Translations under genes and position numbers: made by a program | Source: Bacillota bacterium | GTDB lineage: Bacteria; Bacillota; Limnochordia; DTU080 | DNA length: 33,844 nucleotides | Assembly (NCBI GenBank): GCA_012838035.1 | Contig: DUQB01000064.1 | Location: 1-33,844, forward strand | Reading direction: 5' to 3' | The notes under the pieces: model-generated | What the model saw: only the letters and a program-made list of their open reading frames with translations | Database searches by the model: none | What the model was told of the DNA's origin: nothing | In this document: piece by piece, positions 1 to 33,844 of the stretch | How positions within the stretch are numbered: the stretch's first letter is position 1 | How the letters are laid out: every line of letters begins with the position of its first letter

Positions 1-2604
1 ACTGAACATCAGAGCGCTGCTGCTCCAAAGGCGCACATCCAAGGTTGCGGTGCCCGCATTAAGGAAGATGCGTTCTTCGGGCCGCGTTAGGTCGAACGCG
101 TGATAACTATGCAGCAACCAACTGTAGCTTCTAGCTTGATCGGCCTTAAGGTCGTCAAATAAGACGTACAGGTTAGGCCTGATGTACAGCACATGACGCG
201 TGAACTGCTTGAGTCGCGGCGCGTAAGCCGCTTTGGCTTCGCCGGCAGTATATCCGAACGACTTGCCGTTAACGAAGTTGACGATTTCGCCTTTGGCATT
301 CATCGACTGTACCGGTTGGCCGACTCCGTCCACCAAAACGCCGTTGTGAGCCTGCGTCGTTTTGGTCCAGCCCATGTGGTGTACGCTGCCGTACCAAGGC
401 CGGTATCCCGACGAGATAGCCAAAGGTGTGCCGTAGGCCTCTAGTGTAAACGTGTTCTGATCGGCCATACTATGGCTGTAGGAGCCGTATGGACTGCTCT
501 TGAACATGAATTGCAGCCTCTCGCTTTCCGGCGCCGTAAGCCGATTGTGGAATACGGCCCAACCGACATCCGGATAGTAGGCTCCGGTGGGGTAATTGTC
601 GGGCGGCGTACCCCTAACGCTGTGTATATCGTACAGGTTGGTGCGTATAAACCCGGTGACGCCTAAGGTAATCGTAGTACCGCGTTGATCGGCGTACCAC
701 CTGTAGTACGGATCTTGGTACACCATGGCCAGATGCCACATGGCTTCTCCCGTACCGGGTGTCGGCCCTTCATCGGCAAAATCGCCGAAGGGCCCCATTT
801 TACTGTAAGGCGGCTGGGTCATCATGCGATGTGTTCCCGTATTGCGGAAGAACGGCTTCTGGTACAGATCCAAACCTGTGGCTTGTTTCAACGCATCAAG
901 AAAATCGAACGCTTTATTCATGGAAGCGCCCCAATAGCGCGGACCTTCCGCCCAGCCGCCGGGATCGCCGCCCCACGGGGGATAAACGGCGAAGAAGATG
1001 CGTACGACGTAATCGAACCATTCGGCGGCTTCGGGTACTTCACCCATCAACGCGAGGGCTACTTCGCCCATCCAGGGGATCGTACCGCCATCGTGGCTGT
1101 TATACGGTTTGCTTTCGAAAGGCTTCGATTTCAGGATGTTAAAGGCTTCGGTACCGCGAATCCGCAGCACGTTCAGTACGGTTTGTCTCTCTAGCGGGCT
1201 CAGCGCCGCATTCGCCCAGGTGTATGCTCTGGCAAGACTGATCAATATGGGACGAGAAGCGTCGTCGTTGTCGGCAGCGCTGGTGGCGCCGCGGGGATTC
1301 CAAGAGGCGACATGCAGCATCAACCTGCGTACCGCTTCACGAATGTTCTCCCTGCCTTCCATTAGATAGGCCATGGCGAGCACTTCCAGATCATTGGCGA
1401 CGGCATTGGCGACGGCATTGGATTGACGATACAAATTGACGTCCCAAATGCCGTTGGGCCGCGTGCTCGGCGGTTCATTGGGCAGAGGGTTAAGTGAGGC
1501 GATGATAGCCTTATTACTGAGGTCGCGCCAGAGGATCTTCAGCGTCATATCGCTGTTTAAGCGCTCACGCCAGATAGGTAGGGTCTCCGGAGTCACAAAC
1601 AGCCGGGGATGCTCCTGGGGAATGCGCGCCCTAATGACGTCCAGCGATTCTAACGGCAGCGGGACGGCATTGGCCGCTATGTTGAACGCCCGGGGCGACG
1701 ACGTAGACAGCGTATTTCCCTGAGCGTCCATGGCCCGTACCCGCCAATACCAGGTCTTTTCGGCATCCAACAGAGAAGACGGCGTGTAAATGCTTATATC
1801 AATATCGGCCACCTGCACGGTCGCCTCAGGAGCAAAATCTTTGTCCGTGGAGTACTCCAGAGTGTAACTGGTGCCTTGGCCGCCGGTAGGAATCCAGATG
1901 AAAGACGGCGGATTGGTGGTCACTACCGCTCCATCAGCCGGCGCATAGTCCAACGTACCCTCGTCGGCAAACAAATCCGCGTTGGGATCTACCTCTACCA
2001 TCGTCAGTGAGGCGTCATCAAAACGCTGTACGCCGTGATTTGCCGCTGTGCGGTATAAAATGATCGATACCCACACGGCATCGGCAGGGGCTTGCATGAC
2101 CACTTGCAGGTCTTCCCAGACATTGCTGCGTCGCGTGCTGATAAACTTGTGGGCAATGCGCTTTTGACCTGCATCCCAGAAATCCAAGTACAAGGTGACA
2201 TTGGCGCCCTGGATTTCGGTGAGGGCTTTTACAGAAGCCGTGTAGATGGCTCCTGGTACTGCAGGGATTGGTTTGCTGCGCAGGCCGACGGCGGCGGGCG
2301 TGTTCATGATGCCGAAGTGGAGGGCTCGCTCTCCGCTATAGGCCTTCCCTGTTTCGACCGACATGCCCCGGCCAGGCTCAAAGCCACCTGCGAAAATGGT
2401 CCAATCGGGAGGATGACCATTGGAATACACTTGCTCGAAACCGGGATTACTCAATAAGTTGTCGGCAAGAGCGACGGGGGCTATGAGTATGAGTAAACAT
2501 AGCAGTAAGAATAATCGCCTAGTCATGCCGGCACCATGCATTTCGGCGAGCCTGTCTCCAGTTGTGAGGTTCACCGTTTTGCGCTTGTGGAGTTCACACA
2601 ACAC
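1..2604 (-). CDS. Secreted heparinase II/III-like polysaccharide lyase (C-terminus beyond window)
   Basis: The reading frame is open from 2604 to the left edge (868 codons, no stop), so the C-terminus is missing. The best start is GTG at 2604, six bases after a perfect AGGAGGT (2617-2611); ATG at 2526 begins the classic signal-peptide part (MTRRLFLLLCLL...ALA) but has no clear ribosome binding site. After the signal come a jelly-roll carbohydrate-binding-like module (about residues 48-205, opening NLLSNPGFE), a fibronectin-III-like domain (about 206-290, ending TWYWRVRAMDAQGN), and an alpha/alpha-toroid lyase region from about 325. Around 711-760 it has SHSMADQNTFTLEAYG and TKTTQAHNGVLVDG, which resemble the His-containing strands of heparinase II/III and DUF4962 proteins. 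These families depolymerise uronic-acid polysaccharides by beta-elimination outside the cell. The substrate cannot be read from sequence. It lies last in a minus-strand block of secreted proteins. Confidence 0.82.
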   Translation of the reverse strand, partial: MLCELHKRKTVNLTTGDRLAEMHGAGMTRRLFLLLCLLILIAPVALADNLLSNPGFEQVYSNGHPPDWTIFAGGFEPGRGMSVETGKAYSGERALHFGIMNTPAAVGLRSKPIPAVPGAIYTASVKALTEIQGANVTLYLDFWDAGQKRIAHKFISTRRSNVWEDLQVVMQAPADAVWVSIILYRTAANHGVQRFDDASLTMVEVDPNADLFADEGTLDYAPADGAVVTTNPPSFIWIPTGGQGTSYTLEYSTDKDFAPEATVQVADIDISIYTPSSLLDAEKTWYWRVRAMDAQGNTLSTSSPRAFNIAANAVPLPLESLDVIRARIPQEHPRLFVTPETLPIWRERLNSDMTLKILWRDLSNKAIIASLNPLPNEPPSTRPNGIWDVNLYRQSNAVANAVANDLEVLAMAYLMEGRENIREAVRRLMLHVASWNPRGATSAADNDDASRPILISLARAYTWANAALSPLERQTVLNVLRIRGTEAFNILKSKPFESKPYNSHDGGTIPWMGEVALALMGEVPEAAEWFDYVVRIFFAVYPPWGGDPGGWAEGPRYWGASMNKAFDFLDALKQATGLDLYQKPFFRNTGTHRMMTQPPYSKMGPFGDFADEGPTPGTGEAMWHLAMVYQDPYYRWYADQRGTTITLGVTGFIRTNLYDIHSVRGTPPDNYPTGAYYPDVGWAVFHNRLTAPESERLQFMFKSSPYGSYSHSMADQNTFTLEAYGTPLAISSGYRPWYGSVHHMGWTKTTQAHNGVLVDGVGQPVQSMNAKGEIVNFVNGKSFGYTAGEAKAAYAPRLKQFTRHVLYIRPNLYVLFDDLKADQARSYSWLLHSYHAFDLTRPEERIFLNAGTATLDVRLWSSSALMFS

Positions 2605-2697
2605 TGCATTACCTCCTAGTTGAATGGAGTCCTATTAAAAGCGAAACGATCAGCGATTGCCGAGATATCCATCGCTCTGAGCCGGACTGCGTGTCAG

Positions 2698-4122
2698 CTA
2701 CAGCAGTTTCCTAACCGGATCCAGGGCTGCGGCAGGCACCAGGTCCGCAAACTGCTTGATAAACAGTGCCGCATCTTCGGCGTCGAGCTTACCGTCCTGG
2801 TTTATATCGGCTGCCTGGTAATCACCAAACCAAACACGCTCGTCAAGGAGAAAATCCAGTTCATCCTCCGCTTCCAGAGCGAGTACGAACAGAGCAATGT
2901 CCTTATCATCCAAAAGGCCGTCGCTGTAAACGTCGCCTGCGCCGATGTAGGTTGAGTTCACCGCATTGCTTATATTGGCCAGACCGGTCCAACCTTGCGA
3001 CTGAGCGCCAAAACTGGCGGTCGCATAATAGCGCACTTGGTAACGCTCGTTCACAAAGGTGTTGTTATACACGCGCGTCTTCATTAAATCAATGTTCATG
3101 GTGTCAAGCATAACCCGGCGGATTTGCTCGGCGTCGCCGCTGGTAAGGGCCTTGCCGCTCTGTGCGTTCGGCATATATTCCAGCCCGACGGGGTTGAACC
3201 CGGAGCTTGTGTAGCCGATGGGATCCTGGTTGCCGTGAGCGCCGACGGCGTAATACGTAAACGAATTGTCTCGGATGAGGAACGTATCCGCATGGTATTC
3301 GTTACCAGGGTTTACATCGTTGATGGCGTTCATACGGATGAACATCAGGTTGAACTCCGGCGCCGTGCTGGTAAAGGTGTTGTTACGCACCTCGCTGATA
3401 TCGGCATTGTGTCGGAAGCGTATATAGTCGCCTCTGCAATCGGTGAAAGTGTTGCCGATAATTTTAACGTGGTGTACATCAGCGAAGATATAAAGCATGT
3501 GTGCGCCGGAACCGCTGCCGATGTTCCGGAACGTGTTGTTATATACGGTGACGTGGTGCGCGGCGTTGCGAATGCTGACGGCTCCGTAAATAGTAGGCGC
3601 ATCTACGAAGTAATTGCCCTCAATGAGGATGTGATGAGAAAGGGTACCTCTCGGCACTCCGCCGGGCCCTTCGCCTTCTAAGGTATCGATGACTTGCAGC
3701 AAGTACGAGTAGCGCGGGTTTGCCAGACCACTAAAGGTGAAACCACGCACGGTCGCGTTCTGTACGCCGGCCAGTTTCATCATATAAGGGCCGACAAAAA
3801 CAGCACCTCCCGGTGTTTCCGACTGTAGGACCAATCGATGCTCCGGATGGCCCATTTCCCTCACTTCCAAGCTGGCGAACGAGTATTTGCCGTCTTGAAA
3901 GGTAACGGTTACCGGTCCGTCATTGAGTGCTTCGCGGACAGCGCTCCATAAGCGATAGTCGATGTAACTGGCAGCATTGGCGAAATCGGAACCGCTGCGG
4001 TCGCCTTTAGGAAAAGGAGCCACAAAGAACTCCCTATGTGCTGCCCAAGCGGGCAGACTGAGCGTTGTCAGCAATATACAACAGAGTACGATGATCGCAT
4101 ACAGACTAAAGAGACGAATCAT
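2698..4122 (-). CDS. Secreted parallel beta-helix protein with dockerin-like C-terminus
   Basis: The start is ATG at 4122, with GGAGGTG six bases upstream; the frame extends to a TTG at 4140 that overlaps this site and is unlikely to be used. Residues 1-28 form a Sec signal peptide (MIRLFSLYAIIVLCC...LPAWA). The body carries repeated right-handed beta-helix turns with N-rich ladders such as IEGNYF, VYNNTFRNI, IIGNTFTDC and EVRNNTFTS, as in pectate-lyase-like and PL6/chondroitinase B-like enzymes. The C-terminus has two EF-hand-like loops of a type I dockerin: GDVYSDGLLDDKD and ADINQDGKLDAED. The second is canonical; the first has Tyr where Asn or Asp normally binds calcium. A polysaccharide lyase or epimerase role is likely but the catalytic residues cannot be assigned. 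It lies between a lyase and a serpin in the same orientation. Confidence 0.8.
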   Translation of the reverse strand: MIRLFSLYAIIVLCCILLTTLSLPAWAAHREFFVAPFPKGDRSGSDFANAASYIDYRLWSAVREALNDGPVTVTFQDGKYSFASLEVREMGHPEHRLVLQSETPGGAVFVGPYMMKLAGVQNATVRGFTFSGLANPRYSYLLQVIDTLEGEGPGGVPRGTLSHHILIEGNYFVDAPTIYGAVSIRNAAHHVTVYNNTFRNIGSGSGAHMLYIFADVHHVKIIGNTFTDCRGDYIRFRHNADISEVRNNTFTSTAPEFNLMFIRMNAINDVNPGNEYHADTFLIRDNSFTYYAVGAHGNQDPIGYTSSGFNPVGLEYMPNAQSGKALTSGDAEQIRRVMLDTMNIDLMKTRVYNNTFVNERYQVRYYATASFGAQSQGWTGLANISNAVNSTYIGAGDVYSDGLLDDKDIALFVLALEAEDELDFLLDERVWFGDYQAADINQDGKLDAEDAALFIKQFADLVPAAALDPVRKLL

Positions 4123-4213
4123 GAAATGCACCTCCACCAAAAGTCACACAAGGCAAGGAAACATACGTAGCCCATCTCAGCGCCGGTCATGGCTGAGTAT
4201 CAGCGCCAAATGG

Positions 4214-4230
4214 CTGTCCGTTTCGGACAG
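4214..4230 (-). other. Small perfect hairpin between serpin and beta-helix genes
   Basis: CTGTCCG and CGGACAG are separated by three bases (7-bp perfect stem). It lies downstream of the serpin stop on the minus strand, within the 234-base gap before the beta-helix gene. No U-run follows on the minus strand, so it is only a weak terminator or mRNA-end candidate. Confidence 0.3.
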
Positions 4231-4356
4231 GCGTATCTCCTAAAGCACCTGTACTAATTAGGGGTGGATAAGGCGCATTCCTGCTTCTGGATGCAGCTAA
4301 GCCTCGGTTTATTCACTTCACCGCCGGGTACATGAAACAAGCCTTAGACAGCGCTT

Positions 4357-5562
4357 CTAATCGGGGTTATGCAACGCTCCGAGAAAAAGGATGCTGCCTG
4401 AGCGGGTATCGCGAATGAGAAACAAGAACGGACGATCTGCCCTAAATACGACCGGCGGCGGACCCAAAGAGGTGGTGCCTACTACGACACCGGTGGCGGC
4501 CGCGGCTTCCGTACCTTCTTCATTTACGTCGATATAGGCTTTGTGAATGACATCCGTAATACCGAGTCGTTCTTCAGCCATGCCGGAAAAATCCGCTATA
4601 TGAGGGTTGAAAGCAGTTGCTATTCCCATACGCTGCAGGGTATCCTTCAAGGAGAGCTGGGTTTCCAGCTTAAACCGCGGGAGCGCGACGTGTACGGTGG
4701 TATAGCGTAACTGGTCCATGCATGCGGCAAAATGCTCAGGTTTCATCTCCGATATGAACTGATCCCATGCAAGGTTCGGCTTGGGCAACAGGATGTTCAT
4801 GACCAAGTTTTCACCCTTATAGGGGAGCTGCAGTATTTGGGCGCGGCTTGTCTCGGTATACAAGAATCGCCCACTGCGCTGCATCATTGGCGTAGACACC
4901 TGTTGCCCGTCGCTAACATAAAAGGGAGCCGGTTGCGTTCTCTTATGATCAAAAGCAAGCTCCCAGTCGCCTTTGAAATAGATGGCATTGGTAAGGATAA
5001 GGCGGGTAAGCGGAGTGATCACCCCTGGTTTGATAAGATCTTTTATCTTACCATTGGTCTTTTGCTCCACCCATTGGTTGATGCTGAGGCGCGAGGTTTC
5101 AGGTTGAGATATAAAGTCTACTTCATGTAGCGCGGCAGCGTAATAACTGCCGGCTGTGGCCAGGAATGCGGGGGTGAGTGTTAAGCCCACTTGACCCCAA
5201 AGGGCATTGGCTACGGTAAGCTGATAATCTTGGGTAGGCGCATTTAATATGCTGTTCAAATGAGCGAGCGCGGCATGCAAATGCGGCTGCGCCATGTTAA
5301 AATGCAGCGTTTGGGCTAACTCTTCGGCCGTTTGTCCCGCCGCGCCCGCATAAGTTAGCGCCAATGCCGATGAGATACTATACGGTGAGAAAAACACATT
5401 GCCCGGGGTTCCGGCCACCTCATGCAACAAATCAAAAGCGAAAGCCGTATTGCTTTGCACAAGGCGTGTCGTGTCCGCGCCATTTACAGTTATTCCGGAA
5501 ACGCTGCAACAAACGAGAAGCAATACAGTGAAAAGGATATGGTATACTTTTGCGTTCTTCAT
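4357..5562 (-). CDS. Secreted serpin (serine/cysteine protease inhibitor)
   Basis: Serpins trap proteases by a conformational change after cleavage of the reactive centre loop. The protein shows family hallmarks: NVFFSPYSISSALALTYAGA near the N-terminus, LILTNAIYFKGDWELAF, the hinge NEEGTEAAAATGVVVG, and the C-terminal VFRADRPFLFLIRD with GSILFLGAL. The hinge is rich in small residues (GTEAAAAT), as required for an inhibitory serpin. Counting from P15 Gly puts P1-P1' near Thr-Ser (GTTSLGPPP), but the loop is about three residues longer than in antitrypsin, so the exact bond is uncertain. The start is ATG at 5562, nine bases after GGGAG; longer in-frame starts lack a site. A hydrophobic signal (YHILFTVLLLVCCSVSG) implies export; the Cys residues lack a standard lipobox. 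It probably protects secreted enzymes or the cell from external proteases. Confidence 0.93.
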   Translation of the reverse strand: MKNAKVYHILFTVLLLVCCSVSGITVNGADTTRLVQSNTAFAFDLLHEVAGTPGNVFFSPYSISSALALTYAGAAGQTAEELAQTLHFNMAQPHLHAALAHLNSILNAPTQDYQLTVANALWGQVGLTLTPAFLATAGSYYAAALHEVDFISQPETSRLSINQWVEQKTNGKIKDLIKPGVITPLTRLILTNAIYFKGDWELAFDHKRTQPAPFYVSDGQQVSTPMMQRSGRFLYTETSRAQILQLPYKGENLVMNILLPKPNLAWDQFISEMKPEHFAACMDQLRYTTVHVALPRFKLETQLSLKDTLQRMGIATAFNPHIADFSGMAEERLGITDVIHKAYIDVNEEGTEAAAATGVVVGTTSLGPPPVVFRADRPFLFLIRDTRSGSILFLGALHNPD

Positions 5563-5848
5563 GGCATCTGTCTCCCGCATCAGTCTTAGGAGCAACCGCG
5601 TCTGAGCGCAACGGCGAGGAGTTAAGTCTCGGCTCCCGATTCAGCCGGAGTCCCATTGCGTACGGTTAGTTGTTGCACTACAGCCTCATTTCTTATAGGG
5701 TACGGAAGCGGTGCAAGGTTACTCGAAAGAAGCGTCTGCACGATATGACGGCAGATCCACTTGAAGCAGATCGGCCGGTGCGCATGAAGAAGGTGCGGCA
5801 GCCGCCTATCGCCTAATCTGAACCAATGTCGACACGCCGTCATGCCTT

Positions 5849-7234
5849 TTACGGGGTACCTGCCTTAACATACCTGCGTAGTCGCTGACTCAGTCGCACT
5901 TGTTCATCAATCTCCCTAACAGGCCATTTGGAAAGCAAATCCTTTTTTATCTCCTCAATATACGGCTGGAATTCCGGGCGTCCGGCCAGGTCTACCAACT
6001 CGTGCGGGTCTGTGTCTAAATCAAAGAGCTGGTCAGGTTCATCTACGAAATAGATGTATTTGTAACGCCCCTTGATGACAGCGGCTTCCGGGTGTACCGC
6101 CGTGTGTGCCAAGCATTCAATAAAGGCCTCGTCCTTCCAATCGAGATCACCGTTTTCCAGTAATGGTAAAAAGCTGTGGCCGACAATAAAATCCGGAATG
6201 GAAATATCAGCCGCCTGCAGGATGGTTGGGAAGACGTCGACGAGCGAGAGGACGTTTTTACGCCGCTCTCCGGGAGGAAGTCGGTTCGGCCATCTACAAA
6301 TCATAGGGACTCGTGCTGCCTCTTCTAAGAAACAGCTTTTCCACCACAGTCCGTGTTCGCCCATCATTTCGCCATGGTCTGATGTAAGAAGAATCAACGT
6401 ATTATCACCTAAACCGGCGGCATCGAGTACGTCAATGATGCGGCCGATTAAACGGTCTACAAAAGTGATTAAACCATAGTAAGCGGCACGAGCACGGCGG
6501 ATGCGATCCTCCGGAAACGGACCTGCTAGATTGAAGTGCTGCTGTATGCGCCGGTACTTGGGATGATTGGGCAACTCCGGGTGCATTGGCAGATCAGCGA
6601 GATCCGGATAATACAGGTTGAAGTAAGGCTCTTCCACTACAAGCGGGAAGTGAGGTGATATAAAGCCGGTGCATAAGAGAAAGGGATTTGAGCGGTCCGA
6701 TTGCGCATACTCTTCGAGGTAGCGGACGGTCGCTTCGGCAACCTTGTAGTCGTATTGGACATATCTTGAGACGCCTGCTCGGCCGCCATTTACCAGCCTT
6801 TCGCTCAACTTGGTCGCTTTTCTGGGAGGTGCATCCCAATCGGGTATGCCGTGGTGAGTTCCGTCGCCATGACAATCTTCCACTAACCGTTTTTGAAAGC
6901 CATGTCGTTGGTCTTGCCCGACAAAGTGCATTTTTCCAGCCAACACCGTTTCATATCCGGATGCATTAAATGCGTGCGCAAACGTCGGCTCACCGGATGC
7001 AAGTGACGAGTTCAAATCGTATACCCTTATTTGCGACGCGTACCTACCGGTTACAAATGAAGCTCGTGAAGGTACGCATAAGGGCGAGTTGCAATAAGCT
7101 CTTTCTACCGTAACCCCGCCATCAGCCAAACGTTGCATATTGGGCGTTAGTACGAACGGGTGGCCGTAAACGGATGTAGCGGCTACGTTTATCTCGTCAA
7201 CCATGATGATCACAATGTTGGGGCGTTTGTTCAT
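5849..7234 (-). CDS. Sulfatase, family S1 type (cytosolic)
   Basis: Type I sulfatases hydrolyse sulfate esters using a formylglycine made from Cys or Ser. The activation motif is present as PLCVPSRASFVTGR, with Cys53 the residue to be converted and Arg57 following. Other family elements are the N-terminal metal site NIVIIMVDEI (residues 6-15, DE in place of the usual DD or DQ), GKMHFVG (100-106), SPHFP (193-197) and SDHGEMMGEHG (285-295). At 461 residues the length is normal. There is no signal peptide, so it should act in the cytosol on imported sulfated sugars or small esters. The start is ATG at 7234 with GGTGG nine bases upstream. No sulfatase-maturating enzyme is in the window. It is first in the minus-strand block ending with the secreted lyase, which suggests a sulfated polysaccharide as target (inference). 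Confidence 0.92.
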   Translation of the reverse strand: MNKRPNIVIIMVDEINVAATSVYGHPFVLTPNMQRLADGGVTVERAYCNSPLCVPSRASFVTGRYASQIRVYDLNSSLASGEPTFAHAFNASGYETVLAGKMHFVGQDQRHGFQKRLVEDCHGDGTHHGIPDWDAPPRKATKLSERLVNGGRAGVSRYVQYDYKVAEATVRYLEEYAQSDRSNPFLLCTGFISPHFPLVVEEPYFNLYYPDLADLPMHPELPNHPKYRRIQQHFNLAGPFPEDRIRRARAAYYGLITFVDRLIGRIIDVLDAAGLGDNTLILLTSDHGEMMGEHGLWWKSCFLEEAARVPMICRWPNRLPPGERRKNVLSLVDVFPTILQAADISIPDFIVGHSFLPLLENGDLDWKDEAFIECLAHTAVHPEAAVIKGRYKYIYFVDEPDQLFDLDTDPHELVDLAGRPEFQPYIEEIKKDLLSKWPVREIDEQVRLSQRLRRYVKAGTP

Positions 7235-7413
7235 GCGGTTTATCCACCTCGCTTTTTAAGAACCGGCACTCAGCGCATACGTTATTCTCGTTTATTCTGG
7301 TTGCTGGAAACAACACCTTTATCCACAGTTAAAAACCGGCGCGTCCTCAGGAGATGTCTTGCCGTTTGCAGATAAAACCATCATGATGGCCGCGCAGGTA
7401 GTTGCAAATAGGA

Positions 7414-7419
7414 TATAAT
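7414..7419 (+). promoter_or_regulatory. Possible -10 element upstream of the BASS transporter
   Basis: A perfect TATAAT lies 57 bases before the start of the transporter gene in the divergent gap 7235-7475. No convincing -35 hexamer occurs 16-18 bases upstream (CGCGCA region), so the promoter call is weak. Confidence 0.3.
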
Positions 7420-7475
7420 CCCGATTAAGTAATGCTTGGCATACTCAGTGCGAAAAGCGAGTACGCAGCTGGTTG

Positions 7476-8477
7476 ATGCGACATGAGGCGAGCATATTGG
7501 ATCGTGTGAATGAGTTGCTGGAGCGGTATTTCCCGTTCTATGTATTAAGCGTGATCGGTTTAGGGCTGGCGTTTCACAGGTTCGGAAGCGCCTATGCAGC
7601 CTGGGTAGTGCCTATTCTGGCGGCGCAGATATTTTTTATGGCGTTGAATGTCAGGTTGCAAACCCTGATTAATGCGTTTCGACAGCCCAAGTATCTTCTG
7701 GTATGGGCCGGCCTGGCTTGGGGTGTTCTGCCGGCCGTCAGTTTTATGTTAGGTAGGCTTTTTCTTGCCGACACGCCTGAATTTGTCACAGGTTTAGTGC
7801 TTACCACCGCTATTCCGGCTGCGGTAACAAGCAGTATCTGGACCGGGTTGAGTTACGGCAATCTACCGCTGACGTTGTCTATCATCGGCGCGGCATCGCT
7901 CTTAAGCGGAGTGATGACGCCGTTGGTCTTAAAAACCTGGGTCGGCGCGCTGGTGCACTTAGATACGCAGGATCTGTTTGGCGGTTTTCTTATCAGCGTG
8001 ATGCTGCCGACCTTAGCCGGCGTGCTCGTACATGAAGGCGTCGGGAGCCATTTGCAGCGCTACCGCCCGTTTTTACGCCTAGCGAGTAAAGTGTTGATCG
8101 CCGCGGTTCTGTTCATCAATGCCTCTATTATTCAACCTCAATTGCTTACCTGGGGTTGGGCCGCTATTAAAGTGGTGGTTCTGGTGGTGTTACAAGCTGT
8201 GATCGCCTATAGCGGCGCTTACTTGGTGGGACGACGTTTGCCGGGTGCGACTTACGAGGATGTCATTGCCTTAACTTACGCGGTAGGCATGCGCAACAAT
8301 TCAGCCGGGATCGCCATCGGCGTCACTTTCTTTGGTCCCGTCACGGCTGCTCCGGTCATCTTATCGGTGCTGATGCAGCAACCGCTCGCATCATTGGTCC
8401 ACCGTTACGTATTTATGCGGCATAAACCGGAGCGGCAACAGCAAAGGGAATTGGAGGAAGCTGCCATATCCGCATAA
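7476..8477 (+). CDS. BASS-family (bile acid:sodium symporter-like) transporter
   Basis: A strongly hydrophobic protein of 333 residues with about nine or ten membrane segments, organised as two similar halves, typical of the bile acid:Na+ symporter superfamily. Family-like features include the SSIWTGLSYGNLPLTLSIIGAASLLSG region, which resembles the crossover around the first Na+ site, and VIALTYAVGMRNNSAGIAIG, which resembles the conserved helix with Asn/Ser residues in the second half. The C-terminus is a charged cytoplasmic tail (RHKPERQQQRELEEA). ATG at 7476 follows a possible TTG at 7473; neither has a clear ribosome binding site. Such proteins import organic anions (bile acids, pantoate, 2-oxoacids) by sodium symport; the substrate here is unknown. 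It is divergent from the sulfatase gene and might serve the same catabolic block. Confidence 0.8.
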   Translation: MRHEASILDRVNELLERYFPFYVLSVIGLGLAFHRFGSAYAAWVVPILAAQIFFMALNVRLQTLINAFRQPKYLLVWAGLAWGVLPAVSFMLGRLFLADTPEFVTGLVLTTAIPAAVTSSIWTGLSYGNLPLTLSIIGAASLLSGVMTPLVLKTWVGALVHLDTQDLFGGFLISVMLPTLAGVLVHEGVGSHLQRYRPFLRLASKVLIAAVLFINASIIQPQLLTWGWAAIKVVVLVVLQAVIAYSGAYLVGRRLPGATYEDVIALTYAVGMRNNSAGIAIGVTFFGPVTAAPVILSVLMQQPLASLVHRYVFMRHKPERQQQRELEEAAISA

Positions 8478-8498
8478 GTATCCGGGGAGGGACGTCTT

Positions 8499-8702
8499 GT
8501 GTCGACTAAAGTGGTTCACAAAACTACCAGGCAGTGTAGCACCTGTATTCACTGGTTGAGCGCCAAGCGCCAAGTGCGATACGGCATGCCCGGCGTCATC
8601 GAGTATGACGAAGCGGAACACGCCGCCTGTCGCGAGTGCGGCACAGCTCGCTCCGGGTGGCATGGCGGCAGTTGCAAAAGATGGCGGGCGTGGATTCGCT
8701 AA
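8499..8702 (+). CDS. Small Cys-rich protein, putative zinc-binding
   Basis: A 67-residue product starting at GTG with GGGAGGG eight bases upstream, 21 bases after the BASS transporter, so likely co-transcribed with it. It has CSTCIHW near the N-terminus, CRECG in the middle and a further Cys in GSCKRW. This CxxC...CxxC...C arrangement resembles a compact zinc knuckle of the CxxCxHW type seen in many small uncharacterised bacterial proteins. No function is recognised. The opposite strand carries a longer open frame (8391-8708), but that one has no ribosome binding site and runs into the BASS gene, so this strand is preferred. Confidence 0.5.
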   Translation: MSTKVVHKTTRQCSTCIHWLSAKRQVRYGMPGVIEYDEAEHAACRECGTARSGWHGGSCKRWRAWIR

Positions 8703-8731
8703 TCGCAACGGGTGGTCCGCTGCTGTTGCTT

Positions 8732-9568
8732 TTAGGCGTACATTTTGCCCACAATGTAGGAGATCAGACGGGAAGGTAAAATGCGGAGCAAAAAGGCAAA
8801 CAGCTTGTTGACGGGCCCGACTACGATGCGTACCGGCGGGTTCTTGCTGTTGATGATGCGTCGCACGGCCCGCACGATGCCGTCCGGAGGCGGACCGTTT
8901 TGCTCATCCTTTATCATCCGATCGACAGAACGCTTAAATGCGCCGGCATAAGCCGATTCCGCAGCAGCTCCTTCGGCAAAGACCCGGTTCTTGGTAAACT
9001 CAGTTTTGGTGTCGCCGGGAGAAATGAGCGACACTTTGACGCCGAAGGGTTTGAGCTCCAAGCGCAGAGCTTCCGTCAGCGCATCCAGAGCGTATTTGCT
9101 GGCGCTGTAAAAAGACTGGAACGGAATGGAAACCAAACCGGCCACCGAGCTGATATTGATGATGAGTCCGCGCCCTTGTTTCCGCATGATGGGCGCGATG
9201 TTTCGGCATACGCGATGTGCGCCGAAGAAGTTGGTGTTGAACTCCCGGTAGGCTTCTTCCGGCGTAGTATCTTCAATAGCGCCGGCGATGGCGTAACCGG
9301 CACAATTAATCAGGATGTCGATGTGGCCCTCTATGCCAACGACATAGTCGAAGCCTGCCCTAACAGAGTCCTCAGAGCATACATCCAGGGGGATCATTTG
9401 GATGAAGCCGCCCGCTAGGTTGCGTTCCGGCGCAGCATGCGGGAATACAGCTTTTCGGCTCGTGCCATAGACTTTGTAACCTTCCTGTGACAACTCTTGT
9501 GCAATAGCCTTTCCCATCCCCGAAGATGCGCCGATCACCAATATGACATCACCATAAAGTCTGCGCAT
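8732..9568 (-). CDS. SDR-family reductase, candidate 3-ketosphinganine reductase
   Basis: A classical short-chain dehydrogenase: nucleotide-binding GASSGMG at residues 13-19, NCAG at 88-91, catalytic Ser near 140-141 (NISSVAG), Tyr154 and Lys158 (YSASK). The Arg at 38 in GTSRK suggests NADPH preference. The C-terminal third ends in a hydrophobic stretch (VNKLFAFLLRILPSRLISYIVG) that could associate with membrane, as in SDRs acting on lipids. The start is ATG at 9568 with GGAG eight bases upstream; a GTG at 9577 overlaps that site and is rejected. It begins 13 bases after the stop of the alpha-oxoamine synthase gene and its binding site lies between them, so the two are one operon. Reduction of the 3-keto product of that synthase is the natural inference. 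SDR substrate calls from sequence alone are weak. Confidence 0.85.
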   Translation of the reverse strand: MRRLYGDVILVIGASSGMGKAIAQELSQEGYKVYGTSRKAVFPHAAPERNLAGGFIQMIPLDVCSEDSVRAGFDYVVGIEGHIDILINCAGYAIAGAIEDTTPEEAYREFNTNFFGAHRVCRNIAPIMRKQGRGLIINISSVAGLVSIPFQSFYSASKYALDALTEALRLELKPFGVKVSLISPGDTKTEFTKNRVFAEGAAAESAYAGAFKRSVDRMIKDEQNGPPPDGIVRAVRRIINSKNPPVRIVVGPVNKLFAFLLRILPSRLISYIVGKMYA

Positions 9569-9581
9569 GGCCGTCACTCCG

Positions 9582-10829
9582 TTAAATTACATCGAATTCT
9601 TTGCCGGTAATCTCTAGTGCGTTCAATGCTTTGTCCAGGTGCTCCTTTGTATGCGTCGCCATCAGGCTCATGCGAATGCGCGAGAGCTTTTTGGGTACGG
9701 CCGGATACACTACCGGATTAACGTAGATATCCATCTCGTGTAATTTACGGCTGATTTCCTTGACCTTCCAGTCGTCGCCTATGATCACCGGAAAAATCGC
9801 CGTTTGCGAGTTGCCCAAATTGAAGCCTAGTTCGAGGAGGTTTTTTCTGAAGTAGCGAATATTTTCCCAAAGCTGCTCGCGCAAGTGTGGCTCCTCTTCA
9901 ATCACATCCATGGCGGCAATCAGCGATCCGGCGGCTTGCGGCGTCATGGCGGTAGAGAACATATACGTGCGAGAGTAGAAGTGCAGTAGCTCTACCAACT
10001 CCTTGTTGGTGGCAATAAATCCGCCTACGACGCCGAGGGCTTTAGAAAACGTACCGGCTACGATATCAACTTTACCTTCAATACCAAAGTGTTGCGGCGT
10101 ACCTCGGCCTGTTTCGCCTATGACCCCTGTAGCGTGGGCTTCATCTACCATCACGTAGGCGCCGTAAGCCTTGGCCAGTTCAACTATCCTGTCTAAGTGG
10201 GCGATATCGCCGTCCATGGAGTAAACGCCGTCGACTACAACCAGTTTTGTACGGTGAGAATCCTTGACGCGAGACAAAACGTGTTCCAGCGAGTTCATAT
10301 CGTTATGCTTAAAGAACTTCACTTTGGTTCCTTTGCAGCCGTCGATGATGCTGGCATGCACGAGCATATCCAAAACCGCCACGTCCTGCTCTCCTAACAT
10401 GGATAACAGCGTACCGCAGTTGGAGCCGAAACCGGATGTGTATATGATCGCATCCTGACAACCTTTAAAACGCGCTGTTCGCTGTTCGAGCTCCACATGG
10501 ATATCTAAGGTTCCTCCCAGTAAGGGGACGCTGCCTGCGCCTGAACCGTACTTTTCCAGCGCCGCTTTGCCGGCTGCGATCGTTTTTGGATGTTTAGTGA
10601 GGTTGAGATAATCATTAGAGGCCAGATAGATCATCTCTTTGACCTTTCCGGTGTAGCGGTCAAAAACTCGCATTACCGGCTCTGATCCGTCTAACGAGAC
10701 TCGCCTATACTGTGAGTGCCTTTTTTGGAACAGGTCATCACAAAACTCCTTGAACAGCCGAGCCCTTTCCATGATGTCTGCGTCTTTTACATCGTGAAAA
10801 TCTGCGAGACTATAGTATCTTGAGTCCAT
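9582..10829 (-). CDS. Alpha-oxoamine synthase, serine palmitoyltransferase-like
   Basis: A PLP-dependent enzyme that condenses an amino acid with an acyl-CoA, releasing CO2. The fold-type I signature is clear: HASIIDG (His158 stacks on PLP), VDGVYSMDGDIA, VMVDEAHATGVIG (Asp229, His232) and the PLP lysine Lys263 in GTFSKALG. The family includes BioF, KBL, ALA synthase, CqsA and serine palmitoyltransferase (SPT). Several stretches look most like bacterial SPT: KYGSGAGSVPLLGGTLDIHVELE, FKHNDMNSLE, SRTYMFSTAMTP and the C-terminal SLMATHTKEHLDKAL. KBL would normally be next to threonine dehydrogenase, which is absent; an SDR follows instead. The start is ATG at 10829 with GGTGG six bases upstream. 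A KBL or acyloin-forming activity cannot be excluded. Confidence 0.87.
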   Translation of the reverse strand: MDSRYYSLADFHDVKDADIMERARLFKEFCDDLFQKRHSQYRRVSLDGSEPVMRVFDRYTGKVKEMIYLASNDYLNLTKHPKTIAAGKAALEKYGSGAGSVPLLGGTLDIHVELEQRTARFKGCQDAIIYTSGFGSNCGTLLSMLGEQDVAVLDMLVHASIIDGCKGTKVKFFKHNDMNSLEHVLSRVKDSHRTKLVVVDGVYSMDGDIAHLDRIVELAKAYGAYVMVDEAHATGVIGETGRGTPQHFGIEGKVDIVAGTFSKALGVVGGFIATNKELVELLHFYSRTYMFSTAMTPQAAGSLIAAMDVIEEEPHLREQLWENIRYFRKNLLELGFNLGNSQTAIFPVIIGDDWKVKEISRKLHEMDIYVNPVVYPAVPKKLSRIRMSLMATHTKEHLDKALNALEITGKEFDVI

Positions 10830-10910
10830 CAGTTACCACCAATCCCTACATATGAGCAGGTATAAATGTCATGCATGAAAGCTGAATCGCAGCCTTTGAT
10901 CCATCGGCAC

Positions 10911-10926
10911 GTGCTAATGGTAGCAC
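10911..10926. other. Short hairpin in divergent intergenic region
   Basis: GTGCTA and TAGCAC flank ATGG, forming a 6-bp stem in the 282-base gap between the divergent oxoamine synthase and DinB genes. It could be an operator half-site pair or chance; no named regulator site is recognised. Confidence 0.2.
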
Positions 10927-11111
10927 AGTCCGGAGGTACATGACCAACAATAATTCGTCAGCTGCTTTTGATCACCTGCAAGATCGAGATGCGTATACAT
11001 ACTCATAAGGCGGAGGTATCGTCAATTGCGTAGAGAAAATGGTGGAGCGGAAGGTGCTTTTCACAGCCATGATGAGGATTTACTAGGTTCTTCAACATAT
11101 AGGAGGTCGTC

Positions 11112-11651
11112 ATGCATACGACAACGACACGGGGTTTTCTCCTGCGTCAATTTAACATGAGCTGGGCGCTCATGCAGTATCATCTGGAAGGTCTAAGCAC
11201 TGCAGAGTGCCTATGGCGTCCGGCAAAGGCAGGTTTGCATGTTCGTCAGACAAATGCGGGAAATTGGCAGGCGGATTGGCCTGAGCATGAGGGTTACGAT
11301 TTAGGACCGCCCAGCATTGCGTGGTTGACATGGCATGTGATCTTTTGGTGGTCAATGGTGCTCGATGCGACCTGGGGCTCCGGTAGTCTAACACGAGAGC
11401 AGGTTCTTTGGCCGGGGAGCGCCGATGCGGTCCGTCTGAAGCTAAAGGAGCTGGAATTGCAGTGGCGAACTAGGTTGGAGAGTCTTACTGATGCCGATTT
11501 GCAGAGCGGAGAGAACAGCCGATGGCCGCTTGCAGATAAGCCCTTTGGCGATGTTGTCGCCTGGGTGAATATCGAGTTGATGAAGAATGCGGCGGAAGTG
11601 GGATACGTCCGCTTTCTCCATGCCGTGCGGGATGACGGTCGTCAGCGCTGA
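11112..11651 (+). CDS. DinB-family protein (four-helix bundle)
   Basis: A 179-residue protein with the DinB/YfiT-like pattern: an N-terminal helix with YHLEGLSTAECLWRP (the His-x-x-x-L-S/T-x-E-x-x-x-W-R-P motif), IAWLTWHVIFWW in the second part with a central His, and a C-terminal ELMKNAAEVGYVRFLHAV helix. DinB-like proteins hold a metal between three His residues and often act as thiol-dependent transferases; many have no known function. The third metal ligand, usually a His in the last helix, appears replaced in ELMKNAAEVG, so the metal site may differ. AGGAGGT lies four bases before the ATG. It is divergent from the SPT-like operon and appears to be a single-gene unit. Confidence 0.8.
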   Translation: MHTTTTRGFLLRQFNMSWALMQYHLEGLSTAECLWRPAKAGLHVRQTNAGNWQADWPEHEGYDLGPPSIAWLTWHVIFWWSMVLDATWGSGSLTREQVLWPGSADAVRLKLKELELQWRTRLESLTDADLQSGENSRWPLADKPFGDVVAWVNIELMKNAAEVGYVRFLHAVRDDGRQR

Positions 11652-11809
11652 TGACCGATCAATGGCGATTTCGACTGCCCTACCACGGTTCTGAGGTGAT
11701 AGCGCTTAGACATAGATCAATACCACAAGCGGATGGGGCGTCGCGGAGTTACCGGCTCAAAAAAGACTGCCGTCCCGAGCAAATACGTTAGATTGGGGGA
11801 TCGGATAGC

Positions 11810-12457
11810 ATGAACGAGTTAAGACGCAAAGAGGGATTGGGGATTATTTTCGCCTTCTTCCTGGGCCTGATGGTAACCGCATTCGTAGGCGTGGGGGTGT
11901 ATACGTTTTACCCTCCGCCTGAAAGGGAGTCCGAGCTGTTAAATGAGCTGATCGACCAGATGGACGAGATACGCGGCTCCAGAGCCGTTTCGGAATTAAC
12001 CGAGGCTGAGAAAGAGCGGTACGACACTCTTTCCGAGCAGCGATCCGAGCTATATGCGGCTTACTACAAGGCGCAGCAGGCTTGGCTGCGAAACAGCAGC
12101 ATCTTATTGGTGATGTTGGCTACGGTGATTATGGCAATTTCACTTATTTCAGCCGAAAAGTTGTCTCTCATCAGTAACGGCCTGCTGTTAGGCGGCGTCT
12201 TTACCATGCTTTACGGCGTCGGTTGGTCCCTTGTCGCGGAGAGTACGATTGGGCGTTTCATCGTCATTGCCATAGGTTTAGCCATCACCATCGCTTTAGG
12301 TTACATTCGTTTTGTTCGCAAACAGCGAGCTCCTGTGGTGCAGTATGCCGGACAACCAAGCGGTAACGCGGATTTGGCCCATCTCGAGCAGCGGGTCGGC
12401 GCGCTGGAAAAACGCATCAATGAAGCCGCTGCCGTGTTGAGCAGTAACAACCAATAG
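11810..12457 (+). CDS. Uncharacterised membrane protein with coiled-coil segments
   Basis: Not recognised as a named family. Residues 11-33 form one membrane segment, followed by a roughly 60-residue charged helical region outside the membrane core (ESELLNELIDQMDE...YDTLSEQRSELYAAYYKAQ), then three more hydrophobic helices (about 97-115, 120-142, 147-165), and a C-terminal soluble tail with a short coiled coil (LEQRVGALEKRINEAAAVL). The layout suggests oligomerisation or a scaffold rather than transport. ATG at 11810 follows GGGGGA by about nine bases. No operon partner is obvious; the next gene starts 178 bases downstream. Confidence 0.65.
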   Translation: MNELRRKEGLGIIFAFFLGLMVTAFVGVGVYTFYPPPERESELLNELIDQMDEIRGSRAVSELTEAEKERYDTLSEQRSELYAAYYKAQQAWLRNSSILLVMLATVIMAISLISAEKLSLISNGLLLGGVFTMLYGVGWSLVAESTIGRFIVIAIGLAITIALGYIRFVRKQRAPVVQYAGQPSGNADLAHLEQRVGALEKRINEAAAVLSSNNQ

Positions 12458-12635
12458 GCGAAGTCGTATCAGCACGTGCATCTCTTGATCATAACGGGAA
12501 ACGAGAAGAATTCCGCTATCCTAAAGTACGGAACCGGCGGTAGGTGAAGTAAGAGCGCCAAGAACCGGGGATGTTGACAGTGGAGGAGACGGCTCTGTCA
12601 TTCAGCGGTTCATCAGGCCATGGGGAGGCTACGTG

Positions 12636-13118
12636 GTGTCACACGCAAAGTTGACGTACATCAAGATTATCGCCGTGTTGGAGGTTGCCGCCGGTGTTTG
12701 GGGCATCAGCATCAACATCTACGTGTTCCTACGATACCTGATAAGAAACCTGATGCTGTCCAACTTAGTCGTCAACTTCCTAGCGCTCATCGTGAACCTC
12801 ATGTTGCTTTGTGCGGGTATGTGGCTTTGGGCGAATGAAGACCGGGGTTATCACTGGTCCAGAATACTGCAGGCTATACAGATACCTCTGTTGAGAACAC
12901 CGCTGGTTACTTATCAGTTTATCAGCGGCATGTACTCTACGATCATCATCGGACAAGGCGTACAGTTCAGTTTTGGTTTTACGCACACCGGCCAATTCGG
13001 GTTGTTGGAGTCCGGGCCGGTTTTTTTGGGTATCAACCTAATTCCCATTCTAGCGTTATGGTGTCTGCGGGAACGTATCCCAACGTATGAGTACCTTTTT
13101 GGTGAGGAGGATAAGTAA
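12636..13118 (+). CDS. Small uncharacterised integral membrane protein
   Basis: About 160 residues with four predicted membrane helices (around YIKIIAVLEVAAGVWGISI, LVVNFLALIVNLMLLCAGMWLW, a middle re-entrant or amphipathic region with FISGMYSTIIIGQGVQF, and PVFLGINLIPILALWCL). Two adjacent GTG codons can start the frame; the second (12636) is seven bases after GGGGAGG, which is better spaced than the first (12633). The cytoplasmic end is acidic (YEYLFGEEDK). No family is recognised and no enzyme motif is visible. It follows another unknown membrane protein in the same direction. Confidence 0.6.
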   Translation: MSHAKLTYIKIIAVLEVAAGVWGISINIYVFLRYLIRNLMLSNLVVNFLALIVNLMLLCAGMWLWANEDRGYHWSRILQAIQIPLLRTPLVTYQFISGMYSTIIIGQGVQFSFGFTHTGQFGLLESGPVFLGINLIPILALWCLRERIPTYEYLFGEEDK

Positions 13119-13219
13119 GCCCGCTTTAATAATTCCATTACTACTTTGCGTGTGATCCTAAAGGGATTTGCTTATTCATGGAAAATAGTTATGTAATTCT
13201 ATGATGAGGTGGGGATAGA

Positions 13220-13957
13220 ATGAGGATCAATGCTATGCGGCCGGCAGTGGTTGTAGCGGTAATCATTTTGTTTACTCTGGTGTTTGCCCCTGCAAGCGGA
13301 CTTGCCGCGGATCAGGTATTGGAGATTACGGCTGCGGCAAATTCCTATGCTCATTTGTATAAGCCCTTTCCTGATGTACCCGGTAGCGTTGTCACGGCAG
13401 AGCTGAGCATTAAGGTTGGTGATAACTCCGGTAGCTCTTGGGCGCCTTCGCTATGGTTCTACTGGGGGCCTGAAGCTTTTGTCGGCATCGGTCAGCAGCC
13501 CGATATGCGTATACGCGTCAATCAGTTCGGACTGATAGCAGGTGCGACTGCCCAGCCGTTGTTCCGTGCCTATGACTGGACTGATGTTCAGATTGTGGTT
13601 ACCCCCCAGTTAATTCAAGTAATGTCCCGACCGCAGGGCGGCGATTGGATATTGATCTACCAATCCGCCCGTACGGAAGGTTTTGTCGGCATGCCTAAGG
13701 AGATCATCATCGGAAAGGGATTTAGTAACAATACGGAGGTCTATCCGAATCCGCACTTGGACAACAGCACCGCCGCCGTTGCTCCCACCGGCGTGTCGTA
13801 TGTCGATAACCTCATCGTCACGGTTGATGGTAAGACGGTACTAACTGAGAACTTCGCATCCCTCGAGGGATGGGGCATTCACCAAGATCCCGACGGCAAT
13901 GTGGAAATTCGTCTAGTTACCCCTGAAGAGGCTGACGCGGCATTCAAGGAACTCTAA
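13220..13957 (+). CDS. Secreted protein of unknown function, beta-sandwich-like
   Basis: Residues 1-30 are a typical Sec signal peptide (RPAVVVAVIILFTLVFAPASGLAADQ). The mature 215 residues are rich in beta-strand-like alternation and aromatic residues (SLWFYWGPEAFVGIG, YDWTDVQIVVTPQLIQVMSRP, VSYVDNLIVTVDGKTVLTENF), a pattern seen in concanavalin-like or carbohydrate-binding sandwiches. The closing phrase (VDNLIVTVDGKTVLTENFASLEGW) resembles the C-terminal strand of LamG-like or DUF1080-like domains. GGTGGGG precedes the ATG by five bases. A strong intrinsic terminator follows at 13978, so the gene ends its transcript. Likely an extracellular glycan-binding protein; this is inference. Confidence 0.7.
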   Translation: MRINAMRPAVVVAVIILFTLVFAPASGLAADQVLEITAAANSYAHLYKPFPDVPGSVVTAELSIKVGDNSGSSWAPSLWFYWGPEAFVGIGQQPDMRIRVNQFGLIAGATAQPLFRAYDWTDVQIVVTPQLIQVMSRPQGGDWILIYQSARTEGFVGMPKEIIIGKGFSNNTEVYPNPHLDNSTAAVAPTGVSYVDNLIVTVDGKTVLTENFASLEGWGIHQDPDGNVEIRLVTPEEADAAFKEL

Positions 13958-13977
13958 TAAGTTGTCCCTTACAGCGA

Positions 13978-14014
13978 GACTCCCGGCCGCCCTGGCGGTT
14001 GGGAGTCTTTTTTT
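13978..14014 (+). terminator. Intrinsic terminator after the secreted protein gene
   Basis: A long stem: GACTCCC pairs with GGGAGTC, and inside it GCCGCC pairs with GGCGGT around a CT loop. Seven T residues follow at 14008-14014. It lies 20 bases after the stop at 13957. Confidence 0.9.
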
Positions 14015-14117
14015 GCACCTATGGCGTATATGGATTAGGGTTTAGGTGCAGGGCTCCCTTGTTAATATGGCGAACACATGGGAGAGCATTTATCAGCAAA
14101 AAAGGTGATGATACATA

Positions 14118-14960
14118 GTGGCGTTAAGCGCGAGCGATCCGAGGAAGTGGCCTGTAGGAGCTTCAACCTGCACGTTTCCTTATCCTGAGTTTACAGATAA
14201 CCTGCAGGCATGCAAGGAGGCCGGTGTTTCGCATATAGAACTGATCATCAACGGTGCATGGCTGGAAGATGAAGCCGGTAGCGCCGAGCTGCATAAGCGG
14301 GCGGAAGCCATCAAGCATGCCGGATTAACCCTATGGTCGGCGCACCTGCCGTTTGGTCGTGACTGGAACATCGCTTCGTCCGATGCCGAGCGACGTCAAT
14401 ACGTATTGCAGGTGTTTACGACGCTTATGCAAAAGCTAGGTGATTTAGGCGTTACGGTAGCGGTCATTCATCCCGGCGCCGAACCTATAGCCGATGCGGA
14501 CCGGGAGGATACCTTCAAACGTAGCAAAGACGGATTGTCCTATCTGGCGGCAGTGGCAAAAGCAAGCGGGGTTGTCTTGGCTGCGGAAAATCTGCCTCGT
14601 ACCTGCATACCGAACGTCAGTGATGAGATGCTTAGGTTGCTGGACGGTTCAGCCGACTTGAGAGTATGTCTGGATGCTAATCACTCGCTTAAAGAATCCA
14701 CCGAAGCATTCGTCGGCAAGGTAGGCGGCAAAATTGTCACCGTGCATATGTCCGACTACGACAATGTCGACGAGCGCCACTGGATGCCCGGCCAAGGTGT
14801 GAATAACTGGACGGCGATAATCAGGGAGTTGTCCAATTGCGGCTACACCGGACCTTTCCTCTATGAAGTATCGCAGAAGAAGGCTGGACCGTTTACGCCG
14901 CACGACTTGGTAACATGCCGGCAAAGGTTGCTGGATGATTACATGGTGAGCCATCCATAG
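14118..14960 (+). CDS. Sugar phosphate isomerase/epimerase-family TIM barrel
   Basis: A 280-residue member of the xylose-isomerase-like TIM-barrel (AP endonuclease 2) superfamily. Candidate divalent-metal ligands lie at strand ends in the usual order: IELIIN, SAHLPFG (His in strand 3), VIHPGAE, AENLPR (Glu), CLDANHS (Asp, His), VHMSDYD (His, Asp) and FLYEVS (Glu). These enzymes isomerise or epimerise sugars, inositol derivatives or hydroxypyruvate. No residue pattern identifies the substrate. The start is GTG at 14118 with GGTGAT about eight bases upstream. It stands alone between a terminator and a convergent gene. Confidence 0.83.
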   Translation: MALSASDPRKWPVGASTCTFPYPEFTDNLQACKEAGVSHIELIINGAWLEDEAGSAELHKRAEAIKHAGLTLWSAHLPFGRDWNIASSDAERRQYVLQVFTTLMQKLGDLGVTVAVIHPGAEPIADADREDTFKRSKDGLSYLAAVAKASGVVLAAENLPRTCIPNVSDEMLRLLDGSADLRVCLDANHSLKESTEAFVGKVGGKIVTVHMSDYDNVDERHWMPGQGVNNWTAIIRELSNCGYTGPFLYEVSQKKAGPFTPHDLVTCRQRLLDDYMVSHP

Positions 14961-15060
14961 AACCGGATGCTCGCATGACAAAGACCTGCTGATGGTGCGG
15001 AGAATGGGTACCGACCTACGATGCGTCGCACCCGTTCGGCGCATTTTGTAGAGCAATATG

Positions 15061-15091
15061 CAGAGGGTGTCTTTCTTCAAGACACCCTCTG
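15061..15091. terminator. Perfect inverted repeat between convergent genes
   Basis: CAGAGGGTGTC and GACACCCTCTG form an 11-bp perfect stem with a nine-base loop, between the stop of the isomerase-like gene (14960, plus) and that of the first beta-sandwich gene (15121, minus). There is no U-run on either side, so termination is inferred from stem strength and position. Confidence 0.55.
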
Positions 15092-15120
15092 AACACTTCT
15101 CACGTGTGCGCTAAGTTGCG

Positions 15121-15735
15121 CTATTTAAGTTCTGTTATCGTGATATCGTCCACCATAACTTCTGCGGGGACAAGCGCCAGTTGGCCGGAACGGTGAATGA
15201 TTACGAGTACGGTAGCCGTCGCGGCGCCTTCAGGGGCAATGTCGGCAACCGCCAACTCTTGCCAGACTCCTACATTTTTGGCTGTAGCCCTAGTGTGGTG
15301 CATGCGGTCACCGGATGTTTCCGATGGGGTATCGGCCGGCCAGAACTCAAGCCACACTTGCATACGGCTGGGCTCTGCCAACTCTTCGACAAAAACGTTG
15401 GCGGTGATAGCGTAGATGCTACCGGGAGTTACCGGTACGTGATGACTTCTGAGTCCGACGTAGCCGTCATCCCTGCCGCTCAATTTAAGTACGTGCTGTC
15501 CCGGCTTTTGCGGATGCTCGATGACCATTACGTGGTCGCCTTTACCTACCCATGCGGTGCCGGCGAAAGGCTTCCAACCATAGATGTACTCATTTTCCCA
15601 GCCTTGGTAGCGTTCCCGAGGCGGCAATTGCGATTCAAAGTCGCCGTTATCGAGCGCCACTGCGGCTGAGACTGCGATGCTGCCCAACATGAGAACGACA
15701 AGACTAATGATAAGTACCTGAGCAAAACGTTTCAT
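15121..15735 (-). CDS. Secreted CBM-like beta-sandwich protein (paralog 1)
   Basis: A 204-residue exported protein with a Sec signal (MKRFAQVLIISLVVLMLGSIAVSAA) followed by a single jelly-roll module starting ALDNGDFE and ending VMVDDITITEL. This is the layout of CBM4/9/22-like carbohydrate-binding domains, with aromatic-rich loops (YQGWENEYIYGWKPF, WLEFWPAD). It is clearly paralogous to the upstream gene at 15846-16463, sharing PPRE-YQGW, EYIYGWKPF, LRSHH-PVT, ELAEPSR, EFWPAD and APEGAATAT, and shows the same module as the N-terminus of the lyase at 1-2604. ATG at 15735 has GGGAG seven bases upstream. It probably binds cell-surface or environmental glycan; no catalytic residues are evident. 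Confidence 0.78.
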   Translation of the reverse strand: MKRFAQVLIISLVVLMLGSIAVSAAVALDNGDFESQLPPRERYQGWENEYIYGWKPFAGTAWVGKGDHVMVIEHPQKPGQHVLKLSGRDDGYVGLRSHHVPVTPGSIYAITANVFVEELAEPSRMQVWLEFWPADTPSETSGDRMHHTRATAKNVGVWQELAVADIAPEGAATATVLVIIHRSGQLALVPAEVMVDDITITELK

Positions 15736-15845
15736 GTCACTTCTCCCTTCATATAAGACTGGTAAACGCGAGAACCGATAAAGAACAACACTAGACTTGA
15801 CGAGCCCGGGATACGGGCCTGCCGCAATGATCCGGTCGCTCTCCC

Positions 15846-16463
15846 TTACGGATACTGCACTTCTACAAAGCTGATGTTTTCCACTAATACCTCAGCCGGA
15901 AGAGGATCCAGTTTGGCTTGTGAATGGATGAGCACCATGATGGTTGCGGTCGCGGCACCTTCGGGCGCTGTTTCTGCAACCTCGAGGTCGAGCCAAACGC
16001 CCTTCTCCCTGGCCACAGCCTTGGTCAAGCTCATTCTAAAGGCTGATGTTTCACTTTCGAGATCAGCCGGCCAGAACTCGATAAACAATTGGAAGCGGCT
16101 TGGTTCGGCGAGCTCTTTGACTAACGCTCTGGCGTTAAGCATATACATACTGCCTTCAGTTACCGGGATGTGATGGCTTCTCAGAGCTACGTAACCACTC
16201 TCGATGCCCGTCATCCTAAGTAGACTGGTATCCGGCTTTTCCGGGTGCGGTATCACCGTAATATGTCCACCGGCGATCCAAGCCGTGGTGAAGGGTTTCC
16301 AACCATAAATGTACTCGTCCGCCCACCCTTGATATCCTTCCCGCGGCGGCAACGTGGACATAAAGTCCCCATTGTCAAGCAAATTTTGAGCTGCGGAGAC
16401 GGCTGCGGCACTGAATAAAAGAATGATAAGGCTCACTAACAGTGTTGGCTTGTTTTTCCTCAT
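15846..16463 (-). CDS. Secreted CBM-like beta-sandwich protein (paralog 2)
   Basis: The upstream member of a tandem pair with 15121-15735. The chosen start is ATG at 16463, seven bases after GAGGAG; the frame extends another 30 bases to 16493 without a better site. Residues 1-25 are a signal peptide (KNKPTLLVSLIILLFSAAAVSAA). The mature domain opens NLLDNGDF, has LRSHHIPVTEGSMYMLNARALV, FIEFWPADLESETS and APEGAATATIMVLIH, and ends LVENISFVEV. These match the paralog position by position and also the lyase N-terminal module. The 110-base spacer to the next gene carries no obvious terminator, so co-transcription is likely. Confidence 0.78.
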   Translation of the reverse strand: MRKNKPTLLVSLIILLFSAAAVSAAQNLLDNGDFMSTLPPREGYQGWADEYIYGWKPFTTAWIAGGHITVIPHPEKPDTSLLRMTGIESGYVALRSHHIPVTEGSMYMLNARALVKELAEPSRFQLFIEFWPADLESETSAFRMSLTKAVAREKGVWLDLEVAETAPEGAATATIMVLIHSQAKLDPLPAEVLVENISFVEVQYP

Positions 16464-16742
16464 GATAACGCTCCTCTTATGTAGTATGAGCATGACTGCT
16501 CCTTATACATGCTGCGTGCTCTATTCACCTCGCTATGGATAGTCGGTACACAGAATAGGTTTTGGCATTGTACATGCTAAATCCTCTATGGAATACTTCT
16601 TTTTTAGCCCTTTATGAACGCTGTTGTGAGCCCGGACTTGCTACAAGCGACTGCTCGCAGAGTCGCATAGCTGCAGTGCTATCGACTCTGGCGGCGAACG
16701 GCGCAGAAGTAACGGTCATAGCGCTTCATACCGCAAATGAGC
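16464..16742. other. Intergenic region without a supported gene
   Basis: Upstream region of the paralogous sandwich genes. A TATAAG-like sequence occurs near 16500 on the minus strand without a matching -35. Repeated short words (CGACT...AGAGTCG, GCAGTGCTATCGACTC) give weak pairing possibilities around 16648-16692. A 70-codon plus-strand frame at 16562-16774 starts at TTG without a ribosome binding site and looks non-coding. Confidence 0.5.
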
Positions 16743-16766
16743 AACCCTCCGGTTTCACGGAGGGTT
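16743..16766 (-). terminator. Hairpin at the 3' end of the thiamine-related operon
   Basis: AACCCTCCG and CGGAGGGTT form a 9-bp perfect stem with a six-base loop, 43 bases after the stop of the APH-like kinase on the minus strand. The following minus-strand bases are only modestly T-rich (GCTCATTT), so efficiency is uncertain. Confidence 0.5.
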
Positions 16767-16808
16767 CCACATGATAAAACGTATGCGCATCCAATCTGCC
16801 GACCTGTA

Positions 16809-17948
16809 TTATGTCAGGTACTGCCGTAACCACTTTCGCAGCTTGTCGCCCCAAGAGGCGGCATAACGGCGAGTATGCTCCAGAAGGTACGCTTCATAGG
16901 CCCACACGGCCCGAGATCGGTCACCTTCCACCCCTTCATAGTAGGCAATATTGGTCAAGGCCAAGTCCAACTGATGTATGGCGAGCAGATCGGGGAGGAT
17001 CTCTCTTTCCATTTTGGTGAGGGAGCCGGCCTCAAGGTAACCGTCGAGCAGGGCGGCGAGGATGTCGTAACGCACGCCGTTTGAGCCGCCCGCCAGAATG
17101 TCCAGCCAAAGCACGGCATTGCGATCGATAGCAACGGCTAAATCGTAGATTCGACACCCATAGTCGGAAAGATGGAAGTCGATGACGGCGGAGACCTCAT
17201 TATCCGCAAAGAACAAGTTATTGGCATGCCAATCGCCATGCGTGCAACAGCGGGGGAGACACGCCAACTGCTGGTGCACACGGCTGTAAAACGGCGCATA
17301 TACCTGCTCAATTTCTGCGCGCCACGATCGCTCTTGCAAAAAGCGCTGCAACGCAGGCAGCTGGGCGGCCAGCTTCTCGACGGCCTCGATCAGATCAGCG
17401 TTAAAGGCGAGCGCAAACTGCGCCAGCATAGGCGCTACAGGGCGAGCGGTCCGGATGGGGCAGTCGCCTACCGCAGCATGAAATCGGGCCAAGGTTGCTC
17501 CGGCGCTGCGAGCATGCGCTACAGAGGCAAAGGGTTGCCACGAATGGCTTTCTCTGTACGTGTCTTCGCCTTCAGCACGGTAGTGCGCCTCATATAACCA
17601 TTCATCGGTACAGACCACGGTTTCACCATCTGCCGTTCGGAGCACAGCCGGCGTGGGAAAACCTTTACGCACCAAATGGTCTATGAGTTTATGCTCCCGT
17701 TGCAAATCAGCAACGGTACGCCAGCGTGTCGAACGTTTTTTTACGAACAGATCTTGCTGATTGGTGCGTACCAGCGATGCTGCGCTATAAGGCCGTTCGC
17801 TGACCGCCAAGATTTCTTGCAAAGAGCCGGCCTCCGGATATAAACGCAGCAGCGCTGTGATTTCATCGACCGTCATAGGTGCCAAATGCGGCTTCACTAC
17901 AGCCAAACTCTGTGACTTAGATAACTTTTCCCGCTTCTTATCTGCCAC
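16809..17948 (-). CDS. APH-fold kinase (thiamine/choline kinase-like)
   Basis: A 379-residue small-molecule kinase of the aminoglycoside phosphotransferase superfamily. The catalytic loop HGDWHANN (237-244: Asp239 base, Asn244 metal ligand) and the metal-binding VIDFHLSDYG (Asp257) are intact; a candidate ATP lysine is Lys70 in LFVKKR. The family includes thiamine kinase (ThiK), choline kinase, MTR kinase, homoserine kinase II and CotS-like proteins. It is the last gene of the TPP-riboswitch operon, ten bases after the NMT1-like gene, with GTG start and GGGGA six bases upstream. Operon context makes phosphorylation of imported thiamine or a precursor such as hydroxyethylthiazole or hydroxymethylpyrimidine the leading idea; this is inference. 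The first 25 residues are a charged extension. Confidence 0.82.
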   Translation of the reverse strand: MADKKREKLSKSQSLAVVKPHLAPMTVDEITALLRLYPEAGSLQEILAVSERPYSAASLVRTNQQDLFVKKRSTRWRTVADLQREHKLIDHLVRKGFPTPAVLRTADGETVVCTDEWLYEAHYRAEGEDTYRESHSWQPFASVAHARSAGATLARFHAAVGDCPIRTARPVAPMLAQFALAFNADLIEAVEKLAAQLPALQRFLQERSWRAEIEQVYAPFYSRVHQQLACLPRCCTHGDWHANNLFFADNEVSAVIDFHLSDYGCRIYDLAVAIDRNAVLWLDILAGGSNGVRYDILAALLDGYLEAGSLTKMEREILPDLLAIHQLDLALTNIAYYEGVEGDRSRAVWAYEAYLLEHTRRYAASWGDKLRKWLRQYLT

Positions 17949-17958
17949 AGGTTATCCC

Positions 17959-18864
17959 CTATTCCGGTAGATATTCATCGGTGAAATATTTGTCATGACC
18001 TTTCTCTGCTTCCAGGAAGCCATGCGCCGCCAACCAATGCGCATAGGCGGCAATCAAAGGCATGTTGTGACGTCCCCAAGCATCAAGATGCCAAGTTTCA
18101 GCAATTGCCGTGATAGAGGCGGTAAACTGCGATTTGGAATAATAGGGTGCCACTAGAACCATGGACTCCGCGGCCTGCGTAGGTTGCTCGGCGGCAGCGG
18201 CGAACCCTTTGTAAGTCGCACGCAGGAAACCGCGTACCAACTGCGGATCCTGATGGGCAAAACTCTTCTTCACCGCAATAATCTGTGTATGACAGTACGG
18301 CGCATTGAGTTCGGAGACTTCCTTCCAAGCGATGTTTTCATCCTGAAGACAAGCTAAAACGCCTTCCCAACCCCAGAACGTGCCGTAAATGCAATCGACG
18401 ACGCCTTTGTGAATATCTAAAGGATCGGGTTCGTTGGGGTAGTACTCCTTAAATGACACACGCGCCGGGTCCTTGCCCGCCTTGGCCATCATATACTTCA
18501 ACACGGCTCTAACCCTAGGTGACCGAGGCACGCCTACGACTTTATCTTCCAGTTCGGCGAAACTGGTAATAGGGTGCCGTTTGTCGTAGATGAGCGCTTC
18601 AAAAGAGCGGTTGTTGCAAGCGGCAATGGAGAGTAGGTTATCGCCGGCTTCGTTCCTCAGCATCAGTCGATTCGGGTAATTGTAGGCGAAATCGGCTTCA
18701 TCGGCTAACAAACGTCCGAGCGAATCACCGCGGTAAGGGTCGTAGGACACGATGTCCAGATCAATGCCTTCCGCCTTATAGAAGCCTAAGTCGCGGCCGT
18801 AATAGAAACCACAGTTATTAGCCCATGGATGATAGAAATCGAGTACCAGCTTTATATAACGCAT
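17959..18864 (-). CDS. NMT1/THI5-family (ThiY-like) protein lacking a signal peptide
   Basis: The 301-residue protein has the type II periplasmic-binding fold of the NMT1/THI5/ThiY family: KLVLDFYHPWANNCGFYYGRDLGFYKAEGIDLDIV at the N-terminus, LLADEADFAYNYPN, VVGVPRSPRVRAVLKYMM, and GVVDCIYGTFWGWEGV. Bacterial ThiY binds formylaminopyrimidine for the ThiXYZ importer; yeast THI5 is an enzyme that makes HMP-P. Here the ATG at 18864 is immediately preceded in frame by TAA, with GGAG eight bases upstream, so no signal peptide exists and the protein should be cytosolic. The CCCFC motif of yeast THI5 is absent, and by eye its active-site His region (MIHT) aligns with NYPN. It lies 23 bases after the ABC ATPase gene. 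It may bind or convert a pyrimidine precursor inside the cell. Confidence 0.8.
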   Translation of the reverse strand: MRYIKLVLDFYHPWANNCGFYYGRDLGFYKAEGIDLDIVSYDPYRGDSLGRLLADEADFAYNYPNRLMLRNEAGDNLLSIAACNNRSFEALIYDKRHPITSFAELEDKVVGVPRSPRVRAVLKYMMAKAGKDPARVSFKEYYPNEPDPLDIHKGVVDCIYGTFWGWEGVLACLQDENIAWKEVSELNAPYCHTQIIAVKKSFAHQDPQLVRGFLRATYKGFAAAAEQPTQAAESMVLVAPYYSKSQFTASITAIAETWHLDAWGRHNMPLIAAYAHWLAAHGFLEAEKGHDKYFTDEYLPE

Positions 18865-18887
18865 TTACATCACTCCGTTCGTGTTGA

Positions 18888-19679
18888 CTAGCGCAAGTTG
18901 CGATGGGCCAGGATCTTTGGTTTAGCAGGATCATGCGTCGGCACTGTTGCTAAAAGGCGCTTTGTATAGTCATGTTTAGGGTGGTTGAGCACGGCATCCT
19001 TGCTACCGGCTTCTATGATGCGACCTTCGTGCAACACACATACGGCATCAGCCACTTGCGCAATGAGATCAAGATCATGCGAGATGTAGATTTGCGCCAT
19101 GCCTCTACTACGTCGTACTGACCGCAACAGGGCGAGTAGATCTTGTCGTAGCACCATATCGAGGGCGGATGTAGGTTCATCCAGAATCAATACGGCTGGT
19201 GAAACTAAAAGCGCTCGAGCTACCGCCACGCGTTGGCGTTGACCGCCACTGAGCTCTCGGGGGCGGCGTTTGAGTACATCCGCAGGTAGTGCCAACTCCT
19301 TCAACAAGGCGTCTACCTGCCTTCGACGCTCATCCGCCGCTGTCCAACGCAACCTAGCCGCATCAAGCAACGGTATCCCTATCGCTAAGTGCCTAGGTAA
19401 CGACAAGTCCGGATCCTGAAACACCATTTGCACGGCACGATAGTAAGCCTTTCGGTCGGCTGCGGTGCGCAGCGAAAGAGGAGCCCCATGGAGCGAGATG
19501 CGACCGGCGTCGGGTTGCAGCAACCCACATAAGCAACGCGCAAGCGTCGATTTCCCCGAGCCGGATTCACCGACAATCCCTAGTGTATCCCCGACATGGA
19601 CAGTAAGTGACACCGCATCCAGCACCGGTTTGGTCGTCCCCGGATATGTGTAACTAAGCTGCTCCGCGATAAAGCTCAC
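18888..19679 (-). CDS. ABC importer ATPase, NikE/DppF/OppF-like
   Basis: A 263-residue ATP-binding subunit: Walker A GESGSGKST (37-45 region), Q-loop FQDPDLSLPRH, signature LSGGQRQRVAVARAL, Walker B VLILDEPTSALD and switch His in YISHDLDLIAQ. The C-terminus stops soon after the core, as in NikE, and lacks the longer oligopeptide-type extension with Cys residues. The GTG start overlaps the stop of the preceding ATPase by four bases (GTGA), so translation is coupled. It pairs with the other ATPase as a heterodimer energising the importer. Nickel or peptide specificity is set by the binding protein, and here the riboswitch points to a thiamine-related substrate. Confidence 0.92.
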   Translation of the reverse strand: MSFIAEQLSYTYPGTTKPVLDAVSLTVHVGDTLGIVGESGSGKSTLARCLCGLLQPDAGRISLHGAPLSLRTAADRKAYYRAVQMVFQDPDLSLPRHLAIGIPLLDAARLRWTAADERRRQVDALLKELALPADVLKRRPRELSGGQRQRVAVARALLVSPAVLILDEPTSALDMVLRQDLLALLRSVRRSRGMAQIYISHDLDLIAQVADAVCVLHEGRIIEAGSKDAVLNHPKHDYTKRLLATVPTHDPAKPKILAHRNLR

Positions 19680-20440
19680 AGACCGGTTCCACCTATCAGT
19701 TGCTTGGTATAAGGGTGTTGGGGTTTATGCCATACATCAAGCACCGCGCCCCATTCAACAGCTTGACCTTCCTTTAACACTAACACCCAATCGGCTAGTT
19801 CTGCAACTAGGGCTAAATTATGCGTAACAAACAAAGTGCTGAGGCCGCGCTCTCGTGTAATTTTATCGATGGCCTTGACCGCTTCAGCCTGGGCGACCAT
19901 ATCCAGTTGCGATGTGGGCTCGTCCGCTATCAGCAACTCAGCGTTCATGGCCAACGCTCGGGCTAAAGCGATGCGTTGCGCCTGACCGCCGCTGATTTGA
20001 TGCGCGTAACGATCATAGAGTTGTTCCGCAGGCGTCAAACCTAGTTCGTTGAAGAGCGATAGAGTCAGTGTTCGTGCTGCTGTAGGCGATAAGCCTTGCG
20101 CTGTAGCCAACACATCGTTCACCTGTTCGCCCACCTTAACCGTCGGATGCAGTGAAGCGTGAGCTTCCTGCTGGATAAAGCCCAAACGTTCCGGTAGCCG
20201 ACGCTGCGCATACGTCGCTACGGCAAAAGTCGGCAAGGCGCCTAAGAAAGCTTGCGCCAGCGTGGTTTTACCGCTGCCGCTTTCTCCGATTACAGCTGTA
20301 ACCTGCCCTCTGTTCAGACCGAGGGAGACTGAGCAGAGAATCAGTTCGGATGCAGCTGAGGTATGAGTCCGGCGTCTATACGTCACGGTCAAATCCGTAA
20401 CATAATAATCGAATTGGTTAGGATTCCACCACTTAGTCAT
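19676..20440 (-). CDS. ABC importer ATPase, NikD/DppD/OppD-like
   Basis: A 254-residue ATP-binding subunit: Walker A IGESGSGKTT (51-60), signature ISGGQAQRIALARAL, Walker B LLIADEPTSQLD and switch His in FVTHNLALVAE. Its length is that of NikD and it lacks the C-terminal oligopeptide-type extension. It starts at ATG 20440, overlapping the end of the second permease gene by eight bases, and overlaps the next ATPase gene by four. Such tight coupling suggests stoichiometric synthesis of the two ATPases. The first 14 residues (MTKWWNPNQFDYYV) are an unusual aromatic lead-in before the first beta-strand. Confidence 0.92.
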   Translation of the reverse strand: MTKWWNPNQFDYYVTDLTVTYRRRTHTSAASELILCSVSLGLNRGQVTAVIGESGSGKTTLAQAFLGALPTFAVATYAQRRLPERLGFIQQEAHASLHPTVKVGEQVNDVLATAQGLSPTAARTLTLSLFNELGLTPAEQLYDRYAHQISGGQAQRIALARALAMNAELLIADEPTSQLDMVAQAEAVKAIDKITRERGLSTLFVTHNLALVAELADWVLVLKEGQAVEWGAVLDVWHKPQHPYTKQLIGGTGL

Positions 20441-21251
20441 GGCGCATCAACCAATCTCCCATTCTATAAAGGAGAAGAATCGTCAAGGCCAGGAACGCCC
20501 CAGGAAACAGGGTGGTCCACCAGACGTTTAAGAATAACAAATCGCTTATTCCCGCGGCGATCATCGCGCCCCATTCAGCCGTAGGGGGAGAAACCCCGAG
20601 ACCGATAAAACCGAAACCTGCAGCTACAGATATGGCAAAACCTGCTTGTACCGGGAAGTAAGCCAAAGCGCTCGAAAATCCCTGCGGCAGCAAATATACA
20701 AGTAGGATGCGCCATTCCGGCACACCGGATAAACGAGCTGAATCCACCACGGCGGCGTTGCGCTGAACAGCCAGTTCGGCACGGGTCATTCGGCCGTATA
20801 CAGGTATATTGATCAGAGCGATGACACCTACCAACGGAGCGATGCCTTTACCCGCGACACTGAGCACCAACAGTCCTAAAAGCAAGCCGGGGATGGATTG
20901 CCAAACATCGAACAGGCGCATAACGATGGTATCCGGAAGGCTGCCTATGTAACCAGCTACGGCGCCTAACAGTGTGCCTACAAGAAAGGCGAGGATGCCT
21001 GAACCTACCGCGATGCCCATATCCAACTTGACGGCGGCGATAACCCGGGCGAACACATCTCGGCCGCTGCTGTCGGTGCCGAAGGGATGAGCCAAGGACG
21101 GCGGTGTGTATACCTCACTGGTATCGGTGCGATTAGGATCGCGTCCTAACAACGGATTAAGGACGAATGAGGCGCACAAGAGGATGAAGAGCAGCCACAT
21201 ATAAATGGGAACAGATGCAATAAAACGGGAGACCGATTTTATAAGCGCCAT
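20433..21251 (-). CDS. ABC importer permease, NikC/DppC-like
   Basis: An inner-membrane subunit of 272 residues with the N-terminal DppC/NikC signature HPFGTDSSGRDVFARVI following a first membrane helix, then five more helices. The coupling-helix EAA-type region is RAELAVQRNAAVVDSARLSGVPEWRILLVYLLP, which contacts the ATPases. Start ATG 21251 is four bases after the stop of the first permease gene, with GGAGG nine bases upstream. Both permeases belong to the family of peptide/nickel importers; nothing in the sequence alone separates peptide from other substrates. Confidence 0.92.
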   Translation of the reverse strand: MALIKSVSRFIASVPIYMWLLFILLCASFVLNPLLGRDPNRTDTSEVYTPPSLAHPFGTDSSGRDVFARVIAAVKLDMGIAVGSGILAFLVGTLLGAVAGYIGSLPDTIVMRLFDVWQSIPGLLLGLLVLSVAGKGIAPLVGVIALINIPVYGRMTRAELAVQRNAAVVDSARLSGVPEWRILLVYLLPQGFSSALAYFPVQAGFAISVAAGFGFIGLGVSPPTAEWGAMIAAGISDLLFLNVWWTTLFPGAFLALTILLLYRMGDWLMRHD

Positions 21252-21255
21252 CGCA

Positions 21256-22275
21256 CTAAACCTCCCTCAGGCGAGGGTCGATGAAGTACATGGCCACATC
21301 AACGATAAAGAACGCCAGGCTGTAACAAAGCGCAGAGACCAATACAACACCCTGTACCACCGCATGATCACCGGCATTGATCCCATTTAGAACATAGGCG
21401 CCGAGGCCGTTCCAACCAAAGATGTGCTCGACCAAAACCGTACCGCCGATCATATAACCGAAAGAAGCAGCCAGCAGGTTTAGGGCGGGAGCTACGGCCG
21501 GCGGGATTAGATAGCGCCACAAAACCATTCTAAACGGCAGCTTGGCCAATTTGACGGCCTTATAAGCATCCGAGCTGAGAACCGTTGCCACATTGCTGTG
21601 AAACACCTGCACAAGCTGGGGGAATACGGTGAAGGCCAGCGTAATGCTCGGCAACAGCAGATGATGCAGGGCGGAGAACAGCACATCCCAACGGCCCCGA
21701 AGCAGCGCATCCCACACGAGGAAGCCCGTGCCGTTCTCGATAGAGGCCGGTCCGATGCCCATGCGACCTAATGGCGCCGGGGCGATCGGCAGCTTTATGT
21801 AGAATGCATAGAGCAGCAAAATGCCTAATAGGAAAGTAGGTACGGCAGTACCGCCGGTTACCAGGGCTTTGTTTACCTTTGGCCAAAGACTGTCCGGCTT
21901 AAGCGCCGCTTGTAAGCCGCAGACGAAGGCGGCGCTGACGGCCAAAACCAAGGCTGCCGTAACCAACTCCAAAGAGGCTGGAACACGTGCCGCCAGATCG
22001 GTGAGCACAGGGCGGCCGGAAATGAGCGACCGCCCCAAATCTCCCTGCAGCAGACTGACCAAATACGCCCCGTATTGCACCGGCAACGGCTTGTCGAGGC
22101 CGAGTGCGGCACGGGTCGCCTCCACAATTTCCGACGTAGCATTAGGACCACTGAGTACCACCGCGGGGTCTGCGGGTAAGACTCTCCCTACCAGGAACAC
22201 GATGGTGACGGTTCCCCACAGCACCAGCAACAGCTGAAATAACCTGCTTATCAATCGCCGTAGTAGCGGATGCAT
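21256..22275 (-). CDS. ABC importer permease, NikB/DppB-like
   Basis: A 339-residue permease with the DppB layout: first helix (LISRLFQLLLVLWGTVTIVFLVG), a conserved segment with DPAVVLSGPNAT...ALGLDKPLPVQYGAYL, and five later helices. The cytoplasmic coupling region is SSDAYKAVKLAKLPFRMVLWRYLIPPAVAP, followed by the GGTVLVEHIFGWNGLGAYVLNGI strand-helix typical of the family. ATG at 22275 is eight bases after AGGGTGG; the upstream in-frame GTG at 22287 has no site. It starts 15 bases after the binding-protein stop. Confidence 0.91.
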   Translation of the reverse strand: MHPLLRRLISRLFQLLLVLWGTVTIVFLVGRVLPADPAVVLSGPNATSEIVEATRAALGLDKPLPVQYGAYLVSLLQGDLGRSLISGRPVLTDLAARVPASLELVTAALVLAVSAAFVCGLQAALKPDSLWPKVNKALVTGGTAVPTFLLGILLLYAFYIKLPIAPAPLGRMGIGPASIENGTGFLVWDALLRGRWDVLFSALHHLLLPSITLAFTVFPQLVQVFHSNVATVLSSDAYKAVKLAKLPFRMVLWRYLIPPAVAPALNLLAASFGYMIGGTVLVEHIFGWNGLGAYVLNGINAGDHAVVQGVVLVSALCYSLAFFIVDVAMYFIDPRLREV

Positions 22276-22290
22276 GCAACTGCCCACCCT

Positions 22291-23901
22291 TTACTTCTTT
22301 GTGGGGTATAAACCCTGATAACGAATGCCCGTGTCTTTGTACAACACATAACCGGCCACGGTATCCCGGGTGAGAAGCACATGGTTGGTCAACGCCAGGT
22401 AAATGGCATTAAGTTGCTCATTGTAAATACGTTGCGCTTCTGCATAAGCCGCATTGCGCTCCGCGCTGATTGGTTGGAACTGCCACTGCTTTTGCAGCTC
22501 GTCAACTCTGGTGTTGGAGAACTTGGTAAAGTTGCCTTGGGCGTTAGTGACCATCCATAGTCCGACGATGGTAGATGCGTCGTCGATCCAGGAGATGCCT
22601 TCATGGATAAAGAACGGCAGTTCTTTACTAAAAACCCGGGTAGTAAAGTCGGCCGCCGGCACCTTCACAATCTCCAGCTTCAAGCCGATTCTGTTCAGGT
22701 AGTCTTGTATCAGCACCGCTATCTCCTCATGCTCATACGAAGAGCCGTTGATGTACAAAGTGAGCGGTTTTTGCGGATCGAAGCCGGACTTACTCAGCAG
22801 CTCCTTCGCTTTGGCCAGATCCTGCTCATAGTCGAATCCCACACCGCTATAACCAGGGATTTCCGGGAGAACGAAACTGTCGTAACGCCGTGCGGCGCCG
22901 TGATAGACGTTCTCGATGACGGCATTATAAGGAACGGCATAAGCAATGGCTTGTCGCAGCGTCAGGTTGTCATAAGGGGCGAGGGTTACGTTAAAGGCTA
23001 AATAGACGCGATTACCCGACGGTACGCTCCATACTTTAACGCCGGAATTAGTCGGTATGTTTTCCACCAGGCGCGTCGGAATGTCAGTGGCTACATCGAC
23101 ATCCCCCTTGGTAATCAGCGCCAGGCGAGTCGACGTGTCCTTGATGGTTTTGATAACGATCTTCTGGTAAGCCGGCTTTTCGCCCCAATAGTAGGGATTG
23201 GCTGTAAGCACCAACTCGCTGCCGGGTATGCGGGAACTGATGTAATACGGACCGGTACCGGCCGTGTTCTCTGCCAGCCACTGGGTTGCCCACGGATCAT
23301 CAGGGGTAGCGTGCTGCTTTACGGTCTCGCTATCTAGAATGGAGAACATTTGGAACCGTATGAAGGGTAGCGATCTGGGATTAATCTCGTCCGTGGTAAT
23401 CTGCACCGTATAGTCGTCGATCACTTTGATGGCATCAATCGACGTGATGCCGGCTTCCTTGTTCTCGAACTGGCCCCAACCGATGGGCGGGTCGGAGAGC
23501 TGTCTCTGCCAGCTATAGTACCAATCGGCTGCGGTCATTTCGTTGCCGCTGGGGTAGAAGCGCACCCCTTTCCGCAGGTAAAACGTGTAGGTACGGCCAT
23601 CCGGGCTAGTCTCCACCTTTTCCGCCAGCAGCGGTTCCCACCCATTGATGTCGTCGACAGTCTGGACCATGTGTCCGTCTTTCTCTTGTATGGTGAAAGT
23701 CACGGGTTGCTCATAGACCGCAGACACAATTTCCGTGGTGCGCGGCGAGCCGCCGAATAAGGGGTCGAGGTTGCCGTGTTCTTCACTAATGGCAACCACT
23801 AGTGTATGCTCATCCTTAACGATCATGGAACGACCGATCACAATTAGCGTCACTACGGCGATAATCCCAAATATGGGCCAAATGCGTTGCGCCATCTTCA
23901 T
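22291..23901 (-). CDS. Solute-binding protein of family 5 (membrane-anchored), thiamine-regulated
   Basis: The extracytoplasmic binding subunit, 536 residues, of SBP_bac_5 type: LVVAISEEHGNLDPLFGG at the mature N-terminus, GWEPLLAEKVETSPDGRTYTFYLRKGVRFYPSG, NTAGTGPYYISS, IKTIKDTSTRLALITKGDVDVATDI, VYLAFNVTLAPYDNLTLRQAIAYAV and PLTLYINGSS. The N-terminus (residues 8-27) is a hydrophobic anchor but there is no lipobox Cys, unusual for Gram-positive binding proteins, so it may stay anchored by an uncleaved helix. The family carries peptides, nickel-chelates, sugars and haem; here the TPP riboswitch argues for thiamine or a thiamine precursor. ATG 23901 follows GAGG by ten bases; 91 bases separate it from the ThiD-like gene. 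Confidence 0.88.
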   Translation of the reverse strand: MKMAQRIWPIFGIIAVVTLIVIGRSMIVKDEHTLVVAISEEHGNLDPLFGGSPRTTEIVSAVYEQPVTFTIQEKDGHMVQTVDDINGWEPLLAEKVETSPDGRTYTFYLRKGVRFYPSGNEMTAADWYYSWQRQLSDPPIGWGQFENKEAGITSIDAIKVIDDYTVQITTDEINPRSLPFIRFQMFSILDSETVKQHATPDDPWATQWLAENTAGTGPYYISSRIPGSELVLTANPYYWGEKPAYQKIVIKTIKDTSTRLALITKGDVDVATDIPTRLVENIPTNSGVKVWSVPSGNRVYLAFNVTLAPYDNLTLRQAIAYAVPYNAVIENVYHGAARRYDSFVLPEIPGYSGVGFDYEQDLAKAKELLSKSGFDPQKPLTLYINGSSYEHEEIAVLIQDYLNRIGLKLEIVKVPAADFTTRVFSKELPFFIHEGISWIDDASTIVGLWMVTNAQGNFTKFSNTRVDELQKQWQFQPISAERNAAYAEAQRIYNEQLNAIYLALTNHVLLTRDTVAGYVLYKDTGIRYQGLYPTKK

Positions 23902-23992
23902 CGTGAAGCGACCTCTTTCTTAATGAAATGCCTTTACTGACGTCTCGGCGTATTTGGAGAGACTTCATGCCGTTACCATACTGATAATCGAC

Positions 23993-24790
23993 TCACTTCC
24001 ACTTGCGCCATAGGTGATAAAACACCTGGACGGGGCCGTGACCTTTGCCGACAGGCTTGCCATGGGGCAACACGCTGGTCATAAAAGCTCTGGCGTTTTT
24101 AACGGCTTCCGGGATGGCTGCGCCTTGTGCTAAATAAGCGGCGATAGCCGACGAGAAAACGCAGCCGCTGCCGTTATCGTGCGTCGTATTGATGCGTTTG
24201 GACGTATACTCATGCAAATTTTGGCCGTCGTAGAGAATATCCACCGGCTCATCGTCGAGATGACCGCCTTTGAGCAACACGAACCGCGGTCCAAACGCAT
24301 GCAGTTTTTTGGTAGCGTCCGACATTTGAGCGACGGTGGTGATCGGTTGCTTCAGCATCACTTCAGCATCCGGAATACTGAGCGCTAGGATATCTACCAG
24401 CGGCAGCATGTGTTGTTTCAACGTGGTAATAGCCGCATCGTTCAGTACCCAGGGACAGTTGCGATAGCAGCAAACAACGGGGTCGAGCACCAACAGGCCG
24501 GTTTTTTGGGTCTGGAAGAGCTCGGCCAAAATGCGGTAGTTGTCCGCTGCGCCGATCATACCCATTTTGATTGCCGTAGGTTGGATGTCCTTGAGCACCT
24601 GCCGTGTCTGCTCCAGGACTAAATCGGTGGGTATGTCTAAAGCGGCAGACATGCCTACGGAGTTTTGCGCGGTGACTGCCGTAATGACCGAGGCGGCATA
24701 CACCCCAAGCGCGGAGAATGTCTTAATATCTGCCTGAATACCACATGCGCCGCCAGAGTCGGATGCTGCAATTGTGAGCGCTTTATGCAT
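23993..24790 (-). CDS. thiD: ThiD-like hydroxymethylpyrimidine (phosphate) kinase, divergent
   Basis: ThiD phosphorylates HMP and HMP-P on the way to thiamine. The 265-residue protein has the ribokinase-like ThiD layout: ALTIAASDSGGACGIQADIKTFSALGVYAASVITAVTAQN (4-43), VLDPVV (101-106), LLKGGHLDDEPVDILYDG, and the phosphoryl-transfer loop DNGSGCVFSSAIAAYLAQG with Cys210, then GKGHGPVQ. Several positions differ from typical ThiD: AASDSGGACG for AGSDSGGGAG, DPVVCCYRNC for DPVMV-KSG, and LALSIPDAEVML for ITPN-PEAE-L. It is the first gene behind the TPP riboswitch, with GGGGG six bases before ATG 24790. A shifted substrate (another pyrimidine, pyridoxine or a toxic analogue) is possible. Confidence 0.85.
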   Translation of the reverse strand: MHKALTIAASDSGGACGIQADIKTFSALGVYAASVITAVTAQNSVGMSAALDIPTDLVLEQTRQVLKDIQPTAIKMGMIGAADNYRILAELFQTQKTGLLVLDPVVCCYRNCPWVLNDAAITTLKQHMLPLVDILALSIPDAEVMLKQPITTVAQMSDATKKLHAFGPRFVLLKGGHLDDEPVDILYDGQNLHEYTSKRINTTHDNGSGCVFSSAIAAYLAQGAAIPEAVKNARAFMTSVLPHGKPVGKGHGPVQVFYHLWRKWK

Positions 24791-24796
24791 AAAAAT

Positions 24797-24824
24797 CCCC
24801 CTATTCCGTTACAGCGGATGGGGG
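24797..24824 (-). promoter_or_regulatory. Expression-platform hairpin covering the thiD ribosome binding site
   Basis: In the transcript, CCCCC-A-UCCG pairs with CGGA-AUA-GGGGG around a six-base loop, directly followed by AUUUUU and the AUG of the ThiD-like gene. The GGGGG strand is that gene's ribosome binding site. The structure can therefore act both as an intrinsic terminator (with the U-run) and as a site sequestrator. Confidence 0.75.
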
Positions 24825-24828
24825 TCAA
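24822..24828 (-). promoter_or_regulatory. Anti-sequestor strand complementary to riboswitch P1
   Basis: The transcript bases UUGACCC here are fully complementary to GGGUCAA at 24953-24959, the 5' side of the riboswitch P1 region, and overlap the CCCCC that would sequester the ribosome binding site. Pairing with the aptamer 5' strand would free the site when TPP is absent. Confidence 0.6.
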
Positions 24829-24883
24829 GAGATACCTGAACTGCAGTAGGGGATAACATAAGGGAACAACTGTTAAGCTATTT

Positions 24884-24958
24884 GGTCCGTCCCTACGCTG
24901 GTATTATCCAGATCAGGTAATAAGGGTATGATCTCAGCCTAAAAGGCACCCCTTGACC
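24884..24958 (-). ncRNA. TPP (thiamine pyrophosphate) riboswitch aptamer
   Basis: Read on the minus strand the conserved THI-element bases are all present in order: GGGGTGCC, GGCTGAGATCATACCC, then ACCTGATCTGGATAATACCAGCGTAGGGA. The P1 stem is closed by GACC with GGTC. The CUGAGA pyrimidine-sensing turn and the ACCUGAUCUGGAUAAU pyrophosphate-sensing helix match the aptamers of known thiamine genes. It lies between a good promoter and the ThiD-like gene, so it controls the whole downstream operon. Confidence 0.97.
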
Positions 24959-24976
24959 CATGTTGCCGTCGCATTA

Positions 24977-25005
24977 AGTATACAGCTCTGTTGCAAAAAT
25001 GTCCA
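24977..25005 (-). promoter_or_regulatory. Sigma-A-type promoter of the TPP-riboswitch operon
   Basis: On the minus strand: -35 TGGACA (25005-25000), a 17-base spacer, and -10 TATACT (24982-24977), each matching consensus at five of six bases. Transcription would begin near 24970, just before the aptamer. Confidence 0.8.
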
Positions 25006-25048
25006 TCATAGTTAAGGGGTAAACGACATGAAATGGCATATGGATGGC

Positions 25049-25077
25049 TTGCGCCTTCAGGTGTTGGGTGATATGCT
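25049..25077 (+). promoter_or_regulatory. Candidate promoter of the tRNA-Arg gene
   Basis: TTGCGC and TATGCT are separated by 17 bases, with the -10 ending 14 bases before the tRNA. The hexamers match consensus only partly (three and four of six), so confidence is limited. Confidence 0.4.
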
Positions 25078-25091
25078 TTCATTAGAGTTGC

Positions 25092-25168
25092 GCGTCCGTA
25101 GCTCAGCTGGATAGAGTGTCTGACTTCGAATCAGAAGGCCACAGGTTCGAGTCCTGTCGGGCGCACCA
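25092..25168 (+). tRNA. tRNA-Arg(TCG)
   Basis: A full cloverleaf of 77 bases: acceptor GCGTCCG pairs with CGGGCGC (one G-U), D-arm GCTCAGCTGGATAGAGT, anticodon arm TCTGA-CTTCGAA-TCAGA with anticodon TCG (reads CGA), and T-arm CAGGTTCGAGTCCTG. The terminal CCA is encoded. The gene stands alone between divergently arranged units. Confidence 0.96.
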
Positions 25169-25169
25169 G

Positions 25170-25201
25170 CCGGAAACCCTACCGTTTGGTAGGGTTTCCG
25201 G
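25170..25201 (+). terminator. Intrinsic terminator of tRNA-Arg
   Basis: CCGGAAACCCTACC and GGTAGGGTTTCCGG form a 14-bp perfect stem with a GTTT loop, two bases after the CCA end. A short T-rich tail (GTTTGTTG) follows. Confidence 0.88.
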
Positions 25202-25376
25202 GTTTGTTGCGGCTTTGGGTATCTAATCGGTATCATAACGACTCCCCAGCTCGGTTCGCGCCCTTCTCTCCTTTATAGTTACAACCCCAGCAGGATGCAT
25301 CCCCGCGACTAAAGCTTGGAACTCCATTCCGGAACTGATTCGGTAACCCGATGTTAACAGTCATCTATCCACCGTC

Positions 25377-25390
25377 TTGATCCAGGTCAA
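25377..25390. promoter_or_regulatory. FNR/CRP-like operator upstream of the RIC-like gene
   Basis: TTGATccagGTCAA matches the FNR consensus TTGATnnnnATCAA at nine of ten positions. It lies 108 bases before the RIC-like start; a TATAGA (25418-25423) about 35 bases downstream could be the -10. A perfect version of the same site occurs downstream at 27706. Confidence 0.55.
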
Positions 25391-25497
25391 TTTCTCAATA
25401 ACTGAATCATGGTACCCTATAGACGCAAGGAACGAATGAACCTGCGCTAGACGGCGCAGCGTATACGATACCGACCATTTGCGAAGGAGCGGACGAC

Positions 25498-25791
25498 ATG
25501 ACGATTTTCAACGTAGTAAAAGAGCAGAACTGGGAGAAGCTCAACCTGTATGTACCGGTTGTGGCACGGGTGCACGGCGGCAGCCATCCGGAGTTCCTGG
25601 AAGTGAAAAGGCTCTTTGATCGGTTGCGGAGCAAAGTGGAGGCGGCAGGAGCGGGAAAGCCGGACCTGCAGGACGAGTTCCAAGAGCTGCGACGGATCAC
25701 CAATGACTACACCGTGCCGGAGGATGTCTGCGAAAGCTATGAAGCCGTATACCGGATGTTGGCCGAACTGGATCAGGCATACTACGGCTAG
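25498..25791 (+). CDS. Small RIC/hemerythrin-like protein
   Basis: A 97-residue helical protein with ARVHGGSHPEFLEVKRLFDRL (His26, His30, Glu32/Glu35), resembling the first metal-binding helix of the di-iron Fe-S-cluster repair proteins (RIC/ScdA/YtfE). Further acidic residues (DEFQELRRITNDYT) and Cys78 (EDVCESYEAVYRML) follow. It lacks the later His residues needed for a full di-iron site, so it is a short relative rather than a complete YtfE. AAGGAG lies eight bases before ATG. It is 44 bases upstream of a metal-transport ATPase and likely in the same operon. A role in iron or nitrosative-stress handling is inferred. Confidence 0.65.
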   Translation: MTIFNVVKEQNWEKLNLYVPVVARVHGGSHPEFLEVKRLFDRLRSKVEAAGAGKPDLQDEFQELRRITNDYTVPEDVCESYEAVYRMLAELDQAYYG

Positions 25792-25835
25792 GTAGCGCTA
25801 AGTGGCGGCGACATTGAGATAGAGGAGATGAGAAG

Positions 25836-27692
25836 ATGCAACACCAGATATTGCGCAATAAGAATAAGATCACCGTCATCAGTGGCGTTCTCATTGCCTT
25901 GGGTTTTTTGAGCCTATGGACCGTCGGCAATGAGCTTGTATTTGAGTGGGCTCTAATCATCGCTTCTATTCTCGGCGCAGCGCCTATTGCTATTCAAGCA
26001 TATCAGGCTCTCAAGGTAAAAGTCGTCAGTATCGACGTCCTCGTCACGCTCGCAGTTACCGGCGCGTTCTTGCTTCGGAACTTCGAAGAATCGGCCATCG
26101 TCACCTTCCTCTTTTTGTTCGGCGCTTATCTGGAACAGCGGACGCTCAACAAAACCCGTTCGGCAATTAAAGAGCTTACGGAGATGGCTCCTGAGAGCGC
26201 TTTGAAGCTGATGGACGACGGGGAGTATGTCGAGGTCGAGGTGGACGAAGTAGAGGTTGGCGATGTGTTACTGGTGAAAACAGGCGCCAAAGTACCTGTG
26301 GACGGTACTGTTTTGTCCGGTGAAGGGAGCATCAACGAAGCCGGCATTACCGGCGAGTCCATTCCAGTCGGTAAGGAAAAAGAGTCAAAGGTTTATGCCG
26401 GTACCATTCTGGACAATGGTACTCTGCAAATCGTCGCCGACCGGGTGGGAGAAGACACCACCTTCGGCAAGATCATTGAACTGGTGGAGGAAGCGCAAGA
26501 CTCCAAGTCCGAAGCCGAACGCTTTATTGACCGTTTCTCGCGGTACTATACGCCGGCGGTATTGCTCATTGCCTTTATCGTCTGGTTGTTCTCCCGTGAT
26601 ATTGCGTCGGCTGTCACTATTCTGGTGCTCGGTTGCCCCGGGGCTTTGGTCATCGGCGTGCCCGTATCGAACGTTGCTGGTATCGGCAATGGAGCACGCC
26701 GCGGCATCCTCCTAAAAGGCAGCGAAGTCATTGGCGATTTCAGCAGAGTCGACACCATGGTTTTTGACAAAACAGGGACGCTCACCATGGGCGCACCTGC
26801 GGTTTCAGCTGTTGAATACTACGGCGAAAACATCCCCGAAGCCTTAGGCTACCTGGCCAGTATTGAGCGTGAATCGGATCATCCCTTGGCTAAAGCCGTA
26901 CTGGACGAAATCGGTGAGACGGAGTACTCTGTCGTGGAGAACACCGAGGTAGTAAAAGGCGGCGGCATTGTAGCCACAGTGAATGGGCATCGCGTGGCAG
27001 TCGGCAACGTAGCCCTTATGGTAAAAGAGAATGTGGTACTAAACGAAAAAGCACAGGCGGACATAGCTCGTCTGGAGCGACAGGGCAACTCCTTGGTGTT
27101 ATCCGCTGTTGATGGGGAGCTGAAAATCCTCATGGGCGTGCGTGATCAAACCCGGCCTGGAGCGAAGGAGCACTTGCAAGAGCTTAAGAAACTTGGCGTC
27201 AAGCATCTGGTGATGCTTTCCGGCGATAACCAGGGCACTGTGGACATAGTGGGCCGGGAACTCGGCCTAACGGAAGCGCATGGGAATATGCTGCCTGAAG
27301 ATAAATCGGCTTTCATCAAGCGACTGATTGAACAAGAAGGTCGCATAGTCGCATTCGTCGGCGATGGCGTCAACGACAGCCCGTCGTTAGCCTTGGCTAA
27401 CATCGGTATAGCCATGGGCGGGGGCACGGATGTAGCTATAGAGACATCAGACGTGGTGCTCATGAACTCCAACCTCGGCCATCTGCCCCATGCCTTAGGC
27501 TTGGCCAAAGCTACGGCCCGAAACATGAAGCAGAACATCCTCATTGCCGTCGGCGTTGTTCTGGTACTCATCAGCGCCCTCATATTCAGCGACTGGATGA
27601 ACATGTCCATTGGTATGCTGGTGCACGAAGGAAGCATATTGGCGGTCATCCTCAACGGGATGAGGCTCCTGAGTTATCGGCAAAAGGCCTAA
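25836..27692 (+). CDS. P1B-type heavy-metal ATPase with CPG motif
   Basis: A complete P-type metal pump of 618 residues: actuator ITGES (171-175), membrane motif LGCPGALVIG (Cys267-Pro268-Gly269), phosphorylation DKTGT (Asp311), metal-ATPase HP motif SDHPLAKAV (349-350) and hinge GDGVND (509-514). The last helix region has HEGS (597-600), recalling the HEGG(S)T of the P1B-4 group. There is no N-terminal HMA domain; a separate HMA protein is encoded just downstream. The CPG triad replaces the usual CPC or SPC, so the metal is uncertain (copper, zinc, iron and manganese all possible). GAGGAG lies eight bases before ATG. Such ATPases export metal from the cytosol. Confidence 0.92.
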   Translation: MQHQILRNKNKITVISGVLIALGFLSLWTVGNELVFEWALIIASILGAAPIAIQAYQALKVKVVSIDVLVTLAVTGAFLLRNFEESAIVTFLFLFGAYLEQRTLNKTRSAIKELTEMAPESALKLMDDGEYVEVEVDEVEVGDVLLVKTGAKVPVDGTVLSGEGSINEAGITGESIPVGKEKESKVYAGTILDNGTLQIVADRVGEDTTFGKIIELVEEAQDSKSEAERFIDRFSRYYTPAVLLIAFIVWLFSRDIASAVTILVLGCPGALVIGVPVSNVAGIGNGARRGILLKGSEVIGDFSRVDTMVFDKTGTLTMGAPAVSAVEYYGENIPEALGYLASIERESDHPLAKAVLDEIGETEYSVVENTEVVKGGGIVATVNGHRVAVGNVALMVKENVVLNEKAQADIARLERQGNSLVLSAVDGELKILMGVRDQTRPGAKEHLQELKKLGVKHLVMLSGDNQGTVDIVGRELGLTEAHGNMLPEDKSAFIKRLIEQEGRIVAFVGDGVNDSPSLALANIGIAMGGGTDVAIETSDVVLMNSNLGHLPHALGLAKATARNMKQNILIAVGVVLVLISALIFSDWMNMSIGMLVHEGSILAVILNGMRLLSYRQKA

Positions 27693-27705
27693 AAGATCCA
27701 CGGAA

Positions 27706-27719
27706 TTGATGCGGATCAA
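27706..27719. promoter_or_regulatory. Perfect FNR-consensus operator before the HMA gene
   Basis: TTGATgcggATCAA is an exact match to the FNR consensus palindrome. A TAGAAT hexamer at 27743-27748 would place a transcription start near 27755, about 42 bases from the centre of the palindrome, which is the class II activation distance known for FNR. Confidence 0.65.
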
Positions 27720-27819
27720 GGCGTTGCATCGATAGAGTGGAATAGAATGAACTTAAGAGCGGAAACAAAAGACATCCTTAAAAGAGACATACAATAAAAT
27801 GAGTTGGAGAGGAGTCTGG

Positions 27820-28050
27820 ATGATGAAGGCCGCGACACTGCAATTGGAAACACTGACTTGCCCATCTTGCGCCGCTAAAATTGAGGGTGCGCTCAAGAGT
27901 TTGAACGGAGTAGATCAAGGGTCCATTAAGGTGCTGTTTAACTCCAGTAAAGTAAAACTCAATTTCGATGCGGACACGATTGCACTTGATGATATTACTC
28001 AGGCGATCACCAAGATGGGTTACATCGTAGAGAAATCCGTCGTGAAATAA
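27820..28050 (+). CDS. HMA-domain metallochaperone (CopZ/MerP-like)
   Basis: A 76-residue heavy-metal-associated domain with the metal-binding loop LTCPSCAAKIEGAL (CxxC), then the beta-alpha-beta pattern VDQGSIKVLFNSSKVKLNFDAD and ITQAITKMGYIVEKS typical of CopZ, MerP and ATPase N-terminal domains. The ATG at 27820 (or the next one, 27823) has GAGGAG at the right distance; the frame extends to 27799 without a site. It can deliver metal to the preceding ATPase, which lacks its own HMA domain. A terminator-like hairpin follows at 28092. Confidence 0.88.
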   Translation: MMKAATLQLETLTCPSCAAKIEGALKSLNGVDQGSIKVLFNSSKVKLNFDADTIALDDITQAITKMGYIVEKSVVK

Positions 28051-28091
28051 CGGCTGCGGCAGGCCGCATCGCGATTTGGATTAGCAGTACG

Positions 28092-28125
28092 AACAGGTGC
28101 GCTTCGCTATGGAGGCGCACCTGTT
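28092..28125. terminator. Bidirectional hairpin between HMA and DUF4886 genes
   Basis: AACAGGTGCGC and GCGCACCTGTT form an 11-bp perfect stem with a 12-base loop between the two convergent genes. No long U-run on either side; position and stem strength support a shared terminator. Confidence 0.7.
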
Positions 28126-28146
28126 TACACGCTATGTTGGTAAAGG

Positions 28147-29019
28147 TTATTTCGTTATCGGCCCGCCGTAGGTTTTTACCGCTTCATGGGCCGTTTGCCG
28201 CAAGATGGCCGCTTCTTCTTCTGTTACCCCTTCGGGACGGAAGGGATTATCCGCAATTAGTCGGCCGGTAAACATCTCATACCAAACGGCATTGGTGAGG
28301 TAGCAGCCTTTCGCATTGGCATGTCGCTCATCCATCGCCAGTTCGGCATTGCCTGAAGGTGTGTTGCCTATGCGCCACCGATAACCGACTATCAGGGATT
28401 TGGACTGATCGGGTAACTCAAGCGGTTTCGGATCGGCAAAGTTGTAGTTGGGGTCCGGTTGGTATTTGAATATGGCTCTAGCCTGCTGCATAGCATACCC
28501 ACTGGGCAAAATGGGAAGTCCGTATTGCTGCGCAAGCTCGGCGTAGTTCTCTTTGAGCTTGGCGTACATAGTCTCCTGCGTAATGTCCCATTCCTTGAGC
28601 AAGGGTGCATCAATACGATATGCCCAGGTTTGGTGGATGACGGGTTGGGCTTGCGGTGCGAGTTCCTTGGCGAGATTGATCAAATTATCGAAGTAGGGCT
28701 GGTACGTCTCTTTTCTCCAGCTATCATGACTCACCTGTTGTAAGACTATGTAATCCCACTTATCCAGAACAAGTGCTTCTCGCAGCGTGGAAGGTACGGG
28801 TTCTTGTACAAGTCCCGAGTCGATGAGGCGTCGCGGATAAGGCTTTACGTCAGGCAGTAGATCGCACTGCCTGACGAGATTCCAATGCTTCTGCAAAGAA
28901 CAACCGCCCAGCGTCATCTTACAGATGGTGAGATCCGCTTTGCCCATAGCAATTAGATCCGGCATATACACAGTAGCATTTTCGGTGAAACTGTTGCCGA
29001 TCGCCAACACTTTAGTCAT
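28147..29019 (-). CDS. DUF4886/SGNH-hydrolase-like protein
   Basis: A 290-residue protein with the DUF4886 pattern: VLAIGNSFTENATVYMPDL at the N-terminus (Ser10 in GNSFT, the SGNH block I nucleophile position), WDYIVLQQVSHDS (block III-like), and a C-terminal AMDERHANAKGCYLTNAVWYEMFTG providing the Asp and His of the triad. SGNH enzymes remove acyl groups from sugars or lipids; the exact substrate is unknown. There is no signal peptide. ATG at 29019 is eight bases after GGTGG; GTG at 29031 overlaps that site. It is a single-gene unit, divergent from the O-antigen-ligase-like gene. Confidence 0.82.
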   Translation of the reverse strand: MTKVLAIGNSFTENATVYMPDLIAMGKADLTICKMTLGGCSLQKHWNLVRQCDLLPDVKPYPRRLIDSGLVQEPVPSTLREALVLDKWDYIVLQQVSHDSWRKETYQPYFDNLINLAKELAPQAQPVIHQTWAYRIDAPLLKEWDITQETMYAKLKENYAELAQQYGLPILPSGYAMQQARAIFKYQPDPNYNFADPKPLELPDQSKSLIVGYRWRIGNTPSGNAELAMDERHANAKGCYLTNAVWYEMFTGRLIADNPFRPEGVTEEEAAILRQTAHEAVKTYGGPITK

Positions 29020-29336
29020 TGGTGTAGCCACCTTTGTATGTAATTTGGCACGTTGCTCGTATAAGGACGCTATCTGTTATATTGGCAGCCGCGCCACGTA
29101 CTCCTGCCATAATGTAAAGATGTCTAAGTACCGGCGTATTTAGCCGATCACAGCCGGGCGGTAAGCCAATGGTTTCGGTAACGGCGGACAAACTTGCTGT
29201 GAGACGGCGGAATCGCCGCATATCGCCCAATCCCGGCAGGAAGACGGCAGGATTACGCCAAGAGCTGGTCGAAGTCTGCTCCAGTCATATGCGCTGTCGT
29301 TCGGATACGTTTAGACGGCGCAGGAGGTGTGGTCGG
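29020..29336. other. Divergent intergenic region, 317 bases
   Basis: Between the DUF4886 gene (minus) and the O-antigen-ligase-like gene (plus). A TTGCTC...TTATAT pair (18-base spacing) near 29052-29081 on the plus strand is a weak promoter candidate. The longer open frame upstream of the ligase start is rich in Arg and has no ribosome binding site, so it is judged non-coding. Confidence 0.4.
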
Positions 29337-30512
29337 ATGCAGAAACCGCACAGGGATGCGGTCTGGGGGTTTTTAGCGCCCATCAGTCCGTTGTTTGTTC
29401 TCGCGTACTTCGCCTGGCTCGCCCGTCGGTTCAAGTTGATTGCTGAAAGTTTTTTGCATGATAAAGCCACTTTATACGCATTTATCGGTATGATTATATC
29501 AGGTGTGTTGAGCGCTTCACGGGCGCCGGACCCCAGAGACGGTTTTATTGTGATGTGGGTTTTGGTGATATTCATCGGCATGTACGCATTAGGACGCTGG
29601 GGCGTAGAAAAGCCGAAAGCGTTCGTCCAAGCGCTGGTATTCGGCTCCGGTTTTTTAGGAATCGTGGTGTTTATCGCCTATACGATGCGTTTGAACATTC
29701 ACATCGGTTCCATACCCATTCTGGTCGGCTTGCGTCGAGGCAACGTATTAGGCATGGCGGCCAACGGCTTGGCTGCGCTCATGGAAGCAGGCGTAGTCGG
29801 TGGTATTGGGCTGGCCATCTACCGGGCGGAATATCGCCTGCACAACATTGCGGCAAGCTTTCTGAGTCTAATCGGCGTTTTCTGCACCGTCTCACGCGGC
29901 GGTATGGTCGCGATCGCCGTATCCGCAGCTTTGTTGTTGGCTCTAAGCTGGAAGGTCTGGAAACGCTTTCTCCCCTATGCGGTGGCAGTGGTTTTACTTG
30001 TGGGCGTGGTGGTGGCGACATGGCCGAATCTCGACAGACGAATCGTATCGATAGCCCAGCCTGAACACCACAAAGTACGGCTGCAGATATATCGCGGGAT
30101 CGTGTCCATGGTCGCGGATCATCCGCTGCTTGGCGTAGGGCCCGGTAATTTCACCACCGTTTTCCCGCAGTATCAATTACCCGAGCAGGAAGTGTGGGCT
30201 ACGACGCCGCACAACATCTATTTTTACGTACTTACAGGTTGGGGTTTGTTAGGCTTTACGATCTTTTTCGGCTGGATTTTCCTTACCGTGGTGGTACCGC
30301 TGTGGCGCAAATTCTCACCCTGGCGGTGCATAGTGTTTACTATGATGCTCACCTTCTGGTCGCATGTGCTGTTCGACGATCTGTTTATCGCTCACATCCC
30401 CATTTTGATGGGGCTTGTAGCTCGCCCCGAACTTGATGCGGCAGTTGATGAGGAGACTGAAGGTAAGCGTACTGAGGTCGGCGCAGAGCAGGGCGTTCCG
30501 GCTACCGGATAG
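29337..30512 (+). CDS. O-antigen ligase/polymerase-like membrane protein (Wzy_C family)
   Basis: A polytopic protein of 391 residues with about ten membrane helices. The large loop near the C-terminus carries the Wzy/WaaL-type motif VADHPLLGVGPGNFTTVFPQY followed by TPHNIYFYVLTGWGLLGF, with the His that is conserved in these glycosyl ligases and polymerases. Such proteins polymerise or transfer undecaprenyl-linked glycans to the cell surface, or glycosylate surface proteins. The start is ATG at 29337 with AGGAGGT eight bases upstream. No other glycan-assembly genes are in the window, so the acceptor is unknown. Confidence 0.82.
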   Translation: MQKPHRDAVWGFLAPISPLFVLAYFAWLARRFKLIAESFLHDKATLYAFIGMIISGVLSASRAPDPRDGFIVMWVLVIFIGMYALGRWGVEKPKAFVQALVFGSGFLGIVVFIAYTMRLNIHIGSIPILVGLRRGNVLGMAANGLAALMEAGVVGGIGLAIYRAEYRLHNIAASFLSLIGVFCTVSRGGMVAIAVSAALLLALSWKVWKRFLPYAVAVVLLVGVVVATWPNLDRRIVSIAQPEHHKVRLQIYRGIVSMVADHPLLGVGPGNFTTVFPQYQLPEQEVWATTPHNIYFYVLTGWGLLGFTIFFGWIFLTVVVPLWRKFSPWRCIVFTMMLTFWSHVLFDDLFIAHIPILMGLVARPELDAAVDEETEGKRTEVGAEQGVPATG

Positions 30513-30854
30513 GGAGTAATACGCGGCTGTGTTTGCCTTCTTTAGCAAGAAGATGCCTTTGCGCCGAGTCACAGAGTTTAATGAGCTTATATCTCATGCG
30601 ATTGCGTTCCCCAGCGAGTAAACGGCAGGTACAGATAACTTGCCCATCGGAGGTTGGCGGAGCAATGTCTCTGCTCGGCCTTGCAGCTTGCGCATCGGCT
30701 TGTAGTCGCTTAACATGAGATTATATGGCAGTAATCCACTCATAGCGCACGCGTATGGTCACATCACCGCAAGTCCGTGGCCACCGGGTGGCAGCCGCCC
30801 TTAGAGGCGCCCGGCATGATGGCGCAGGTCGTGATTACTCACAAAGGAGACATT
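30513..30854. other. Intergenic region, 342 bases, no supported gene
   Basis: No credible gene was seen. Short pairings occur (ATGAG with CTCAT at about 30577-30600; GCCGCCC with GGCGCC at about 30792-30810). A TTGTAG...TATATG arrangement near 30702 is a weak promoter candidate for the FAD protein. Confidence 0.4.
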
Positions 30855-33737
30855 ATGTTGCAGATTCCTGTAATTCATTCCGTCGATGTCGTAGTGTTTG
30901 GTGCACGCAGCGGGGCGGTTGCCGCCGCATTAACCGCCCGTAAAGCAGGGTGTAGCGTGGTAGCTGTTTCCGACCGCACCTACTTCGGAGAAGAGACGGC
31001 GGGGACTTTGCAGATTGTGCCTCCTGGCGGGGCGCAAGATAAACTGGTCTCTGCCGCTTTCGCCCAAGTTGCCGATGGTGGTTGGGTGGCTCCCGGACGT
31101 ATCAAACACACGTTGGAATCAGCCCTATATGATGCGGGCATTCCCTTTTTGTATACATGCCGACCCGTATTCCTTATCCGTGACGAAAGCGACGCGATCG
31201 TCGGCTTGGTTATAGCAGCCCGCACCTCGCTCTATGCCATATTAGGCAAGGTGGTCGTCGATGTCAGTCGCACCGGCTTATTGGCTCGCCTAGCCGGGTT
31301 GAAATTGGAGAAGCGGGTGGACGTAGAGCAACACCGCACCTTGGCGGTGATCGGCGCGCAACCACCTGAAGAGATCATCCACTGGGAAAAAACGCCGCTA
31401 TCGTTTGAAATTCGCAAACGTGAAGGCGTCGAAATACAGAATATGTATCACCTGCATCTGCCGGAAGGCGTGGATCAAGAAACCTTTAAAGCTAAGGCGG
31501 AAGCGGATTTCCGCAGCCAGGTGCAGGTGCTGTACCCGGACATCCAGATTTCGGCGGATACCTGGATGGAGGTACAGCCTGACCGGTTGGCCTCAACAGG
31601 CGCATCATGCGTCGATGATCCTAGAGCTCTGTCGGATGATGTATTCACCGGGGCTGCTCCCGGCTTAATCATGATGAATGAATTGCTTCCGCTCACGGCC
31701 GCCGGCGCACGGCAGCTAAGCACGATGCCCGGCCAGGTTGAGGTGGGGCGCCACATCGGCCTTTTGGCAGCCCGTATGGCCGCCGCTCAACAACAAGCCA
31801 AGGGTCGCTTGAGGTGTACTGCCGACAGCGCCGCAGCTACCGGCGATTTCCGCTTCGCATCGTCGTTTATCAGGCCTAACGCCGATGGTCATATGCTGGA
31901 GATAGACCTCGCAGGGATTCCTCTGTTGGATGAAGTCGACGTTCTCGTCGCCGGCGGCGGTACTGCCGGCGCTCCCGCCGGAATCAGCGCGGCGCAAGCC
32001 GGGGCAAAGACGCTTGTGGTGGAACGACTCCACGGCTTGGGCGGCGTAGGCACTCTTGGTTTGATTGCAGTGTATTACCACGGCAATCGAGTAGGCTTTT
32101 CAACCTATATTGATAAGCGGTTAGCCGAGTATAGCCATTATCCGCCGGAGCACGAGTCGCGTCGCTGGAATCCGGAAGACAAAATGAGCTGGTACAATAA
32201 CGAGTTGGCCAAAGCCGGCGGTACGGTTTGGTTCAACAGCTTCGCTTTCGGCGTACGAATGGACGGATCGCGTATGACCGGCGTGTTGGTATCCACGCCG
32301 TTTGGCGCCGGTTTGGTAAACGCCCGCAGCATCATCGATGCCAGCGGCAATGCCGATCTGGCGGCAGCAGCCGGCGCGCCGTGCCGGGAAATCGGACATA
32401 AGCATGTCGCCGTACAGGGCACAGGCTTGTCACCGCGTCGCTTGGGCCAATACTATGTGAACACCGATCACACCTTCATTGACGAAAATGACGTCGTCGG
32501 CGTGACGCACTCCTTTGCCAATGCGCGGGCCAAATTCCAAAATGACTTTGACGTGGCGCCTATCGTCGGTTCCAGAGAACGGCGACAAATTCGCGGGGAG
32601 ATAGAGCTGTCGCCATTGGATTTTCTAGCGCAGCGCACGTTCGCTGATACCGTGTTTACGGCGAAGAGTAACTTCGATACGCACGGCTTTACCGTACACC
32701 CGGTGTTCTTGGTCTATCCTCCCGATAAAACCTCGTTACTGGCGCATGTACCTTTCCGCTGCATGTTGCCCAAAGGGATAGAAGGCGTACAGGTCACCGG
32801 TTTGGGCATGAGCGCGCACCGCGACGCCATTCCGGTTATACGTATGCAACCTGATGTGCAGAACCAAGGTTATGCCGCAGGCCTAATCGCTGCGGAAGCA
32901 GCCAAAACAGGTAATGACCTACGGGCATTGGATATCCGGCGCATTCAAGAACACCTTGTAGCGGTGGAAATACTGGCACCTGAAGTACTAACGCATAGAG
33001 ACATGCCGCCGGTGAATGCAAAGGATGTGGAAGCAGCGGTAGCACGCGGGTTGATTGATGTCTATACCGTGGCGGTGATCTTTAGTCATCCCGAGATCAG
33101 CATTCCATTATTCTTACAGCAGCTACGCACCACCACCGATCCTGTGAAGCGCGAAGAAGCCGCTCTGGTGCTGGGTATCTGTAGTCAAGCCGAAGCGGCT
33201 CCGGTCTTGGCGGAAATTGTGCGATCTCGCGAATGGGATAAGGGTTGGAATTACACCGGTATGGGCCAGTATGGGATGAGCATGAGTCGGCTCGATGCCC
33301 TCGTAATCGCCTTGGGCAAAACCCGCAGTCCTCTGGGGAAAGACCCGTTGCTGGAAAAAATCGCCGCCTTGGATGAACACAGCTGTTTCTCACATTGTCG
33401 TGCGGTATCGGTAGCTGCCGGTGCCTTAGGCGGCGCCGAGTTAGCCGATGCCTTGTACGAGTTGCTGCAGAAACCGGGAATGCAGGGACATGCTCAGGTG
33501 AAATCGGGTCAAGTGGTAGCTGCGGCTAATGAAGATCCGAACGAGACGGAGGCTCGCAATGCGGCCCTCAAGGAGTTGCTTTTGGGGCGCGGCTTGTATT
33601 TGTGCGGCGACAAACATGGTTTGGGTAAACGCATTCTGGAAACCTACAGTCGAGATTTGAGGGGCCACTTTGCTCGCCATGCGCAAGCCGTACTGCGGCA
33701 CGAGAATCCGGACCAACTGCGCGCTGAAGTAATCTAG
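30855..33737 (+). CDS. Tandem FAD-dependent oxidoreductase with HEAT-like C-terminus
   Basis: A 960-residue protein. Residues about 8-45 form a dinucleotide-binding fold with VDVVVFGARSGAVAAALTARKAG, where the usual GxGxxG is degenerate (GARSGA). A second, canonical one begins near 363 (VDVLVAGGGTAGAPAGISAAQAGA) and belongs to the FAD_oxidored family, with GLGGVGTLGLI following. From about residue 748 the chain has HEAT-like helical repeats (FLQQLRTTTDPVKREEAALVLGI, then AAPVLAEIVR, LVIALGKTRSPLGKDPLLEKIAAL and AVSVAAGALGGAELADALYELL). AGGAG lies five bases before ATG 30855; the frame extends 78 bases upstream without a site. No signal peptide. Substrate unknown. A terminator follows. Confidence 0.85.
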   Translation: MLQIPVIHSVDVVVFGARSGAVAAALTARKAGCSVVAVSDRTYFGEETAGTLQIVPPGGAQDKLVSAAFAQVADGGWVAPGRIKHTLESALYDAGIPFLYTCRPVFLIRDESDAIVGLVIAARTSLYAILGKVVVDVSRTGLLARLAGLKLEKRVDVEQHRTLAVIGAQPPEEIIHWEKTPLSFEIRKREGVEIQNMYHLHLPEGVDQETFKAKAEADFRSQVQVLYPDIQISADTWMEVQPDRLASTGASCVDDPRALSDDVFTGAAPGLIMMNELLPLTAAGARQLSTMPGQVEVGRHIGLLAARMAAAQQQAKGRLRCTADSAAATGDFRFASSFIRPNADGHMLEIDLAGIPLLDEVDVLVAGGGTAGAPAGISAAQAGAKTLVVERLHGLGGVGTLGLIAVYYHGNRVGFSTYIDKRLAEYSHYPPEHESRRWNPEDKMSWYNNELAKAGGTVWFNSFAFGVRMDGSRMTGVLVSTPFGAGLVNARSIIDASGNADLAAAAGAPCREIGHKHVAVQGTGLSPRRLGQYYVNTDHTFIDENDVVGVTHSFANARAKFQNDFDVAPIVGSRERRQIRGEIELSPLDFLAQRTFADTVFTAKSNFDTHGFTVHPVFLVYPPDKTSLLAHVPFRCMLPKGIEGVQVTGLGMSAHRDAIPVIRMQPDVQNQGYAAGLIAAEAAKTGNDLRALDIRRIQEHLVAVEILAPEVLTHRDMPPVNAKDVEAAVARGLIDVYTVAVIFSHPEISIPLFLQQLRTTTDPVKREEAALVLGICSQAEAAPVLAEIVRSREWDKGWNYTGMGQYGMSMSRLDALVIALGKTRSPLGKDPLLEKIAALDEHSCFSHCRAVSVAAGALGGAELADALYELLQKPGMQGHAQVKSGQVVAAANEDPNETEARNAALKELLLGRGLYLCGDKHGLGKRILETYSRDLRGHFARHAQAVLRHENPDQLRAEVI

Positions 33738-33753
33738 AGCAATAGACGACAAA

Positions 33754-33794
33754 GGCCTTAGGACATGGTTATGCCGGCGTCCTAAGGCCGTTTT
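33754..33794 (+). terminator. Intrinsic terminator after the FAD protein
   Basis: GGCCTTAGGAC and GTCCTAAGGCC form an 11-bp perfect stem with a 14-base loop, followed by GTTTT, 17 bases after the stop at 33737. Confidence 0.82.
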
Positions 33795-33844
33795 GCTTGT
33801 TGGGTACGGGAAGCTAGAACATGTTGCGGCGGGCGAGTATCCAC

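Follow-up and report, generated by a model that had tools for sequence, protein, structure and literature searches.

ThiXYZ lies behind a TPP aptamer and combines the NMT1-fold protein ThiY with the SsuBC-like ThiXZ. In the nitrate and bicarbonate importers of the NrtC/CmpC type a fused cytosolic sensor domain of the NMT1 type, tied to the ABC ATPase, limits uptake. The THI5/NMT1 HMP-P synthase is a cytosolic protein of the same fold. The DppABCDF and OppABCDF systems consist of an SBP_bac_5 binding protein, two permeases of the DppB/C architecture and two ATPases, and in DppA the residue Asp408 binds the peptide N-terminus. The first-pass annotation of the present locus held that the known TPP-regulated importers belong to families other than the peptide/nickel class, and this agrees with the published list of vitamin B1 transporters from 2,228 genomes, which includes no system of that class; the same paper names the assignment of transporters as a gap in bacterial vitamin models (PMC6593275). 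The openly licensed papers searched describe no peptide-class importer controlled by a TPP switch.

The window, the whole stretch of 33,844 nucleotides that was analysed, has on its minus strand a contiguous unit of eight genes behind a TPP riboswitch, as had been proposed, and the gene identities given earlier were borne out by matches to Pfam and NCBIfam profiles. The aptamer (RF00059; 24872..24963; all features below are likewise on the minus strand) is full length, covering model positions 1-105, and its score of 75.1 bits exceeds the cut-off of 54.3. The promoter-like site upstream of it (TGGACA-N17-TATACT, 24977..25005) is a consensus match only; it has 10 of 12 consensus positions and is the best such site of the region, in which promoter-like sites overall were not above chance (4 found, 7.2 expected). 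The genes encode the HMP/HMP-P kinase ThiD (23993..24790), a family 5 binding protein (22291..23901), two permeases, two ATPases, an NMT1/THI5-fold protein (17959..18864) and an APH-fold kinase (16809..17948), with gaps, from thiD on, of 91, 3, 4, -8, -4, 23 and 10 nt. The last gene is followed by a hairpin, AACCCTCCG-TGAAAC-CGGAGGGTT (16743..16766, read from 16766 to 16743; -18.1 kcal/mol in isolation), which is GC-rich with a weak U tract and is likely the operon terminator. We infer that the eight genes are co-transcribed.

In the energy model, the leader adopts two mutually exclusive folds, which predict a ligand-dependent switch. When TPP is low, the 5' half of the aptamer would pair with the AGGTATCTCTTGACCC segment (24822..24837), an antisequestor in the predicted minimum free energy, ligand-free fold, leaving the thiD Shine-Dalgarno exposed so that all eight genes would be expressed. 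In the aptamer-bound fold, the Shine-Dalgarno would be hidden by the hairpin ACCCCCATCC...GGGGGATTTTT (24791..24825; predicted, -15.1 kcal/mol), which is also terminator-like. The Shine-Dalgarno was paired in the aptamer-enforced fold and largely free in the unconstrained one (4.6 versus 1.4 expected pairs with the anti-Shine-Dalgarno); the unconstrained fold was not unusually stable (z = -1.05).

A whole-genome search found three aptamers in only two operons of the host. In the other operon, tandem aptamers precede thiN-thiD-thiM-thiE, all four above their NCBIfam cut-offs; the ThiD of the present unit (265 aa) is a second paralog, 39% identical to the other, and scored 259.3 bits with TIGR00097 (equivalog cut-off 204.95). 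ThiC was absent from the host and five relatives in a search that was positive in 13 of 14 controls, and ThiG was absent from the host apart from a 51-residue fragment match, although missing genes could be unsequenced because the host genome is about 94% complete. Possession of ThiD, ThiE, ThiM and ThiN without ThiC and ThiG, as found here, defines the Ahz class of B1 salvage auxotrophs, which needs B1 or HMP plus HET (PMC6593275, Table 1), and the predicted requirement of the host is accordingly either thiamine or both HMP and thiazole. Among the standard transporters, ThiT was not found in the host genome and no ThiB ortholog was present (best match 28%), in a search made with these two proteins. 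The peptide-type importer is a good candidate for uptake of B1 or a B1 fragment, because it is the sole TPP-switched transporter in an apparent non-maker of B1. In the sister genus (G001), whose member likewise lacks ThiC, the sole TPP element (locus L115) also controls an ABC importer, but this is ThiBPQ, which has a fused permease and a binding protein of family SBP_bac_6/8 unrelated to that of the present operon.

We therefore favour, with modest confidence, the reading that TPP represses this unit, that it serves B1 salvage in an auxotroph and that its Dpp/Nik-type importer carries a B1 vitamer. The missing biosynthesis genes, the missing transporters among those searched for and a lost peptide anchor (see below) fit an importer of thiamine or its precursor. 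The cargo taken up by the DppBC/NikDE-type importer with its DppA-fold binding protein would be thiamine itself or, with greater likelihood, a vitamer that bears the pyrimidine, for example HMP or a product of thiamine breakdown. The pyrimidine would then be phosphorylated by ThiD, and ThiM, ThiE and ThiN of the other TPP operon would complete TPP. If this is true, a Dpp/Nik-type importer of a B1 vitamer would be an added transporter class, and a warning that some importers annotated as peptide/nickel systems carry vitamins.

The importer has the full composition of the peptide/nickel class, namely a family 5 (DppA/OppA-type) binding protein of 536 aa with an SBP_bac_5 match, a pair of BPD_transp_1 permeases with the DppB-type N domain, and two ATPases. 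The binding protein begins with a hydrophobic segment and has no lipobox cysteine. The permeases are of the DppB/NikB type (21256..22287) and the DppC/NikC type (20433..21251), with Opp2B (222 bits) and Opp2C (178 bits), both below cut-off, as the nearest models. The true start of the former may be an ATG four codons downstream. ATPase A (254 aa, 19676..20440) and ATPase B (263 aa, 18888..19679) have intact Walker A, Walker B and signature motifs, and resemble those of NikABCDE in size, with NikD and NikE as the nearest models. In contrast to NikABCDE, however, the permeases and ATPases score below the curated cut-offs, and in the alignment the binding protein has none of the NikA residues Arg97, Arg137, Trp398 and His416 and is not NikA-like. 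The operon also differs from DppABCDF and OppABCDF in its short ATPases, its TPP control and its binding protein, in which Trp stands at the position of DppA Asp408 and the corresponding Asp of OppA, and which has no equivalent of DppA Arg355 (both by alignment, in which local shifts are possible). This Asp is kept in DppA, OppA and the other DppA-type protein of the host (L162), and a peptide binder of the DppA/OppA kind appears disfavoured as judged from the aligned residues.

The same residues bear on a rather unlikely alternative, that a general peptide or metal importer landed behind thiD, its TPP control being incidental or absent and its cargo having nothing to do with B1. The 91-nt gap between thiD and the binding-protein gene is the widest of the unit, and the proteins most closely related to the binding protein (30-34% identity) are encoded in ordinary Dpp-type operons without TPP elements. 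The gap, however, contains no promoter-like or terminator-like site on the minus strand; furthermore, the peptide-anchoring and nickel-binding residues are gone, the operon also encodes an NMT1 protein from the branch that binds thiamine, and the host has no other TPP-controlled transporter.

Lack of conservation also speaks for such a chance placement. The first-pass annotation suggested checking whether TPP aptamers of other genomes precede this order of genes, and no such case was found: a Dpp/Nik-type transporter follows in none of the class's 60 other TPP loci, and no second copy of the operon was detected in 73 genomes of the class, in 399 genomes of the phylum or by an exact-peptide scan that covered about 85,000 species. 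Two loci considered as TPP-Opp operons (L081 and L083) were rejected, as an S66 peptidase on the opposite strand parts their thi genes from the importer. The binding protein had no ortholog in the 73 class and 399 phylum genomes, the NMT1 protein no counterpart in 61 relatives and the 399 phylum genomes, and the APH kinase no close relative in the latter; the scan of about 85,000 species with the NMT1 and binding proteins gave only an unrelated archaeal match of 31%, a plasmid search gave no counterpart, and the nearest homologue in all these searches was at about 34%. The putative TPP-regulated B1 salvage operon with a peptide/nickel-class importer is thus seen in one genome. With no ortholog and no matching TPP locus, comparative support is lacking, and, with no second genome having the arrangement, there is no evidence of selection for the linkage of importer and riboswitch. 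The earlier proposal of a new thiamine or precursor salvage system is consequently supported in part: the unit is real, and the auxotrophic context and the lost peptide anchor fit the proposal, but conservation was not seen, and the ligand is what we infer.

The NMT1/THI5-fold protein (PF09084, 301 aa) is cytosolic, as was claimed: it has no signal peptide, and its gene cannot be extended upstream to one because an in-frame TAA directly precedes the ATG, whereas the frames of its relatives are at least 321 aa, one fragment excepted. All seven loci of the relatives examined are behind TPP aptamers. The best PDB matches of its model (pLDDT 86.8) were thiamin-bound 4nmy and FAMP-bound 3ix1, followed by Thi5; the match to the CmpC domain (9uak) was weaker than that to 4nmy. 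Unlike ThiY, it has no signal peptide and does not keep the conserved segments LDWxPNTNHTG and QHNTSGF (positions 11, 14, 15, 17 and 85-91 differ), and the accompanying transporter is of the Dpp/Nik type. Most of the residues that the TPP-linked ThiY set conserves are missing from it, so its ligand may differ. Under the salvage reading, it probably binds the imported vitamer in the cytosol, where it would act as a carrier or else as a free-standing sensor limiting uptake. The latter, putative role would parallel NrtC/CmpC, since the gene directly follows that of ATPase B, although here the protein is separate, belongs to the thiamine branch, not to that of nitrate and bicarbonate, and accompanies a Dpp/Nik-type importer. 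A free cytosolic ThiY-fold protein beside an ABC importer would be a simple model for control of uptake by an intracellular binding protein.

The APH-fold protein (PF01636, 3e-25; 379 aa) has the HGDWHANN and IDF motifs of a small-molecule kinase, and probably phosphorylates a B1 moiety. The two intracellular kinases noted earlier are thus both kinases by sequence, but the second did not resemble E. coli ThiK in a BLASTP comparison, which gave no match at E values up to 10, and was rejected as ThiK; its structure model (pLDDT 35.6) was left out of the comparisons. That a single TPP switch controls a complete B1 module, consisting of a peptide/nickel-class vitamer importer, a cytosolic ThiY-fold sensor or receiver and a new APH-fold B1-moiety kinase, is a tentative and doubtful extension of the salvage reading.

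The pockets of the binding protein and the NMT1 protein are unlike those of any characterised B1 binder, and the substrate of the APH kinase could be some other compound, as would be expected if the ligand of the TPP-controlled importer were not used for TPP synthesis but were, for example, a conjugate of B1, an antimetabolite of thiamine or a different nutrient. We regard this as improbable, because a B1 precursor is the simplest cargo in view of the auxotrophic gene content and the presence of thiD in the same operon. Were the contig foreign to the auxotrophic genome through a binning or assembly artefact, the argument from genome context would fail; the assembly has 253 contigs and 4.9% contamination, the window is one whole contig, and no ortholog was found within the class. 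Such an artefact is nevertheless very improbable, as the tetranucleotide composition of the operon and both flanks correlated at 0.73-0.90 with the host's own contigs and at no more than 0.63 with contigs of other genomes, although binning itself may use such signals. Finally, it is hardly tenable that the NMT1/THI5-like protein stands in for ThiC by making HMP-P for ThiD, as a synthase like yeast THI5, with the importer secondary: it is cytosolic, has the THI5 fold and shares a TPP-switched unit with ThiD in a genome without ThiC, but in the alignment the catalytic Lys62 and His66 of Thi5 are Asn62 and Arg66, the Cys-rich CCCFC segment is missing, and the binding proteins 4nmy and 3ix1 are closer to the model than Thi5 is.

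The putative operon runs on the minus strand from the -35 box at position 25005 to a hairpin after the last gene at 16743, in a window that is one entire contig (C242, 33,844 bp) of the host assembly (3.72 Mb, 253 contigs, 94% complete). Every element named in the first-pass annotation was present in this interval: the TPP aptamer was confirmed (75.1 bits), the eight minus-strand frames are separated by short gaps or overlap, and the gene families were reproduced with Pfam and NCBIfam, with ThiD scoring above its equivalog cut-off. The promoter, described there as good, outscores the other promoter-like sites of the region, but sites of this kind were, taken together, no more frequent than expected by chance. 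No minus-strand promoter-like or terminator-like match was found in the 91-nt gap between thiD and the binding protein gene, none of the gaps further on exceeds 23 nt, and a hairpin (-18.1 kcal/mol) lies 3' of the APH gene, suggesting that the eight genes are likely co-transcribed.

At minimum energy, the leader folds so that the aptamer's 5' half pairs with the downstream AGGUAUCUCUUGACCC, which partly uses up the anti-Shine-Dalgarno strand ACCCCC. When the aptamer base pairs were enforced in the energy modelling, a ACCCCCAUCC...GGGGGAUUUUU hairpin formed and hid the Shine-Dalgarno sequence of thiD, the expected number of SD/anti-SD pairs being 4.6, against 1.4 without constraint. Since five U residues follow this hairpin, it could also terminate transcription. 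The modelled behaviour of this single leader sequence, the fold energy of which was not unusual relative to shuffles (z -1.05), corresponds to the usual TPP OFF logic.

A whole-genome search of the host detected three TPP aptamers over the cut-off in two places, the second being a pair in tandem that precedes the genes thiN-thiD-thiM-thiE, with a transposase gene after them. The paired aptamers (L060:10160-10426, host contig C20) are about 70 nt apart; tandem TPP aptamers are reported to be rare (PMC2258182). ThiC was missing from the host and its five nearest relatives, and the same search was positive in 13 of 14 control genomes. The sole ThiG match in the host genome was a 51-residue fragment, in a reading frame that, judged by eye, resembles PdxS. 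ThiT was not found in the host genome, and the best ThiB-like protein (28% identical) is encoded in a gene cluster that, on visual inspection, seems to be of the spermidine type; its contig carries no TPP element. The presence of ThiD, ThiE, ThiM and ThiN without ThiC and ThiG is the 'Ahz' auxotroph pattern, which requires B1 or HMP plus HET (PMC6593275, Table 1). The missing thi genes and this pattern predict that the host is a B1 auxotroph; with aptamers in only two places, the operon importer is its sole TPP-controlled transporter. Besides ThiT and ThiB, which were searched for here, other B1 transporters (PnuT, YkoEDC, CytX, ThiV, ThiW and ThiU) could be present in the host without TPP control.

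The transporter proteins clearly belong, by sequence, to the peptide/nickel class. None of them passed the curated cut-offs of the NCBIfam models for named systems, so those models do not class them as NikABCDE or DppABCDF. The nearest solved relatives of the binding protein (22291..23901 (-), 536 aa) are DppA, HbpA and an unnamed binding protein. It was aligned with DppA, OppA and NikA of E. coli, an alignment that is uncertain around the relevant loops. DppA Asp408 (with its OppA equivalent, the anchor of the peptide N-terminus) is replaced there by Trp and Arg355 by Asn, and the NikA ligand residues are missing; these DppA and NikA residues contact ligand in the respective structures. The anchoring Asp is retained in the other DppA-type protein of the host (L162) and is likewise absent from the closest relatives of the operon protein. 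The absence of the anchor and ligand residues would make peptide or nickel less likely as cargo. The earlier proposal of a TPP-regulated peptide/nickel-class importer for salvage of thiamine or its precursors is plausible, strengthened by the predicted auxotrophy and by these missing residues, and we rate the operon as a probable new version of TPP-regulated B1 salvage, seen in a single genome.

The suggested search for the same gene order gave a negative result: among 60 TPP loci from the class, several of them cut by contig ends, no TPP unit ran into a peptide/nickel-class importer. Two candidate loci were rejected because of an intervening opposite-strand gene. Searches of other genomes yielded no ortholog of the binding protein, the NMT1 protein or the APH protein, suggesting that the operon is rare or recently assembled. 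Its composition agrees with that of the host, so it is probably not contamination, although binning may use the same signal. In the sister genus genome (G001), the sole TPP element drives a ThiBPQ-type importer (L115, G001:C41), which suggests that one importer class was exchanged for another. In another genome (G005), a TPP aptamer lies 5' of a PhnCDE-like transporter (L110:1914-4951; Phosphonate-bd binding protein, ABC ATPase and permease), another class outside the usual B1 list; TPP-binding PhnD-like proteins are known from mycoplasmas.

The NMT1 protein (17959..18864 (-), 301 aa, PF09084) has no signal peptide, as an in-frame stop immediately precedes its ATG, whereas in 83 other genomes of the phylum sample the frames of its relatives, one fragment aside, are 321 aa or longer. 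TPP aptamers lie upstream of these relatives in all seven loci examined. The best structural match of its model (pLDDT 86.8) was 4nmy (TM 0.85), confirmed as thiamin-bound in PMC10586155, followed by FAMP-bound 3ix1 and then Thi5 structures, with sulfonate and taurine binders lower. However, the operon protein differs at most positions of LDWxPNTNHTG and QHNTSGF, segments whose residues hardly vary across the TPP-linked set. Thi5 Lys62 and His66, the catalytic residues of THI5, are replaced by Asn and Arg. Because of these changes, identity with canonical ThiY or with the THI5 enzyme was rejected, and the protein is classed as a cytosolic one that has diverged within the thiamine-pyrimidine-binding fold. 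Its gene lies immediately 3' of the second ATPase gene, and by analogy it may act like the cytosolic regulatory domain of NrtC/CmpC. The APH protein (16809..17948 (-), 379 aa, PF01636) has intact kinase motifs; its closest named models are those of homoserine kinase, far below cut-off, comparison with E. coli ThiK gave no match, and no homolog was found at 1e-12 among 399 genomes. A B1 moiety would be an economical guess for its substrate.

A divergent tRNA-Arg (TCG) gene (25092-25168, +), followed by a strong hairpin (25170-25201), lies just upstream of the operon promoter. Insertions often occur at tRNA genes, so the operon could have been acquired as a block. The window also encodes two tandem, mutually similar, secreted-looking proteins of about 210 aa (15121-15735 and 15846-16493, both -), neither with a Pfam match, and a full-length bacterial serpin with a signal-like N-terminus (4357-5595, -; PF00079, 3e-122).
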